The position numbers were made by a program, and so were the translations under genes. Below, in pieces: positions 1 to 64,000 of a stretch of DNA of 64,000 bases. The stretch spans positions 2,053,092 to 2,117,091 of the forward strand of contig NZ_KB913031.1 in assembly GCF_000384155.1 (NCBI RefSeq), read 5' to 3'. Within the stretch, counting starts at the first letter, position 1, and each line of letters begins with the position of its first letter. A model generated the notes under the pieces. That model was not told the DNA's origin. It made no database searches and saw nothing but the letters and a program-made list of their open reading frames with translations. Source of the DNA: Methylophilus sp. 42. Lineage in GTDB: Bacteria; Pseudomonadota; Gammaproteobacteria; Burkholderiales; Methylophilaceae.

Positions 1-70
1 AGGCCTGCCCAATGACAATGGGACCGGCACCGATAATCAGAATACTTTTAATGTCAGTTCTTTTTGCCAT
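1..70 (-). CDS. carB: carbamoyl-phosphate synthase large subunit, start only
   Basis: Only the first 23 codons lie in the window; the gene runs off the left edge. They read [20 protein letters not shown] and continue GQA, the typical CarB N-terminus with its glycine-rich ATP-grasp entry. CarB makes carbamoyl phosphate from bicarbonate, ATP and ammonia delivered by CarA, for pyrimidine and arginine synthesis. Its ATG shares one base with the carA stop (TAATG), so the two subunits are translationally coupled. Confidence 0.93.
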   Translation of the reverse strand, partial: MAKRTDIKSILIIGAGPIVIGQA

Positions 71-1209
71 TAGATGGACTTTCTTTCTTGCATTAACTGG
101 ATAAAGCGGTCAAACAACACGCTCATTTCTTGCGGACCCGGGCTGGCTTCAGGGTGACCCTGGAAACTGAATGCTGGTTTGTCAGTACGCGCAATGCCTT
201 GCAGGCTGCCATCAAACAAGGACACATGTGTCACTTTGACATTGGCTGGCAAGGTCGCAGGATCGGCGGCAAAACCATGGTTCTGGCTGGTGATATACAC
301 ACGCTTGCTTTCAACATCCTGCACGGGATGGTTAGCGCCGTGGTGGCCAAATTTCATCTTCAATGTTTTAGCACCGCTGGCAAGGGCCAGCAATTGGTGG
401 CCCAGACAAATACCAAACGTTGGGATACCAGTATCAACCAGTGTTTTAATCGCGCTAATCGCGTAATCGCATGGCTCTGGGTCGCCAGGGCCGTTAGACA
501 GGAAAATACCATCAGGCTTATAAGCCAAGGCTTGCTCTGCTGTCGCCTGTGCTGGCAACACCGTGACCTTACAGCCACGCGAGACCAGCATGCGCAGAAT
601 GTTGCGTTTCACACCGTAGTCAAACGCGACCACATGGAATTGTGACTCAGCCTTTTTGCTAAAGCCTGCGCCTAATTGCCACTCGGCCTCAGTAAACTCG
701 TAAGGCTGGGTACAGCTCACCACCTTGGCCAGGTCCATGCCAGCCAGGCCAGGGAAGCCATTCGCCAAGGCCAGTGCCTGCGCTTCATCGACAGACTCAC
801 CAGCCATAATACAGCCAGCCTGAGCGCCTTTTTCACGCAGAATACGGGTCAGTTTGCGGGTATCGATATCAGCAAGTGCCACCACATTGTTGGCCTTGAG
901 ATAATCAGAGAGATTTTGTTCACTGCGGAAATTGCTTTCCAATAAGGGCAAGTCACGAATAATCAGACCCGCAGCATAGACTTTGCCTGACTCGACATCT
1001 TCACTATTGGTACCGTAGTTACCAATGTGCGGATAAGTCAGTGTCACAATTTGTTCGGTATAGGAAGGATCGGTAAGAATTTCCTGATAACCGGTGATGG
1101 AAGTGTTAAACACCACCTCACCGACCGTATGACCGGAAGCGCCAATGCTAATGCCCTTAAAAACAGTTCCATCTGCTAACACTAAAATCGCTGGAATTGT
1201 TTTTGACAC
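70..1209 (-). CDS. carA: carbamoyl-phosphate synthase small (glutaminase) subunit
   Basis: Hydrolyses glutamine and channels ammonia to CarB. The N-terminal half is the CPSase small-chain domain ([17 protein letters not shown] motif). The C-terminal half is a class I glutamine amidotransferase with nucleophile Cys in GICLGHQ and the His/Glu pair in GHPEASPG. The frame stays open up to an ATG at 1281, but I chose the GTG at 1209: AAGGAG lies six bases upstream and the protein then starts [14 protein letters not shown] with a normal length of 379 residues. It overlaps carB by one base. A separate promoter and a 5' leader with a stem-loop lie between it and dapB. Confidence 0.95.
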
Positions 1210-1303
1210 CTTTAGCTCCTTAAGTTTGATACGAAACACATCGTTTAGAGGGTTCATCGCATCGCCAGAAACCGGGTTCAAGCTGCGGTGAATAGATGTG
1301 CAA

Positions 1304-1334
1304 AACGGGAAAAGCTTGTTGGACTCTTCCCGTT
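1304..1334 (-). promoter_or_regulatory. stem-loop at the 5' end of the carA leader
   Basis: Perfect 8-base inverted repeat AACGGGAA / TTCCCGTT with a 15-base loop. On the minus strand it starts a few bases after the predicted carA transcription start and is followed by a short GTTTTG run. It could be an attenuator, a stabilising 5' hairpin or a weak terminator of readthrough from dapB. The repeat is seen directly; the role is inferred. Confidence 0.45.
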
Positions 1335-1346
1335 CAGAATTAAAGC

Positions 1347-1375
1347 ATTATAGCGCAAATCGACTGCCCACTCAA
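1347..1375 (-). promoter_or_regulatory. predicted sigma-70 promoter of carAB
   Basis: On the minus strand: TTGAGT, 17 bases, TATAAT, a full-consensus -10 with ideal spacing. Transcription would start near 1340, giving a leader of about 130 bases before the carA GTG. The carAB operon can therefore be expressed independently of dapB. Confidence 0.7.
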
Positions 1376-1416
1376 GGGCAACTCGCAGGCAATACTGCTT
1401 TGGTGACTCAAACCAG

Positions 1417-1435
1417 GCAGGCCTTAGGTGCCTGC
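1417..1435 (-). terminator. weak hairpin just after dapB
   Basis: GCAGGC / GCCTGC with a 7-base loop, six bases after the dapB stop on the minus strand. No U-tract follows, so it is at best an inefficient terminator or an mRNA 3' stabiliser. Confidence 0.3.
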
Positions 1436-1441
1436 TAAAAA

Positions 1442-2248
1442 TCAGCTTTTATCAAACCCCAGCACATCGCGCATATCAAACAAACCCTGTGGTTTATCGG
1501 CCAGAAACTTGGCCGCACGTAATGCACCCTGGGCAAAGGTAGCACGGCTAGATGCTTTGTGTGTTAACTCGACACGCTCACCCACGCCTGCCAACACCAC
1601 GGTGTGATCACCGACCACATCGCCACCGCGCAAGGTCGCAAAGCCTATCGTGCCTGCCTCGCGCTCACCGGTCACGCCTTCACGCGCATATACCGCGCAA
1701 TCCTTTAAGGCTTTATCAATACCTTTGGCTGCGGCTTCACCCAAACGCAGCGCAGTACCAGAAGGCGCATCCACCTTGTGGCGATGATGCATTTCCACCA
1801 CTTCAATATCATAGCCCTCATTGAGCACGCGTGCCGCTTGCTCAACCAGGTTAATCAACAAGGTCACACCGACGCTCATATTAGGCGCAAACACTACGCC
1901 AACGTTTTTGGCAGCTGCCTCAATACTGGCTTTTTCAGCTTCATTAAAGCCGGTGGTGCCAATGACTAATTTCACATTTGCCTGCTGGCAAGCTTGCAGG
2001 TACTGCATGCTGGCTTCCGGACGCGTGAAATCTACCAACACATCCGCACCCTGCAATGCAGCAACGATATCAGCACTGATTTTGACGCCTGTTTGCTTAC
2101 CAAACTGTTCACCGGCATCGCGCCCAATCATCGGGCTCTCGGCACGATCCAACGCAGCATGCAGCTGCAAACCACTATCCGAAAAAACACCTTCCAGTAA
2201 GGCATGCCCCATACGGCCGGACACACCAGCAATCACAACTTTCAACAT
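1442..2248 (-). CDS. dapB: 4-hydroxy-tetrahydrodipicolinate reductase
   Basis: Reduces 4-hydroxy-tetrahydrodipicolinate with NAD(P)H in the diaminopimelate/lysine pathway. The N-terminal Rossmann motif VVIAGVSGRMG, the segment EVVEMHHRHKVDAPSGTAL with the catalytic His/Lys, and the C-terminal dimerisation part are all present. Start taken at the ATG giving MLKVVIAG (268 residues, the family length); an ATG five codons upstream (2263) is possible. It lies 32 bases downstream of the BamE fusion gene and is probably co-transcribed with it. Confidence 0.95.
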   Translation of the reverse strand: MLKVVIAGVSGRMGHALLEGVFSDSGLQLHAALDRAESPMIGRDAGEQFGKQTGVKISADIVAALQGADVLVDFTRPEASMQYLQACQQANVKLVIGTTGFNEAEKASIEAAAKNVGVVFAPNMSVGVTLLINLVEQAARVLNEGYDIEVVEMHHRHKVDAPSGTALRLGEAAAKGIDKALKDCAVYAREGVTGEREAGTIGFATLRGGDVVGDHTVVLAGVGERVELTHKASSRATFAQGALRAAKFLADKPQGLFDMRDVLGFDKS

Positions 2249-2280
2249 CACTCGCTCAATCATTCTTTAATAATTTAGGA

Positions 2281-4461
2281 TTAAAACCCGATTTGTTCCA
2301 GCACGCCATCCAAGTGCTCTGAACTACCTTCAGGCGCAGTCACCTGCTGTTTGGCGGCAGGCACATCTGCACCGCTGGCAGCGCTTTCACGCACAATCAA
2401 CCAGCGGTTGTTAGTGGTATCCAGCTTCAACTCCAGACGCTTGACCATCTCGTCGCTAAACGACTTCGAAGCATATTTCTGCGTGAAGGTCGCAATAGCA
2501 GCATCCCCATCACGACTCACATTCACATCTGCGAGTTCCAGGCTGATTTTGCCTTGCTGTGGCGACAAGCGTTTTTTACGTTGCGCTTCCCAGGCAGCAC
2601 GGCTAGGCAAACCCTCTGGCACAAAAGCCGGTGAATAAGCCGCAAAGTAGGCGCTGGCATTCTTGCTACGCCAGGCCTGCGCCCACGATTGAATAGCAGC
2701 ATCCACACTGGTTTCAACCGTAGCCGCACTACTGGATACGGCACCCGCATCAGTAGCAACTGATGCACTGGTTTTTGCTGACTCCGTCGCCGCAATCACA
2801 GCACCGGCAGCAGCCTCTGTGCGCTCACGCGTAATTAACCAGCGCTTTTGTGCAGGCGCATAGCGCAACTCCAGCGTTTTGTTTAATTCATCCTTATAAG
2901 CTCTGGCAGCATATTTTTGCTCAAATTGTACGGTGGCTGTCGAACCATCACGTTGCACCTGCGTATTATTCAGCACCAGTGTAATGTTACCTGCCGCAGA
3001 CAAACGCTGCTTGCGCTGTGCTTCCCAGGCTTTTTTGGATGGCAAACCTTCCGGGACGAAATCAGGCGCATAGGCCGCCAGATAGTTTTTAACATCCTTG
3101 GTCCGCCAGGCTTGCGCCCAAGCAGCCACGGCCTGATTAATATCAGCATCCCCAGCTGGCGCCTCTTGCGTTGCTACTGGCGCTGGTTCAACCACTTTAG
3201 CGGCGGCAGACTTAGCCTGCGCCGGCTTCTCTTCCGCAGCAGCCAATGTGGCCGCCGTGGCCGCAGCTTGCGCGACCGGTTTTACAATCGGCTTGCTCAC
3301 AGGCGGCGGCGGCAATTCCGGCTCTGGTTCAGGCTCTGGCAACTGCTCCGCCACAAACGTGGGTGACGCCTCGGCAGCACGATCTGCTTTAGGTGCAACC
3401 CCTTTTTCGGTCACCTGATGCGCTTCAGCATCTGTTGCGGGCGCATTGGCTTCAGCCATATTGCCTTTGACCATTTCCTGCTCGGTCGGCACCACTGGCG
3501 CCACATACTCACCCTCAGGAATATAGGGAATCACTTCATCATCTTCAACGGCTGCCACGGCAGCAGTTTTGGCAGCTGGTACAGCCTGCTGCGCTGGTTT
3601 GACAGCCGTTGCGGCAGCTTTTTTAGTCTCCGCAGGCTTCACAGCCGCGGCAGCAACGGTCGCCGCAGCCACCACAGGCGCAGTAATACTCTTGCTGGCT
3701 GCTGGCGCGGCTTTGACTGCTGGTGGCAAGACAGCCTCAGGCTCTGCAGTCACTGCTTCTTGCTTAAACACTGGCGGCGGCTCTACAGTATCTGCAATCT
3801 GCGCAGCCATTTCTTTTTCATTAACAGGATGCGCCTTGGCCTCAGTCACCTGATTGGCTGCCGCATATTCACCTTCAGGAATGTAGGGAACGACTTCCTC
3901 TTCCGCAGCAACTACTTTGCTACTTGCCGTGTCAGCTTGCGCTTTGTTGGCCTTAGCCTCTGTCGCAGCAACTGCAGCGGTAGCGGTAGCGGCCGCAGCT
4001 TCTGTGGTTTTATCAGCAGCGACCTCTTCTGCTTTCCAGAATTTCAGCTTATCCGTCCAGGCCTGCTCTTTTTCAGCCTCGACTTTTTTCTGTGGTGCTT
4101 CTGCAATAGTTTTAATATCAGGATTTTCTGCAGACGGAATCACGTCGCCACGCACAGAAACCAGACTATCCTTGTCAAAATCGAGAATCACTCTGCGTTT
4201 CTCAACGACGGTGCCCTGTTTACGCAGCTCATAAAAATAATCCCAGCGGTTATCACGGAAACTATCTACAATCAGCGGAGTCCCCATAATGTAGCGCACT
4301 TGCGAACGTGTCATGCCAGGACGAAGTTGCAATAGCATTTTGGAAGTGACAACATTACCTTGCTGCACTTCCATCTTGAATGGCTTGACTGAAGGAAGTT
4401 TGGCACCGCACCCACTCTCCAGAGATGCGACAGCCAACACAAATAAGATAGAATTACGCAT
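2281..4461 (-). CDS. BamE/SmpA lipoprotein fused to Ala/Pro-rich linker and two NTF2-like domains
   Basis: Residues about 22-115 are a BamE domain (PSVKPFKMEVQQGN, then LRPGMTRSQVRYIMGTPL), the small outer-membrane lipoprotein of the BAM complex. A signal peptide ends in ESGC; Glu at -3 of the lipobox is unusual. Typical BamE proteins have 110-170 residues; this one has 726. A long Ala/Pro/Glu-rich stretch contains two copies of PYIPEGEY (about residues 190 and 309). Two related NTF2-like domains follow (about 440-545 and 585-692), each with a WAQAWR core and ending in RWLI. Such domains occur at the C-terminus of periplasmic Cds6/L,D-transpeptidase-type proteins. The BamE role is secure; the role of the extension is unknown. 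A GTG three codons upstream of the chosen ATG is also possible. Confidence 0.85.
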   Translation of the reverse strand: MRNSILFVLAVASLESGCGAKLPSVKPFKMEVQQGNVVTSKMLLQLRPGMTRSQVRYIMGTPLIVDSFRDNRWDYFYELRKQGTVVEKRRVILDFDKDSLVSVRGDVIPSAENPDIKTIAEAPQKKVEAEKEQAWTDKLKFWKAEEVAADKTTEAAAATATAAVAATEAKANKAQADTASSKVVAAEEEVVPYIPEGEYAAANQVTEAKAHPVNEKEMAAQIADTVEPPPVFKQEAVTAEPEAVLPPAVKAAPAASKSITAPVVAAATVAAAAVKPAETKKAAATAVKPAQQAVPAAKTAAVAAVEDDEVIPYIPEGEYVAPVVPTEQEMVKGNMAEANAPATDAEAHQVTEKGVAPKADRAAEASPTFVAEQLPEPEPEPELPPPPVSKPIVKPVAQAAATAATLAAAEEKPAQAKSAAAKVVEPAPVATQEAPAGDADINQAVAAWAQAWRTKDVKNYLAAYAPDFVPEGLPSKKAWEAQRKQRLSAAGNITLVLNNTQVQRDGSTATVQFEQKYAARAYKDELNKTLELRYAPAQKRWLITRERTEAAAGAVIAATESAKTSASVATDAGAVSSSAATVETSVDAAIQSWAQAWRSKNASAYFAAYSPAFVPEGLPSRAAWEAQRKKRLSPQQGKISLELADVNVSRDGDAAIATFTQKYASKSFSDEMVKRLELKLDTTNNRWLIVRESAASGADVPAAKQQVTAPEGSSEHLDGVLEQIGF

Positions 4462-4487
4462 TGGATTCACTTTATAATCGGTATTAT

Positions 4488-4502
4488 TGAGAATAATCAT
4501 TA
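4488..4502. promoter_or_regulatory. candidate Fur box between bamE and fur
   Basis: TGAGAAT-A-ATCATTA matches the 7-1-7 Fur consensus TGATAATNATTATCA at 11 of 14 defined positions. It lies in the divergent gap, about 10 bases downstream of a TATAAT (4473-4478) that could be the fur -10, where bound Fur would block initiation. This suggests iron-dependent autoregulation, possibly also affecting the BamE fusion gene. Confidence 0.5.
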
Positions 4503-4591
4503 ATATACCACGTAGTTTCGCCAATCAAGTATGGCAGGCGACTTAAGGCGTGACAAAACTTAACGACAGACAACACCAATGGACAAAACCT

Positions 4592-5011
4592 ATGCATGAT
4601 CCCAAAGAACTTAAAAATGCAGGCCTCAAAGCGACGCTACCGCGTCTGAAAATTCTGGAGCTGTTTGAAAATAGCGAGCAGCGCCACCTGTCTGCCGAGG
4701 ACATTTACAAAATCATGATTACCAATGGTGAAGACGTGGGCCTGGCAACGGTTTATCGCGTTTTGACCCAGTTTGAGCAAGCGGGGCTGCTGGTACGCCA
4801 CCACTTTGAAAGCGGCAAAGCCGTGTTTGAAATGAATGAAGGCAGCCATCACGACCATATTGTTTGCGTGAAATGTGGCCGCGTTGAAGAGTTTTACGAC
4901 GAAGAAATCGAAAAAAGACAAAAAGCAGCAGCAGAACAGTATGGCTTCAGCATGCAAGACCACTCACTGACCATTTATGGCCTGTGCAAAAAACAACCTT
5001 GCACTGAATAA
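4592..5011 (+). CDS. fur: ferric uptake regulator Fur
   Basis: Iron-responsive transcription factor of 139 residues. The winged-helix N-terminus (KNAGLKATLPRLKILELF, then GLATVYRVLTQFEQAGL) is followed by the dimerisation domain with the metal-binding run GSHHDHIVC and a CVKCG motif; a second cysteine pair occurs near the C-terminus (GLCKKQPC). Start chosen at the ATG giving MHDPKELKNAGLK, as in other Fur proteins; an in-frame ATG 14 codons earlier would add an atypical extension. Confidence 0.95.
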   Translation: MHDPKELKNAGLKATLPRLKILELFENSEQRHLSAEDIYKIMITNGEDVGLATVYRVLTQFEQAGLLVRHHFESGKAVFEMNEGSHHDHIVCVKCGRVEEFYDEEIEKRQKAAAEQYGFSMQDHSLTIYGLCKKQPCTE

Positions 5012-5067
5012 TCACCACTATCATGGGTTGATGCTCCTCGGCGAGCATTGGCCCATCGCACCTCTGC

Positions 5068-5595
5068 TTGTCTGAACTCACCCCTACACCAGCACATTAC
5101 GCTACCGGATTTGCGCCTGTCGCTAGCCCCGATGCGCGTATTCTGATTCTGGGCACCCTGCCTGGCATCGCGTCACTCAAACAGCAACAATATTACGCAC
5201 ATCCGCAAAATGCTTTCTGGCGCATATTGGAGCGACTATTCGATATCCCGGCAGATGCGCCTTACCACATGCGCTGCCAATCTGCACAAGATCATGGACT
5301 AGCGATTTGGGACGTATGTCACGCAGCACAACGCACAGGCAGCCTGGACAGTAACATTCAGGGGCACAGCATTATTGCCAACGACATCAACGGACTATTA
5401 AAGACCTGCCCACACATCGCGCTGATTGCCTGTAATGGCCAAGCTGCCGCACAGTTGTTCAAAAAACACATTCGTCTTGCACGCGCAATCAATACTGTAT
5501 TGCTGCCCTCAACCAGCCCTGCCAATGCGAGATTACGGTTTGAGGAAAAACTGGCGCAATGGCAGGTGCTAAAACAACACCAAGAAGCGCAATAG
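5068..5595 (+). CDS. uracil-DNA glycosylase superfamily, DNA-deoxyinosine glycosylase type
   Basis: Predicted base-excision repair glycosylase of 175 residues. The motif ILILGTLPGIASLKQQQYYAHPQNAFW near the N-terminus resembles motif A of the Mug/HDG branch, and LLPSTSPAN near the C-terminus fits motif B. Family members excise hypoxanthine or mismatched uracil. The only start covering the conserved N-terminus is a TTG at 5068 with no clear ribosome-binding site, so the exact start is uncertain. It follows fur by 56 bases and ends just before a hairpin that serves the opposing gene. Confidence 0.75.
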   Translation: MSELTPTPAHYATGFAPVASPDARILILGTLPGIASLKQQQYYAHPQNAFWRILERLFDIPADAPYHMRCQSAQDHGLAIWDVCHAAQRTGSLDSNIQGHSIIANDINGLLKTCPHIALIACNGQAAAQLFKKHIRLARAINTVLLPSTSPANARLRFEEKLAQWQVLKQHQEAQ

Positions 5596-5598
5596 ATC

Positions 5599-5626
5599 AA
5601 AAAAAACGGCCTGACATGTCAGGCCG
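5599..5626 (-). terminator. intrinsic terminator of the small membrane protein gene
   Basis: A 20-base perfect palindrome, CGGCCTGACA and its complement, followed on the minus strand by eight T residues. This is a classic Rho-independent terminator for the gene at 5646-5825. On the plus strand it may also give some hairpin protection to the glycosylase transcript. Confidence 0.8.
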
Positions 5627-5645
5627 CGCTGTTAACAATCGCTAT

Positions 5646-5825
5646 TTATCTGGCGAACACTTTATTGGTGACTATGGCGACTGCCCCAAGCACAATCGAA
5701 ATCACGCCCATGAACAGATTGCCCTTGTCACCACAGACGATGCAGTGCACCCCGCCCGGTGTAATCATCAACCCACCAATAACAATCACCCAGGCCCAAG
5801 CTACTAATCCTACCCATCTATACAT
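5646..5825 (-). CDS. small two-helix membrane protein with CxxC
   Basis: 59-residue protein starting MYRWVGLVAWAWVIVIGG, with a good GAGGAG ribosome-binding site upstream. Two hydrophobic segments flank a short loop containing HCIVCGDKGN, so a CxxC pair may face one side of the membrane. It has its own terminator and stands alone between the glycosylase gene and recN. I do not recognise the family; metal binding or redox chemistry by the cysteines is only a possibility. Confidence 0.65.
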   Translation of the reverse strand: MYRWVGLVAWAWVIVIGGLMITPGGVHCIVCGDKGNLFMGVISIVLGAVAIVTNKVFAR

Positions 5826-6060
5826 ATGAATCTCCTCAGCATTTAATGTGAACAAAGCAGCGAATCGCAGTGACGCTATTGAAAACAATAATTAATATAA
5901 TTTAACAATTGGTGAGGAGATTAAAGCACGATTCCAGACAGCAATCAACGCCAAGCCATACGAGAGGGAAAATAAACATCAGGAGAAATAAACCGGCGAC
6001 TTGCAAATACATCTGCAAGCGCTATAGCCTCACACCATGTGCGACTATGCATTGAAGCAA

Positions 6061-7722
6061 TCAGGCCAGATTAGCCTGTAACATTTCCCGCGCATGATCG
6101 CGCGTGGTTTCGGTGATCTGCAAGCCGCCCAGCATGCGGGCAACTTCTTCTACACGCTCATGTGCATCCAGCGTGCGAATCCTGCTCAAGGTCGCGCCCT
6201 GCTGCTCGGACTTGCTGACTTGCCAATGTTGTTGCGCCTGCGCAGCCACTTGCGCCAAATGGGTAATCACCAGTACCTGCCTGTGCTGACCCAACTGGCT
6301 TAGCAGCTTGCCAACCACCTCTGCCACGCCGCCGCCGATACCGACATCGACCTCATCAAAAATCATGCATGGCACAGTGCCCAATGAGGCCGTGGTCACC
6401 TGCAAGGCCAGGCTGATACGCGACAACTCACCACCGGAAGCGACCTTATTGAGTGGACGCGGCTCCACCCCGGCATGACCAGCGACCAGAAATTCAACCT
6501 GCTCCAGGCCATGTGCCGCAGGTTCTCCTGGGGTTAAAGCAACAGCAAACTGGCCACCTTTTAATGATAAAGCCTGCATTTGTTCGCTAATGGTTTTTGC
6601 CAACTTGTTCGCCGCTTGCTGCCTGATAGATGACAGCTGCGCAGCCTGCGCTTGATAGCTTTGCCAGGCGGCTTGCACCTGCTTTGCCAAGGCACCATCA
6701 TCCGCAAAGCTTTCTAGCTCAGCCATGCGGCCCAATTGCGCGGCCAATAAATCTGGCAACTCATCTGGTTTAACGCGGAATTTACGCGCAGCACCATGAA
6801 TCGCCTGTATGCGCGACTCCACTTCGGCCAGGCGCGCCGGATCCAGTTCACTTTTCTGCAAGTAACGATTCAAGGCACGGCTGGCTTCTTCCAGTTGCAC
6901 TACGGCAGAATCGAGCGTTTCTACCATAGGCTGCAAACCGATATCAATCGCCTGCAACTCCGCTAGTTTGGCTTGCGCTTGCGACAGTAAATCCAGCGCA
7001 TTCACCTCATCGCTTTCGCTCATCATCTGCAGACTGGCTTCCATGCCACTGAGCAGGCTGGCACCATTGCTGAGCCGGGCATGCTCTTGCTGCAAAGCTG
7101 CCCATTCTTCAATGGAAAACCCCAATTGTTTGAGCTCACGCGTGCTATCGCGCAACACAGCCAACTCATCGGCAAACTGGCTGGCATTTTTTTCATACGC
7201 CAATTGTTGCTGATGCAGTTGCGACCACTCTTTATACAGTTTGGCAACTTGCTTGGCTAATGGCGCGGCTTGCGCATAAGCATCCAGAATCTCGCGCTGG
7301 GTAGCGACTTTCAGTAAGGAGTGGTGCGCATTCTGGCTATAGATATCAATCAGGGTTTCGCCAATGTCGCGCAATTGGCCAACGGTGGCCGACGCACCAT
7401 TGATAAACGCACGGCTACGGCCATCGGCATAAATGACACGGCGTAAAATCAGGGCATCGTCGACATCGATTTCTTGCGCTTGCAGCCACTCGCGCGCTGG
7501 CAGATTATTGCGGATATCGAAGGTGGTGGAAATTTCGGCCTTTTCGCAGCCTTTGCGCGTCACATCACCTTCATTACGCGCACCCAAGCTCAAAGACAAA
7601 GCATCAATCAGAATTGACTTACCTGCTCCGGTCTCGCCGGTGAGCGCGGTATATCCCGCTGAGAACTCTAGTTCCAGCATATCAACAATGACAAAATCTC
7701 GGATAGAAAGGGCTTGTAGCAT
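6061..7722 (-). CDS. recN: DNA repair protein RecN
   Basis: SMC-like ATPase of double-strand break repair, 553 residues, full length. Walker A GETGAGKS lies at residues 29-36 in an ABC head, followed by a central coiled coil. The second half-head has the signature ASGGELSR and Walker B MIFDEVDVGIGG near residue 450. It is 21 bases downstream of nadK on the same strand and probably co-transcribed with it; this nadK-recN pairing is common in proteobacteria. A weak hairpin without a U-tract lies after the stop (5996-6022). Confidence 0.96.
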   Translation of the reverse strand: MLQALSIRDFVIVDMLELEFSAGYTALTGETGAGKSILIDALSLSLGARNEGDVTRKGCEKAEISTTFDIRNNLPAREWLQAQEIDVDDALILRRVIYADGRSRAFINGASATVGQLRDIGETLIDIYSQNAHHSLLKVATQREILDAYAQAAPLAKQVAKLYKEWSQLHQQQLAYEKNASQFADELAVLRDSTRELKQLGFSIEEWAALQQEHARLSNGASLLSGMEASLQMMSESDEVNALDLLSQAQAKLAELQAIDIGLQPMVETLDSAVVQLEEASRALNRYLQKSELDPARLAEVESRIQAIHGAARKFRVKPDELPDLLAAQLGRMAELESFADDGALAKQVQAAWQSYQAQAAQLSSIRQQAANKLAKTISEQMQALSLKGGQFAVALTPGEPAAHGLEQVEFLVAGHAGVEPRPLNKVASGGELSRISLALQVTTASLGTVPCMIFDEVDVGIGGGVAEVVGKLLSQLGQHRQVLVITHLAQVAAQAQQHWQVSKSEQQGATLSRIRTLDAHERVEEVARMLGGLQITETTRDHAREMLQANLA

Positions 7723-7743
7723 GGTTTTTTTGTACGGGCCTGA

Positions 7744-8613
7744 TTAGCCCCAGTTTAATTTGTTACGCAACATATCAAAATAACAATAATCTTTGGGATG
7801 TACCAGTTGAATTGCTTGTGGCGCACGTTCAGTGCGCACATGATCTCCCACCATCAGCGGATATTGCCCCTGCCCATCGTAACTGATTTGGGCATCGGCG
7901 GCATTCACTACAATTACCTCAATCACGCTACAAGCTGGTACGGTAATTGGCCGGTAACTAAGCGTATGCGGGCTGATAGGCACAATCGAAATCGCTTCCA
8001 GATCCGGATGCATAATCGGGCCACCCGCAGACAATCCATATGCCGTGGTACCCGTTGGGGTAGTGAGAATCAAGCCATCAGACCGCTGACGCGAGACAAA
8101 CTGTCCATCCACATGTACTTCCAGCTCAATCAGACGGAAAGCACTTTTAATCACCACATCATTCAAAGCAACGGTGTGTTCTATGGCCTGCCCGGCACGT
8201 GTCACCACTGACTGCAGCAGCATGCGAGACTCCAGCTGACACTCTCCTTGCAGGATTTTATCAATCTCAACCAGCATATGATCGGTTTGCAAGTCGGTCA
8301 AAAAGCCGAGGCGGCCACGATTAATACCGATGAGTGGCACGCCGGTATCGCGCAAGGCGCGGCCCACACTCAGCATGGTGCCATCGCCGCCCATCACGAC
8401 CACCAGGTCAGCCTTGCTGCCTATATCATCCAGGCTAGCCAGTTCAAAACCTTCATCATCCACAAATTGTGCCGTGCGCTCTTCAATACAAACATGCAAG
8501 CCCTGAGACAGCAGGTGATGCGCCAAACGGGTCAAATCACTTTGCATGTGCTGCAAGGCGATGGCATCCATGTATTTTCCAACAATGGCAACGGAACGGA
8601 ATGTAGATTGCAT
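7744..8613 (-). CDS. nadK: NAD kinase
   Basis: Phosphorylates NAD to NADP. The GGDGT nucleotide motif is at residues 75-79, followed by GINRGRLGFLTD and the conserved TTPTGTTAYGLSAGGP segment. Length is 289 residues, typical of the family. It is transcribed divergently from hrcA across a 103-base gap, a frequent proteobacterial arrangement. Confidence 0.96.
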   Translation of the reverse strand: MQSTFRSVAIVGKYMDAIALQHMQSDLTRLAHHLLSQGLHVCIEERTAQFVDDEGFELASLDDIGSKADLVVVMGGDGTMLSVGRALRDTGVPLIGINRGRLGFLTDLQTDHMLVEIDKILQGECQLESRMLLQSVVTRAGQAIEHTVALNDVVIKSAFRLIELEVHVDGQFVSRQRSDGLILTTPTGTTAYGLSAGGPIMHPDLEAISIVPISPHTLSYRPITVPACSVIEVIVVNAADAQISYDGQGQYPLMVGDHVRTERAPQAIQLVHPKDYCYFDMLRNKLNWG

Positions 8614-8716
8614 GGCCGCATTAAAGCATAGAAGCCCACAACTGAAAAGCGCAAGGGGCTGTTATCCTGAGCGTAAATGGTGCAAAATTTGAAACACGGC
8701 AACAAGGTGGTTAAAA

Positions 8717-9733
8717 GTGGATAAACGCGCGCAAATTTTGCTAAAAACGCTGGTGGAACATTACATCAGTGAGGGGCAGCCTATCGGCTCCCGTACCCTG
8801 CTTCAACATTCAGGCCTCGACGTCAGCCCGGCGACCATCCGTAACGTGATGAGTGACCTCGAACAATTAGGCTTTATTACCAGTCCGCATACTTCGGCTG
8901 GCAGGGTGCCCACTAAAAAAGGCTATCGCCTGTTTGTCGATTCGCTGATGACGGTGCAACCACTGGACCAGCGCGCCATGACGCAACTGAAAAGTGGCTT
9001 ATCCTCGCCTAACCAGCAGGCGCTGATCAACAGTGCCGCCGATATGCTGTCGCAACTCACCCAGTTTGCCGGCTTGGTGATGATCCCGAAACGCACACGT
9101 AACGTGTTGAAGCACCTGGAATTTCTGCACTTAAACGACAAGAAAATCCTGGTGATTCTGGTGACTGAAGATGGCCAGGTACAAAACCGTATTTTGCTCA
9201 CCGACAAAGCGTTTAGTGCCAGCGAGCTCACCGCCGCCAGCAATTACTTTAACAGCTATTGCCGCGGTCTTTCGCTCGAAGAAGTACAAGCCAAGCTCAA
9301 ACAAGAACTGCAGCAAATGCAGGTGGATATTAACCGCCTGATGTCCGCCGCACTTGAAGCCGCCAGCCAGCCTGAATCCTCGGAGCAAGAAACCGTGGTC
9401 ATTGCCGGTGAACGCAATTTACTGCAAGTGGATGAGTTATCCACCAACGTCGGTAGCCTGCGCAAGCTATTTGAGATTTTTGAGCGCCGCACCGCACTCA
9501 TGCAATTGCTCGATCATAGCCAGCGCGCAGATGGCGTGCAGATTTTTATTGGTGGTGAAAGTGGCTACCTGCCGCTGGACGAATGCAGTCTGGTGACCTC
9601 GCCGTATGAAGTGGATGGCCAAGTTGTGGGCACCTTGGGCGTGATTGGGCCGACGCGCATGGCCTATGAGCGCATTATCCCGATTGTAGATGTGACCGCC
9701 AAGTTGCTATCGAACGCATTATCGAACCAGTAG
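8717..9733 (+). CDS. hrcA: heat-inducible transcription repressor HrcA
   Basis: Represses chaperone operons through CIRCE operators. The N-terminal winged helix (HYISEGQPIGSRTL, then VSPATIRNVMSDLEQLGFI and the wing TSAGRVPTKKGYR) is followed by the GAF-like and C-terminal domains; 338 residues. The start is a GTG with AAGGTGG upstream. No CIRCE inverted repeat (TTAGCACTC-N9-GAGTGCTAA) is visible in its promoter region, so autoregulation is not evident here. Confidence 0.95.
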   Translation: MDKRAQILLKTLVEHYISEGQPIGSRTLLQHSGLDVSPATIRNVMSDLEQLGFITSPHTSAGRVPTKKGYRLFVDSLMTVQPLDQRAMTQLKSGLSSPNQQALINSAADMLSQLTQFAGLVMIPKRTRNVLKHLEFLHLNDKKILVILVTEDGQVQNRILLTDKAFSASELTAASNYFNSYCRGLSLEEVQAKLKQELQQMQVDINRLMSAALEAASQPESSEQETVVIAGERNLLQVDELSTNVGSLRKLFEIFERRTALMQLLDHSQRADGVQIFIGGESGYLPLDECSLVTSPYEVDGQVVGTLGVIGPTRMAYERIIPIVDVTAKLLSNALSNQ

Positions 9734-9749
9734 CCAGCTTCTTTACATT

Positions 9750-9767
9750 TGTCAGAAAGTTCTGACA
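9750..9767. repeat. perfect palindrome between hrcA and the small lipoprotein gene
   Basis: TGTCAGA / TCTGACA with a 4-base AAGT centre, 16 bases after the hrcA stop and 84 bases before the next start. No T-run follows, so it is either a U-less terminator or an operator for the lipoprotein gene. Confidence 0.4.
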
Positions 9768-9851
9768 TCACTATCAGCTTCAGCCTGCTACAACCTAAAG
9801 GACCACTTTTTTATACTGACCACACTATTTACTTATTGTGGAGAGATCAAA

Positions 9852-10085
9852 ATGAACAGCGTAAATCAAAAATCTTTACATAAATCACTTATCTGGTCTG
9901 TACTGTTAGCGTTGTGCCTGAGCACTACGGCCTGTGGCTCCATGAGCACACGCGGTAAAAGTACAGCCTTAGGCGCAGGGATTGGTGCAGTCGGCGGTGC
10001 TGTGTTAACCGGTGGTAGCGCCATTGGTACGGTTGGCGGTGCCGCCATCGGTGGCGTGATCGGTAACCAGATCAACAAAAAATAA
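9852..10085 (+). CDS. small glycine-zipper lipoprotein (OsmB-like)
   Basis: 77-residue predicted lipoprotein. A signal peptide ends in LSTTAC, with the acylated Cys near residue 28. The rest is almost entirely a glycine zipper (GAGIGAVGGAVLTGG, then GGAAIGGVIGNQI) like OsmB/17 kDa antigen-type outer-membrane lipoproteins. A GTGGAGAG ribosome-binding site precedes the ATG. It is monocistronic, ending before a hairpin terminator. Stress-linked expression is known for OsmB but not shown here. Confidence 0.8.
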   Translation: MNSVNQKSLHKSLIWSVLLALCLSTTACGSMSTRGKSTALGAGIGAVGGAVLTGGSAIGTVGGAAIGGVIGNQINKK

Positions 10086-10103
10086 CTCACCCTGCGCCCC
10101 AAG

Positions 10104-10142
10104 CAACCGCTGACAGAGTATTAGCGGTTGCCGCACTTTTTT
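10104..10142 (+). terminator. terminator of the lipoprotein gene
   Basis: CAACCGCT / AGCGGTTG stem with an 11-base loop. An overlapping small hairpin (GCGG-TTG-CCGC) ends two bases before a run of six T residues. Either fold places a stem next to the T-run. Confidence 0.6.
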
Positions 10143-10187
10143 CACTGGCAAGCGTCATATAGGCTCTTATTCGCTTAAAATGCCTTT

Positions 10188-11294
10188 ATGACCTATTACC
10201 AGCCAGAGCCTGCCTACACCCACGGCAGCCAACCAAAAGTGGGGATCTTGTTAGCCAACCTCGGCACACCAGAAGCGCCAACCGCCAAGGCATTACGTCC
10301 CTACCTGCAACAGTTCCTGATGGACAGACGCGTGGTCGAAATCCCGCGCCTGATCTGGTGGTGCATCCTACACGGTATTATTTTAATCATCAGGCCCAAA
10401 AAATCTGCCGAAAAATACGCCAGCATTTGGCGCAAAGACGGCTCACCATTAATGGCCTATGCAGTACAACAAAAAAAACTGTTGCAAGGATACCTGTCAC
10501 AAAAAATCAACTCGCCATTTGCCGTCGAATTAGGCATGACCTACGGCAATCCCAGCATGCAAAGCGCGATTGAGTCACTCAAAGCACAAGGTTGTGACCG
10601 CATCCTCGTATTCCCGCTCTACCCGCAATACGCCGCCAGCAGCACGGCGGCCGCGCTGGATGCGGTGTGGCGCGTGCTGCTTAAAATGCGCAACGTGCCC
10701 GCCATTCGCACCATCAAACACTACCACGACCACCCGCGCTACATTCAAGCCCTGGCCAGCCATATCCAAACCTACTGGAAACAACACGGCAAACCCGAAA
10801 AACTGGTCATGAGCTTTCACGGCGTGCCTAAATTTCACCTGCTTAAAGGCGACCCCTACCACTGTGAATGCCATAAAACCGCTCGCTTGCTGGCCGAGGC
10901 TTTAGGCTTAAGCAAAGTACAATATGAAGTCGGCTTCCAATCCCGCTTTGGCCGCCAGGAATGGCTGCAACCCTACCTCGCCAACACACTGGACGCCTTA
11001 GGCAAACAGCAAATCAAACGCATAGACGTCGTCTGCCCCGGGTTTAGCAGTGACTGCCTGGAAACCCTGGAAGAAATTGCCATGGAAGGCAAACATTTAT
11101 TTCAGTCTGTGGGCGGGGGTGATTATCACTATATCCCGGCGCTGAATAATGAACCTGTGTGGATTGAAGCCATGCGCGATATTGCACTGGAGCATTTGCA
11201 GGGTTGGGTGAGTGATGACTTCAATCAGGTGCAAGCAGAAGCTGAGGCGCAAGCAAGTCAGCAACGTGCTTTGGCGATGGGTGCTGAAAAATAG
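10188..11294 (+). CDS. hemH: ferrochelatase
   Basis: Inserts Fe(II) into protoporphyrin IX, the last step of protoheme synthesis. 368 residues. N-terminal GILLANLGTPEAP is the family signature. The catalytic His lies in SFHGVP near residue 209 and the conserved Glu in CLETLEEI near residue 290. The C-terminal 25 residues are rich in Gln/Ala/Glu and probably not part of the catalytic fold. Single-gene unit with a strong terminator after it. Confidence 0.96.
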   Translation: MTYYQPEPAYTHGSQPKVGILLANLGTPEAPTAKALRPYLQQFLMDRRVVEIPRLIWWCILHGIILIIRPKKSAEKYASIWRKDGSPLMAYAVQQKKLLQGYLSQKINSPFAVELGMTYGNPSMQSAIESLKAQGCDRILVFPLYPQYAASSTAAALDAVWRVLLKMRNVPAIRTIKHYHDHPRYIQALASHIQTYWKQHGKPEKLVMSFHGVPKFHLLKGDPYHCECHKTARLLAEALGLSKVQYEVGFQSRFGRQEWLQPYLANTLDALGKQQIKRIDVVCPGFSSDCLETLEEIAMEGKHLFQSVGGGDYHYIPALNNEPVWIEAMRDIALEHLQGWVSDDFNQVQAEAEAQASQQRALAMGAEK

Positions 11295-11316
11295 CTCTCG
11301 GACATAAAGTAGACAT

Positions 11317-11347
11317 AAAAAAAGCGTAATTAAATTACGCTTTTTTT
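11317..11347. terminator. bidirectional terminator between hemH and the PEP-CTERM gene
   Basis: GCGTAATT / AATTACGC stem around a single base, flanked by seven A and seven T residues, so it works as an intrinsic terminator for both converging genes. Confidence 0.85.
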
Positions 11348-11370
11348 ACTACTGACGGATAGTTTAATGA

Positions 11371-11928
11371 TCAGGCTTGTTTGCGGCGAGTGGCAAAACC
11401 TAACAATCCCAGTCCGGCCAACAGCATGCCATAGGTTTCTGGCTCTGGCACGTTTGCAACCGTAAACTGAAATTTATCGTAGCTGAAGCCAGCGCCTGTC
11501 GAGGAGTCATCAAAATACAGTTTTGTGATGTTTGAATAGGCGCTTAAATCAACCAAACCGTTTGACTCACGTGCAATGGTGCCGAGTAAAGAAGCGCCAC
11601 TGAAAATGTTAATATCCAGATGGTCACCACTATCGTAACCGGCAAGCACAAACGAGAGATTATTCACTGCTGCTGTAAAGTCAACTTGCAAGTCTGCCTG
11701 GCAGTTAAAACCTGCCGTCAGAGCGCAAATTTCGCTGTCTATGCCTGACGCACCAACGTAAATATCTGACCCGAAAGATGTGATGGTCGCCTGCGGGAAT
11801 ACCAGAACAGTGGAGCCTTGAGAGCCGTGTACTAACGTTGTGAAGTCTAATGTATCAGCAAACGTATTGGTTGAAAATAAAGCAACAAAGATTGATAGAG
11901 CGATACTGCGTTGTTTCAAGAATTTCAT
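11371..11928 (-). CDS. PEP-CTERM sorting-domain exported protein
   Basis: 185 residues. An N-terminal signal peptide (ending near TFADT) is followed by a small Ser/Gly/Asp-rich beta-type domain without obvious catalytic residues. The C-terminus has the PEP-CTERM signal: VPEPETYG, a short hydrophobic helix and a basic RRK tail. In this system an exosortase (EpsH/XrtA) processes the tail and the protein goes to the outer surface or exopolysaccharide. No exosortase is in the window. Strong ribosome-binding site GGGGAGGG. Monocistronic. Confidence 0.85.
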   Translation of the reverse strand: MKFLKQRSIALSIFVALFSTNTFADTLDFTTLVHGSQGSTVLVFPQATITSFGSDIYVGASGIDSEICALTAGFNCQADLQVDFTAAVNNLSFVLAGYDSGDHLDINIFSGASLLGTIARESNGLVDLSAYSNITKLYFDDSSTGAGFSYDKFQFTVANVPEPETYGMLLAGLGLLGFATRRKQA

Positions 11929-12211
11929 AACACCCTCCCCATAAATTATATTAATAATAAGAATTGGCCGGTGATTGTAAGCTTATGATAGGAACCTGTC
12001 TATAGCCCTTTGGGGCAAGGCAATTAAGGCTGAATTGACCTGGGTTTATACAGTGTCATTGCCCGCGCAAAAGTCTCCAGCATAAGCTACATAGTGATAA
12101 CGATTGATTGACATGCATGAAGTATTGATACATTCAAAGCCTACCGATTCCTATGCCAGCCCTCGCCGATTACGCGTTATAATCGCGTTTTAACGTTTTT
12201 ATCGTTCCCCT

Positions 12212-13201
12212 ATGATCATTATCACCGGTGGTGCAGGCATGATTGGCTCTATCATGGCCTGGCATTTGAACAACAAACTGGGCCGGCAAGATCTGGTAAT
12301 TGTTGACCGCATCACACATGAAAACCAGTGGCAAAACCTGGTGCACAGGCACTATGCCGAATACCTGGACAAAGACCAGTTGTTCGACTTTCTGGAAGAT
12401 AACGACGACATCACAGCCGTGATTCATATGGGTGCCATCAGCGCGACCACCGAGCGCGACTTTAACAAGCTGGTGGCGGATAATATGCATTATTCGCAGG
12501 ACTTGTGGTCTTGGTGTGCGGAATATGAAGTCCCCTTCTTTTACGCCAGCTCTGCCGCGACCTATGGCGGCGGTGAGCAAGGCTACGATGATGCCAGCAT
12601 CGAAAACCTGCGCCCCTTGAATGGCTATGGCTATTCGAAACACTTTTTTGACCAGTGGGTGTTGCAGCAAGTCGCGCAAAAACAGATCACACCTCCCGCA
12701 TGGGCAGGATTCAAGTTTTTCAATGTCTATGGGCCAAACGAATACCATAAAGAACGCATGGCCAGCGTGGCTTACCACACCTTTAACCAGTTTAAAGAAA
12801 CCGGCACCATGCGTTTGTTTAAAGGTACCAAGGCGGACGTGGCAGACGGCATGCAACTGCGTGACTTTGTCTATGTGAAAGACGTCGCAGATGTGATGGG
12901 ATTTTTCCTTGAGGCTGCGTTGAAAAACAAACCAGCGGCGAATGCGATTTACAATATCGGCACCGGGCAAGCACGCAGCTTTAAAGACCTAGCGACCAAT
13001 GTGATGACCAGCATGGATCGCGAACCCAATATTACTTATATTGATATGCCGCAAGATCTTCAGGGCAAATATCAGTACTTTACGCAGGCCGAGATGAAAA
13101 AGCTGCGCGATGCGGGTTATAAAAAGCCATTTACCACACTGGAAGAAGGCGTGAAGGACTATGTGCAGAACTATTTGCGGCAGGATGACCCTTACGCATA
13201 A
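12212..13201 (+). CDS. hldD: ADP-L-glycero-D-manno-heptose 6-epimerase
   Basis: Last step of ADP-heptose synthesis for the LPS inner core. Short-chain dehydrogenase-type epimerase of 329 residues with NADP-binding GGAGMIGS at residues 6-13, ASSAATYGG with the catalytic Ser/Thr region and YGYSKHFFD with Tyr and Lys near residue 140. First gene of a plus-strand heptose operon with gmhA, hldE and waaF. A TATAAT at 12178-12183 is a possible -10, though no good -35 is visible. Confidence 0.96.
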   Translation: MIIITGGAGMIGSIMAWHLNNKLGRQDLVIVDRITHENQWQNLVHRHYAEYLDKDQLFDFLEDNDDITAVIHMGAISATTERDFNKLVADNMHYSQDLWSWCAEYEVPFFYASSAATYGGGEQGYDDASIENLRPLNGYGYSKHFFDQWVLQQVAQKQITPPAWAGFKFFNVYGPNEYHKERMASVAYHTFNQFKETGTMRLFKGTKADVADGMQLRDFVYVKDVADVMGFFLEAALKNKPAANAIYNIGTGQARSFKDLATNVMTSMDREPNITYIDMPQDLQGKYQYFTQAEMKKLRDAGYKKPFTTLEEGVKDYVQNYLRQDDPYA

Positions 13202-13216
13202 CCTCCTTCAGAAATT

Positions 13217-13786
13217 GTGAGCGACATGAATCATATTGAATATCTTAAAGGTGAGCACGCGGCGCATGTGGCGATGTTTCAGGCATTGGAACCGCTATTT
13301 CCGCTGATTAGCGATGTTGGCAATTTGCTGCGCGACTGTATTCAGCGTGGCGGCAAGGTGTTGCTGTGCGGTAACGGCGGCAGCGCGGCGGATAGCCAGC
13401 ACATTGCTGCAGAGATCGTTGGCCGCTTTAAAAAAGAACGCAAGGGCTTGCCATCCATCGCTTTGACAACGGATACGTCTATCCTGACCTCAGTCGGTAA
13501 TGACTATGGCTATGACTATATTTTTGCGCGCCAGGTCGAAGCACTTTGCCGCCCCGAAGATATCCTGATTGGCTTGACCACCAGTGGTAACAGTGCCAAT
13601 GTGGTGCGTGCGATTGAAGCTGCTAATGACATTGGCGCAACAACCATAGGCCTGACTGGCGGTAGCGGCGGCAAATTGAATGTGCTGTGTACACACAATA
13701 TCGTCGTCCCCTCCAGCGTCACCGCCCGCATTCAGGAAGCGCATATTTTCATTGGTCACTGCCTGTGTGAAATTCTGGAATCCTGA
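13217..13786 (+). CDS. gmhA: sedoheptulose-7-phosphate isomerase
   Basis: Converts sedoheptulose 7-phosphate to D-glycero-D-manno-heptose 7-phosphate, the first committed step of LPS heptose synthesis. SIS-domain protein of 189 residues with LLCGNGGSAADSQHIAAE, LTTSGNSANVV and the C-terminal RIQEAHIFIGH segment. GTG start at 13217; an ATG three codons later is an alternative. It follows hldD by 15 bases and overlaps hldE by one base (TGATG). Confidence 0.95.
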   Translation: MSDMNHIEYLKGEHAAHVAMFQALEPLFPLISDVGNLLRDCIQRGGKVLLCGNGGSAADSQHIAAEIVGRFKKERKGLPSIALTTDTSILTSVGNDYGYDYIFARQVEALCRPEDILIGLTTSGNSANVVRAIEAANDIGATTIGLTGGSGGKLNVLCTHNIVVPSSVTARIQEAHIFIGHCLCEILES

Positions 13787-15258
13787 TGACTGCAACGGTA
13801 TTGAATAACAACACGGCAACGCTGGTTGCCCATTTTGGCGAACAAAAACAGCATGCGCTGGTCATTGGCGATGTGATGCTGGACCGTTACCTGATGGGTG
13901 AGGTCAATCGCATTTCACCTGAAGCACCGGTGCCGGTGGTATTGATCAAATCAGAGCAACAACGCGCAGGCGGCGCGGCCAATGTCGCGGCCAACCTGGC
14001 ACTGTTGGGCATCAAAACCCGTATGGTAGGCATGGTGGGAGCCGACAATGAAGGCCAGCTCTTACTCGCAGCCATGCAAAGCTGTGGCATAGATACATCG
14101 GCCATGATCAACACAGCCACACGCCCCACTATTGCCAAAACACGTATTCTGGGCGGGCATCAGCAGATGATGCGTCTGGATCAGGAAATCACCACTGAAC
14201 TCTCAACGGCGGAAACCCAAACCGCAACCGAAACCATTAACGCAGCCCTGGCGCAACAACCGGCGCTAGTGATTTTGTCAGACTACGCCAAGGGCTTGTT
14301 GACCGAACCGCTATGCCAGCATGTGATTCAACATTGCCGCCAACATAACATCCAGGTCTTGGTGGACCCTAAAGGGCGCAACTATGACAAATATCGTGGT
14401 GCGACGGCGCTCACGCCCAACAAAAAAGAAACGGCTGAGGCCTGCGATACGCAAGTCCATGACGCAGCACTCATAGAGAAGGCCACTGCACTCAAGTCCC
14501 GTTTGGCGCTGGATTTTCTGGCCGTCACACGTGGTGAAGAAGGCATTACCCTGATTGCTGACCGCACCGATCATTTAAGCGCCACGGCCAAACAAGTGTT
14601 TGATGTATCTGGCGCGGGCGATACCGTGATTGCCACACTGGCAGCCGGGCTCATGCATGGCTTGAGTGCGCTAGATAGTTTGTCACTCGCCAATATTGCT
14701 GCCGGTGTCGTTGTCGGCAAAGTAGGCACTGTGCCGATTACCAAGGCTGACCTGGTAGACGCCATTGCCACCGCACAAGGCAGCGAACAAGCACATAAAG
14801 TATGCGAATTGCCAGGCCTGCTGCAAAAAGTCACAGCATGGAAACAACAAGGACAAAAAATCGTTTTTACCAACGGCTGCTTTGACTTATTGCACGCCGG
14901 GCATGTCACCTACCTTGAAGGCGCCAAAAAACGCGGAGACAAACTGATCCTGGGCTTGAATACCGATCGCTCAGTCTCTGCGTTAAAAGGCCCGACTCGG
15001 CCAGTGGTTAATGAACAGGATCGCGCCCGTGTCCTGGCCGCGCTAGAGTCTATTGATGCTGTCATCCTGTTTGACGAAGATACCCCGCTCGCACTGATCA
15101 ATGCCATACAACCAGCCGTGATTGCCAAAGGCAGTGACTATACTGCTGAGCAAGTGGTAGGCGGCAAAGAAGTGCTGTCGTGGGGAGGTGAAATTGCCCT
15201 GATCGATCTGGTAGAAGGCCGCAGCACCACCAACCTGATTAAAAAACTGCACGCATGA
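13786..15258 (+). CDS. hldE: bifunctional heptose 7-phosphate kinase / heptose 1-phosphate adenylyltransferase
   Basis: Two fused enzymes of the ADP-heptose pathway, 490 residues. The N-terminal ribokinase-like domain (about 1-330) has GDVMLDRYLMGEVNRISPEAP and the anion-hole motif DVSGAGDTV. The C-terminal nucleotidyltransferase (from about residue 358) has FTNGCFDLLHAGHVTYLEGA with the HxGH signature. Full-length fusion as in Escherichia coli. It overlaps gmhA by one base and waaF by four (ATGA). The D,D-heptose bisphosphatase gene gmhB is not in this window. Confidence 0.96.
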   Translation: MTATVLNNNTATLVAHFGEQKQHALVIGDVMLDRYLMGEVNRISPEAPVPVVLIKSEQQRAGGAANVAANLALLGIKTRMVGMVGADNEGQLLLAAMQSCGIDTSAMINTATRPTIAKTRILGGHQQMMRLDQEITTELSTAETQTATETINAALAQQPALVILSDYAKGLLTEPLCQHVIQHCRQHNIQVLVDPKGRNYDKYRGATALTPNKKETAEACDTQVHDAALIEKATALKSRLALDFLAVTRGEEGITLIADRTDHLSATAKQVFDVSGAGDTVIATLAAGLMHGLSALDSLSLANIAAGVVVGKVGTVPITKADLVDAIATAQGSEQAHKVCELPGLLQKVTAWKQQGQKIVFTNGCFDLLHAGHVTYLEGAKKRGDKLILGLNTDRSVSALKGPTRPVVNEQDRARVLAALESIDAVILFDEDTPLALINAIQPAVIAKGSDYTAEQVVGGKEVLSWGGEIALIDLVEGRSTTNLIKKLHA

Positions 15259-16265
15259 ATAAGATACTGGTGATGGGCCCGTCATGGGTAGGCGACATGG
15301 TGTTGGCGCAAAGCCTGTTCAAACAGCTCAAAATCGAGCAACCAAATTGCCAAATATCCGTTGCCGCACCAGCCTGGACCATCCCCTTGCTAGACAGGAT
15401 GCCAGAAGTGTCACAAGCCATTGCCCTACCGTTTAAACATGGCGACCTGGCGTTGCGTGAGCGCTTCCAATTCGGCCGTTCATTGGCAGGACAAGGGTTT
15501 ACGCAAGCGATTTTGCTCACTAACAGCCTTAAATCAGCGATTCTGCCGTGGGCGGCCAAGATTCCCGTCCGCACGGGTTTTAAAGGCGAAATGCGCTATG
15601 GCCTGGTGAATGATATGCGTCCACTGGATAAAACAGTGCTTAAAAAAACCGTGGAGCGCTTTGTCGCACTTGGCTTGCCAAAAAATGTCGCCCTGCCCGC
15701 ACAATTACCGCAACCAGCATTACGGTCTGACCCGGCACATGCCAGCACATTATTAAAAACATTCAATATTGGGAACACAGACAAACCTGTGCTCGGGCTA
15801 TGCCCGGGAGCAGAGTATGGCGAGGCCAAACGTTGGCCCGCAGAATATTACGCAGAAGTGGCAAACCATGCCCTGAACCAAGGCTGGCAAGTATGGCTGT
15901 TTGGCTCAGAAAAAGATAAACCGGTCACAGCCAACATCCAGCAACTCACCCAACAACGCTGCGTGGATCTGGCTGGCAGCACCAAGCTGGGCGAAGCCAT
16001 TGATTTAATGTCACAGTGCAATACCATTATCAGCAACGATTCAGGCCTCATGCATGTCGCAGCAGCGCTGGATAAAAAACTGATTGCGATTTATGGCTCG
16101 TCTGACCCCAAACATACGCCCCCCATGCACCCGGATGCAGTGGTGGAATACCTTGGGCTTTCATGCAGTCCATGTTTTGAACGCGTGTGCCCGCTAGGAC
16201 ATTTGAACTGTTTAAAACAAATCTCTCCCTCTACGATTATTGCTGATATCCATGTCACTCATTAA
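15255..16265 (+). CDS. waaF: LPS heptosyltransferase II
   Basis: Adds the second heptose to the LPS inner core at the cytoplasmic face of the inner membrane. GT9 family, 336 residues: N-terminal ILVMGPSWVGDMVLAQSLF and C-terminal ADP-heptose-binding part with GLCPGAEYGEAKRWP and NDSGLMHVAAAL. It overlaps hldE by four bases. The next gene begins inside its last codons. Confidence 0.95.
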   Translation: MNKILVMGPSWVGDMVLAQSLFKQLKIEQPNCQISVAAPAWTIPLLDRMPEVSQAIALPFKHGDLALRERFQFGRSLAGQGFTQAILLTNSLKSAILPWAAKIPVRTGFKGEMRYGLVNDMRPLDKTVLKKTVERFVALGLPKNVALPAQLPQPALRSDPAHASTLLKTFNIGNTDKPVLGLCPGAEYGEAKRWPAEYYAEVANHALNQGWQVWLFGSEKDKPVTANIQQLTQQRCVDLAGSTKLGEAIDLMSQCNTIISNDSGLMHVAAALDKKLIAIYGSSDPKHTPPMHPDAVVEYLGLSCSPCFERVCPLGHLNCLKQISPSTIIADIHVTH

Positions 16266-17802
16266 ATCACTAATCGTCCAAGCCAGCCGTTATGCTGCGG
16301 CGCTTCGTCCCAATCAATATATCGCGATTCTGATTGCGCTGTCTGCTCTGGTTGCTTTACGCATCACTTATGTACAGCACGGCTGGGTAAATGATGACTC
16401 ACTGCTTTATTTTGAAGTCGCCCGCCTGCTTGCTGACGGGCAATGGCAAGCTGCATACGATTTATTCCCCTGGTTACTGTACCCTGCTTTGCTGACGCTT
16501 GGGCATATAGCCACCGGATTGGATATCCATACGACCGCGCAACTGATTAATATTGCGCTATTCACCTTGTTTAGCTGGGGATTTTCATTACTGATCCTGC
16601 AAGCTGGCGGTACCATCAAGACCATGTGCTGGGGCAGCCTACTACTGCTATCCACTCAATATATCGTTGGCGATATTCTAGGCATGTTGTTACGCGATGA
16701 AGGGTTCTGGGCAAGCCTGACCTGGGCATTATTATTCCTGCTGCGTTACATGCAACGCAGCAAAGTGGCAGATGCTTATTACTTTCAAGCTGCAATCATT
16801 GTGGCGATGCTGTTCCGCCTGGAGGCGATTGTTTACTTTGCCTTACCACTACTGACGCTATTGACATGCCATACACTGCCCTTGCGTAAGCGTTTGTACA
16901 AAATGGTACATAGCGTGAGCATTCCATTATGCTGCGGATTGCTTCTCACGGCGGCAGTCATCACTGGCATCGTGGAAATTGCACACCTTGGGCGACTGCA
17001 GGAAATTATCTACCTGTTACAACAAGGCCTGATTGAGCGTCTGCAGTTTATTCAGGACAAAGGTGACCTGATGGGCAAACAGATTCTGGGGCATCATTTG
17101 GATAACTACAGTCAATTTGCCATATGGAGTGTTCTGATTCTGATTACAGTGAACAAGACTCTCAAAGTTGCCGGTTGGCCAGTACTCTTGATCATGATTG
17201 CCGGGCGAAAAGCATGGAAAAATATCCACTATCACGCACGACATTTATTCAGCCTGCACCTGATGCTTGGGTTCATCACCAGCGTGTTGATTATTATGAA
17301 TGCCTTTGTACTGTCGAGCCGTTATGTTATCGCCTCGGGCATTGTCATGTTGGTGATTGGTGCATTCTGTGTTGAATATCTATATGTCAAAGCCTCAGCA
17401 TGGGGAAAGCGTGGCCTGCTGCTGTTATTCGCTGGCATGCTGGTGGTCAATCTGCATGATTCAGGCCGGGTAGACCTGGACAGAGCGGCTGTAGAGTACT
17501 TGCAATCTATCACTCCGCATCAACAATCTGTATTGTATGACACCGAAAATGCCCGTTTTTACGCGCAACAGCCGTTTATGGAGCGTATTCCATCGCATAA
17601 GCTTGTGGAGTCATTATTAGCCTCCGGTAAAATCACAAACTACAATTACCTGATGATCAGCATTGCCGATGATAAAGCTGACTATGAGCAATCTGTACAA
17701 CGCAGGCTAAACGCGGATTTTGAACATATTCATACGCTCTATGGCTGGAAGAAAAAGTCCAAAGTACTGATTTACCGGAAACGCCAGACCACAGCTGACT
17801 AG
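16252..17802 (+). CDS. polytopic membrane protein, GT-C glycosyltransferase-like
   Basis: 516 residues with about ten hydrophobic segments. The first outside loop carries WVNDDSLLYFEVARLL: an acidic pair shortly after the first membrane helix is typical of GT-C transferases that use polyprenyl-phosphate sugars (PMT/ArnT-type). A short hydrophilic C-terminal domain follows. No detailed family is recognised. It overlaps waaF by 14 bases, so a role in LPS or surface glycan assembly is inferred. A start four codons earlier (16240) is possible. Its stop and that of the convergent gene share one CTAG. Confidence 0.7.
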   Translation: MSLIKSLIVQASRYAAALRPNQYIAILIALSALVALRITYVQHGWVNDDSLLYFEVARLLADGQWQAAYDLFPWLLYPALLTLGHIATGLDIHTTAQLINIALFTLFSWGFSLLILQAGGTIKTMCWGSLLLLSTQYIVGDILGMLLRDEGFWASLTWALLFLLRYMQRSKVADAYYFQAAIIVAMLFRLEAIVYFALPLLTLLTCHTLPLRKRLYKMVHSVSIPLCCGLLLTAAVITGIVEIAHLGRLQEIIYLLQQGLIERLQFIQDKGDLMGKQILGHHLDNYSQFAIWSVLILITVNKTLKVAGWPVLLIMIAGRKAWKNIHYHARHLFSLHLMLGFITSVLIIMNAFVLSSRYVIASGIVMLVIGAFCVEYLYVKASAWGKRGLLLLFAGMLVVNLHDSGRVDLDRAAVEYLQSITPHQQSVLYDTENARFYAQQPFMERIPSHKLVESLLASGKITNYNYLMISIADDKADYEQSVQRRLNADFEHIHTLYGWKKKSKVLIYRKRQTTAD

Positions 17803-18713
17803 CTTTTCACTATCGGCGCGAGCACCTCGGCAGTCACTGCCAGTGTTGCCGTTGCCCGCGCATCATCATCGAGACGCCGGGCAGATAGACCCAGACATAA
17901 ATTCAATAATGCATTTCTGGCAAGTTTGAAGCTTGCTCGCGCACGCTGCTTCAACGCAATGCGTTGTACATCTACTGCATGATAGCGTTTTCTGAAAAAC
18001 AAATATTGCCCCTGCCGCTTACGCATCCACTTGGCAAAACTAATGGCCTGCTTTTCACTGGCGCCGCCAATATGATGCACAGCCAAAGTCTCATCAAATC
18101 CAATCGGACCCAGCATCGCGCGGATACGCCAGCATATGTCAGTGTCTTCGCCATACATAAAATAATCGCTGTCAAAACCATCAATACGCAGATAATCTTC
18201 ACGCCGCATCATCATGCATGCCCCCAACACCCAGGCCACATCACCTGCCAGCGCTGAAAAATCCGTTTTCCGGCATAATTGCTGCGAAGGATAACGTGTG
18301 CGCGGATACACCAGCTTTTGCTTTTCTGACTCCACAATCAATGGCGCCAGCATTGCATCGTGGCCAGTTTTGAACCGGTCTATATAACGACGCAACAACG
18401 TCACGTCCTGCAAAGTAGTATCCGGATTGAGGATCAGCAGCAACGCAGCCGTGGCATGATTGGCGGCCAGGTTGTTGGCGCGGCCAAACCCCAGATTTTG
18501 TTCACTGAAAATACAGCGTACCTGGGCATTAGCGAGGGCTTCTAACTGTTGTTGCTCGTTTTGGTCACCCGAATTATCAACAATGATGACCTCATAAGTC
18601 ACGCCCTGCTGCTGCGCCAATGATTGCAGGCAGCGTGTCAACTCACTCACCGTATGGTAGTTAACGATCAGTATGGAAATTTCTGGCTGCAAATTCACGC
18701 CCCCACTCTTCAT
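17799..18713 (-). CDS. family 2 glycosyltransferase
   Basis: 304 residues. GT-A fold: ISILIVNYHTVSELTRCLQSL, VIIVDNSGD, and an NPDTTL sequence as the metal-binding DxD-type motif, with a membrane-proximal C-terminal helix. Resembles rhamnosyl-type inverting GT2 enzymes (WbbL-like), but donor and acceptor cannot be read from sequence. Last gene of the HAD-kinase-waaP-GT2 operon; its ATG shares a base with the waaP stop (TAATG). Confidence 0.88.
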   Translation of the reverse strand: MKSGGVNLQPEISILIVNYHTVSELTRCLQSLAQQQGVTYEVIIVDNSGDQNEQQQLEALANAQVRCIFSEQNLGFGRANNLAANHATAALLLILNPDTTLQDVTLLRRYIDRFKTGHDAMLAPLIVESEKQKLVYPRTRYPSQQLCRKTDFSALAGDVAWVLGACMMMRREDYLRIDGFDSDYFMYGEDTDICWRIRAMLGPIGFDETLAVHHIGGASEKQAISFAKWMRKRQGQYLFFRKRYHAVDVQRIALKQRARASFKLARNALLNLCLGLSARRLDDDARATATLAVTAEVLAPIVKS

Positions 18714-19540
18714 TACATCGCCACGCCAGCTTGCCGCTTGCGTTGAAACTTTGCATCCAGTTGACTGGCACGATGTGCGACTGAGTGCAAAAATTGGTGT
18801 TGCATCAACACCTGGCGTAATGGTTGCTGATAATAGTGCTTGAGAAACCGCAGTACATCCCGTTGCGTCAGACCGATATGCATGGCGGAAAAATAAAGTC
18901 CGGCCAGGTCTTTGAGACGTTTATCCTCAGACAGGTGCGCATGTATCTCTACGCGATGCAAATCCATTAAATGCAATTGCAGATCTTGTGTTTTCAGTGT
19001 GCTGCGCGGTAAAGCAAAATGGCATAGATAAAAATCACGATGCCACATGCCATTGGCATGAAAGCAGCGGGCCAGTTCTGCCACTTTTGCAATGAGTTGC
19101 CGCTTAAAATATGGCGACGGTGGCTGTTGCAACCATGGTTCACACAAAGTTTCCAGGGTCACGATATCCCCCAGATCACGGGTCACTACAAAAGACTGTT
19201 TATGTGCAGGATGCGTACCGCGCTCGCCATAGGCCAGCAGAGGCGTTGTGGCAATGCCAATCTCATTTAATTTGTGTATGGCTTGCCATTCATTACGCGC
19301 GCCCAATACCGGCCATTTCAGGCTCAACAGGTTCTTGAAAATCTCACCCCAGCCTACCCCGTAATGTTTTTTAATGAAGATAGACTCTCCATCCAGCATC
19401 ACTTTATGCGTCTGCCGATCTTTCACTGAACGGAATACTTCGCCCTGCAAAGCCATCCAGTCATCAAACCTGCTGATACTAGGGCTATATCCTGGCTCCA
19501 GGTGTACCTGTTGTGATGGTGAGGAGTTAGAATCAGTCAT
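18713..19540 (-). CDS. waaP: LPS core heptose(I) kinase WaaP-like
   Basis: 275-residue kinase of the RfaP/WaaP family, which phosphorylates the first inner-core heptose and strengthens the outer membrane. The catalytic loop WHRDFYLCHF is the WaaP hallmark with catalytic Asp, and LMDLHRVE is the Mg-binding Asp motif; IFIKKHYG contains the ATP-binding Lys. Tightly packed (TAATG) with the downstream GT2 gene. Best-supported of the kinases in this cluster. Confidence 0.85.
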   Translation of the reverse strand: MTDSNSSPSQQVHLEPGYSPSISRFDDWMALQGEVFRSVKDRQTHKVMLDGESIFIKKHYGVGWGEIFKNLLSLKWPVLGARNEWQAIHKLNEIGIATTPLLAYGERGTHPAHKQSFVVTRDLGDIVTLETLCEPWLQQPPSPYFKRQLIAKVAELARCFHANGMWHRDFYLCHFALPRSTLKTQDLQLHLMDLHRVEIHAHLSEDKRLKDLAGLYFSAMHIGLTQRDVLRFLKHYYQQPLRQVLMQHQFLHSVAHRASQLDAKFQRKRQAGVAM

Positions 19541-19546
19541 GTGTGC

Positions 19547-20233
19547 TTATCGACTTTGCAAATAATCAATACTGGCTAAAATGCTCGGTACACAACGGGC
19601 TGCCTTTGCCGAGACCTGCTGATACCCCTGCATGGCAGCTTGCCAGAATGCTTTATCCAGCACGACCATCTCTTCATGATATTTACCTAAACGCACAAAA
19701 CTGCGAATCCGCGTCGCACACATCAGCGACCAGGGATAAATCGTCATATCAGACACATCAATTAAACCAAATTCACTATTCGGCATCAATAACACGTTAC
19801 CGCTATGCAAGGAGTGAAAATGCACACCTTTATCGTGCATGGTTGCCAGGAATGTTCCCAGCTTGGCTGCGAGTGGGTAAAGCCTGGCCAGGTCAGAAGC
19901 CATTAACTGACGCAAAGTCTGCCCTGCCAGCGGCTGGTAAACCACCGCCGTATGGCCGGAATGCGATAAATGGTAGAGTGATTTCACCGTCACCGTTGGG
20001 ATATCTAATGCTTGCAAGCGCAATGCATTACGGTAAAAACGCCGGGCATGTGAATACAGGCGAGCACCACTGAATACCCTGCGTGCACGGAAAATCTTGA
20101 GAAAATCACCATCTGGCAATTGAATCACTTTCGGGCCACGCGGATCCTGCTCGATGATGTTGCCCTCACGGCACATCTGCTGCAAGCGTTCATCGGTCAA
20201 CAGTTGGCTCCGCGTGTGCAATAGATTCAGCAT
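19547..20233 (-). CDS. LPS-kinase-like protein with non-canonical catalytic loop
   Basis: 228 residues of protein-kinase-like fold: FLKIFRARR has the ATP-binding Lys, VVYQPLAGQTLR the hinge, and GLIDVSDM the metal-binding Asp. The catalytic loop reads GVHFHSLHSGN, with Ser where kinases have Asp. Related pseudomonad 'toluene tolerance'/LPS-kinase-like proteins, as I remember them, have RSLHLGN, so this looks like a family trait rather than decay. Start chosen at the ATG at 20233, just after the HAD stop; a longer frame would overlap that gene. Six bases upstream of waaP. Confidence 0.7.
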   Translation of the reverse strand: MLNLLHTRSQLLTDERLQQMCREGNIIEQDPRGPKVIQLPDGDFLKIFRARRVFSGARLYSHARRFYRNALRLQALDIPTVTVKSLYHLSHSGHTAVVYQPLAGQTLRQLMASDLARLYPLAAKLGTFLATMHDKGVHFHSLHSGNVLLMPNSEFGLIDVSDMTIYPWSLMCATRIRSFVRLGKYHEEMVVLDKAFWQAAMQGYQQVSAKAARCVPSILASIDYLQSR

Positions 20234-20253
20234 AAGTGATAATCGGCCAATGA

Positions 20254-20916
20254 TCACAGCGCATGCATATGCGGCACCACAGTCACCTGATGTGTGGCGC
20301 AATATGCCTGCCAGTCCGGCATATCAGTCCAGTCACTTAAAAATACAAAGTCCAGCCCTGCACCTGTAGATGCCTGGTGGTCAAAGCGACTATCGCCGAT
20401 AAACAAAGCGGGGAATTGTATGGTGCCATCCGCAATCATGGTCGCCAGATGCTCGTTCTTTTTAGTTGGCCCACCATAAATACCCAGCTCGAATAAACCA
20501 TCCAGACCACGGCGCGGAAAAATCTGCCGCAGCTCTTGCTGGTCCCCGCCTGACATCAGCATCCACTTGGCCTGCGCCGTCTTTTGCTTTAAATCCATCA
20601 ACGCAGGCGCGACTTCACACTGCATTAAGGTCTCATCCAGAATCACTGTAAACGTATCCATAAATGCCTGGAACAACTCAGGCGTCAGCGGTTGCTTAAT
20701 GATCTCGGTAATGTAATAACGGATCTTGTCATTGCGCGGGATACTGCCCAGTTTGATATGGTAATCGACAAAGGCTTGCGCTTGCTCATCGCTACCGCCC
20801 ATGCGTTTGGCCGTATTGTAATAAGCATCCACTTTGGTCTGGTTGCTATTGAGGACAACGCCATCGCAGTCAAGCACGATGGTTTTATAGATAGAGAGGT
20901 CTGGGCGTTGGGACAT
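20254..20916 (-). CDS. HAD-superfamily phosphatase
   Basis: 220 residues. HAD motif I VLDCDGVVLNSN gives the nucleophile Asp, motif II is LMSGGD, and motif IV FIGDSRFD the metal-binding Asp pair. A helical cap lies between. Resembles phosphoglycolate phosphatase or sugar-phosphate phosphatases. First gene of a four-gene LPS-type operon, so it may dephosphorylate a sugar precursor; it lacks the motif pattern of the heptose bisphosphatase GmhB as I know it. Separated from eda by a strong terminator. Confidence 0.8.
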   Translation of the reverse strand: MSQRPDLSIYKTIVLDCDGVVLNSNQTKVDAYYNTAKRMGGSDEQAQAFVDYHIKLGSIPRNDKIRYYITEIIKQPLTPELFQAFMDTFTVILDETLMQCEVAPALMDLKQKTAQAKWMLMSGGDQQELRQIFPRRGLDGLFELGIYGGPTKKNEHLATMIADGTIQFPALFIGDSRFDHQASTGAGLDFVFLSDWTDMPDWQAYCATHQVTVVPHMHAL

Positions 20917-20928
20917 AGGCTGGCTAAT

Positions 20929-20956
20929 AAAAAAGGCTTGTATTGCTACAAGCCTT
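20929..20956 (-). terminator. intrinsic terminator after eda
   Basis: AAGGCTTGTA / TACAAGCCTT stem with a TTGC/GCAA loop, running on the minus strand into six T residues. It closes the edd-eda unit and separates it from the HAD gene. Confidence 0.8.
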
Positions 20957-20986
20957 CATTATAGACGATTTGCGTCGGTGACTTGC

Positions 20987-21616
20987 TTATTTAGCCGCCA
21001 CAATCGCTGAAGCTTCTTTCGCCAGTTTGGTGATGTGCGCCCAGTCTTTGTTCGCCACCGCATCAGCTGGTGTCAACCAGGTACCGCCACACACAACCAC
21101 GTTAGGCAATGCAAGGAAGTTAGGTGCGCTTTCTACGCTCACGCCACCGGTTGGGCAGAATTTCACGTCAGCAAATGGGCCAGCAAACCCTTTGAGCAGG
21201 TTGATACCACCCACAGCCACGGCTGGGAACAACTTCAGAAAGTAGTAATCATCGGCATTCGCCATCATGATTTCAGAGCCTGTAGACACGCCTGGCAGTA
21301 ATGGCAAGCCAATTTTACGGGCAAATTGGCCTAACTCAGTGGTATAGCCTGGGCTCACTGCAAATTGGCAACCGACATCTTTAGAAGCTTGTGCATCTTT
21401 CAGGTTACGCACGGTACCGGAACCCAAAATCGCATCAGGCACGTGCTTGGCGATTTGTTCCATGGCTTGCAGGGCGACAGGTGAACGCAAAGTCACTTCC
21501 AGTACTTTAACGCCACCTTCCAACAAGGCTTCTGCCATTGGTACGGCATCTTCCACTTTGTTGATGACAATGACCGGAATCACCGGGCCATGATTAGCTA
21601 ACTCTAATGTGCTCAT
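20987..21616 (-). CDS. eda: 2-dehydro-3-deoxy-phosphogluconate aldolase
   Basis: Splits KDPG into pyruvate and glyceraldehyde 3-phosphate. 209-residue class I aldolase: EVTLRSPVAL carries the conserved Glu, FAVSPGYT is typical, and the Schiff-base Lys is in FLKLFPA. In obligate methylotrophs with the RuMP pathway this enzyme serves the cleavage phase for formaldehyde assimilation. It is downstream of edd, with a palindromic element in the 152-base gap, and is followed by a strong terminator. Confidence 0.95.
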   Translation of the reverse strand: MSTLELANHGPVIPVIVINKVEDAVPMAEALLEGGVKVLEVTLRSPVALQAMEQIAKHVPDAILGSGTVRNLKDAQASKDVGCQFAVSPGYTTELGQFARKIGLPLLPGVSTGSEIMMANADDYYFLKLFPAVAVGGINLLKGFAGPFADVKFCPTGGVSVESAPNFLALPNVVVCGGTWLTPADAVANKDWAHITKLAKEASAIVAAK

Positions 21617-21670
21617 GTTCTCAATCTTTACCTAAATAAATAAACTTTTTTTTAATTGCCTGCTTAACAG

Positions 21671-21771
21671 TGAATTAAAAGTGCTAATCAAGACTAGGCG
21701 CAGAAGCGCAGACAGTACGAATAGTACGGCAAGCGAACTGCAACGACGTATTGCGACGCAATTTTAATTTA
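21671..21771. repeat. imperfect palindromic element A (GTAC-core family)
   Basis: Outer arms 21671-21684 and 21758-21771 pair at 12 of 14 positions. The centre (about 21714-21728) is GTAC-GAATA-GTAC, lying midway between the arms. The left core AGGCGCAGAAGCGCAG matches element B (60184-60307) at 15 of 17 aligned positions. The right arm covers the edd stop codon. It lies between edd and eda and would form a hairpin in their mRNA. Probably a REP/MITE-like intergenic repeat. Confidence 0.6.
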
Positions 21772-23583
21772 CAACCAGGTGACCGCACCTTCTTCGGCAG
21801 ACAGCACATTTCTGCGCATACCACCGAACAACTCACGACCTAGACCGTGCGCATTGTGATGACGCTTGGCATCGCTCAGCTCTTCAGCTTCGCGCTCAGC
21901 CCAGGTGTCTTCATCCACCAGCACGTTCAACTGGCCAACCGTTCCGTTGAGGCGAATAATGTCGCCATTGCGGATTTTGGAAATTGCACCACCGGCACTC
22001 GCCTCAGGGCTCAAGTGAATCGCCGCCGGAATCTTGCCAGACGCGCCACTCATGCGGCCGTCAGTCACAATCGCGACACGGAAACCTTTGTTTTGCAACA
22101 CAGCCAGTGGCGGTGTCAGTTTATGCAGCTCTGGCATCCCATTGGCTTTAGGGCCCTGGAAGCGAACCACCGCAATAAAGTCTCTTTCCAGCTCACCACG
22201 GTCAAACGCTGACAGCAATTCCTCTTGCGCATCAAACACAATGGCTGGCGCTTCAATGATATGACGGTCTTCAGGCACTGCAGAAATTTTAATCACGCTG
22301 CGGCCTAGGTTACCCTTGAGCAAGCGCAAGCCGCCAGACTCATTAAATGGATGTGCAGCAGTACGCACAATGGTTTCATCGCCGCTTTCAGCCGGGTAGT
22401 CGGTCCACACCAGTTTATCCGCTGTTTTCTCCGGTTTTTTACCGTAGTCACGCATGCCACCACCGCTGACGGTGTACACATCGGGATACATGTAACCACC
22501 TTCGATCAGCTCGCGAATCACGAAACCAGGGCCACCAGCGGTCTGAAATTCGTTGACATCGGCTTTGCCGTTCGGGTAAACACTGGCCAGCAAAGGCGTG
22601 GCCTTGGCCAGGTAGTGGAAGTCGGTCCAGTCAATGATAATCCCGGCGGCACGTGCAACGGCTACCCAGTGGATCAAATGGTTAGTTGAACCACCAGTTG
22701 CCAGCAAGGCCACCATGGCATTCACAATCACATGTTCGTCGACCAGGCGGCCAATCGGCACGAATTTTTCTTTTTTGGTATTTTGTATCACCAGGCGCAC
22801 CGCCTCGCGCGTCAAATCTTCGCGCATACCATCATGTGGATGGATAAAAGCTGCACCAGGCACATGCAAACCCATCGCCTCCAGCAACATCTGGTTACTG
22901 TTGGCGGTGCCGTAGAACGTACAGGTACCTGCACCGTGATACGCCGCAGACTCGCTCGCCAGCAACTCCTCGCGGTCACACAAGCCTTGTGCGTATTTCT
23001 CGCGGACTTTGGATTTTGAGGTGTTATCGATACCGGTGCTCATCGGGCCAGCGGGCACGAACACACATGGCAAATGGCCAAAATGCAGCGCGCCAATCAA
23101 CAGGCCAGGCACAATCTTGTCACAGACACCGAGCAACAAAGAAGCATCAAATACGTCATGAGACAAAGCAACCGCAGTACTCATGGCAATGGTGTCGCGG
23201 CTGAACAGGCTCAGTTCCATGCCTGGTTCGCCCTGGGTAATGCCATCACACATGGCTGGCACACCACCTGCCACCTGCACGGTTGCACCCAATTTACGGG
23301 CTTCATCACGGATAATATCCGGATAGTCCACGTAAGGCTGATGCGCAGACAGCATTTCGTTGTAAGCCGTGACGATACCAATATGCGTTGGTTTCTCGGC
23401 ATAAATCTTGAACTTGTCGTTTTGTGGCATCGCCGCAAACGCGTGCGCCACGTTGGCACAGCCCAGACGATCCGGGCCTTTTTCACGGTTCAGGTAATCA
23501 TCAATACGCTGCAAATACGCCTTGCGGGTCGGACGGCTGCGCTCGATGATGCGTTCTGTTACTTCAATGTGAGATTGTTTCAT
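21769..23583 (-). CDS. edd: 6-phosphogluconate dehydratase
   Basis: Dehydrates 6-phosphogluconate to KDPG, the Entner-Doudoroff entry step. IlvD/Edd family iron-sulfur dehydratase, 604 residues, with [30 protein letters not shown] and, near the C-terminus, [17 protein letters not shown]. The cysteines in MCDGIT and VCDK are cluster ligands by family knowledge. Its own promoter lies about 120 bases upstream. Together with eda it makes the KDPG branch of the RuMP cycle. Confidence 0.96.
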
Positions 23584-23686
23584 TGACTATCGCTCAACTG
23601 TGTTTTAACTACCTGATGAACTATCCTGATGAACTGCTTTGAACTTGCTATTTAGTCACAGTTTAGGGTCGTAATATATATGAATC

Positions 23687-23816
23687 CAAACAGGTTCCCT
23701 ACCTGCGATTATCGCCAAACTGGTGCAAGACGTCAAACTGAATTACCAAATTTGATTGTTTTTTTAGACGATTCAATGACTTAAAACAATATAAACCGTT
23801 TGAGGGAACCAGTTTG
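23687..23816. repeat. inverted 14-base repeat pair around the edd promoter
   Basis: 23687-23700 (CAAACAGGTTCCCT) and 23803-23816 (AGGGAACCAGTTTG) are inverted copies with one mismatch in 14, 116 bases apart. The first lies at the predicted start of edd transcription, the second about 70 bases upstream of the -35. This arrangement fits paired operator sites, but it could also be a degenerate repeat element. Confidence 0.45.
23708..23736 (-). promoter_or_regulatory. predicted promoter of edd-eda
   Basis: On the minus strand: TTGACG, 17 bases, GATAAT. Each hexamer is one mismatch from consensus. Transcription would start near 23701, giving a leader of about 118 bases. Confidence 0.6.
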
Positions 23817-23835
23817 AAGCGCACGCGCTTCAAAC
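23812..23835 (-). terminator. hairpin after the carbamoyltransferase gene
   Basis: Perfect 11-base inverted repeat GTTTGAAGCGC / GCGCTTCAAAC around AC, starting six bases after the carbamoyltransferase stop. Very stable but with no U-tract, so it is either a non-canonical terminator or a 3' mRNA end protector. It overlaps the distal arm of the inverted pair at 23803-23816. Confidence 0.5.
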
Positions 23836-23841
23836 CAGCCT

Positions 23842-25578
23842 TCAGATAGATTTGGTGACCAGAATATCTTCCAGCATCAAATACTCAAGATCGCAGCCAT
23901 AGAACATATTCAAGGCATCGGTCGGACTGCAAATCATGGGTTCGCCACGACGATTAAGCGAGGTATTAAGCACCACGCCATTCCCACGCAATTGCTCCAG
24001 GTGCTCAATCAACGCGTAATAGCGCGGGTTGGTTTCCTTGGTCACAATCTGCGCACGCGCCGTACCATCTTCATGCACCACTTCCGGAATACGTGCTTTC
24101 CAGGCTGGATTCACATCAAAAGTGAACGTCATATATGGCGCTGGATGCTCTGTTTGCAGAATATCGACTGCAATACGATCCAGCATACTGGGGCAGAATG
24201 GCCGCCAGCGCTCACGGTATTTAATTTGCGCATTGATACGGTCAGCTACGCCCGGAAAACTCGGGTCACCCAGGATGCTGCGACAGCCTAATGAGCGCGG
24301 GCCAAACTCCATACGGCCCTGGAACCACGCCAGTGGATTCCCTGCCGCCAGCAATTCAGCCGCTTTACGCGGACCATCTTCGACACGGGTAAAAACAGGC
24401 TTGGCCGGATGCGCCTCACAGGCGGCGATACACTCTTCGTTGGTGAACGCTGGGCCCAGATAGGCATGCTCCATTTTATGGATGGTTTCACCTGCTAAAT
24501 GTGCAGCATAAGTTGCTGCGCCGAGGCTAGTGCCGTTATCGCCAGAAGCCGGTTGCACAAACAACTCTTTCACGTGCGGCAAGGCAATAATACGTTGATT
24601 CAGTTTTACGTTCAGCGCCACACCACCTGCCATCACAATCTTGCCGGTTTCGCGGATGATATCACCCAGGTAATACTCAATCATCTGCAATGCCAGCTCT
24701 TCCAGCAACTTCTGCACGCTGGCCGCGTAATGGATATACGGATCATCGATCTCGTCGCCTTTACGCTTGGGGCCCAGCCATTCGATGAGCCTGGGCGTAA
24801 AGTAATAACCTTTGGATTTACCATCGGCATCGGTCTCTTTATAACGGCGCAAGCCCACCACATTGACATATTCGGTGTTAATGATGAGTTCACCGTTTTC
24901 AAACTTGGCCAGACGACTTAAATCGTATTTATTTGGGTCGCCATACGGCGCCATGCCCATGACTTTAAATTCGCCATCCAGCATTTCAAAGCCCAAAAAT
25001 TCAGTGATGGCACCATACAGGCCACCCAGTGAATCCGGGTCATAGAATTCTTTTATTTTGTGAATCTTGCCGTTTTCACCATAGCCGAAAAAGGTCGTCG
25101 CATACTCGCCTTTGCCATCAATGCCGACAATCGCCGTTTTTTCTTTAAACCCACTCAGGTGATAAGCACTGGAAGCATGTGCCAAATGGTGCTCCACCGG
25201 CACATATTTGGCTTTAGTCAGGCCCAGTTCGGCCATCAACTTGAGCGATTTGTCACGGTTGCGACGGAAACGGCGGTTACCGTTAAAAATCGCATCCAGC
25301 GCACGATCAGGCGCATACCAGTAACGCTTGGCATAATGCCAGCGCGCAGCCGAAGTCAATGGAATTTCACCGTAAGGGAAAGCGACGATATCCACCTGAT
25401 CCGGCGTAATACCTGCCTGTTTCAGGCAAAATTGTGTCGCCTCGTAGGGCCAGTGATTTTTAGCGTGCTTGTCACGGATAAAACGTTCTTCTTCCGCCGC
25501 AGCGACAATCTTGCCGTCCACCAGAATGGCAGCAGAAGCGTCATGCCCCAAGGCACCGGATAAACCTAAAACAATCAT
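23842..25578 (-). CDS. NodU/CmcH-family carbamoyltransferase
   Basis: 578 residues. The N-terminal Kae1-like ASKHA domain begins ILGLSGALGHDASAAI-like and contains the metal-binding EHHLAHA near residues 125-131 and GIDGKGEYATT. The C-terminal domain has GRMEFGPRSLGCRSILGDP and NTSLNRRGEPM, typical of NodU, CmcH and TobZ. These enzymes use carbamoyl phosphate and ATP to O-carbamoylate a sugar or natural product. Last gene of a tight operon with an LPS-type kinase, a dioxygenase, a GT2 and an InaA-like protein, so the acceptor is probably a core or surface sugar (inference). The carA/carB genes making carbamoyl phosphate are at the left of the window. Confidence 0.88.
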   Translation of the reverse strand: MIVLGLSGALGHDASAAILVDGKIVAAAEEERFIRDKHAKNHWPYEATQFCLKQAGITPDQVDIVAFPYGEIPLTSAARWHYAKRYWYAPDRALDAIFNGNRRFRRNRDKSLKLMAELGLTKAKYVPVEHHLAHASSAYHLSGFKEKTAIVGIDGKGEYATTFFGYGENGKIHKIKEFYDPDSLGGLYGAITEFLGFEMLDGEFKVMGMAPYGDPNKYDLSRLAKFENGELIINTEYVNVVGLRRYKETDADGKSKGYYFTPRLIEWLGPKRKGDEIDDPYIHYAASVQKLLEELALQMIEYYLGDIIRETGKIVMAGGVALNVKLNQRIIALPHVKELFVQPASGDNGTSLGAATYAAHLAGETIHKMEHAYLGPAFTNEECIAACEAHPAKPVFTRVEDGPRKAAELLAAGNPLAWFQGRMEFGPRSLGCRSILGDPSFPGVADRINAQIKYRERWRPFCPSMLDRIAVDILQTEHPAPYMTFTFDVNPAWKARIPEVVHEDGTARAQIVTKETNPRYYALIEHLEQLRGNGVVLNTSLNRRGEPMICSPTDALNMFYGCDLEYLMLEDILVTKSI

Positions 25579-25611
25579 GCAGAAACTCGCGTAATGATTT
25601 AATGGAAATAA

Positions 25612-27096
25612 CTAAAGGGAAATGCCCGCCAGCCTGAGTGGCGTATGGTCCTGATAAATCAGGCTAAACGACTTAAGCAGTGCATTATACAGGGAAGTAT
25701 CCTGTTTCCAATTTTGCAGCAGACGGCGGATATCTTTGACATGTGCACGTAAAGCCATTTGCGTACGGCGATGTTGCTGCATGCTATCGAGGTCGATGAC
25801 CACAATCTCGCCCCGATCGGTCACTTGCAGGTTACTGGCTTTCAGATCGCCATGAGATACCTTGAGCAAATACCATTGATAACACAGCGTTACCAGCTGG
25901 CGAATAACCCGCTCACGCATATTGCTATCGGTGCACTGCTGGAAAAAGGTCAGTGCATCCGGCCATGGGCTGTAAGTGGACACAAAATAAGCGCGGCCGC
26001 GCATGCCGCAGTAGCGCTGCTCATACATTAACAATGGCTGTGGCGTCAGCATGCCGTAGTACTGCAAACGATGGGCATTACGCCATGATGCCGCGGCACG
26101 ACTGGGTCGCCAGGCGCGGCTCAGGCCATGTAGCCAGTCCTTGATGTTATACCGCTTGATCACCACCGCCTGGTCTTGCAAATGCGTATGCACCACGGTA
26201 CAGGTATTGCCTGGCTTCAGCACCTTGCCGACATGCATGGCCACTTCAAGTGCAGGCAAGTCTGTTGCATGTAAGCCGCCTGCCGCACTCACCGCCTGCG
26301 CGCTCTGGCTGGTTTGCTGCCAGGCAACATCGCTGCAAGTACGGAAAATTTTACGCGTGACATAGCGTTCAACCTCTTGCGCCTTCATTTGCTTGGCCAA
26401 GGTCAGCAATGTGGAAGATAACAAAGTAGGCGGCCACCCACGCGCCTGATCATACGTTGCCAGCAAGGGCGCCACCCAGGCATGCTGATCCAGCACCTGT
26501 ACTTTTGAGATCAACTCAGCCAGCTGCCGATAAGCCTGGCGCTGGTTCAAGGTATGTTTCTGAATCCCATCACCATCCAGCGACCATACTTTATTATCCG
26601 ACAGTAGAAAATTTTTAAGATGCAAATCCGTCTGCACCAAACCAGCCGCATGCTGTGCAGCCAGGGTTTGCACCAATTGTTTGAGTAACAGCAAGCCTTG
26701 TTCAGGGGGCAAGGTCTGGTATAACACATCGGCATTATCTGCGGGCGCGATAGCGGCATAGATCAAGATGCTGGCACGCTGGTCTGCGGAATGTCCTTGC
26801 CACAACAAGGCAGGCGTTGCCAACCCTGCTTGCGTGAGCCAACGCACGCCTTGCGCATCGCGTGAGGCATATTTTTCTGCCTGCGCACCGAGAAATACTT
26901 TAGCGAACACCGCCTTGCCAGACCATTGCGCGCGAAATACCCAGCGCCGCTGCGGCAAAACACGCACAGCGACCAGCCCGGTCAATACAGACTGGTCAGA
27001 CAGCAGGATAGCGCCCGTGGCGCTATCAACAACATCACACATGGCAGGCGCGATGATCGCGTCATGCATTGCCACCATTAGCGGGATTTCCACCAT
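25612..27096 (-). CDS. tandem LPS-kinase-like protein (two kinase domains)
   Basis: 494 residues with two consecutive kinase-like domains. Domain 1 (about 30-230) has AVFAKVFLG (ATP-binding Lys), GLVQTDLHLKNFLL (catalytic Asp) and SLDGDGI. Domain 2 (about 290-480) has AVVIKRYN, KVSHGDLKASNLQV and VVIDLDSM, a canonical kinase triad. LPS core kinases are usually single-domain, so both halves may be active on different sites. The frame begins 19 bases inside the dioxygenase gene; ATGs at 27078 and 27069 are alternative starts. Confidence 0.78.
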   Translation of the reverse strand: MVEIPLMVAMHDAIIAPAMCDVVDSATGAILLSDQSVLTGLVAVRVLPQRRWVFRAQWSGKAVFAKVFLGAQAEKYASRDAQGVRWLTQAGLATPALLWQGHSADQRASILIYAAIAPADNADVLYQTLPPEQGLLLLKQLVQTLAAQHAAGLVQTDLHLKNFLLSDNKVWSLDGDGIQKHTLNQRQAYRQLAELISKVQVLDQHAWVAPLLATYDQARGWPPTLLSSTLLTLAKQMKAQEVERYVTRKIFRTCSDVAWQQTSQSAQAVSAAGGLHATDLPALEVAMHVGKVLKPGNTCTVVHTHLQDQAVVIKRYNIKDWLHGLSRAWRPSRAAASWRNAHRLQYYGMLTPQPLLMYEQRYCGMRGRAYFVSTYSPWPDALTFFQQCTDSNMRERVIRQLVTLCYQWYLLKVSHGDLKASNLQVTDRGEIVVIDLDSMQQHRRTQMALRAHVKDIRRLLQNWKQDTSLYNALLKSFSLIYQDHTPLRLAGISL

Positions 27097-27953
27097 TGCG
27101 CAATTTGCTGCAGCCAGCTAGCTTGCCCGGCGAATAACTTTTTCGCCCGTTTATCGCGTTTTTTCATCATTTTTTTCACTTGCGATTTTGTCTCTGCATC
27201 ATCATGCGGCCTGGCCACATACAAGGTATGGCGAGAATCTCCCTGTTCATTCGGGATAGGCAAAGCCTGGTAGTAATACAGTGCGATCGACCGACGCGTA
27301 ATGCCTTCCGGCGTCGTCAATGGATCAGGATGCCCATGAAAGCTGTCAGCATCTGTATTAAAAATCACGCAACGGTTAAACAAAGGCGCCACCGTTTGCT
27401 GCCTGGCCTGCATTTGCCTGTCCCATAACTCTAGATTACCGCCATACTCCGGCAGCCAGTCCTGGTTTAAATACACCAGCATATTGACGCGGCGATACAG
27501 TTGCAGGCCTTCATTGACCTGAAAGTCAGCATGGATGCCGAGCAAGCCGCCAGCAGACGTTTCGTGCAAGCCACCGCCCGCGAAATAGGGGTCTGGCAAC
27601 AGACCTTTAAAACCGGTCAGGGTTTCAATAAACTGCAACATGGCGGCAGAGTTAAACAAGGCAAACGCCGCGCGCAAGGTCTCATCGCAATCATAGGGTG
27701 AAATTTGACGCTTATGTGTACCGCCATAGCCTTTTTCATACACCTTGTCATGCGCTTTGGGGTCTTGCGGAAAGTGATCCAGCAATAACTGTGTAAACGC
27801 GGCAGGAAAAATATTGTCGATTACCGCATGCGGAAACGGCTGCGCTTGCGCATACTCCTCAGCCAGCAAACTGCCAATATCTTTGGCCTGCTGCATATCC
27901 AGAGAAAATCCATTTCCCATTTCAATTGGCAATACCCCATCAGTCATGGTCAT
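27078..27953 (-). CDS. 2-oxoglutarate/Fe(II)-dependent oxygenase (prolyl-4-hydroxylase-like)
   Basis: 291 residues. The double-stranded beta-helix core carries HADF (His-x-Asp iron ligands), PEYGGNLELWD, then FHGHPDPL (distal His) and RRSIALYYY (Arg for 2-oxoglutarate). Related proteins hydroxylate peptides or small molecules and are often found in surface polysaccharide and glycopeptide loci. A Lys/Arg-rich C-terminal tail follows. It overlaps the upstream GT2 gene by four bases. The substrate is unknown; a sugar, amino or acyl group on the LPS is a guess from context. Confidence 0.8.
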   Translation of the reverse strand: MTMTDGVLPIEMGNGFSLDMQQAKDIGSLLAEEYAQAQPFPHAVIDNIFPAAFTQLLLDHFPQDPKAHDKVYEKGYGGTHKRQISPYDCDETLRAAFALFNSAAMLQFIETLTGFKGLLPDPYFAGGGLHETSAGGLLGIHADFQVNEGLQLYRRVNMLVYLNQDWLPEYGGNLELWDRQMQARQQTVAPLFNRCVIFNTDADSFHGHPDPLTTPEGITRRSIALYYYQALPIPNEQGDSRHTLYVARPHDDAETKSQVKKMMKKRDKRAKKLFAGQASWLQQIAQWWKSR

Positions 27954-28765
27954 TTTGTTGTTTCCTGCTGTGACTGTAATTGTTTAAGCATGGCTTGTTT
28001 ACGCTGTAAACGGCGGTTTTGCGCAGTATACCCGCTCACAAGCCCAACCGTTCCCGCCTCGACATGGTCAAGGTAACGAAACAAACGTGCCGCTGACATG
28101 CGCTCAATGACATAACCCTGCGCAACCAGCTTATCCTGCAATACATAGCCAGGAATCTGTTGCTGCATATAAAAACGGTAGCCTAGCTTTTTCATCAAAC
28201 CCACGTTCCACAAGGCAAAAAAACTCTTGATATACGGCTCAATGTAAGGCCGGGCCTGGCGTGCAGGCAGGCCTAGCTGCTGCTTGATACGACGGCTGTG
28301 GTACTTGAAAAAGCCAGTGAATGCGCGCCAGAACAAACGCACATGGCCGCGGTTTAACTGATGCAAACAGCCAATCGCGGCAATATTAGGCTCGTGCTGC
28401 ATGCGCTGCAAACAGTCAAGAAAAATTTGCGGCTCGTAAATAAAGGTATCGGTATGCATCAAAAACAGGTAATCCGTATTGATCGCAGCCAGAATCAAAT
28501 CCAGGCCTTCACCGTGCGCAGCAAACCCCTGCTCTTTGCCTGGTGATGGGCGCTCAATTAAATGAATCCAGTCCAGGCTGCGCAAGTATGCTGTACTTTC
28601 ATCCGCAGAATCATTATCCACCACCCAGACGTCGACGGCATTAGCATCCAGCGCCCCGCTATCGAAATGGCTTTTGATAAAACTCAAACAGGTACGGGTC
28701 AAATCCAGCGTTTTGTAATTCACCAGCCCGATGCTGAATCTTGGTAATGTGTGTGCCATAGACAT
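27950..28765 (-). CDS. family 2 glycosyltransferase
   Basis: 271 residues. IGLVNYKTLDLTRTCLSFI, VWVVDNDSADES and MHTDTFI (DxD-type) give a GT-A fold. The C-terminal part has many Arg/Lys/Gln residues. Substrates cannot be read. It is nine bases downstream of the InaA-like gene and overlaps the dioxygenase gene by four bases, so it is the second gene of the five-gene operon. Confidence 0.85.
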   Translation of the reverse strand: MSMAHTLPRFSIGLVNYKTLDLTRTCLSFIKSHFDSGALDANAVDVWVVDNDSADESTAYLRSLDWIHLIERPSPGKEQGFAAHGEGLDLILAAINTDYLFLMHTDTFIYEPQIFLDCLQRMQHEPNIAAIGCLHQLNRGHVRLFWRAFTGFFKYHSRRIKQQLGLPARQARPYIEPYIKSFFALWNVGLMKKLGYRFYMQQQIPGYVLQDKLVAQGYVIERMSAARLFRYLDHVEAGTVGLVSGYTAQNRRLQRKQAMLKQLQSQQETTK

Positions 28766-28774
28766 GCTTATCCG

Positions 28775-29581
28775 TTAACGCTTGCTACGCTTGGTTATCC
28801 ATTTGAGTAACTGGCGATCACACCAGCCTAACGGCCGCGTATACGTCTCACCATACAAATAATGCTTTAAAAAATAGAGGCGATCGCGACCACTCAGGTC
28901 TGCAGTATGCCGGTGTAATGCCGCAAGGTCGAAACGCGCACGACGCCAGGCGCCTAGGCTTTGCCTGGCTTTTTCCAGGTCAATCAGTGCCACATCAGGC
29001 GCGACGTCATCCGGCCGCACAAAAATATGCTTGGGATACAAAGCGCGATGCACCCAGCCCAGGTCGTGAAAGCGGCGAATCTGCCTGGCAACTGCACGTA
29101 ACAGCTGCCTACGCGCATGCTGATTCAGCATGCTTGGTAAAAATTGCTCCAGATCGACAAAACCATGCAGATTTTCTGTGACCAGGATGGCGCGCTGATT
29201 GCCAGCCTGCGGCGATTCGGCATACATCAGCACTTTGGGCGCAGGAATGCCCGCCTTTGCCAGCGACTGCAGGCGATGGTATTCACGGCGGAAAGTCGGC
29301 TCACCAGCAAACGGATGCCATAAGGTGCGGCGACCATGATTCTGCTGCTTTTTCACAAACAAGGTCAGTGCAGGCAGATTTTCCTGCGGCAATACCAGCT
29401 TGCCGACACCACTCCAGCCACCGCGCCGCTGATTAGGCGCCTCAAACCAGGCGATATCACGCGTCCACCAGGCTTCAAACGTATCCAGCCCATGACGCTG
29501 CAGGGCCGCTTCGTAGACAGGATCTTGATAATGATTCAGGGAATGTTCCAAAATTAATTGTGCTGAAATAATTGACGCCAA
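28775..29581 (-). CDS. InaA/LPS-kinase-family protein
   Basis: 268 residues. The N-terminus contains WSGVGKLVLP and TLFVKKQQNH (possible ATP-binding Lys). The catalytic loop reads WVHRALYPKHIFV, the InaA-type LYPKH signature, in which the usual catalytic Asp is Ala; ALIDLEKAR supplies the metal-binding Asp. InaA-type proteins are annotated as LPS kinases, but activity with this loop is uncertain. First gene of the five-gene operon, divergent from lpxL across a 78-base gap. Confidence 0.75.
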   Translation of the reverse strand: MASIISAQLILEHSLNHYQDPVYEAALQRHGLDTFEAWWTRDIAWFEAPNQRRGGWSGVGKLVLPQENLPALTLFVKKQQNHGRRTLWHPFAGEPTFRREYHRLQSLAKAGIPAPKVLMYAESPQAGNQRAILVTENLHGFVDLEQFLPSMLNQHARRQLLRAVARQIRRFHDLGWVHRALYPKHIFVRPDDVAPDVALIDLEKARQSLGAWRRARFDLAALHRHTADLSGRDRLYFLKHYLYGETYTRPLGWCDRQLLKWITKRSKR

Positions 29582-29659
29582 TGCGGGTTTTTAAACCACA
29601 TTTTGTTAACATAAGAGCTAATCTCAAATTTTAACAGAATGCGTTTATAAATTAGCCTC

Positions 29660-30532
29660 ATGTTGCTGTTTTTCTGCAAAACCATCGCTCGCCTGCCGTT
29701 GTCCTGGGTACATAGATTGGGGGCATTCTTCGGCTGGATATCTTATCTTTCTGACCACAAAAGCAATCGTATTGCGCTGGAAAATATTAAGCAAAGCGGT
29801 TTAGCTGCTAGCGAAGCGCATGCAAAACAATTAGTCAAAACCAGTCGCATCGAAGCAGGCAAGGCGATTCTGGAAACATTCTTTATCTGGGGCAACCCCA
29901 CGGCAAAGCTGTTGCCATTGATACAGCAAGTGCATGGCTGGCAACATATCACTGAGGCGCAAGCACAAGGCAAAGGCCTGATTTTCCTCACCCCGCACCT
30001 GGGCTGTTTTGAAATCACGTCCATTTATTATGGCGAGCGGGCGCCCATCACCGTGCTTTACCGACCACCAAAATTGCAATGGTTAAGTGAGTTGGTTGTA
30101 AAAGGCAGGCAAAAAGGCAAAGTGGAGATGGCACCGGCCAATGCCAGCGGCGTGAAAAAGCTGCTACAAGCATTGAAATCCGGCCAAGCCATCGGCATTT
30201 TGCCGGATCAGATCCCCAGGCAGGGCGAAGGTGAATGGGCGGACTTCTTTGACAAACCAGCCTACACCATGGGACTAGCCAGTAAGCTGGCCAGCAAGGC
30301 AGACGCTGTCATTATCATGGCGTTTGGTGAGCGACTGCCCAACGGAAAAGGATTTAATATTCACCTGACACAGGTAGAGGATATTAGCACGCCTGCCCTG
30401 CTCAACCAGGCGATTGAGCGCCAGGTGGCACAATGCCCCGAGCAGTACTTATGGCAGTACAACCGCTTTAAACAGCGGCGTTACGCCCTGCACAAGTTAG
30501 AAAAAGCCCAGCAGGAGCAGGCTGAACGTTGA
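29660..30532 (+). CDS. lpxL: lipid A biosynthesis late acyltransferase
   Basis: 290-residue LpxL/HtrB-family protein that adds a secondary acyl chain to Kdo-lipid A at the inner membrane. An N-terminal hydrophobic segment is followed by LTPHLGCFE, the H(x4)E catalytic motif of this family (Glu instead of the HxxxxD Asp), then VLYRPPKL and ILPDQIPRQGEGEWADFF. Whether it is the LpxL, LpxM or a third enzyme cannot be decided. It starts the right side of the LPS block. Confidence 0.88.
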   Translation: MLLFFCKTIARLPLSWVHRLGAFFGWISYLSDHKSNRIALENIKQSGLAASEAHAKQLVKTSRIEAGKAILETFFIWGNPTAKLLPLIQQVHGWQHITEAQAQGKGLIFLTPHLGCFEITSIYYGERAPITVLYRPPKLQWLSELVVKGRQKGKVEMAPANASGVKKLLQALKSGQAIGILPDQIPRQGEGEWADFFDKPAYTMGLASKLASKADAVIIMAFGERLPNGKGFNIHLTQVEDISTPALLNQAIERQVAQCPEQYLWQYNRFKQRRYALHKLEKAQQEQAER

Positions 30533-30575
30533 TCGATCATCCACAAACACGCAGCGCTCTCACATAGCCAGTTTG

Positions 30576-31280
30576 CTAGGCCAGGCCTTGAATCCAGCGG
30601 CTGTACACTTTATCGGCCACACGGTGTAATACTTCGCAATCAGCTTCCACGCCGGCCAGCATGGTATCGGCAGATTGCACAGCGGGGCTGCTGGCCGCGC
30701 TGGCAATATCGTTTTTCCATTGCTCGGTCCATATTTTAACCATGCTCGGCGTCATTTCGATATGGCATTGCAAACCGATATGCTTACCCATCACGTAAGC
30801 CTGGTTAGCGCAATAAGCGCTGGACAATACATGCGTCGCACCCTCAGGCACCGTAAAGGTTTCACCATGCCAGTGAAAACTGTTAAAGCCTTGCAAGTCA
30901 CCAAACCAATCGCGCGCCACGGCATGATCTGCCACTTGCACATCTCCCCAGCCGATCTCCTTGACCGGGTTTTTGCTGACCACACCACCCAGCGCCTTGC
31001 TGATGAGCTGGCCGCCCAGGCAATGGCCGAGTAAGGGCACATCGGCTTGCACGGCCTGTTGAATGAGTTGCAACAATGGCGGAATCCACGGCAAATCATC
31101 GTTCACGCTCATGGGGCCACCCATGAGTACAATGCCACTGTAATCATCGACAGAGGCAGGTACTGCCTCGCCTTTATCAATCCGTACTTCGCACCACGGA
31201 ATAGCATGTTGCGCCAAAAAAGTGCCCAAATAACCAGCACCCTCGCAGCAAGCGTGCCTGAATATCACCACCGGTTTCAT
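30576..31280 (-). CDS. class I glutamine amidotransferase
   Basis: 234 residues, free-standing GATase1 domain. Catalytic Cys87 is in GHCLGGQ and His/Glu in QCHIEM near residue 173; IVLMGGPMSVND is the typical substrate-side loop. Similar to GuaA-like proteins of unknown acceptor. It lies three bases downstream of rluE on the same strand, so the two form an operon. No synthetase partner is adjacent. Confidence 0.85.
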   Translation of the reverse strand: MKPVVIFRHACCEGAGYLGTFLAQHAIPWCEVRIDKGEAVPASVDDYSGIVLMGGPMSVNDDLPWIPPLLQLIQQAVQADVPLLGHCLGGQLISKALGGVVSKNPVKEIGWGDVQVADHAVARDWFGDLQGFNSFHWHGETFTVPEGATHVLSSAYCANQAYVMGKHIGLQCHIEMTPSMVKIWTEQWKNDIASAASSPAVQSADTMLAGVEADCEVLHRVADKVYSRWIQGLA

Positions 31281-31283
31281 GAT

Positions 31284-31826
31284 TTACCTTACTAAACTAA
31301 CTTCCTGATATTGCCCAAGCAAGATTCCGTCCAACGTGTACGGCCCTATCGCATAACGAATCAAGCGCAAGGTCGGAAACCCTACGTGCGCGGTCATTCG
31401 TCGCACCTGGCGGTTCTTGCCTTCACTGATTTTAAGCTCCAGCCAGGTGGTGGGAATGTTTTTCCGCTCGCGAATCGGCGGCTCGCGCTGCCATAAATGG
31501 TCAGGTTCGGCGATGATTTTCACCTGCGCGGGCTGCGTGACAAAATCACCCAGATCAACACCCTGTTGCAATGGCATCAAATCTGCTTGTGTAGGAGCAC
31601 CTTCTACTTGCGCCCAATAGGTTTTGATCTGTTTGTGTTTTGGATGACTTAAACGATGTTGCAATCCACCATCATCGGTTAAAATAAGCAATCCTTCGGA
31701 GTCAGTATCTAACCGCCCGGCTGCATATACGTTGGGAATCGGAATATAGTCTTTGAGCGTCGCGTGTTTTTCATGCACAGTGAACTGACACACGACGTTA
31801 AAAGGTTTGTTAAACAGTAATAACAT
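31284..31826 (-). CDS. rluE: 23S rRNA pseudouridine synthase, RluE-like
   Basis: 180-residue RsuA-family synthase without the S4 domain, as in RluE, which modifies U2457 of 23S rRNA. Catalytic Asp40 is in [33 protein letters not shown] is the C-terminal signature. Start at the ATG giving [12 protein letters not shown]. It starts only 10 bases from the divergent icd start. Confidence 0.9.
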
Positions 31827-31836
31827 GGAAAGCGCT

Positions 31837-33075
31837 ATGTCTAAATTCAAGGTGCCAGCCACTGGCAGCAAAATCATTGTCAATGCCGATAATACCCTAA
31901 ATGTTCCCGACCAACCTATTATCCCGTTTATCGAAGGCGATGGCATTGGTATCGACATCACACCACCCATGATCAAAGTGGTAGATAGCGCAGTTGAAAA
32001 AGCCTACGGCGGTAAGCGCAAGATCTCCTGGATGGAAGTCTATGCCGGTGAAAAATCCACGACCATATACGACAAAGACACCTGGTTATCTGACGAAACC
32101 ATGGCGGCATTAAAAGAGTACGTCATCTCGATCAAAGGCCCATTGACCACGCCTGTTGGTGGCGGCATTCGCTCATTGAACGTGACGCTGCGTCAGGAAC
32201 TGGACTTATACGTCTGCCTGCGCCCAATTCAATACTTCACAGGCGTTCCTAGCCCGGTCAAACACCCGGAAAAAACCGATATGGTGATTTTCCGCGAAAA
32301 CACTGAAGACATTTACGCTGGCATCGAGTGGGCAGCAGGCACAGAAGAAGTGAAAAAAGTCATCAACTTCTTGAGTGATATGGGCGTGCGCAAGAAAATC
32401 CGCTTCCCTGAGGCCTCTTCCATCGGCATCAAACCAGTCTCCATCGACGGCAGCAAGCGCCTGATCCGCAAGGCGATTCAATACGCGATTGATAACAACC
32501 GTAAATCAGTCACGATTACCCACAAAGGCAATATCATGAAGTTCACCGAAGGTGGCTTCCGTGACTGGGGTTATCAACTGGCCAAAGAGGAGTTTGGCGC
32601 AGAGCTGATTGACGGCGGCCCATGGTGCAAACTGCCGAATGGCATCATCATCAAAGACTGTATCGCAGATGCATTCCTGCAGGAAATCCTGTTGCATCCG
32701 GAAGATTACGATGTCGTGGCCGCCTTGAACCTCAATGGTGACTACATGAGCGATGCGCTGGCAGCACAAGTCGGCGGCATTGGTATCGCGCCTGGCGCCA
32801 ACCTGAGCGACACCATCGCCATGTTTGAAGCCACGCATGGTACGGCGCCTAAAATCGCCGGTAAAAACCTGGCTAACCCAAGCTCACTGATTTTGTCAGC
32901 CGAAATGATGTTACGCCATATGGGCTGGGTAGAAGCGGCAGACCTGGTATTGAATGGCGTGGCCAAAGCGATTGCCAGCAAACGCGTCACTGGTGACTTC
33001 AGTAGCCAAATGGAAGGTGCGACCCAAGTCGGCACGGCTGAATTTGGTGACGAAATCATCAAACAGATGGCATAA
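31837..33075 (+). CDS. icd: NADP-dependent isocitrate dehydrogenase
   Basis: Oxidises isocitrate to 2-oxoglutarate. 412 residues, close to the bacterial Icd length. The substrate loop [15 protein letters not shown] contains the Ser that is phosphorylated in Escherichia coli; [11 protein letters not shown], the Lys of [12 protein letters not shown], and [11 protein letters not shown] are present. Start chosen at ATG 31837 with GGAAAGC upstream. In obligate methylotrophs the TCA cycle is usually incomplete and Icd has a biosynthetic role. A strong terminator follows. Confidence 0.96.
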
Positions 33076-33107
33076 GTCCTGGCCACTGGCCTCGATTTGA
33101 ATATAAA

Positions 33108-33135
33108 AAAACGGCTCGCAATTGCGAGCCGTTTT
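33108..33135. terminator. bidirectional terminator between icd and csp
   Basis: AAAACGGCTCGCAATTGCGAGCCGTTTT, a perfect palindrome with A and T tracts, stops both converging genes. Arms are seen directly. Confidence 0.85.
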
Positions 33136-33160
33136 GTATTTTTTACCCCTAAAACAAAAA

Positions 33161-33364
33161 TTATGCTTTTTGTATGTTTGAGGCCTGTTTCCCTTTGGGA
33201 CCTTCAGTCACATCAAAGGATACACGTTGACCTTCTTTCAAGCTTTTATAACCAGATTCAACGATTGCGGAGAAGTGCGCGAACAAATCGTCACCGCCGT
33301 CATCGGGAGTAATGAATCCAAAGCCCTTAGAGTCGTTAAACCACTTTACGGTACCTGTTGCCAT
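33161..33364 (-). CDS. cold-shock domain protein
   Basis: 67-residue CspA-family single-stranded nucleic-acid-binding protein. RNP1 KGFGFI is at residues 13-18 and the RNP2-like LFAHFSAI at 27-34. Members act as RNA chaperones. The promoter is near-consensus, with a leader of about 125 bases that could carry the thermosensor-type structure known from cspA. Which paralogue this is cannot be told. Confidence 0.93.
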
Positions 33365-33712
33365 TTTACTTCCTTACTTTTTTACTTAACAGGGAGGCGC
33401 CCCAAAAGTTTGTCTCAAGTACTCCAGTCGCAATTAACAAGCTTTGCTTTACTTAAAGACGGCTACAAAAAACCTGAACCCAAACGCCTTAAGGATTTAT
33501 AAGTTAGCATAATTTAAATGTCAAGACTAATTTTGTATCTTTTAACGAAAGCTAAAAAATACAATTAAAATTTGTATAAATGCTGCATGAGAGCCCGTCT
33601 TTTCTACGATTTGAATCTGTGATCCTCCACGTATACTAAAGTAAAAAGTATAGTGGTATCAGTACATTAACAGCCCTATTTCACTGTTTAGAAGACACGT
33701 TTAAAGACATCT
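33365..33712. other. 348-base divergent region between csp and pilB
   Basis: Holds the csp promoter and leader on the minus strand, an AT-rich stretch around 33540-33580 with a TATAAA (33575-33580) that could serve pilB, and an imperfect hairpin (33627-33656, CCACGTATACT / AGTATAGTGG with one bulged base). I see no open reading frame of interest and no sigma-54 site (TGGCAC-N5-TTGC). Confidence 0.5.
33496..33524 (-). promoter_or_regulatory. predicted strong promoter of the cold-shock gene
   Basis: On the minus strand: TTGACA (full consensus), 17 bases, TATAAA. Transcription would start near 33489, leaving a leader of about 125 bases. Confidence 0.8.
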
Positions 33713-35434
33713 ATGGCAACACTGGAAAGTTCAAGAAAACTGGGAGGCATGGCGCGCATGCTGGTGCAATCTTCGCTGATGAACGAAGATGATGCCGCCG
33801 CATTGCAAGAAAAGTCCTCTGCACAAAAGGTCAGTTTTCTGGCGGCAACGTTGGCGCAAAAAAAGATTTCGGCTAAAGATATTGCGCAAACAGCCTCGAA
33901 TGCTTTTGGCTTTCCCTTTCTAGACCTGGATGCGCTGGATCAAGACTCCCTGCCAGACAAAACCATAGACATAAAACTCATGCAGTCGCATCGGGTATTA
34001 CTGCTGCAACAAAAAAGCAATGTTGCCTATATTGCGATCTCCGACCCGACCAATCTGCACTCGCTGGATACTATCCAGTTTCAGATGGGCGCTACGCTGT
34101 TCCCGATCGTGGTGGAAGATGACAAGCTGGGCAAATGGATCGATAAAATTGTCGACTCCAAAGATACCAGCATGTCTAACCTCAATGCCGGCAGTGACGA
34201 TTTTGACCTGGGGATGGAAGAAGCTGGCGAAGAACAGGAAGCAGAAGTCATACAAGAAGTCGACGATGCGCCTGTGGTCAAGTTCTTGCAAAAAATATTG
34301 CTGGATGCCATTAACATGGGGGCGTCCGACTTGCACTTTGAGCCTTATGAAAAGTTTTACCGTATCCGCTTCAGGGTGGACGGCGTGTTAAGGGATATGT
34401 CGCAGCCGCCATTGGCTATTAAGGAAAAACTGGCCTCGCGCATCAAGGTCATCTCCAATCTGGATATTTCCGAAAAGAGAGTCCCGCAAGATGGGCGCAT
34501 GAAGTTAATTATCACCAAAACCCGTGCCATTGATTTCCGCGTCAGCACCTTGCCACTGATTCACGGTGAAAAGATTGTGATGCGGATCCTGGACCCAACC
34601 AGCGCGACACTAGGCATTGAAGCACTGGGCTATGAGGCAGAACAGCAAGCTTCGCTACTCAAGGCGATTCACCGCCCCTATGGCCTGGTACTGGTCACTG
34701 GGCCGACCGGCTCGGGTAAAACCGTCTCACTGTATACTTGTTTAAACCTGCTCAATGACCCTGGCGTCAATATTTCTACCGCTGAAGATCCGGCAGAAAT
34801 TCCTTTAGCGGGCATTAACCAGGTCAACGTGAATGATAAACAAGGTCTGACCTTTGCTGCGGCACTAAAATCCTTTTTACGCCAGGACCCGGACATCATC
34901 ATGATTGGTGAAATTCGTGACCTGGAAACTGCAGACATGGCAATCAAGGCAGCTTCTACCGGCCATATGGTATTGTCTACGCTGCATACCAATGATGCGC
35001 CAACTACTTTATCTCGATTATTGAATATGGGCGTCGCCCCCTTCAATATTGCTTCTGCCGTGACGTTAATTACAGCACAACGCTTGGCCAGACGCTTGTG
35101 CAAGCACTGCAAAGTGCCTTTAAATGTGCCACAAGAGGCACTGCTCAAAGTGGGCTTTACCGAAGCCATGCTGGAAGGTGACTGGCAATTATATGGCGCG
35201 AAAGAAGGCGGCTGTGAACACTGCAATAATGGCTACAAAGGCCGTGTCGGTATTTACCAGGTAATGCCTATCACTGAAGCCATGGCGCAAATCATTATGT
35301 CCAACGGCAATGCGCTGGATATTGCCGCGCAAGCGAAAAAAGACGGTGTGAAAGATTTACGCGAATCAGGCTTACTTAAAGTAAAACAGGGCCTAACCTC
35401 GATTGAAGAAGTGGAAGCGGTCACCAATGAATAA
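33713..35434 (+). CDS. pilB: type IV pilus assembly ATPase PilB
   Basis: Cytoplasmic motor for pilus extension, 573 residues. An N-terminal GSPII_E domain precedes the ATPase core with Walker A GPTGSGKT (about 330-337), Asp box AEDPAEIPLAGINQVNV, Walker B DPDIIMIGEIRD and His box STLHTNDAPTTLSRL. The zinc site has CKHCK and CEHCNNGYKGR. A stretch rich in Asp/Glu around residues 160-185 links the N-terminal domain to the core. Followed by pilC; pilD is not next to them. Confidence 0.96.
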   Translation: MATLESSRKLGGMARMLVQSSLMNEDDAAALQEKSSAQKVSFLAATLAQKKISAKDIAQTASNAFGFPFLDLDALDQDSLPDKTIDIKLMQSHRVLLLQQKSNVAYIAISDPTNLHSLDTIQFQMGATLFPIVVEDDKLGKWIDKIVDSKDTSMSNLNAGSDDFDLGMEEAGEEQEAEVIQEVDDAPVVKFLQKILLDAINMGASDLHFEPYEKFYRIRFRVDGVLRDMSQPPLAIKEKLASRIKVISNLDISEKRVPQDGRMKLIITKTRAIDFRVSTLPLIHGEKIVMRILDPTSATLGIEALGYEAEQQASLLKAIHRPYGLVLVTGPTGSGKTVSLYTCLNLLNDPGVNISTAEDPAEIPLAGINQVNVNDKQGLTFAAALKSFLRQDPDIIMIGEIRDLETADMAIKAASTGHMVLSTLHTNDAPTTLSRLLNMGVAPFNIASAVTLITAQRLARRLCKHCKVPLNVPQEALLKVGFTEAMLEGDWQLYGAKEGGCEHCNNGYKGRVGIYQVMPITEAMAQIIMSNGNALDIAAQAKKDGVKDLRESGLLKVKQGLTSIEEVEAVTNE

Positions 35435-35471
35435 CTCCGGTGAGTCAATCAACCAATTTTAAGAAAACACT

Positions 35472-36695
35472 ATGGCGACTGGCAATATCAAACAATCCGT
35501 ATACCAATGGGAAGGTAAAGACCGCAAAGGCAAGCTGGTCAAAGGCGAGATGCGTGCCAATGGCGAAGCCGTGGTCAATGCCACGTTGCGTCGCCAGGGC
35601 ATTACGATCATCAAGGTCAAAAAGCAAAGCTCACTAGCCATCAAAGGCAAAGTCACAGACAAAGATGTCACCTTGTTCACCCGCCAGCTCGCCACCATGA
35701 TGAAAGCTGGCGTGCCTTTATTGCAAGCTTTTGATATTGTCGGCAAAGGGCACCATAATCCGGCTGTGTCAAAACTGCTAGGCGATATTAAGTCCGATGT
35801 TGAAACCGGCAGCAGTTTGAGCGCGGCTTTCCGCAAATACCCGCTGCATTTTGATCAACTGTTCTGTAACCTGGTGGGCGCCGGTGAGCAGGCAGGTATT
35901 CTGGACTCTTTACTTGAGCGATTGGCGACCTATAAAGAAAAAATTCTCGCCATTAAAAGCAAAATCAAATCTGCATTGGTATATCCAGCGTCGATTATCG
36001 TCGTCGCGTTTGTCATTACCGCCGTGATTATGATTTTCGTAGTCCCTGCATTTAAAGACCTGTTCAGCAGTTTTGGGGCAGATTTACCGGGCCCAACGGT
36101 CGTAGTGATCAACTTATCCGATTTCTTTGTTAAATGGTGGTGGGCAGTCTTTGGCTCGATTGGCGGCGGCTTATGGTTCTTCTTCTACACATGGAAGCGC
36201 TCCGAGAAACTGCAAGCGACCATGGACCGCCTCATGCTGCGGTTGCCCATTTTCGGTGAATTGATCCGTAAAGCCACTATTGCGCGCTTTGCCCGTACAC
36301 TATCGACCATGTTTGCGGCGGGTGTGCCATTGGTAGAGGCGCTGGACTCCGTCGCCGGGGCTTCTGGCAACAAAGTGTATTTTGATGCCACCAAGAAAAT
36401 CCAAAGCGAAGTCAGTACCGGCACCAGCCTCACTGTATCGATGCAGAATACCAATGTATTCCCTAATATGGTTATTCAGATGACCGCGATTGGTGAAGAA
36501 TCCGGCTCTTTAGACGGCATGCTGACCAAAGTGGCTGACTTCTACGAAGGTGAAGTGGATGATGCAGTGGCAGCCATTTCCAGCCTGATGGAGCCTGTGA
36601 TCATGGTGGTATTGGGGGTGTTGATCGGTGGCCTGGTCGTCGCCATGTATATGCCTATCTTCAAAATGGGCAAGGTGGTCAGTGGCGGCGGTTAA
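35472..36695 (+). CDS. pilC: type IV pilus inner-membrane platform protein PilC
   Basis: 407 residues with two T2SSF domains, each around a FTRQLATMMKAGVPL-like motif (second copy FARTLSTMFAAGVPL), and membrane helices near residues 170-195, 220-240 and at the C-terminus. It anchors PilB and the pilus at the inner membrane. 37 bases downstream of pilB. The gene ends before a bidirectional terminator, so the operon here is pilB-pilC only. Confidence 0.95.
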   Translation: MATGNIKQSVYQWEGKDRKGKLVKGEMRANGEAVVNATLRRQGITIIKVKKQSSLAIKGKVTDKDVTLFTRQLATMMKAGVPLLQAFDIVGKGHHNPAVSKLLGDIKSDVETGSSLSAAFRKYPLHFDQLFCNLVGAGEQAGILDSLLERLATYKEKILAIKSKIKSALVYPASIIVVAFVITAVIMIFVVPAFKDLFSSFGADLPGPTVVVINLSDFFVKWWWAVFGSIGGGLWFFFYTWKRSEKLQATMDRLMLRLPIFGELIRKATIARFARTLSTMFAAGVPLVEALDSVAGASGNKVYFDATKKIQSEVSTGTSLTVSMQNTNVFPNMVIQMTAIGEESGSLDGMLTKVADFYEGEVDDAVAAISSLMEPVIMVVLGVLIGGLVVAMYMPIFKMGKVVSGGG

Positions 36696-36710
36696 AAACC
36701 GTCGCATACA

Positions 36711-36741
36711 AAAAAAGGGGCTATTCAATAGCCCCTTTTTT
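36711..36741. terminator. bidirectional terminator between pilC and dsbC
   Basis: GGGGCTATT / AATAGCCCC stem flanked by six A and six T residues; stops both converging transcripts. Confidence 0.85.
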
Positions 36742-36756
36742 AATTTCTCGATAATA

Positions 36757-37497
36757 TTACAACGTCTTCTTTGCTGCCTGTAACGACTTCTCAATTTCAT
36801 CAGCAGGCTGCGCACCTAACATACGCTTGCCATTTTCAAAGAACAGGGTCGGCGTGCTGTTAACCCCCACTTTATGCGCCAATTCGCCGACTTTTTCCAG
36901 CGGCACGTCACATTTAGCTGTAGAAGTTGGGAGTTTGTTATTGAAAATCCAGTCCTGCCAGGCTTTCACACGATTGCTGGCACACCAGATACTGCGTGAT
37001 TTATTGGCCGCATCCGGGTGCAATTGCTCAATCGGGTACAAGAAAGTGTAAATGGTCACGTCGTTAATATTGCTAAGCTCTTTCTGCTCCAGACGTTTAC
37101 AGAATGGGCAGTCCACATCTGAAAACACCACCAGTTTGCGGCTGCCATTACCTTTAACCACTTTAATCGCCTGATCCAGCGGCAAGCTGTTGAAGTCAAT
37201 TTTAGTCAATTCATCCATGCGCTCACCGGTAATGTCTTTTTTGGTTTTTGGATCAACCAGGCGACCTTCGGCAATCAGGAAACTGAACTTATCATCGGTA
37301 TAAATAATTTGCCCACCCATAAATACTTCATACAGGCCTGGGTATGGCGTTTTGGTTACACTGTCGACCTTGAATTTTGGATAAGCGCCTTCTACCAGCT
37401 TTTTCAGGCTAGCTTCGTCTGCAACGCTGTTAAAAGACCATAGCGTGGCCAAGGCAATCAAGCCGCCCATCACACACTGGCCGATAGATTTTTTCAT
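36757..37497 (-). CDS. dsbC: DsbC-like periplasmic disulfide isomerase
   Basis: 246 residues with an N-terminal signal peptide. DsbC-type dimerisation domain (FKVDSVTKTPYPGLYEVFMGG), then a thioredoxin fold with the redox site CPFC in FSDVDCPFCKRLE near residue 130 and the cis-Pro segment STPTLFF. It corrects wrong disulfides in the periplasm. Start at the ATG giving MKKSIGQ. Lies 42 bases downstream of the UbiI-like hydroxylase. Confidence 0.9.
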   Translation of the reverse strand: MKKSIGQCVMGGLIALATLWSFNSVADEASLKKLVEGAYPKFKVDSVTKTPYPGLYEVFMGGQIIYTDDKFSFLIAEGRLVDPKTKKDITGERMDELTKIDFNSLPLDQAIKVVKGNGSRKLVVFSDVDCPFCKRLEQKELSNINDVTIYTFLYPIEQLHPDAANKSRSIWCASNRVKAWQDWIFNNKLPTSTAKCDVPLEKVGELAHKVGVNSTPTLFFENGKRMLGAQPADEIEKSLQAAKKTL

Positions 37498-37539
37498 GAC
37501 ATACTCTTTCTCAAACATGCGCAATGGCTCTCTGCCATA

Positions 37540-38748
37540 TCAGCCTTGAGTCGCTGCGCGAATTAAAAAACGTTTAAGCATAGCACTGTTTTCCACCCCA
37601 TGTAAGCCTAGCAGGGCGGCGTGTGTCCACACGGCTTGCGGACGCGCAAACAAGCCATCCAGGCCGCGTGTCAGTGCATGCATCTTCAAAATATCCGGCT
37701 GCCGTGTACGCATGACATGCCGTAAAAAACGTGCGTCGCCTAATGGCCTGATCGCTGGCAATTGGGCAACCTGCGCACAAAGTGCTTGTACATCCTGAAA
37801 ACCCAGGTTGACGCCTTGCCCAGCCATCGGATGCACCTGATGCGCGGCATCGCCTAACAGCATGACTTGCGGCAACGCCATGGTATCGGCGGTGTTCTGC
37901 ATCAGCGGGAAAGCTAATACAGGGCCGCTATGCGTTAACTGCCCAAGCAATTGACCACTGCGCTCAGCCACCTCGGCTGAGAATGCTTCTGCAGACAATC
38001 CTTGTTTTTGCGTGGCAAGCGCAAGAGGCAAAGCCCACACCAGTGATACCTGTTGTTGCGGCATGGGCAACAAAGCCAAGGTCTCATGTTCGCCAAACCA
38101 CTGTCTGGCAATATTGTCATGTGGCCGCTCGGCTTTAAAGTTGGTCACCAACGCCGTTTGTGCAAAATCCACTTGCTGCACACCCACGTCACATTGCGAC
38201 CGCACCCATGAACGTGCACCATCAGCGCCTAATAACAATGACGCCTCAATCTCATGCTGCGGTAAGGATAAGCGCACGATATGACCGCAATGTTGCAATG
38301 ACTGCGCCGGGGCGTCGGTGATCACAGTCACCTCAGACTCCGCTAATGCCTGCCAGCAAGCATGCATCAAGGCCTGGCTTTCAACGATGTACCCCATCTC
38401 AGACAGGTGCGCTTCGTCGGCATGCAGGCGCAAGCTAGGCGTAGCATGGCTATGGGTGGGCGACCATAAGTGCATGGCTGCAATCGGGTTAATTCGACTG
38501 GCTGGCAAACGCGACCACACGCCCAGCTCGCGCAACCAGTCTACGGTTTGATTAGTGAGTGCATAGATACGGGCATCCCAATGCGCCATATCTGCAATCC
38601 AGTCCTCAGGCAGTGATTGTGCCGGCTTGGCATCGGTCAATACCACCTGTTTACCCAGACGCGACAGGGCAATGGCCGCAGTCAGGCCCACCAGGCCTGC
38701 GCCCACAATCGCGACATCGGTTTTAATCAAAGGATGTTCAGCTGCCAT
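37540..38748 (-). CDS. FAD-dependent ubiquinone-biosynthesis hydroxylase (UbiI/UbiF-like)
   Basis: 402-residue flavoprotein monooxygenase. The N-terminal GxGxxG in VAIVGAGLVGLTAA binds FAD, LLLGADGARSWVR is the DG motif, and GDAAHQVHPMAGQGVNLGFQD the second FAD motif typical of UbiF/UbiI/COQ6. It hydroxylates a ring position of the ubiquinone precursor; which carbon is not decidable. It overlaps the UbiH-like gene by 11 bases, so both are co-transcribed. Confidence 0.85.
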   Translation of the reverse strand: MAAEHPLIKTDVAIVGAGLVGLTAAIALSRLGKQVVLTDAKPAQSLPEDWIADMAHWDARIYALTNQTVDWLRELGVWSRLPASRINPIAAMHLWSPTHSHATPSLRLHADEAHLSEMGYIVESQALMHACWQALAESEVTVITDAPAQSLQHCGHIVRLSLPQHEIEASLLLGADGARSWVRSQCDVGVQQVDFAQTALVTNFKAERPHDNIARQWFGEHETLALLPMPQQQVSLVWALPLALATQKQGLSAEAFSAEVAERSGQLLGQLTHSGPVLAFPLMQNTADTMALPQVMLLGDAAHQVHPMAGQGVNLGFQDVQALCAQVAQLPAIRPLGDARFLRHVMRTRQPDILKMHALTRGLDGLFARPQAVWTHAALLGLHGVENSAMLKRFLIRAATQG

Positions 38749-39910
38749 AACTCATCTTGTTGACCAGGAAACGCCGCGCTATCGGCAACAGGCTGAGCGC
38801 ACCCAGGCCAGCCCCCCTTAACAGGCCGACCCCAACCAAGTCATTGGAAAATACATTGACCAGAAAATCGGTGAACTGCAAGCCACGACCAGTATCGCGC
38901 TGGCGAGACTGGTGATACTCCGCTAGGCGGTGTGCAGCTCCCCATTCATTGGCTTGCGTCGATGCTACATTTTTGGCCAGTGCCACGGCATCGCGGATGC
39001 CGACATTAAACCCCTGCCCCGCTACCGGGTGCATGGTTTGCGCCGCGTTACCGATGACCACGCAATGCGCGGCGAACGTCTGGCCCAGTTTACTCAATTT
39101 GAGTGGGAACCTGAATCGTTTACCCGCATGCAAAAACTTTCCAACGCGGTCACCAAATGCCTCATGCAAGGCTTGTAGAAAAGCAGCGTCATCCAGCGCG
39201 GCGATCTCATCCAGATAGGCCTGCTCGCCCGTCCACACCAGCGAAAATTGTTGCCCGTTGGGTAATAGTGCCATTGGCCCGCGTGGCGTAAACCGCTCGT
39301 AGGCAATATTGTGGTGCGGCTGCTCGGTTTGCACCAGACCAACCAGCGCATCATGCCCGTAATGCTTGGTTTCGCGCACTAGGCCTGGAATCGCCTCCAA
39401 GCTACGGCCACCATCAGCAATCACGGCCAAAGGCGTCGCTAATACCTGTACGCCATCATCAATAGGCTGATACTCAATCTCCGTCGCGCTGGCATGTACA
39501 TTCAGGCCGGTCACCGGCACCTGGTATTGCATGGTGATGCCAGCAGGTGATTGCTCAAGCCGCGCATCCAGCGCCTGCATCAAGGCGCCATAAGAAACCA
39601 CATACCCCAAGGCAGGCAAATCATGCTCCTGCGCCTTAAGCACGGTGCGGCCAAAACCTTTCTGTTGCGAAACATGAATGGTTTCAATCGCGGTGACAGC
39701 GGTTTCCAGTAGAGACCACACGCCTAGTTGCGCCAATACCAGGCGCGTGCCGTAAGACAATGCCAACGCGCGGCCATCGCCATACATGGCACCTGGCGAC
39801 TGCGCCTCCAGCACCGTCACCGGCACACCGGATTGTTGCAACGATAGCGCCAGCACCAGCCCGACCGGGCCGCCGCCTATCACTACCGGATGGTCTATAG
39901 TTTGCATCAC
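38738..39910 (-). CDS. ubiH: 2-octaprenyl-6-methoxyphenol hydroxylase (UbiH-like)
   Basis: 390 residues. PVVIGGGPVGLVLALSL is the FAD Rossmann motif; GNAAQTMHPVAGQGFNVGIRD is the form seen in UbiH rather than UbiI/UbiF (GDAAH). It hydroxylates the quinone ring in aerobic ubiquinone synthesis. It lies just downstream of pepP, the pepP-ubiH-ubiI order common in proteobacteria. Confidence 0.85.
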   Translation of the reverse strand: MMQTIDHPVVIGGGPVGLVLALSLQQSGVPVTVLEAQSPGAMYGDGRALALSYGTRLVLAQLGVWSLLETAVTAIETIHVSQQKGFGRTVLKAQEHDLPALGYVVSYGALMQALDARLEQSPAGITMQYQVPVTGLNVHASATEIEYQPIDDGVQVLATPLAVIADGGRSLEAIPGLVRETKHYGHDALVGLVQTEQPHHNIAYERFTPRGPMALLPNGQQFSLVWTGEQAYLDEIAALDDAAFLQALHEAFGDRVGKFLHAGKRFRFPLKLSKLGQTFAAHCVVIGNAAQTMHPVAGQGFNVGIRDAVALAKNVASTQANEWGAAHRLAEYHQSRQRDTGRGLQFTDFLVNVFSNDLVGVGLLRGAGLGALSLLPIARRFLVNKMSYGS

Positions 39911-39952
39911 GCTGACTGCCTTTGACTCAATCTCAATGTACTTTCTAATCGC

Positions 39953-41254
39953 TTATGCGCGCTGACGCATCATCGCCTCAATGTCGGCAACCGTTTTTAC
40001 TGCCGCTGAGGTAATGACGTCATGCCCCTTGTCGGTCACCAGCACATCATCTTCAATACGGATGCCAATATTCCAGAAATGTTCAGGCACATTGTCTGCC
40101 GGACGCACATAGCAGCCTGGCTCTACCGTCAGCATATTGCCGGGCTGTAGCATGACCCAGTCACCATCAGCGGTTTTATACTCACCGGCATCATGCACAT
40201 CCAGCCCCAGCCAGTGGCCAGTACGGTGCATGTAAAACTGGCGGTAACTGCCGGTTTCCAGCACGGCATCACGGCTGCCCTGGCACAAACCATAATGGAT
40301 AAAGCCATCCACCAGCACATCCAGTGCAGCCTCATGCGGCGCATTCCAGTGATGCTGCGGGCTCACGCTGGCAATAGCCGCCGCCTGTGATGCCAGCACC
40401 AGTTCATACAAATCTTTTTGCGGACCACTGAAACGGCCACTCACAGGAAAAGTGCGCGTAATGTCAGAAGCATAGCCATCCAGCTCACACCCGGCATCGA
40501 TCAGCAGCAAATCGCCCACGTTTAGCTGAGCGTTATTAGCGTTGTAATGCAAGGTGCAGGCATTGGCCCCACCTGCCACAATGCTGGTATAGGCTGGCGC
40601 CTGTGCGCCCTGACTATAAAACGCATGTAAAAATTCCGCTTCAATTTCATACTCCCACTTACCTGGGATCACTGCCTGCATGGCGCGATTGTGTGCGCTG
40701 GCGGCAATATTAGCCGAGCGGCGCATCAGGTCGATTTCGAAAGGTGATTTAAGCAGACGCATGGCATCCAGCGTTTGACGTACGTCAACCAGCTTGGATG
40801 GCGCTTGTACGCCCGTGCGGGCTTGCGCCTTGACGGCATTCAGCCAGCTACTGACTTTGGCATCCCAGCCTGCATCACTGCCCAGGCTGAAAAACAACTC
40901 TGGCTGATTTGCCATCAATTTGGGCAACTGTTCATCTAGTTGCGTGATGGAATACGCCTCATCAAAACCGAATTCTGTTTTAGCTGCGTCTGGGCCATAA
41001 CGAAAACCGTCCCAGATTTCGCGATCAATGTCTTTATCACGGCAAAACAGAATCGTTTTTGGCGATGGCCCGGCAATCAGCACCAACACGGCTTCAGGCT
41101 CTTTAAAACCTGTCAGGTAATAAAAATAACTGTCAAAACGGTAAGGGTAATGACTGTCACGATTGCGCGTCACTTCGGGTGCGGTTGGAATCACCGCGAT
41201 ACCCGCTTGCATGCTGGTGATCAGTTGCTGGCGACGACGGGAAAATTCTTGCAT
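39953..41254 (-). CDS. pepP: Xaa-Pro aminopeptidase (aminopeptidase P)
   Basis: Removes N-terminal residues preceding proline. 433 residues with an N-terminal AMP_N domain (FSRRRQQL, then FYYLTGFKEPEAVLVL) and a pita-bread M24 domain with metal ligands in DAGCELDGYASDITRTFP, HRTGHWLGLDVHD, LTVEPGCYV and IRIEDDVLV. Start chosen at the ATG giving MQEFSRRRQ as in homologues; 19 earlier in-frame codons have no family match. Confidence 0.93.
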   Translation of the reverse strand: MQEFSRRRQQLITSMQAGIAVIPTAPEVTRNRDSHYPYRFDSYFYYLTGFKEPEAVLVLIAGPSPKTILFCRDKDIDREIWDGFRYGPDAAKTEFGFDEAYSITQLDEQLPKLMANQPELFFSLGSDAGWDAKVSSWLNAVKAQARTGVQAPSKLVDVRQTLDAMRLLKSPFEIDLMRRSANIAASAHNRAMQAVIPGKWEYEIEAEFLHAFYSQGAQAPAYTSIVAGGANACTLHYNANNAQLNVGDLLLIDAGCELDGYASDITRTFPVSGRFSGPQKDLYELVLASQAAAIASVSPQHHWNAPHEAALDVLVDGFIHYGLCQGSRDAVLETGSYRQFYMHRTGHWLGLDVHDAGEYKTADGDWVMLQPGNMLTVEPGCYVRPADNVPEHFWNIGIRIEDDVLVTDKGHDVITSAAVKTVADIEAMMRQRA

Positions 41255-41339
41255 GGGAACACTCAAGGCACATTCTGAATAGTGAGGAATTGTAGCGTAT
41301 TTGGGTGGCAATTGCTGGAATGGTTCCGGCCAAATGCGG

Positions 41340-42119
41340 TCAGAAGCCCATCATTTCATATAACTCAGATTGCCTGACATTTTTTTCGGCATTTTGCAGC
41401 GTGCCATCATCCTGCCATTGCTGCAGTTGGTGCGCCAGGATAGGCCGCACCTGCCCGGCACGCATGCCGGGTTTAATCGCAGGCAAATACAGCATCTTCA
41501 GCAATAAAGCATCGAGGCCAGTGAGTAATGACTCTGGCGTTTTATCGTTAAATACCGAGGGATACACTTTGTCGGAATCATTCGGCAAGCCCATGGCCTG
41601 CGTGATCTCTTCCACAATACAAGATACCAGCGAACCACGCTCATTCGCATGGTCGACAGGAATCACCACCCAGGCGCGCTTGATGGCATTTTGTGCATCG
41701 AGGGTGAGGCCGAACATACATATGGCATCGGCGGGTGGTGGCCTGCTTTTATTGCCACTTACTTGTGCAACTTCTTGATGCCACAGGGCAGACTGGCTAA
41801 ACACCACTGTCATATTAGCTTCTGCTGCGCTAGCTGCAAAACTGATCGGGTGACCGGTAATTTGCGACAAATGGTGTAAATGATAGCGCGTAAGTTTCGT
41901 GTGTTTGTCAGCCTGGTCTGCATGATGCACCAACCATACCTTGACCGGCTGCTGCCATTTGCGCACGACTTGCTCGCCCGCAATATATTCACTATGCAGC
42001 GCCACCTCATTGAATGCCTGCTGCAAATACGCCGGTGACTGCCAGGATTCTTCCGCGAATGCCGATGCTGCCAGCATGAGGCACGGCAACAGAAAAACCA
42101 TCAGCCAATGCTTAATCAT
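41340..42119 (-). CDS. exported DUF2927-like protein
   Basis: 259 residues with a signal peptide (LMLAASAFAEES). The segment SCIVEEITQAMGLPNDSD followed by PSVFND matches the DUF2927 family of exported proteins as I remember it; EEITQ resembles a zincin-like helix but lacks a clear HExxH. Function unknown. Its start overlaps the DUF3820-like gene by eight bases, so the two are probably co-transcribed. Confidence 0.7.
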   Translation of the reverse strand: MIKHWLMVFLLPCLMLAASAFAEESWQSPAYLQQAFNEVALHSEYIAGEQVVRKWQQPVKVWLVHHADQADKHTKLTRYHLHHLSQITGHPISFAASAAEANMTVVFSQSALWHQEVAQVSGNKSRPPPADAICMFGLTLDAQNAIKRAWVVIPVDHANERGSLVSCIVEEITQAMGLPNDSDKVYPSVFNDKTPESLLTGLDALLLKMLYLPAIKPGMRAGQVRPILAHQLQQWQDDGTLQNAEKNVRQSELYEMMGF

Positions 42120-42342
42120 GAGGTTTCGCCGCCTCAGCGCGTAGCGGCGTTAACAGCGATGACAAGCCATTGTGGTCAATTTCACGCATCAATTGCAACA
42201 GGCGGCCTAGTTCGCCTGGTGGAAAACCCTCACGTGCAAACCAGTGCAGATAATGGCCCGGCAAGTCGGCGATCAGCCTGCCCTGATATTTGCCATAAGG
42301 CATTTTGAGGGTAACCAACTGCATCAGATCTTCTTTTTTCAT
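42112..42342 (-). CDS. small DUF3820-like protein
   Basis: 76 residues starting MKKEDLMQLVTLKMPYGKYQG. The pattern MPYGKYQGRLIADLPGHYLHWFAREGFPPGELG is spread over residues 14-46 and matches the DUF3820 family (sometimes called quorum-sensing-regulated virulence factor). Cytoplasmic, no signal peptide. A TTG seven codons earlier is an alternative start. No biochemical role can be given. Confidence 0.75.
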   Translation of the reverse strand: MKKEDLMQLVTLKMPYGKYQGRLIADLPGHYLHWFAREGFPPGELGRLLQLMREIDHNGLSSLLTPLRAEAAKPHD

Positions 42343-42514
42343 GGGAACAATAGGGATGAGCAATACATTATTTTAAGCACAATCCACTATTTTTAAGCTT
42401 TATTTCACAACGGCCCTAAAAAAATCCCGCCGCCAGCCGTTATTCCCCTTGAGTATGCTTGAATACTTAACAATAAGAAGATTCTTTGCGTTGAATTTAA
42501 CATCGCGAGAGGCC

Positions 42515-43546
42515 ATGATGCAATACGAAATTACTAAAGAAAAAAGTGCAGAATATCTGCGACAAGCCATCCATCATATGTCGATGCAGGATGCGGCTTT
42601 TCATCCGGTCAGCTACGCGGTCTGGTATGAATATTCCTCTGGCGAACATGTGCGCCTGATTGAAGAAGTGAATGATTTGATTGAGAAAGAGAAAAGACTT
42701 AACGAAAAGAGCACTACTCACCTGTTTAACAAACACATTGCCGGTGCCGATGCCGATAGTGCCAAGGTACTGGTGGAGCGCTTCAACCAGGTGGTGACCA
42801 GTATCACCTCTTCCACAGAAAAAGCCGGGCAAGAGACCTCACAGTTTAGAAAGTCACTCGATGCCTGGTCTGATGAGATTCAACAACTGGATCCGCAGCT
42901 AGGGGCGCAATTAGGCTCTTTGCTGTCTGACACCCAACAAATGCAAACCTCCATGCATGGTTTACAGCATCAACTAACCTCTAGTCTGGAGGAAATCGCT
43001 GACCTGAAAAACGAGATTATGAAAGCCAAGCAAGAGGCGATCTCGGATGGTCTGACCGGACTGATGAACCGTAAAGGATTTGATAGCGCATTGCATCAAT
43101 GCCTGGACACCGGGCCCGCTGAAGAAACATGCCTGATGATTGCCGATATTGATTTCTTTAAAAAAGTAAATGACAGCTACGGACATTTATTCGGCGACAA
43201 AGTAATTCAGGCCGTGGCCAGGATATTAAAAACCGTGTCGGGCAATTTATATACCGCTGCCCGCTACGGTGGTGAAGAATTTGTGCTGTTGCTGCCGCAC
43301 ACCAGTATGGATATTGCACACGAAATTGCAGAGAATATTCGTCGCCAGGTCGCCGCCATCACCATTAAAAACAATGTCACCCAGCGGCTGATTTCCAACA
43401 TTACCATTTCCATGGGCGTCACCGCTTACCATCCGGGGGAATCTGCTGACAGCTTTATCACACGGGCTGACCAGGCTTTATATACCTCAAAAGCACAAGG
43501 CCGTAACCAGGTCACCCTGTTAAACGGAGAACTTGCAGCCGCCTGA
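42515..43546 (+). CDS. diguanylate cyclase (GGDEF) with N-terminal helical region
   Basis: 343 residues. The N-terminal 165 residues contain no known sensor domain but have long helical, probably coiled-coil stretches. The GGDEF domain (about 190-340) has DGLTGLMNRKGFD, DIDFFKKVND and the active site RYGGEEF, so it should make cyclic di-GMP. The RxxD inhibitory site normally found five residues before GGDEF is absent. GAGAGG precedes the ATG giving MMQYEITK; 22 earlier in-frame codons are rejected. No membrane helix. Confidence 0.88.
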   Translation: MMQYEITKEKSAEYLRQAIHHMSMQDAAFHPVSYAVWYEYSSGEHVRLIEEVNDLIEKEKRLNEKSTTHLFNKHIAGADADSAKVLVERFNQVVTSITSSTEKAGQETSQFRKSLDAWSDEIQQLDPQLGAQLGSLLSDTQQMQTSMHGLQHQLTSSLEEIADLKNEIMKAKQEAISDGLTGLMNRKGFDSALHQCLDTGPAEETCLMIADIDFFKKVNDSYGHLFGDKVIQAVARILKTVSGNLYTAARYGGEEFVLLLPHTSMDIAHEIAENIRRQVAAITIKNNVTQRLISNITISMGVTAYHPGESADSFITRADQALYTSKAQGRNQVTLLNGELAAA

Positions 43547-43551
43547 TTACT

Positions 43552-43980
43552 TTAAAGCAAGTCGCGTTTCTGCTCAGGAATATCCTCATAGGGATAGCGC
43601 GAATGCCCAAAGCGCATCACCAATACGGAAATCGCCAATATCAGAATGGCAGCAGACACCGCTAACATATGTGTCTCTGTCATTTCCTTCATATCCAGCA
43701 ATAAATAGCGAGCCAAAGCCACCATGGCGATATAAATCGGATAACGCATAGGCAATTTACCGGTGCCAAAATAGCTGTTAATCATGGAGAACACTTCCAG
43801 ATATAAAAACAGCTGCAGCAAATCACCGAGACCGACCATACCTGCGTCCCACATGCGCGCCAATTCGTGCGCCAGCGAGAAAAAAGTAGCGATGGTCACT
43901 AAGCCTAGCCCCAACCGCTCTATCCACATCAATGCCTGATGGGCAATTTTATCGGTACGATGTTCATAAGGTGGCTTCAT
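43552..43980 (-). CDS. psiE: PsiE-family membrane protein
   Basis: 142 residues with four hydrophobic helices, typical of the phosphate-starvation-inducible E family, of unknown biochemical role. Motif ALARYLLLDMKEM between the third and fourth helix is conserved in PsiE-like proteins. It overlaps murU by one base. No clear Pho box is visible upstream because the gene lies inside an operon. Confidence 0.82.
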   Translation of the reverse strand: MKPPYEHRTDKIAHQALMWIERLGLGLVTIATFFSLAHELARMWDAGMVGLGDLLQLFLYLEVFSMINSYFGTGKLPMRYPIYIAMVALARYLLLDMKEMTETHMLAVSAAILILAISVLVMRFGHSRYPYEDIPEQKRDLL

Positions 43981-44660
43981 TATTCCCCCTGATTTGTCTT
44001 TTTATGTAGCCAATGATCGAGCTGCTCTAAACGCTCCGGTGTGCCGATATCATGCCACAAACCCAGGTGATGTTGTCCAGTCACGCGTTGCTGTTGCATC
44101 GCAGCTTTTAACAGCGGCGCCAATTTGGCCGCCTGCCCAGGGGTCACACTCTCGAATAGCGCAGGATGATAGACGCCTACGCCCGAAAAAGTGAGGCGAT
44201 GCCCGGCAGACTCTAGCACCAGTCCGTTTTCCAGGCCAAAGTCACCACTCGCATGCTGCGGTGGATTATCCACCATGACCAGGTGCGCCAATTTACCAGT
44301 TGGCAAACGCAGGCTGGCATAATCAATATCGGTAAACACGTCTCCATTCACCACCAGGAACGGCTCGTCACCCAACAAAGGCAAGGCATTCGCAATGCCG
44401 CCTGCCGTCTCCAGAGCCTGCGGCTCGGCGCTATAACGGATATGCACCTGCCATTGCGCACCATCGCGCAATGCGGTTTCAATCTGCAGCCCCAAATGTG
44501 CATGATTAATCACTAACTCGGTAAAACCGGCCCGCGCCAATCGCTCGATATGCCACACAATCAGTGGCTTGCCACCAACCATCAGCAACGGTTTGGGCGT
44601 ATGGTCGGTCAGTGGCCGCATCCTTTCGCCACGCCCTGCTGCCAGGATCATTGCCTGCAT
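43980..44660 (-). CDS. murU: N-acetylmuramate-1-phosphate uridylyltransferase
   Basis: 226-residue nucleotidyltransferase: AMILAAGRGERMRPLTDHTPKPLL is the GT-A signature (positions 3-26) and VVNGDVFTDIDY has the metal-binding Asp. Placed next to amgK, it is MurU, which makes UDP-MurNAc from MurNAc-1-P in the peptidoglycan recycling bypass known from Pseudomonas putida. That bypass confers intrinsic fosfomycin tolerance by avoiding MurA. Overlaps psiE by one base. Confidence 0.88.
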   Translation of the reverse strand: MQAMILAAGRGERMRPLTDHTPKPLLMVGGKPLIVWHIERLARAGFTELVINHAHLGLQIETALRDGAQWQVHIRYSAEPQALETAGGIANALPLLGDEPFLVVNGDVFTDIDYASLRLPTGKLAHLVMVDNPPQHASGDFGLENGLVLESAGHRLTFSGVGVYHPALFESVTPGQAAKLAPLLKAAMQQQRVTGQHHLGLWHDIGTPERLEQLDHWLHKKTNQGE

Positions 44661-44663
44661 GAT

Positions 44664-45635
44664 TTACGCTGCCTTTTCCAGGGTCAATAGCAATCTTAAA
44701 AATGGCCGCAGTTCGACATAGCGTTCGCACGCTGCCTGCAAATACTGCATCACCAGCGGCATATCCTTGAGATAGCCATCTTTACCATCACGATGATACA
44801 AACGGGCAAAAATACCCAGCACCTTGATATGGCGCTGTACGCCCATCCACTCAAAATCTTTATAAAACTCGCCAAAATCGGCAGTGACTGGTAAGCCAGC
44901 TTTTTTAGCAGACTGCCAGTAACGTACTACCCAGTCCATCAGGTCTTCTTCGTCCCAGCGGATATAGGCATCTTTGAACAAAGACGCCAGGTCATAGGTA
45001 ATGGCCCCGATGACGGCATCCTGAAAGTCCAGCACGCCAGGATTATTATCCGCGGTCACCATCAGGTTGCGCGAGTGGTAATCCCTGTGCACCGTCACTT
45101 GCGGTTGCTGCAAAATATTGTCGATCAGCAAGCCAAACGTCTTATCCATCACGGCCTGCTGCTCTGCCGTCAGCGTTTGACCTAAATGCTTGCTCACATA
45201 CCACTCCGGGAACAATTGCAATTCGCGCATCAGCAAGGCTGCATCATATGCTGGCAACGCGTCTGGCTGTGTTGCCAGTTGCATCTTGATCAGGGCCTGG
45301 CAAGCATCGCCATATAAAGCCTTGGCGTTGTCACGATTCAGTTGCGACAGATAGGTGTCGTTACCGAGATCGCTTAGCAACAAAAAGCCTTGCGTAACGT
45401 CTTGCGCCACGATCTTGGGCACATTGAGCCCGGCGGCCAACAGTTGCTCAGCCACGCGCACAAACGGGCGACAGTCTTCCTGCGGCGGTGGCGCATCCAT
45501 GGCAATCAGGGTTTGCGTCGGCAAATGCACGCGGAAATAACGCCTGAAACTGGCGTCTGCCGAAGCCGTAGTGAGTGTAAAAGGCTGATCGAGCACCTGC
45601 TGTAGCCATTGTTGTAATTGCTGTGTTCTATCCAC
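44664..45635 (-). CDS. amgK: N-acetylmuramate/N-acetylglucosamine kinase
   Basis: 323-residue aminoglycoside-phosphotransferase-fold kinase: VHRDYHSRNLMV is the catalytic loop, VLDFQDAVIG the metal site and DASFRRYFRV the nucleotide region. AmgK phosphorylates MurNAc at C1 for MurU. The start is taken as GTG at 45635 with GGGAA upstream; a TTG four codons earlier (45647) is the alternative. First gene of amgK-murU-psiE, divergent from lptD. Confidence 0.87.
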   Translation of the reverse strand: MDRTQQLQQWLQQVLDQPFTLTTASADASFRRYFRVHLPTQTLIAMDAPPPQEDCRPFVRVAEQLLAAGLNVPKIVAQDVTQGFLLLSDLGNDTYLSQLNRDNAKALYGDACQALIKMQLATQPDALPAYDAALLMRELQLFPEWYVSKHLGQTLTAEQQAVMDKTFGLLIDNILQQPQVTVHRDYHSRNLMVTADNNPGVLDFQDAVIGAITYDLASLFKDAYIRWDEEDLMDWVVRYWQSAKKAGLPVTADFGEFYKDFEWMGVQRHIKVLGIFARLYHRDGKDGYLKDMPLVMQYLQAACERYVELRPFLRLLLTLEKAA

Positions 45636-45679
45636 AAATGTTCCCAAATAATGAATCGGCCCATACTGGCGGGCATTAC

Positions 45680-45721
45680 TGTTAAAATGCGGCTGTCATT
45701 TTAAGTGAAAAATGACTTTTT
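45680..45721 (+). promoter_or_regulatory. predicted extended -10 promoter and 5' hairpin of lptD
   Basis: TG-T-TAAAAT (45680-45688) is an extended -10. Immediately downstream lies a perfect 8-base inverted repeat, GTCATTTT / AAAATGAC (45695-45702 and 45709-45716), followed by five T residues. The hairpin would sit at the very 5' end of the transcript, about 50 bases before the lptD start. It may act as an attenuator or 5' stabiliser. Confidence 0.4.
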
Positions 45722-45771
45722 AAGCATTTTCATGAATAATATAGCCCAATTGAAACGGGACATCTGGCCGT

Positions 45772-48219
45772 ATGGTCCGGGATGCGTGCATACAAACGTC
45801 GGCCATTAGCAGGCCTTACCGAAACGATCACTCTTTGAATAATTTGCAAGCTCACTCATCCACCTTTCAGGAACGCGGCATCCGCCTGATTTTGGCGCTC
45901 ACTGCTATCGGCACGCTGGCGCCTGTGCATGCATGCGCGGATGATCAGTCTGAAGCTCCTGCCATGGTCGTGGCAGAAAACACCACTTTACCCGGTGCGA
46001 TTGAAATTGAAGGCGACACCTTGCAACTGCGCATGGACCGCCAAATGCGCGCCATAGGCAACGCGGTGATCCGCAAAGAAGGCCAGCAAGTCACCGGGGA
46101 TGATATCCGCTACGACATCCAGAATGACGAACTGCAAGTAGATGGTAACGCGGTGATTACGGCCGGGCAAACAACCATCAAAGGCCCGATGCTGCGGATG
46201 CGCATGAGCGAGAACATTGGTGAAATGCGCGACGTCACCATTGAGTTCAAAAGTAGCCCGCCGCCACCCAGCAACCAGGACAGCAGCGCGTTGCTCAATG
46301 ATGAAGCCATTTTGCTGAGTGACCCGAAAAGATATCTGGAAGATAACGAGTCTTACAGCACGCAAAAAGACAATACATCTTTTGAGAACATCCGCGCCTC
46401 GGCCAAACAGGTATTATTTGAAGGCCAGAATATCAAGCGCCTGAAGAGTGCCAGCTATACCTCCTGTGCTGCCGATGTGGATGACTGGTATATCAAAACC
46501 AACAACCTGGAACTCAACGACTATACACGTACTGGCGAAGCCACTAACGCATTCGTTGAGTTTAAGGGTGTACCCATCCTCTACACGCCCTGGATGAGCT
46601 TTTCTTATAACAACCAGCGTAAAAGTGGCTTACTGGCCCCACTGTGGGGAACCACGTCCAGAAGCGGCTTTGAATTACTCACGCCATACTATATTAATAT
46701 CCGGCCGGACATGGACGCCACTATTGCTACCCGTTTCTTAAGTAAGCGCGGGGTGCAATTGCAGGGCGAATTCCGCTACCTCGGTGAGGACTATTCAGGC
46801 ATTAATAACCTGGAGTATCTGGATAAAGACAGCTTGACCGATCAAACCCGGTTTTATGCCAAATTATCACATGCACAACGCTTCAGTGAACACTGGTCCG
46901 GCGGTTACAACCTGGAAAAAGTATCAGACGATAAATACTTTTCCGAAATGGCAACCAGGATTCAGGTCACGTCACGCGTTAACTTGCAACAAACCGCTTT
47001 TGTTGATTATCAAGACGACAACTGGACATTTAATGGCTCGGTACAGCGCTATCAAAACCTGGATAACAAATCATTTGTCTATCAGCGCCTGCCTCAGCTG
47101 ACGTTGAATTACGACAACAGCTGGCATGGCATCACAACGCAAACGGCGGCGCAATATGTCTTTTTTGACAGCATGCAGGAGATGGGCAAGGTAGCAACCG
47201 GCTCTAGATTAAATTTCTATCCATCGCTATCCTATCCGATCAAAAGTTCATATGGCTTTATCACGCCCAAGTTCGGGGTCAATACCACGCAATATAGTTT
47301 GAGTAACAATATCCCTTCTGGTTATTCGCAAGACTACAACCAGCTGAGTCGAACGCTGCCTATTTTCAGCCTGGACTCAGGACTGTATTTTGATCGTGAA
47401 TCAAGTATTTTCGGTACAAACTATACTCACACTCTGGAACCAAGAGCGTACTACGTTTATATTCCGTATCGAGATCAAAGCAAAATCCCGATTTTTGACA
47501 CGGCGCTCGCGACCCTGAATCAGGACTCTATTTTTACCGAAAACCAGTTTATTGGCGGTGACCGGGTCAACAATGCCAATCAAACCACGCTGGCGATCAC
47601 CAGTCGCTTGATTGACGCTGAAACGGGTATTGAGCGACTCAGTGCTACATTGGGGCAACGCTTTTATTTCGAAGATCAAAAAGTCTCGCTCCCGAACACC
47701 TCCGTTAGTACACGTAAATCCTCAGACATTTTGGCTGGCTTTACGGCACGCCTTTCCAGCCGCCTGAACCTGGACACCTTCTGGCAATATGATCCTGACC
47801 GCGGCAATATGGAACGTAATAACTATTTATTACGGTATAACCCTGAACCAGGCAAATCATTCAGTTTTGGCTATCGCTACACGGCTAACACGCTCGAACA
47901 AATCGACACTTCAGCCCAATGGCCATTGGGTGCAGGCTGGTATGGTATCAGCAGGCTGAATTACTCCATCCGTGATGGCAACATCGTGCAATTCCTCGGC
48001 GGGCTGGAATATGATGCCGGTTGCTGGCAAGCCCGCGCGGTCATGCAACGCGTACAAACAGCGACTGCCGATGCGAACTATGCCATGTTTTTCCAACTCG
48101 AACTCGGTGGGTTGACCTCGATTGGTGCCAACCCGTTAAATGTGATCAAGCGCAATATTCCAACCTATATGCGCACTTATGATATCCCGGCAATTTACAG
48201 AGACCAGAACGCGCAATGA
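45772..48219 (+). CDS. lptD: LPS-assembly protein LptD
   Basis: Outer-membrane beta-barrel that inserts LPS at the surface together with LptE. 815 residues: a hydrophobic export segment around residues 37-52, a periplasmic OstA/LptA-like jellyroll (about 65-165), then a long barrel ending near residue 800. Cysteines in TSCAAD (about 232) and AGCWQ (about 750) are placed to form the inter-domain disulfide known for LptD. The signal segment lies unusually far from the start, so the true start may be downstream. It overlaps surA by four bases; its partner lptE is at 57.3 kb. Confidence 0.93.
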   Translation: MVRDACIQTSAISRPYRNDHSLNNLQAHSSTFQERGIRLILALTAIGTLAPVHACADDQSEAPAMVVAENTTLPGAIEIEGDTLQLRMDRQMRAIGNAVIRKEGQQVTGDDIRYDIQNDELQVDGNAVITAGQTTIKGPMLRMRMSENIGEMRDVTIEFKSSPPPPSNQDSSALLNDEAILLSDPKRYLEDNESYSTQKDNTSFENIRASAKQVLFEGQNIKRLKSASYTSCAADVDDWYIKTNNLELNDYTRTGEATNAFVEFKGVPILYTPWMSFSYNNQRKSGLLAPLWGTTSRSGFELLTPYYINIRPDMDATIATRFLSKRGVQLQGEFRYLGEDYSGINNLEYLDKDSLTDQTRFYAKLSHAQRFSEHWSGGYNLEKVSDDKYFSEMATRIQVTSRVNLQQTAFVDYQDDNWTFNGSVQRYQNLDNKSFVYQRLPQLTLNYDNSWHGITTQTAAQYVFFDSMQEMGKVATGSRLNFYPSLSYPIKSSYGFITPKFGVNTTQYSLSNNIPSGYSQDYNQLSRTLPIFSLDSGLYFDRESSIFGTNYTHTLEPRAYYVYIPYRDQSKIPIFDTALATLNQDSIFTENQFIGGDRVNNANQTTLAITSRLIDAETGIERLSATLGQRFYFEDQKVSLPNTSVSTRKSSDILAGFTARLSSRLNLDTFWQYDPDRGNMERNNYLLRYNPEPGKSFSFGYRYTANTLEQIDTSAQWPLGAGWYGISRLNYSIRDGNIVQFLGGLEYDAGCWQARAVMQRVQTATADANYAMFFQLELGGLTSIGANPLNVIKRNIPTYMRTYDIPAIYRDQNAQ

Positions 48220-49535
48220 TGAAACGTTTATCTAATTTCCTTATCTCCACGATGGTGTTTGCGCTGTACGCATCGCAATCAACAACACTATTTGCCGCAG
48301 AAAAACGTCCGATTGAAAAAATGGATCGCATCATTGCGGTAGTCGACCAATCCGTCATTACGGAACGGGAAATGCTGAACCGTATGGAGTCAGTCAAGAC
48401 ACAAATGATTAAAAAAGGCGTTGAAGTGCCACCTGATGAGGTGTTACAAAAGCAAATTCTGGAACGCCTGATCGTCGATAGCCTGCAACTGCAACTGGCC
48501 GCCCAAACCGGCATTAAAGTTGAAGATGCACAACTGGACAAAACAATTGAGCGGATTGCCGAACAAAATAACCTGACCTTGCCTGCCTTTAAAAAAGCAC
48601 TGGAGGAAGACGGGACCCAGTTCTACAAGTTTCGTGAAGATATCCGCAATGACATTATTCTTGCCCGCCTGCGCGAGCGCGATGTAGACAACAAGGTGAA
48701 TATTTCCGAAGCCGAAATTGACAACTATTTAACGACACAAGAGAAAGAAGGCGATCTGGATGAGTTCAATATCTCGCAAATCCTGGTTCGCCTGCCGGAA
48801 GACAGTTCGCCAGAGGACATTCAAAAAGCCAGAGCACGCACGGAACAAATTACCAAAGCGCTGGCTGAAGGCATGAGCTTTGAAAAAGCTTCTGCCAATT
48901 TTTCAGATGCGCCTAACGCGCTGGATGGTGGTAGTTTAGGCTGGCGCAGCGGTCAGCAAATGCCAGCCCAGTTTCTGGAACTGGTTAAAACATTGCAAGC
49001 GGGCGGCGTCTCACGTCCAATCCGCAGTGGTACCGGCGTACATATTCTTAAACTGAATGACAGACGCGCAGGTGCCAGCACCCTGATTGTTGAGCAAACC
49101 CATGTGCGCCACATTCTGCTAAAGCCCAATGAAGTTTTGTCTGACAAAGAAGCCAAGCAAAAAATTGACGGCATCAAGGAGCGTATAGACCATGGTACAC
49201 CGTTCCAGGACATGGCACGCCAATACTCAGACGATGGCAGTGCTTCCAGTGGCGGCGACCTGGGCTGGATCAGTCCGGGTGACACCGTGCCTGTGTTTGA
49301 AAAAACCATGGCCGAGCTGGCAGTGAACGAAGTCAGTGCACCAATCCGCAGCCAGTTTGGCTGGCACATCATCCAGGTACTGGAACGCCGCAAACAGGAT
49401 ATGTCCAAAGAATCCAAACGTTTAAAAGCACGCCAGGAAATCCGCGCGCGTAAAGCGGAAGAATCTTATAACGACTGGATCCACGAACTACGTGACAAAG
49501 CCTTTGTTGAAATGCGCCTAGAAGATAAATTCTAA
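48216..49535 (+). CDS. surA: periplasmic chaperone/prolyl isomerase SurA
   Basis: Escorts outer-membrane proteins, including LptD, to the BAM complex. 439 residues: signal peptide ending near LFAAEK, SurA N-terminal domain ([18 protein letters not shown]), then two parvulin domains ([13 protein letters not shown], then [10 protein letters not shown] with [15 protein letters not shown]). Coupled to lptD by an ATGA overlap and followed by pdxA, the conserved lptD-surA-pdxA-rsmA operon. Confidence 0.95.
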
Positions 49536-49539
49536 ACGC

Positions 49540-50538
49540 ATGAACAACTTGCCACGTATTGCGATCACCGCTGGCGAACCTGCTGGTATCGGGCTCGATA
49601 TCTGCGTCAAACTCGCCCACACAGCCATGCCTGCCGCACTGGTGGTGTTGGCAGACCCCGTCGCACTACAGGCGAGAGCAGCGCAATTAGCGACGCCCTT
49701 AACATTGCATACATATACCGAAACGTTGCCGCCACATGCGGGCGATGGCAGCCTGTATATACTGCCGGTGCAAACGGCTGCACCCGTGGTTGCTGGTGCA
49801 CTCGACCCGGCCAACAGTGCAGCGGTGTTAAGCATGCTGGATCGCGCGCTGGCAGGTTGCCAATCCGGTGAATTTGATGCCATGGTCACCGCCCCCGTAC
49901 ACAAAGGCGTGATCAATGATGCAGGCATTGCATTTACTGGCCATACCGAATACCTGGCGGAAAAAACCCGGACGGCCCAAGTGGTGATGATGCTGGTCGG
50001 TGGCGGCATGCGCGTTGCACTCGCCACCACACATCTACCACTTACCCAGGTCAGCGCTGCCATTACCACCGAAGCACTCACTACCACCATCCGCATTCTG
50101 GATCATGACCTGGTGCATAAATTTGGCATTGCTCAACCGCGTATATTCGTTGCCGGGCTCAACCCACATGCAGGTGAAAACGGCTATCTGGGCATGGAAG
50201 AAATAGACACCATCAACCCGGTGCTGGAAAATTTGCGTGCCGAAGGTATGCAACTCATCGGCGCCTTACCGGCCGACACCATGTTTTCACAAAAAAATCT
50301 GTCGCAAGCCGATGCGTTCTTGGCCATGTACCATGACCAGGGCCTCACTGTACTCAAACACGCCAGCTTTGGCGAAGGGGTCAATGTGACCCTGGGGCTA
50401 CCCATTATCCGCACCTCTGTCGATCACGGTACCGCGCTGGATATTGCAGGCAGCGGCAAAGCCGATCTCGGCAGTATGCTAAGTGCCATACAGTTAGCCA
50501 TCACGCTGTCACACACACGTCACACCTCAAATACATGA
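49540..50538 (+). CDS. pdxA: 4-hydroxythreonine-4-phosphate dehydrogenase
   Basis: NAD-dependent step of pyridoxal 5'-phosphate synthesis (DXP-dependent route). 332 residues with [12 protein letters not shown] at the N-terminus, HTEYLAEKT and [11 protein letters not shown] supplying metal-binding His residues, and [13 protein letters not shown] near the C-terminus. It follows surA by four bases and overlaps rsmA by four. Confidence 0.95.
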
Positions 50539-51323
50539 AACACATTGCCAAGAAGAAATTTGGTCAGAATTTTTTAATTGACCAAGCCATTATCCAAAGC
50601 CTGATTAACGCCATCCATCCGCAGGCGGATGATCTGATGGTCGAAATTGGCCCCGGCCTGGGCGCGATGACGCAGCCCCTGATCAAGCACCTGAATCACT
50701 TGCACGTGGTTGAAATCGACCGCGACATTATTCAGTGGATGCAAGGCTTCTATCCGCCGAAGAAAATCACCATCCATAATTCAGATGTATTGAAGTTTGA
50801 CTTCGCAAACATAGGCGAGCGCATCCGGGTGGTTGGCAATTTGCCGTACAACATCTCCAGCCCTATCCTGTTCAAGCTGCTGGAAAACACTGCTCAAATC
50901 ATCGATATGCACTTTATGTTGCAAAAAGAAGTGGTTGAGCGCATGGTGGCCGAGCCTTCCAACTCGGAATATGGCCGCTTGTCTGTCATGCTGCAATACC
51001 GCTTGCAGATGGAATACATGGTCACCGTGCCGCCCGAAGCCTTTGACCCGGCGCCTAAAGTCGAATCTGCTTTTGTGCGCTGCATTCCTTATGACACCTT
51101 GCCCTATCCTGCCAGTGACGAAGCCTTATTCGCTAAAGTGGTCACGGCGGCGTTTGGTCAACGCCGCAAAACCTTGCGCAATACACTCAAAGGCTTGCTG
51201 GATGATGATGGATTTAGCGCATTGAATATCGACTCCCAGCTACGTGCCGAGAACCTGAGCGTGGCCAATTTTGTCGCCATCAGCAATTATCTGGCGGACC
51301 AGCATCTGCTAGACCAGGCTTAA
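50535..51323 (+). CDS. rsmA: 16S rRNA dimethyladenosine transferase
   Basis: KsgA/RsmA, dimethylates the two adjacent adenosines of helix 45 in 16S rRNA. 262 residues. [11 protein letters not shown] and [13 protein letters not shown] form the SAM site, and [15 protein letters not shown] the catalytic N-L-P-Y motif. Last gene of the lptD operon; overlaps pdxA by four bases. Confidence 0.95.
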
Positions 51324-51371
51324 GCACAACTTGTGCAAAGCAGCACTGGCTTAACCTGATTTAAAGTTTAG

Positions 51372-52073
<702 letters not shown>

Positions 52074-52085
52074 CTGCGCTAAAGC

Positions 52086-52113
52086 AAAAAGCCCGCATGA
52101 TGCGGGCTTTTTT
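52086..52113. terminator. bidirectional terminator between adk and the TonB receptor gene
   Basis: AGCCCGCAT / ATGCGGGCT stem, flanked by five A before and six T after. Stops both converging transcripts. Confidence 0.85.
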
Positions 52114-52130
52114 ATTGATGGTACAACAGA

Positions 52131-54329
52131 CTAAAAATCGTAACGGATGCCACCAACAACCTGGCGTTGACGCCCGGCCACCATGCCATCCACACGGCTG
52201 GTGAGGTACTCTTTATCTGCCAGGTTATAGGCACTGACAAAGTACGAGACACGACTACCTACAGGCCGGTAATTCGCCGTTGCATTCAGCAACGCATAGG
52301 CCGGAATGCGCCCGGTACGGCCTGATAACACATCGGCCTCAGAACGGCCTGCACGGTAAGAAACATCCTCTTGTTGCTCGCTGACATAATCAACACCAAT
52401 GCGTGCATCGAATCCGACCGGATGCTCATAGCCCAGGCTCAGTGATGCCAAGTGTTTTGGCGCATACGGTAAACGATCACCACTAAACACATCTGCTGCC
52501 GCATTGGTTTTCTTGAACTTGGCCGTGATCAGATTGGTATAAGACCCGGCCAGGTAAATATTATGTGCCGAGTCATATATGTGTCCAAAGTTAATACGCC
52601 CAGCCAGCTCCACCCCGGTTTGTTGCGATTGTCCGCCATTGATAAATGAACCGGAGGTTGGGCCCGCCACCACAATATCGTCAAAAATCGTATGGAACAA
52701 AGTGGTTTCAAAGGTGACGCCTTTGATATAGTTAGAGCGCGCGCCCAACTCCCAATTGGTGCTTTCCTCCGGCTTGGTATTGACCACCACGGCGGTATTG
52801 GCGCCTCCTGGCGCATGGATATCCCGATCAGGACGCGGCGGCGCAAAGCCTTTGTGCACACCTGCAAACAAGGTGGTTTTTGCAATCCCATTCCAGGTTA
52901 AACCGAATCCTGGCAACACTTTGCTCTGGTGATTGGTATCTTTTGACTCAGCATTGTTTTGCACTGCACCTTCGGCGCGCAGAATATCGGTCCTGATACG
53001 CAAATCTTCTATACGTAAACCTGGCGTAAACGTCCACTCGCCCACATAGAAAGTATTTTGTGCGTAATAGGACTTGGCCTCGACATTGGTATGAATCTGC
53101 TCGCGATGGTCACCAAACGCCTCTGCGTATTCCTGGTTCTGGATACGGGGATCCCCACCACGGAACTGGTTGCGCTGGATATCTTCACGGTGGTAACGGA
53201 AACCAAGGACTGCATTACTTTCCACGCCGAACAGGCTATGCTGCACATCCAGCCGTGGCTCAATGCCCCAATATTCAAACTCGCGCGGACGCCAGCGTCC
53301 ACCACAAAGTTCGGCATTGGCTTCGGTCGCAACACCCAGTCCTGTACAACGATCCATCACAGAACGACCACCTAAACCACCGGGATCGTTGATTTGGCGG
53401 AATGAAGCCCGCTCTGATTTGGCATAATAAGCTTGTGTACTCAGCTTAACCTGTGTGTTGATTTGAAACAGGTGCTGTAGTTGAAACGTGGTACGCTCGT
53501 GCTCAAATACATCATTTTTGCCGGTAGGCGCCTGATATTTATCTTCACGGTATTCCACCAGTCCCAACCCAGTTTCTGTCACATGCGAGCTCTCACGGAA
53601 ATAACTGGCCTTGGCAATCAAGGTATGCCGGTCAGATAAATTCAACTGCCCTTTTGCCGTGTATTCCTGAATCTCGAAATCATGATTGTCACGAATACCA
53701 TCACCTTTTTTGTGCAAGGCATCAATCATCAAACCACCGCGCTCATCACCGGCTCCGATGTTGCCATAGAGGCTGGTAAAGTCATTGTTACCCAAGGTGG
53801 CGGTGACATTGCCATGCACCTGGCCGTCACTGGGTACCGGGCGTGTCACAAAATTAATCATGCCACCCACCGTTTGCGGGCCATATAGAATCTGGCCTGA
53901 GCCTTTAACCACCTCGATGCGCTGCACACGCTCCAATGGCGTGGTGTAATGTGCGGCTGGATCACCATAGGGCGCCAGAAACAAAGGCATGCCGTCCTCC
54001 ATCAGCAGTGTGCGTGCCGTTCTTCTCGGATCCAAGCCCCGCACGCCGATATTAACGCCCAGGCCAAAACTGTTCTCCCCCACAACATGTACCCCAGGCA
54101 CATTGCTTAATGCCTCCTGAACCGAGAATGGTCGCCGTTCTTGCAGCGCTTTTTCATCAACCAGGAAATAAGAACCTGGCACCGATTCCAGCCGGTCAGG
54201 CAAAATCCCTTTCACCACAACTGGTGAAATATTCAGTGTTTCATCCTGCCGTTCTTTTTCTTCGGCAAGCACTTCCATGGCGGGATTAAACGCCAGTACC
54301 GTGGCCATCAACAAACTTTTTTTCTTCAT
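52131..54329 (-). CDS. TonB-dependent outer-membrane receptor (FecA-like)
   Basis: 732 residues. Signal peptide, then a TonB box region (ISPVVVKG) and a plug domain with SVQEALSNVPGVHV, VGVRGLDPRR-like and QILYGPQTVGGMINFVTR; then the barrel ending in the aromatic C-terminus GGIRYDF. Overall closest in my reading to ferric siderophore/FecA-type receptors. No fecR/fecI regulator genes or transporter genes lie next to it, so the ligand is unknown. A Fur-like inverted repeat precedes it. Confidence 0.87.
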   Translation of the reverse strand: MKKKSLLMATVLAFNPAMEVLAEEKERQDETLNISPVVVKGILPDRLESVPGSYFLVDEKALQERRPFSVQEALSNVPGVHVVGENSFGLGVNIGVRGLDPRRTARTLLMEDGMPLFLAPYGDPAAHYTTPLERVQRIEVVKGSGQILYGPQTVGGMINFVTRPVPSDGQVHGNVTATLGNNDFTSLYGNIGAGDERGGLMIDALHKKGDGIRDNHDFEIQEYTAKGQLNLSDRHTLIAKASYFRESSHVTETGLGLVEYREDKYQAPTGKNDVFEHERTTFQLQHLFQINTQVKLSTQAYYAKSERASFRQINDPGGLGGRSVMDRCTGLGVATEANAELCGGRWRPREFEYWGIEPRLDVQHSLFGVESNAVLGFRYHREDIQRNQFRGGDPRIQNQEYAEAFGDHREQIHTNVEAKSYYAQNTFYVGEWTFTPGLRIEDLRIRTDILRAEGAVQNNAESKDTNHQSKVLPGFGLTWNGIAKTTLFAGVHKGFAPPRPDRDIHAPGGANTAVVVNTKPEESTNWELGARSNYIKGVTFETTLFHTIFDDIVVAGPTSGSFINGGQSQQTGVELAGRINFGHIYDSAHNIYLAGSYTNLITAKFKKTNAAADVFSGDRLPYAPKHLASLSLGYEHPVGFDARIGVDYVSEQQEDVSYRAGRSEADVLSGRTGRIPAYALLNATANYRPVGSRVSYFVSAYNLADKEYLTSRVDGMVAGRQRQVVGGIRYDF

Positions 54330-54640
54330 GTGTCACACCCTCTTCTGTTTCTGTTGTTATAAAAACAGGTGAAAGGGCTGCAATATTGATACCAGCATCA
54401 CGACGATAAAAGTTATCCCCATGTTTTTATTACGTAAATTATATTTATATAAATAATAATGCCATTTACAAGGCATTCACCAGACATACAATAGGTTTAT
54501 ATCAACCCACTTTAATCGACCATGGCTGATATCAGCCAAATAGAGTTCGCATCCTACTGGCAACACCTGCCAACGCAAAACATGCCTATCAGTTCTCGGG
54601 TATAATTGTCGCTTCGTTTAGTTACTTTCAAGCCACGCAC
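54330..54640. other. 311-base divergent region between the TonB receptor gene and leuS
   Basis: Contains a Fur-like inverted repeat (54405-54417), a very AT-rich stretch at about 54425-54470 that probably includes the receptor promoter, and a TATAAT at 54601-54606 that may be the leuS -10 (no clear -35). No open reading frame or RNA gene is evident. Confidence 0.5.
54405..54417. promoter_or_regulatory. Fur-like inverted repeat upstream of the TonB receptor gene
   Basis: GATAA-AAG-TTATC, 76 bases before the receptor start, keeps both GATAA/TTATC halves of a Fur box and matches the 7-1-7 consensus at 10 of 14 positions. It fits iron-repressed expression, but the site is weak. Confidence 0.38.
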
Positions 54641-57319
54641 ATGCAACAGCAGTATCCATTCAAAGAAGTCGAACAACAGGCACAACAACATTGGGAGTCC
54701 AACCTGAGCTTTCAGGCCAAGGCGGATAGCAATAAGCCCAAATACTACTGCTTGTCGATGTTCCCCTACCCCAGTGGCAAATTGCATATGGGGCATGTGC
54801 GCAACTACACCATTGGTGACGTCTTAAGCCGTTATCACCACATGAAAGGGTTTAACGTATTGCAGCCTATGGGTTGGGATGCGTTTGGCTTGCCCGCTGA
54901 AAATGCGGCGATTCAAAATAATGTGCCGCCTGCGCAATGGACCTACGACAACATTGCCTATATGCGCAAGCAGTTGAAATCGCTGGGATTTGCCATTGAT
55001 TGGGAGCGCGAGTTGGCGACTTGCCAGCCGGATTACTACAAATGGAACCAGTGGCTGTTCCTGCGTATGCTGGAAAAAGGCATTGCGTACAAAAAAACCC
55101 AGGTGGTGAACTGGGACCCGGTCGACCAGACGGTTCTGGCCAACGAGCAAGTGATTGATGGCCGCGGCTGGCGCACTGGTGCGCTTGTTGAAAAACGTGA
55201 AATCCCCGGCTATTACCTGCACATCACGGGTTATGCCCAGCAATTGCTCGATGACCTGGACAAGCTGCCAGGCTGGCCAGAGCGTGTCAAAACCATGCAA
55301 GCCAACTGGATAGGCAAGAGCGTAGGCGTGCGTTTTGCCTTTACGCATAACATCAAAAATAACGATGACCAGCTGATTGATGACGGCAAACTGTGGGTAT
55401 TCACCACGCGTGCCGACACCATTATGGGTGTGACTTTCTGCGCCGTCGCAGCTGAGCATCCATTAGCGACACATGCCGCGCAAAACAATCCAGCTCTGCA
55501 AGCGTTCATTGAAAAATGCAAGCAAGGCTCAGTCATGGAAGCCGACATGGCCACCATGGAAAAAGAAGGCATGGACACCGGCCTGACCGTTGCGCACCCG
55601 ATTACCGGCGAACAGGTGCCAGTGTGGGTTGGTAATTATGTGCTGATGACCTACGGTGAAGGTGCCGTGATGGCCGTGCCTGCGCACGACGAGCGTGATT
55701 TTGGCTTTGCCAAGAAATATAGCCTGCCGATCAAGCAAGTCATCAGTGTGGTCGACCAAAGTTTTGATCTGAGTGCCTGGCAAGAATGGTACGGCGACAA
55801 ATCCAAAGGCGTATGCATCCATTCAGGCAAATACAACGACCTGGGTTATACCCAAGCCGTGGATGCTGTAGCCGCTGACCTGGCCGAGAAAAACCTGGGC
55901 GGCAAACAAACCAACTGGCGCCTGCGCGACTGGGGTGTCTCCCGTCAACGCTACTGGGGTTGCCCGATTCCAATCGTGCACTGCGACAGCTGTGGCGATG
56001 TGCCAGTGCCAGATGACCAGTTGCCGGTCAAACTGCCGGAAGACTGTGTGCCGGATGGCTCAGGCAATCCGCTCAATAAACGCGAAGACTTCCTGAACTG
56101 CGCTTGCCCTAAATGCGGCCAGCCAGCCAAGCGCGAAACCGACACCATGGATACCTTTGTCGATTCCAGCTGGTATTACGCGCGTTATGCGTCAGGCTTT
56201 AGCAATGATGCCATGGTGGACGCACAGACTAACCACTGGATGCCAGTCGACCAATATATTGGCGGCATTGAGCATGCGATTCTGCACCTGCTGTATTCAC
56301 GTTTCTGGAGCAAGGTCATGCGTGACCTAGGCCTGGTGAATTATGACGAGCCGTTTGCCAACCTGCTGACACAAGGCATGGTGCTTAACCATATTTTCTC
56401 ACGTCGCACGGCCAAAGGCGGCATTGAGTACTTCGCTCCAGAAGAAGTCGAAATAAAAGTAACTAAAGAATACCCATCAGAAACTGACGAAGAGATTGAC
56501 GGAACCATTGACTCTATCTATGTAAGTAAAAGAGATGGTCTAGAGGTTGACTTCCAAGGTATGGGTACGATGTCAAAGTCAAAGAGAAATGGTGTTGATC
56601 CTCAATTTCTTATTGAAAAATATGGTGCTGATACTGCACGGTTTTTTATGATGTTTGCTGCACCACCTGAACAAACTCTTGAGTGGTCGGATAGCGGTGT
56701 TGACGGTGCACATCGCTTTCTTAGAAGACTTTGGCAATTTGCATACAGCACGCAATCGGGTATTGAATTGGTACTAAAAAACTATGAGAAGTACCAAGCA
56801 ATGTACGAGAATCATAAAAAGGATTTTGCATCAGCTAGAAGAAATATTCACTTAATCCTCAAGCAAGCTTCTCATGATATTGAAAGAAATCAATTCAATA
56901 CCCTTGCTTCGGCCACTATGAAACTATTGAATGCCATAGAAGCCAGCTCTGGCCTTGGAGATATAGGAGCATCACTATTTGTAAAAACAGAAGGTTTGTC
57001 TATTCTACTCCGCGTACTTTCACCTATTGCCCCACACATAACACAAGTTATATGGAGCAGACTTGGGTTCGGTGATGACATTTTAAGTGCGCAATGGCCT
57101 GCCCCATTAAATTCGGCTCTGGTACAAGACGAGGTCGAGTATGTGGTGCAAGTAAATGGCAAACTGCGCGGCAGCATCAGCATCCCTAAAAGCATGGCCA
57201 AAGAGCAAATTGAAGCAACTGCCGTTAATCAGGACTTTGTACAAAAATTCCTCAATGAAGGCAGCGTGAAAAAAATCATTGTGGTGCCTAACAAACTGAT
57301 TAATATTGTGGTTGCTTAA
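54641..57319 (+). CDS. leuS: leucyl-tRNA synthetase with an AT-rich internal segment
   Basis: Charges tRNA-Leu. 892 residues, intact frame. HIGH motif HMGH lies in [15 protein letters not shown] (about 43-57), the CP1 editing domain follows (about 220-410, with the TRADTIMG threonine-rich region), and the KMSKS loop appears as TMSKS near residue 645. Codons of about residues 605-828 are strikingly AT-rich compared with the rest, indicating a mosaic gene. First gene of leuS-lptE-holA-proA-nadD. Confidence 0.95.
56450..57125 (+). other. AT-rich mosaic segment inside leuS
   Basis: By hand count, 56461-57060 is about 39.5% GC, while 56161-56340 of the same gene is about 52%. Codon choice shifts as well: AGA for Arg, and CTT or TTA for Leu replace CGC and CTG. 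Both borders are sharp to within about 20 bases and the frame is kept. It encodes the KMSKS region and most of the anticodon-binding domain. Best explained by homologous import from a lower-GC relative. Confidence 0.75.
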
Positions 57320-57332
57320 AGAAAGGATGACT

Positions 57333-57851
57333 ATGCTGCTTTCACACCTGACACCATTTTTGCCACAGCGCTTTTGGCAAAATAGTGGCTTGATGCTATT
57401 GATTGCAGCGTTATCCTCATGCGGCTTCCAGCTCAGGCAGCCTAACCCTGTGTCATTTAAAACAGTCCAACTCTCAGGCAACACGCAGATTACATCGGCC
57501 CTTAAAAAGAGTTTAAAAGAGCAAAATATCCAGTTAGTGGAGACAGCCGAAGAAGCCGAACTACAGGTGGAGCTGATGCATGAAGAAAACGAAAAACGCA
57601 TTTTATCCCTGAGTGGTACCGGTGTGGTGCGAGAGTACGAGCTTTACTATCGCGTGCAATACCGCACCAAGGCCAGCGATGAGCCAACATGGGGATTGCC
57701 ACTAGTCATGGAAAGCAGACGCGACTACACCTACAACGACTCAAACTTGCTAGCTAAACTGGCCGAAGAAAAGCGCTTGACCCAGACCATGCGCACGGAC
57801 GTGCTTAACGGCATTATGCGCCGCTTGTCTGCCCTGAAAAAAGCGCAATAA
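57333..57851 (+). CDS. lptE: LPS-assembly lipoprotein LptE
   Basis: 172-residue outer-membrane lipoprotein that plugs LptD. The signal peptide ends in AALSSC, followed by GFQLRQPNPV, the typical LptE start. Start chosen at the second ATG (57333) because GAAAGGA is well spaced; the ATG two codons earlier is possible. It lies 13 bases after leuS and is followed at two bases by holA, the usual leuS-lptE-holA order. Confidence 0.9.
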   Translation: MLLSHLTPFLPQRFWQNSGLMLLIAALSSCGFQLRQPNPVSFKTVQLSGNTQITSALKKSLKEQNIQLVETAEEAELQVELMHEENEKRILSLSGTGVVREYELYYRVQYRTKASDEPTWGLPLVMESRRDYTYNDSNLLAKLAEEKRLTQTMRTDVLNGIMRRLSALKKAQ

Positions 57852-57853
57852 CC

Positions 57854-58897
57854 ATGCGCATACAGGCTGCGCAACTGGCTCAACACCTGCCGCCAAAACA
57901 GCATTTGTTTGTGTTGGCGGGTGACGAGCCACTCTCCATCACTGAAGCCATCGACCAGATTCGGGCGGCTGCCCGCCAGCATGGCGCGCAAGAGCGTGCC
58001 AGCTTTACCGTAGAGCGTTATTTCAATTGGGCGCAAGTCAGCCAGTTTTTGCAAAGTTTCTCGCTGTTTGCCGAGCAACGCATTCTCGAAATCAACATTC
58101 CTACCGGCAAACCCGGCGTCGAAGGCGCCAAGGCCTTGCAGCAAGTGGCTGAATTGCCCGCTGCTGATACCACCATTATCATTACCCTGCCCGCGCCTGA
58201 TCGCGACATGACCAGCAGCGCCTGGTATGAAGCCTTATTACAACACGGCGTATTGCTGGTGCTCAACCAGGTGCCACTGCCGCAATTGCCAGAGTGGATT
58301 GCGCAACGCCTGGCCATGCAGCAGCAAACAGCGGATGAAGCCTCACGCCGGTTTATTGCCGAGCAGGTCGAAGGTAATTTATTGGCTGCGCACCAGGAAA
58401 TCCAGAAACTGGGCTTGCTCTATCCACCCGGCCCCCTCTCTGAAGATGCCATCCGGCAATGTGTGCTCAACGTGGCACGCTTTGATGTCTCGCAACTCGG
58501 TGAAGCCATGTTGCAAGGCGACCAAAGCCGCGTGTTACGCATTATTGAAGGCCTGCGTGAAGAAGGCGAAACTGCCGTCGCTGTGATGAACCCGCTGGTA
58601 TGGTTATTCCGCCCCCTATTGCAAGTGCGGCTCGCCATGCAAAACGGCCAGGCCGTGCAGGCTGCCTTAAGCCAGGCCAGGTTATTTGGTGACCGCCAGA
58701 CACTGGTTAAACGCGCATTGGAATTTTTACCGCAAAAACATATCGAAGCTGCTTTGCAGAAATTGTCTGACATAGACCGCATGGCAAAAGGCGTAGGGGA
58801 TGGCGATGCCTGGCTGGAGCTTTCCCGCTTATGTAGTGGCATTGCGCGTATGGCAGCGAATAAATCCGCCAGATCGGCCGCAGCACGGTCTCGTTAA
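57854..58897 (+). CDS. holA: DNA polymerase III delta subunit
   Basis: Clamp-loader subunit that opens the beta clamp. 347 residues; the N-terminal FVLAGDEPLSITEAIDQIR and EQRILEINIPTGKPG segments are typical of HolA, and the C-terminal collar domain (VWLFRPLLQVRLAM) is present. Two bases after lptE and 14 before proA. Confidence 0.93.
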   Translation: MRIQAAQLAQHLPPKQHLFVLAGDEPLSITEAIDQIRAAARQHGAQERASFTVERYFNWAQVSQFLQSFSLFAEQRILEINIPTGKPGVEGAKALQQVAELPAADTTIIITLPAPDRDMTSSAWYEALLQHGVLLVLNQVPLPQLPEWIAQRLAMQQQTADEASRRFIAEQVEGNLLAAHQEIQKLGLLYPPGPLSEDAIRQCVLNVARFDVSQLGEAMLQGDQSRVLRIIEGLREEGETAVAVMNPLVWLFRPLLQVRLAMQNGQAVQAALSQARLFGDRQTLVKRALEFLPQKHIEAALQKLSDIDRMAKGVGDGDAWLELSRLCSGIARMAANKSARSAAARSR

Positions 58898-58911
58898 GGT
58901 TTTAATATAGA

Positions 58912-60177
58912 ATGATGGTTATGGACATTCAACATTACATGAAACAACTGGGCGAGCAGGCACGTGCCGCTTCCCGTTTGATGGCAAAAGCCGATACCAA
59001 CACCAAAAATCAGGCCCTGCGTAATATCGCCGCCCTGATCCGCCAGCACGAAAAAGCACTACTGGCCGCCAACCAGCAAGACCTGGAAGCCGCCAAAGCC
59101 AACGGCATGGAAGCCGCCATGCTGGACCGCCTGGCTTTGAGTGAAAAGTCGGTGGCGACCATGGCCGAAGGCCTGGAACAAATCGCCAGCCTGCCAGATC
59201 CGATTGGCGAAATGAGCAACTTCAAATACCGCCCTTCCGGCATCCAGATCGGCCAGATGCGCGTGCCACTGGGCGTCATCGGCATTATTTACGAAGCGCG
59301 TCCAAATGTGACCGTCGATGCCGCTGGCTTATGCATCAAATCCGGTAACGCCTGCATTCTGCGTGGTGGCTCTGAGGCCATCCATTGCAACCAGGCGCTG
59401 GCAAAGCTCGTGCATCAAGGCCTGCAACAAGCAGGCTTGCCACAAGCCGCCGTGCTGGTGGTTGAAACCACAGACCGCGCTGCGGTGGGTGAACTCATCA
59501 CCATGAAACAATATGTCGATGTCATCGTGCCACGTGGCGGCAAAGGCCTCATCGAGCGCATCAGCAACGATGCACGCATTCCAGTCATCAAACACCTGGA
59601 TGGCAACTGTCACGTGTATGTGGACGACGAAGCGAACTTAGACAAAGCCGTGCGTATTCTGGAGAATTCCAAGACGCAGCGCCTGGGCACCTGCAACACG
59701 GCCGAATCATTACTGGTCGCACGCAGCATAGCCAACACCGTCCTGCCTAAACTGGCCGAGATGCTGATTAGCAAAGGCGTGGAAATCCGCGGTTGCGAAG
59801 AAACTCGCGCCATCGTGCCACAAGCCATTGCCGCGACTGAAGAAGACTATTACACCGAATACCTGGCTTCGATTATTTCGTGCAAGGTGGTCAGTGGCGT
59901 CGACGAAGCGATTGAGCACATCAACAAATACTCCAGCCAGCACACCGAAGCGATTGTCACCGAGAACTACACCAAAGCGCGCCAATTCCTGCGCGAGGTC
60001 GATTCCAGCAGCGTCATGGTCAACGCCTCTACCCGTTTTGCCGATGGTTTTGAATATGGCTTTGGCGCAGAAATCGGCATTTCCACCGACAAACTGCATG
60101 CACGCGGCCCGGTTGGTTTAGAGGGATTAACGTCGTTGAAATATGTTGTACTAGGTGACGGCCACGTACGCGCTTAA
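58912..60177 (+). CDS. proA: gamma-glutamyl phosphate reductase
   Basis: Second step of proline synthesis, reducing glutamyl-5-phosphate with NADPH. 421 residues, ALDH-fold. [20 protein letters not shown] and the catalytic Cys in [11 protein letters not shown] are present. Two in-frame ATGs (58912 and 58921) compete and neither has a strong ribosome-binding site. The gap to nadD is filled by a palindromic element. Confidence 0.95.
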
Positions 60178-60183
60178 TGTCGC

Positions 60184-60307
60184 TTTCAGCCATTATTGGG
60201 GATGCAGCGCAAGGAGCACGAAGCGCAGGAAACAAGATAGTACACATGAGTACAGCGAGTTTTCGAGCACCGCGCAACACCGCGATGCTCCCAAAGAATG
60301 GCTGAAA
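60184..60307. repeat. imperfect palindromic element B (GTAC-core family) between proA and nadD
   Basis: Outer arms: TTTCAGCCATT (60184-60194) and AATGGCTGAAA (60297-60307) pair perfectly, and pairing continues to 17 of 19 positions. The centre (about 60239-60253) is AGTAC-ACATG-AGTAC, equidistant from both arms. The left core AGGAGCACGAAGCGCAG resembles element A at 21671-21771. The right arm contains the nadD start codon at 60298, so the hairpin could hide it. Confidence 0.65.
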
Positions 60308-60954
60308 TGGAACTCATAGGCATTTTTGGCGGGACTTTCAATCCTATCCACAACGGGCATTTGGTGCTGGCGCAAACCGTGCTCGACACCCTGCACTGCA
60401 CGCAAATCCGCTTTATTCCGGCAGCTGTCCCACCTCATAAAGCAACACCCGCCGTCACAGCACAACACCGCGCCGCGATGGTGCAATTGGCGATACAAGA
60501 CCGCCCGCAATTCGTGCTCGATACCTGCGAGCTAGACCGCCAGGGCACTTCGTACACCATAGAAACCCTGCATCTATTGCGCCACCGCTTCCCAAACCAG
60601 GCACTATGCCTGATCATGGGCCAAGACAGTTACCAAAAACTACCCACCTGGCGCCGCTGGTTAGAGTTATTAGACTATTGCCATATATTGGTCGTACACC
60701 GCGCAGATCGCGAAAAAACCTTATTCTTGCATCCAGAACATGAGGGTAAATTAGTAGATATCGCAGCAGCGCCAGAAGCATTTACCACCCAAGCGAACGG
60801 CCTGATCAGCTTTCTACCAACTACCCCGCCAGATATTTCCTCTACGCGTATTCGTGAAAAGTTAAGTCAGAATCACGAGACTGTCATCACTGAAATACCA
60901 CAGCAGGTATTTAGTTATATACAGCAGAATCGTTTATATCAACGAATTGGTTAA
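60298..60954 (+). CDS. nadD: nicotinate-nucleotide adenylyltransferase
   Basis: Makes nicotinic acid adenine dinucleotide in NAD synthesis. 218 residues with GIFGGTFNPIHNGHL (T/HxGH signature) near the start, and SSTRIREKL near the C-terminus. The ATG at 60298 lies in the arm of palindromic element B; an ATG three codons later (60307, protein MELIGIFGG) is an equally plausible start that sits just at the arm's end. The usual downstream gene rsfS is absent. Confidence 0.94.
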   Translation: MAEMELIGIFGGTFNPIHNGHLVLAQTVLDTLHCTQIRFIPAAVPPHKATPAVTAQHRAAMVQLAIQDRPQFVLDTCELDRQGTSYTIETLHLLRHRFPNQALCLIMGQDSYQKLPTWRRWLELLDYCHILVVHRADREKTLFLHPEHEGKLVDIAAAPEAFTTQANGLISFLPTTPPDISSTRIREKLSQNHETVITEIPQQVFSYIQQNRLYQRIG

Positions 60955-61257
60955 CTACGCAGATCGCTGCCAATAAATCCGCCAGATAATGCTCATAATC
61001 AGCCCACCCAGGGATAGGCAGACATCAGTAATTTTTGGAATATCCCACATCGCCACACCGTAATAGTGCTTGAGCAAAGCCTGATTCAAGGCTTTCACCG
61101 CTTGCGGGTTGGCAAAGTCTATCGAATCATCGCCATAAGCATTTGGACGGACGTATTGAGAGAGTGTTGGTTGTGCTTGTACTAGCACTGTGAAATCATA
61201 GCCATTGCGATGCTGATCCCATGGATGCAAGGTTGATGTGGATTACTCAGACTTCAT
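60955..61257 (-). pseudogene. rlmF: decayed 5' remnant of rlmF (23S rRNA A1618 methyltransferase)
   Basis: The frame from a TTG at 61230 reads LHPWDQHRNGYDF, then SIDFANPQAVKALNQALLKH and WDIP, matching the RlmF N-terminus. Between about 61018 and 61040 the frame shifts: the next RlmF-like stretch (IPGWADYEHYLADLLA) continues in another frame until it meets the nadD stop. Upstream, an ATG at 61257 gives MKSE followed by an in-frame TAA, then STSTLHP. The SAM-binding catalytic part is gone. So it is N- and C-terminally damaged, with a deletion junction at the nadD end. Confidence 0.8.
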
Positions 61258-61379
61258 GACACTTTAAAAGATTAAGAAAGCGATTTGCAGAATTATTGAG
61301 ATCTAGCAGAGGGTTACCTAATATTTTACTGCTCGTTATATGATAGTTTAATCGACTCACAGCCTTCAAACTAAAAGAA

Positions 61380-63869
61380 ATGCATATTACAAATTACCTA
61401 ACAGCAGTTCTTGCTAATAAAAAGTGGTTTTGGCAAATAAGAAAATATTTGAGCAAACTATCTTTCTCAAGCAGCAGAGGCATATTAAATTTTAAAAACA
61501 AATGGGCTGAAGAGTATGAAACTTCAAAATACTTTAGAGCAATAATTCCCAATACCTTACCTCAGTTCTTTTTAGCCTTTGCTTCTGCAGTTGTTCTCCA
61601 ATTACTAAATGATCACTTTCAGGACATGTATTCTGTTCTCAAATGGACAGTCTCAGACGAAGGTGTATATGCAACACTGTATGCAACTGTAGCGAGCATT
61701 GGCGCTGTCTTTATAGGTTTGTATTACACAGCAGTAACAACGATAGCAGCTTCAACTTTTGCGAAAACACCTTCAAGTGTTAGAGGGTTGATCTCACGCG
61801 AGCAGATTGGAAATGTATATATCCGCTTTCTGTCATACTTAACAGCGTTATCAATTTTTTTACTTACCTTCCGACTTTTAAACTACGAAGCCGTACTAAT
61901 TTCAATACCGATCGTTGCAGGAATGTCATGTTTTGGAATAATTGCCTTTGTGAAACTTGGGCAAAGAGTCTTTTCCTTCTTTGACCCAATTCAGCTTTCC
62001 AATCATATTTATAGACAATTTGAAGAGTCACTAACGTTAGCTACATCGAATAATGCAAACGCTTTTGACCCCTCCTTTCAAAACTATGCTCAAACCCGAG
62101 CTAGATCAGCCTTAAACTCTATTTCAGATTTGATCAACATTTGCAAATCAGAAAAACACCTTCAAAAAAACTCTCTCACAGATTTAGGCAATCTTGCATT
62201 TAACTTATTAACTCGCTACCAAGACATTAAACACAAAATCCCTCCATCAAGCTTATGGTTTCAGCAAGATACAAAGTTTGTAAAAATTTATCGCCAAAGT
62301 GACTATGAAATACAAATGGCACATCAAACAGCCAATTATGGCTCAACTAATACAGAGTCTAACCATTGGTGGGTAGAGAGCTTTGTCTTTGAACAGCTGT
62401 TTCAAGTATTAGATTTCAACTTAGATACTGAAAACACCCAAGGTTTAGAAAGTTTTGTTAGATATCTAGAAAGAGTATTAGGTGATATCTCTCGATCCGG
62501 GGAAGCCGCTAAATCTATACTTATTTATTCACAAATACTCAACATTAGCATTCCCCACTTCAGTAAGATAAAAGATAAGCGACTCAAGTTAATTTTGTCC
62601 GAATGCTTAGCTCGAATACCTGTAGTAATACTTTTAAAGTTTTTAAATTATTCAGACGAATTGACAAGCATAGATTGGAAGACATCGCTTGCCAAAATCG
62701 CTTGGGAAGATAAAAGAGCAATTTATAAAATTGGAGCTCCTCAACATCTACTTCATACATTGCTTGATTTGAGTAATCGAATGAATTTCGAGATTGATAT
62801 AGAGGGTAAAGTTGTTACGCCAGTTTGGTATTTACAAGAAATAGTTTTTAGAGAATTAGCTGAAAATCTTGCGAAAAATTTTGCAGAAATTTATAACCCT
62901 GTAAAAGGGAAAATTGGAAAACTACTCACTACAATAAATGAGAAAGATGATCCCATTCAAGCAGCTTTGATCGTCAGTGTTTTTAATGAGTTTTTAAACA
63001 AACTAAAAACTCATCAGAAATCATTTGAAGAGTCTTACAGTAAATTAACTCTCCAAAAGAATATTGTCGGTCTACATTGGCCAACTTTGGCTTGTGAACC
63101 TGCCACACTTGCTATTAAAGATATGTCTCAATTAATTGCATTAAATACAGCAAGCTTAAGCGAATGCTTATCTCTCCAAGACTTTGATGAGACACTACCT
63201 GACTTTGCCGGAAGATTTTTACACGAAACAGGCGAAAATATTTTCGAAGCGATTCTGCATAATGATAGTGAATTGTTCGTTGAGTTATTCGAGAAGTATT
63301 TCATTGCCTGCATATTTATGTTTGAAGGGCTTAAACCTGACAACACAATCCCTGAGTTTCGCTTATCAAATGAAGTTAGAGTAGCATTAGGCCCAATAGC
63401 AGATTTAATTACTTTAAGCGGATATGCATTATTATTTTCAGAATTAACTCAAACAGAAATTTATAAGAATATTGTTCATAAAGTTTGGGATACTCACCTG
63501 AAAAAAGAGACGACTACCTCTGAAACATTACAAAATATAGTTCGTATAGCAATACAAATGGGGCTAAATATTACTAATGAACCCCATAGAGGAATGCTGC
63601 GCATGGAGTGGTCTAGAAGAGTTCAGCTACACACGAGAAGAAAATTCAATATCAAGGATAATCAATTTGAATTTTCATTTGAGAAATATTCCATTCCTCA
63701 TGAAAGCGCATTAATTCGAGTTTTCGCTCAGCCAAGAATAATAAATGAATTCACAGGGCTCCATGTTTTTGATGCTTTATATTTTTCCAAACTATTCCCT
63801 TCCGATAATAGTGATTTTTCTTATCAAAACAATCTTCTGGATGAAATAGATAAGGAAAATAAAAAATGA
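61380..63869 (+). CDS. unknown 829-residue membrane protein in AT-rich DNA
   Basis: Four predicted membrane helices near the N-terminus (about 58-76, 98-123, 148-167 and 170-193); the pattern TVASIGAVFIGLYYTAVTTIAAS, then a short loop with a helix of similar type, recalls DUF2254 proteins only loosely. The remaining 630 residues are soluble, helical and without known motifs. AAAGAA precedes the ATG; a TATGAT at 61339-61344 may be the -10. The gene is much richer in A/T than the block before it, suggesting transfer. The next gene overlaps its stop. No function can be stated. Confidence 0.75.
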   Translation: MHITNYLTAVLANKKWFWQIRKYLSKLSFSSSRGILNFKNKWAEEYETSKYFRAIIPNTLPQFFLAFASAVVLQLLNDHFQDMYSVLKWTVSDEGVYATLYATVASIGAVFIGLYYTAVTTIAASTFAKTPSSVRGLISREQIGNVYIRFLSYLTALSIFLLTFRLLNYEAVLISIPIVAGMSCFGIIAFVKLGQRVFSFFDPIQLSNHIYRQFEESLTLATSNNANAFDPSFQNYAQTRARSALNSISDLINICKSEKHLQKNSLTDLGNLAFNLLTRYQDIKHKIPPSSLWFQQDTKFVKIYRQSDYEIQMAHQTANYGSTNTESNHWWVESFVFEQLFQVLDFNLDTENTQGLESFVRYLERVLGDISRSGEAAKSILIYSQILNISIPHFSKIKDKRLKLILSECLARIPVVILLKFLNYSDELTSIDWKTSLAKIAWEDKRAIYKIGAPQHLLHTLLDLSNRMNFEIDIEGKVVTPVWYLQEIVFRELAENLAKNFAEIYNPVKGKIGKLLTTINEKDDPIQAALIVSVFNEFLNKLKTHQKSFEESYSKLTLQKNIVGLHWPTLACEPATLAIKDMSQLIALNTASLSECLSLQDFDETLPDFAGRFLHETGENIFEAILHNDSELFVELFEKYFIACIFMFEGLKPDNTIPEFRLSNEVRVALGPIADLITLSGYALLFSELTQTEIYKNIVHKVWDTHLKKETTTSETLQNIVRIAIQMGLNITNEPHRGMLRMEWSRRVQLHTRRKFNIKDNQFEFSFEKYSIPHESALIRVFAQPRIINEFTGLHVFDALYFSKLFPSDNSDFSYQNNLLDEIDKENKK

Positions 63870-64000
63870 TGAAACGAAAAACATCTCAATCATTGAATTC
63901 TGTAGATTTTGAAAAAGCCAAATCAAAAAGGCCATACTCTACATCAGCATCTATATCCCCTAGTGGAATGTATGCCAATTTTTTAGCACAAGATTTAGGC
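63866..64000 (+). CDS. start of an unknown gene coupled to the membrane protein
   Basis: Open to the right edge, 45 codons visible. The ATG overlaps the previous stop (ATGA). The protein begins MMKRKTSQSLNSVDFEKAK, is basic and Ser-rich, has no signal peptide and no recognisable domain yet. Same AT-rich composition as its neighbour, so a translationally coupled two-gene (or longer) unit. Confidence 0.65.
   Translation, partial: MMKRKTSQSLNSVDFEKAKSKRPYSTSASISPSGMYANFLAQDLG

Follow-up and report, generated by a model that had tools for sequence, protein, structure and literature searches.

The window, a stretch of 64,000 nucleotides drawn from a genome that forms a single 2.97-Mb contig (G000:C1:2053092-2117091), ends in two overlapping genes on the forward strand. 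The first, gene A (61380..63869), encodes a membrane protein of 829 amino acids, predicted to join four N-terminal transmembrane (TM) helices to an almost entirely helical cytosolic part of about 620 residues. The second, gene B, starts at an ATG at position 63866 that overlaps the stop codon of A as ATGA, and its first 45 codons (63866..64000, forward strand) lie inside the window. In the assembly it continues to G000:C1:2117931 (L003:4958-5932, equivalent to C1:2116957-2117931) and reaches a total of 324 amino acids, for which a portal fold is predicted from relatives. An earlier note on this DNA had described an 829-residue protein with four N-terminal membrane helices and an ATGA overlap with a second gene leaving the window, a description that the open reading frames (ORFs), the hydropathy and the structural model all bear out. 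Extension past position 64000, which the same note had proposed, completed B and led to the main new fact reported here, its predicted fold. The drop in base composition claimed after a remnant of rlmF is likewise real, with GC per kb of 0.42-0.58 across the first 61 kb of the window and 0.34-0.39 across the last 3 kb; over the pair itself, GC is 0.31-0.37 per 500 bases, and it recovers to 0.53 about 0.6 kb past B. The remnant, too, is genuine: tblastn with the full rlmF of the same genome as query recovers residues 1-97 in two frames (60968..61257, reverse strand; L003 2349-2060), where it bounds the insertion slot on the left without belonging to the module. As this 5′ end of rlmF coexists with a full-length copy elsewhere in the genome (C1 near 750 kb), the arrival of the pair was accompanied or preceded by a rearrangement of the slot. 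About 0.4 kb 3′ of B lie an Xre/MbcA/ParS-type antitoxin and a RES-domain toxin (Pfam E values 1.2e-12, 1.1e-10 and 3.3e-31), followed by a 104-aa ORF and then by a ferredoxin-like ORF, nrdB and nrdA, these last three named by reading of the ORFs. Promoter and terminator scans gave counts about equal to those in shuffled sequences.

The membrane region of A, placed by the AlphaFold model and hydropathy, covers residues 55-200 (61542..61979, forward strand). Mean hydropathy across the family peaks at residues 59-75, 103-119 and 152-189, the last of these being of double length with room for two helices, which brings the predicted number of TM helices to four; the model places them at residues 55-87, 94-126, 142-166 and 175-200. 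The N-terminus is probably cytosolic, since residues 1-56 carry ten Lys and Arg residues and three Asp and Glu. The best-conserved TM motif, IGAVFIGLYY in the window copy (residues 107-116; 61698..61727, forward strand), belongs to the second helix, where G108 and F111-Y116 are invariant in 11 of 11 aligned sequences. A second conserved motif, LGQR-F--FDP--LS (residues 193-207; 61956..62000, forward strand), follows TM4, with F198, F201-P203, L206 and S207 invariant in the same 11. The remainder of the protein (residues 203-829; 61986..63866, forward strand) appears as a soluble, solenoid-like and almost all-helical part by the AlphaFold model and the fold search. This model, built on 11 sequences (pLDDT 79.9, pTM 0.69), is helical past the membrane part apart from two short strands (295-300 and 323-328). 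The 50 matches listed by Foldseek against the PDB were mostly helical-repeat proteins with TM scores by query of 0.08-0.21, and the single match below E 0.001 was a designed helical assembly. As modelled, the cytosolic part is a helical array without a convincing structural match, and the fold search implies no function for it; no catalytic or toxic domain was recognised in A.

Profile searches of Pfam, NCBIfam, PADLOC and PHROGs, with libraries dating from 2023 to 2026, gave no significant match for A or for B, and the label 'unannotatable' given earlier to the soluble part of A therefore holds. PADLOC-DB 2.0.0 returned 0 families for either protein up to E 5, a sequence search of the PDB with the profiles of both gave nothing below E 0.01, profile searches found no toxin or antitoxin domain in A or B, and the Pfam scan found no TIR or STAND domain in them. 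Since nothing weighty came up in PADLOC, NCBIfam, Pfam or PHROGs, membership of a known defence family was rejected. Weak hits to F-box_4, HsbA, DUF7342, UBA_4 and NAGLU_N were put down to chance, F-box_4 and HsbA lying below cut-offs and DUF7342 reaching E 0.0035 in one of nine members.

The pair recurs well beyond this genome. A tblastn search of 72,556 plasmid records recovered three full-length relatives of A (27.8-28.2% identity, E 9e-94 or better), from Burkholderia glumae and two Paenibacillus plasmids, and a search with B alone returned the identical three records, with B directly downstream of A; the two Paenibacillus records (L008/L009) share protein accessions and are counted as one locus. 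A scan of 84,980 species genomes, confined to loci that match one of two short patterns, yielded at least ten more loci, and whole-genome searches gave the locus described here together with those of G706, G509, G972 and G1049. At all 17 distinct loci, in Pseudomonadota, on Paenibacillus plasmids, in Poribacteria MAGs and in other hosts, A and B stand in identical order, although three of these loci are incomplete: B is cut by the contig end at L012, A is cut at its start at L025, and A is split at L032 by an insertion that resembles, by reading, an IS21-type element. The overlap between the genes measures 4 nt at nine of 14 tabulated junctions and at L012, and also in B. glumae if an in-frame upstream ATG is used, while overlaps at the remaining junctions range from 1 to about 38 nt with the starts chosen. 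The identity matrices of A and B are closely correlated over the 14 loci left once L012, L025 and L032 are set aside as incomplete (Mantel r 0.958, a value reached in none of 5000 permutations), and a profile of B matches two of 378 genomes of the phylum, each of which also has A. Because 16 further loci carry the same pair, a chance pairing is excluded, and A and B almost certainly constitute a two-gene module.

This module is rare, mobile and co-inherited. With its own genome counted wherever it falls within the group, A is present in one of 187 genomes of the family, two of 399 of the order and two of 398 of the phylum, and in three of 124 genomes of the genus of G706. In a midpoint-rooted tree of 14 rows, the row of a Peptococcaceae MAG (Bacillota) is sister to that of a Betaproteobacteria MAG with support of 100/99, an arrangement that fits transfer, although mis-binning is possible because the two are MAG contigs; spread across phyla is firm because the Paenibacillus plasmids are complete records. 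The placement of the window's member is unsure on account of its very long branch (2.87). The distribution is thus sporadic and horizontally moving, as is that of defence systems generally, and the 186 of 187 family genomes without a match lead us to reject a housekeeping family. The earlier idea of a rapidly exchanged membrane-plus-partner module has gained good support, as the pair is cross-phylum, sporadic and co-inherited and lies in a slot that exchanges genes at the level of the genus; A is neither a single gene nor conserved at this site across the family, and it matches no housekeeping family.

The slot in question runs from rlmF/nadD to nrdB. Of the 22 genomes in the genus, own included, 21 have nadD; the loci of 10 of 20 relatives were fetched, eight of them (L068-L075) with both slot ends in view (rlmF/nadD on one side, nrdB or the ferredoxin gene on the other), and the pair occurs in none of the ten, seven of which carry a full-length rlmF after nadD. 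The contents of the eight slots differ widely: a DUF4238 protein with RES/Xre (L068); two radical-SAM genes with RES/Xre and, by reading, a pair resembling Phd/PIN (L069); a 771-aa unknown protein (L070); AbiU (AIPR E 3.1e-39; PADLOC AbiU 493.5 bits) with a 481-aa unknown protein and PemK (L071); a 958-aa NNH3-NACHT-pentapeptide protein to which no PADLOC model matches (L072); a radical-SAM cluster with weak hits to viperin models (L073); RES/Xre alone (L074); and no such insertion (L075). AbiU, NACHT, DUF4238 or RES/Xre genes are thereby found in five of the eight fully viewed slots and are absent from three. At L076, where the slot is partly in view, an AAA_13 protein matches the PADLOC candidate PDC-S06 (914 bits). 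DUF4238 is counted among defence systems in the part of the source available (PMC12629846). The slot is a hot spot of gene exchange within the genus, and the AbiU, NACHT and DUF4238 proteins of sister species occupy the same interval as the pair but belong to other families, making them alternatives at the site and not relatives.

Elsewhere, restriction-modification (R-M), toxin-antitoxin or PIN genes flank eight of the 17 loci, a count made partly by reading and uncorrected for background. In addition to RES/Xre at the present locus, these neighbours are an annotated CopG/VapC in B. glumae, a type III R-M system at L013 (PADLOC MTase_III 1387.5 bits, ResIII E 1.2e-6), a type IIG R-M gene at L015 (561 bits) and PIN_12 at L016, and, by reading, an Xre-type antitoxin with genes resembling a Tn7-type set at L024, RelE, PIN and an integrase at L025, and PIN at L032. 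At the other nine loci, nothing in the flanks scanned or read was recognised as R-M or toxin-antitoxin: L008/L009, L010, L011, L017, L018, L019 and L033 show no such genes in the flanks scanned, L010 being almost flankless, and L012 and L014 carry an MrfA-like helicase and a UvrD helicase, respectively, neither of them diagnostic. The flank scan took in 97 of 179 flanking ORFs picked by hand and one shorter ORF; the tallies count families, not loci, and list the first 25 families, and RelE, PIN, Xre and integrase hits were assigned to individual neighbours by reading of the ORFs. The genus slot and the neighbours at 8 of 17 loci place the pair among defence genes, as is expected of defence systems, and the recurrence of the pair near such genes, about which the earlier note had asked, is answered to that extent; the neighbour counts elsewhere are colour, not a test.

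The unexpected element of the module is partner B. Its AlphaFold model was built on nine sequences with the L013 protein as first row (pLDDT 83.2, pTM 0.81), so that the protein modelled is a relative about 23% identical to the window's B, which is joined to the family by a profile match (E 1.3e-54). Against the PDB, the model gave 139 matches up to E 10, and the best 50 of these 139 are all portal, neck, connector or tail-complex entries of tailed viruses, with one tail-complex entry (7y1c) among them; the row texts are entry titles, and the portal chain is assumed for neck and tail entries. The best match, 6ibg (E 7.3e-4, probability 1.00), is the sole PDB match with E below 0.001. TM scores by query over the best 50 of the 139 range from 0.25 to 0.52 and rmsd from 9 to 21 Å, and the PDB matches include the G20c, lambda, HK97, SPP1, 80alpha and Avs4-bound portals. 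Among the 50 matches listed against BFVD, 35 are named, 23 of them 'portal' and eight 'COG4695 Phage-related protein'. On this one model, B very probably has a portal fold.

At the level of sequence, the similarity of the B family to portal families is not significant. The Pfam portal model matches none of nine B family members and the PHROG portal model one of the nine, at E 0.52. An hhalign comparison of 16 partners with eight HK97-type portals scored 21.8, a value reached in six of 200 column shuffles (reversed, 12.5), and one with 40 HK97-type portals scored 23.8, reached in three of 200 shuffles of well-filled columns; both runs pair the middle part of B with the same stretch of the HK97 profile, roughly residues 100-198. 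Global alignment of the partners with HK97-type portals fails, and hhalign against the single lambda, P23-45 and P2 portals gives nothing. Because the sequence link is weak, the likeness predicted by the model is claimed at the level of the fold, and descent from portals is left unclaimed. The partners (278-339 aa) are shorter than all 11 portals fetched (344-533 aa, two of these cut), a difference in length that probably reflects the reduction of parts like the clip in B.

Kiwa and RexAB are two-gene membrane defence systems whose small operons couple a multi-TM protein with a soluble one, an architecture that the pair shares; here, in contrast, the TM protein bears a helical cytosolic part of about 620 residues, and no PADLOC model matches. 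Compared with the portals of tailed phages (G20c/P23-45, HK97, lambda, 80alpha and phage 812), B is alike in predicted fold but is shorter and has a membrane protein as its linked partner, with no genes for heads or packaging noticed alongside. SpbK and Avs4 are anti-phage proteins triggered by phage portals, according to the part of the source available (PMC12847820). Portals are central to recognition there, as is proposed here, but the portal detected by SpbK and Avs4 is that of the invader, whereas the portal-fold protein of the present pair is encoded by the module itself. The Tai tail-interference systems were considered as relatives of the pair and rejected, their target being the tail fibre in the portion of the source consulted (PMC11364771). 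By the libraries and open literature searched, the pair is unlike any kind of system compared here, and among the titles and opening abstract lines listed by full-text searches of open papers there was no bacterial system that itself encodes a portal-fold component.

An anti-phage role is, on balance, the reading we lean towards, because the pair is co-inherited, sporadic and situated in a slot that some sisters use for defence genes, and because B is portal-like in predicted fold and both SpbK and Avs4 are known to be triggered by phage portals. The fuller proposal, in which a horizontally moving two-gene module acts against phages through a portal-mimic sensor or decoy on a membrane anchor, is put forward tentatively and falls somewhat short of an even chance; the sensor or decoy mechanism as such is a slightly weaker conjecture. 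In outline, A would cross the inner membrane with four TM helices and extend into the cytosol as a large helical scaffold, on which B would dock. By mimicking a portal, B would act as bait or decoy towards the parts of phage head assembly, be they portal subunits, scaffold or terminase. Late in infection, these head parts would bind or co-assemble with B and A would change state, whereupon its conserved TM bundle could either permeabilise the membrane, resulting in abortive infection, or keep head-nucleation complexes at the membrane, leaving the DNA unpackaged. In T4, portal assembly takes place at the inner membrane, so a membrane-bound mimic would be well placed. A more speculative version, to which we attach somewhat less weight, is that B is a captured phage portal, coupled to the membrane protein as bait or poison for head assembly, and that the pair thereby senses or blocks the phage.

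Other readings of the same evidence are less probable. The portals known so far form rings that conduct DNA, the TM motif of the membrane protein A is invariant, and some copies lie on plasmids or, by reading, beside transposition-like genes; B could accordingly be pictured as a portal-like ring docked on A, its channel conducting or blocking DNA at the inner membrane to exclude incoming phage or plasmid DNA, or to transfer DNA, instead of acting as sensor or decoy. We regard such a gate as unlikely, for in the ORF lists read no further gene, whether for an ATPase, a nuclease or another product, recurs beside the pair, and the length of every partner, below that of all 11 portals, makes a complete channel doubtful. 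Less probable again is a toxin-antitoxin-like module for the maintenance of mobile elements or for stress, in which A would harm the membrane, B would restrain it, and islands would be shared with defence genes by chance. Two overlapping, co-inherited genes, several copies of which are near other toxin-antitoxin genes, would suit such a module, but at 829 and 324 aa A and B are both sizeable proteins, and the predicted portal fold of B is more than a plain antitoxin needs. Least probable of all is that the pair is left over from a prophage or performs some ordinary accessory task at the membrane with no role in conflict, since the viral character of B's predicted fold and the copy of A split by an IS21-like element at L032 are set against a lack of any terminase, capsid or tail genes noticed beside the copies (ORF lists and tallies for the 17 loci with flanks fetched, L010 and L012 having little or none), no match to the pair in 50,697 phage records or in pattern-limited scans of viral contigs, and reading frames and gene overlaps that are retained across phyla.

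With the anti-phage reading preferred, the pair may be a virus-defence device that has gone undescribed. If this is true, a portal mimic encoded by the host would be the mirror image of the phage portals that trigger immunity, and the use by a cell of the phage's own assembly part against the phage would become directly testable.

The 5′ remnant of rlmF lies on the minus strand of the window (60968-61257), while the full rlmF of the same genome is located at about 750 kb of its single contig C1 (L005:8004-8921), next to a gene that reads like YcaO. A full rlmF follows nadD in seven of the ten relatives fetched. Directly after the pair, just outside the window, are found genes for an Xre/ParS-type antitoxin and a RES toxin (L003:6374-7427, corresponding to G000:C1:2118373-2119426), and the same genes occupy the equivalent spot in three relatives (G072, G065 and G074). 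The toxin is much more divergent than the antitoxin, with 56-65% identity to the copies in these relatives versus 91-94%. Between the pair and these genes, a 53-aa ORF on the minus strand (L003:6023-6184) looks like a HigA-type antitoxin gene cut short after its start.

The rlmF/nadD-to-nrdB slot harbours other occupants in relatives within the genus. A radical-SAM cluster, which we take to resemble a His-Xaa-Ser peptide system, is present in this hot spot at three loci (L069:1329-5086, L073:7677-11434 and L077:12127-14001). In it, a small ORF of 93 aa and one of 102 aa are accompanied by two radical-SAM proteins and an ORF of 188 aa, the view at L077 being limited to the 188-aa ORF and one 385-aa ORF. 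The slot of G068 encodes a 958-aa NNH3-NACHT-pentapeptide protein (L072:10292-13168), for which PADLOC 2023 gave no match at E 1e-5, and that of G067 holds a 771-aa ORF (L070:7947-10262), a candidate unknown with no match in Pfam or PADLOC.

Outside this genus, in that of G706, the pair of G706 stands beside genes reading like a Tn7-type transposition set and an Xre-type antitoxin (L024:13237-19464). The membrane gene of G972 is split by inserted ORFs (L032:7783-10050) resembling the transposase pair of an IS21-type element. This genus yielded three members, and in two of them (L024:12284-13024 and L032:6593-7333) an uncharacterised gene of 246 aa adjoins the pair directly on its upstream side, where it is perhaps a third component.
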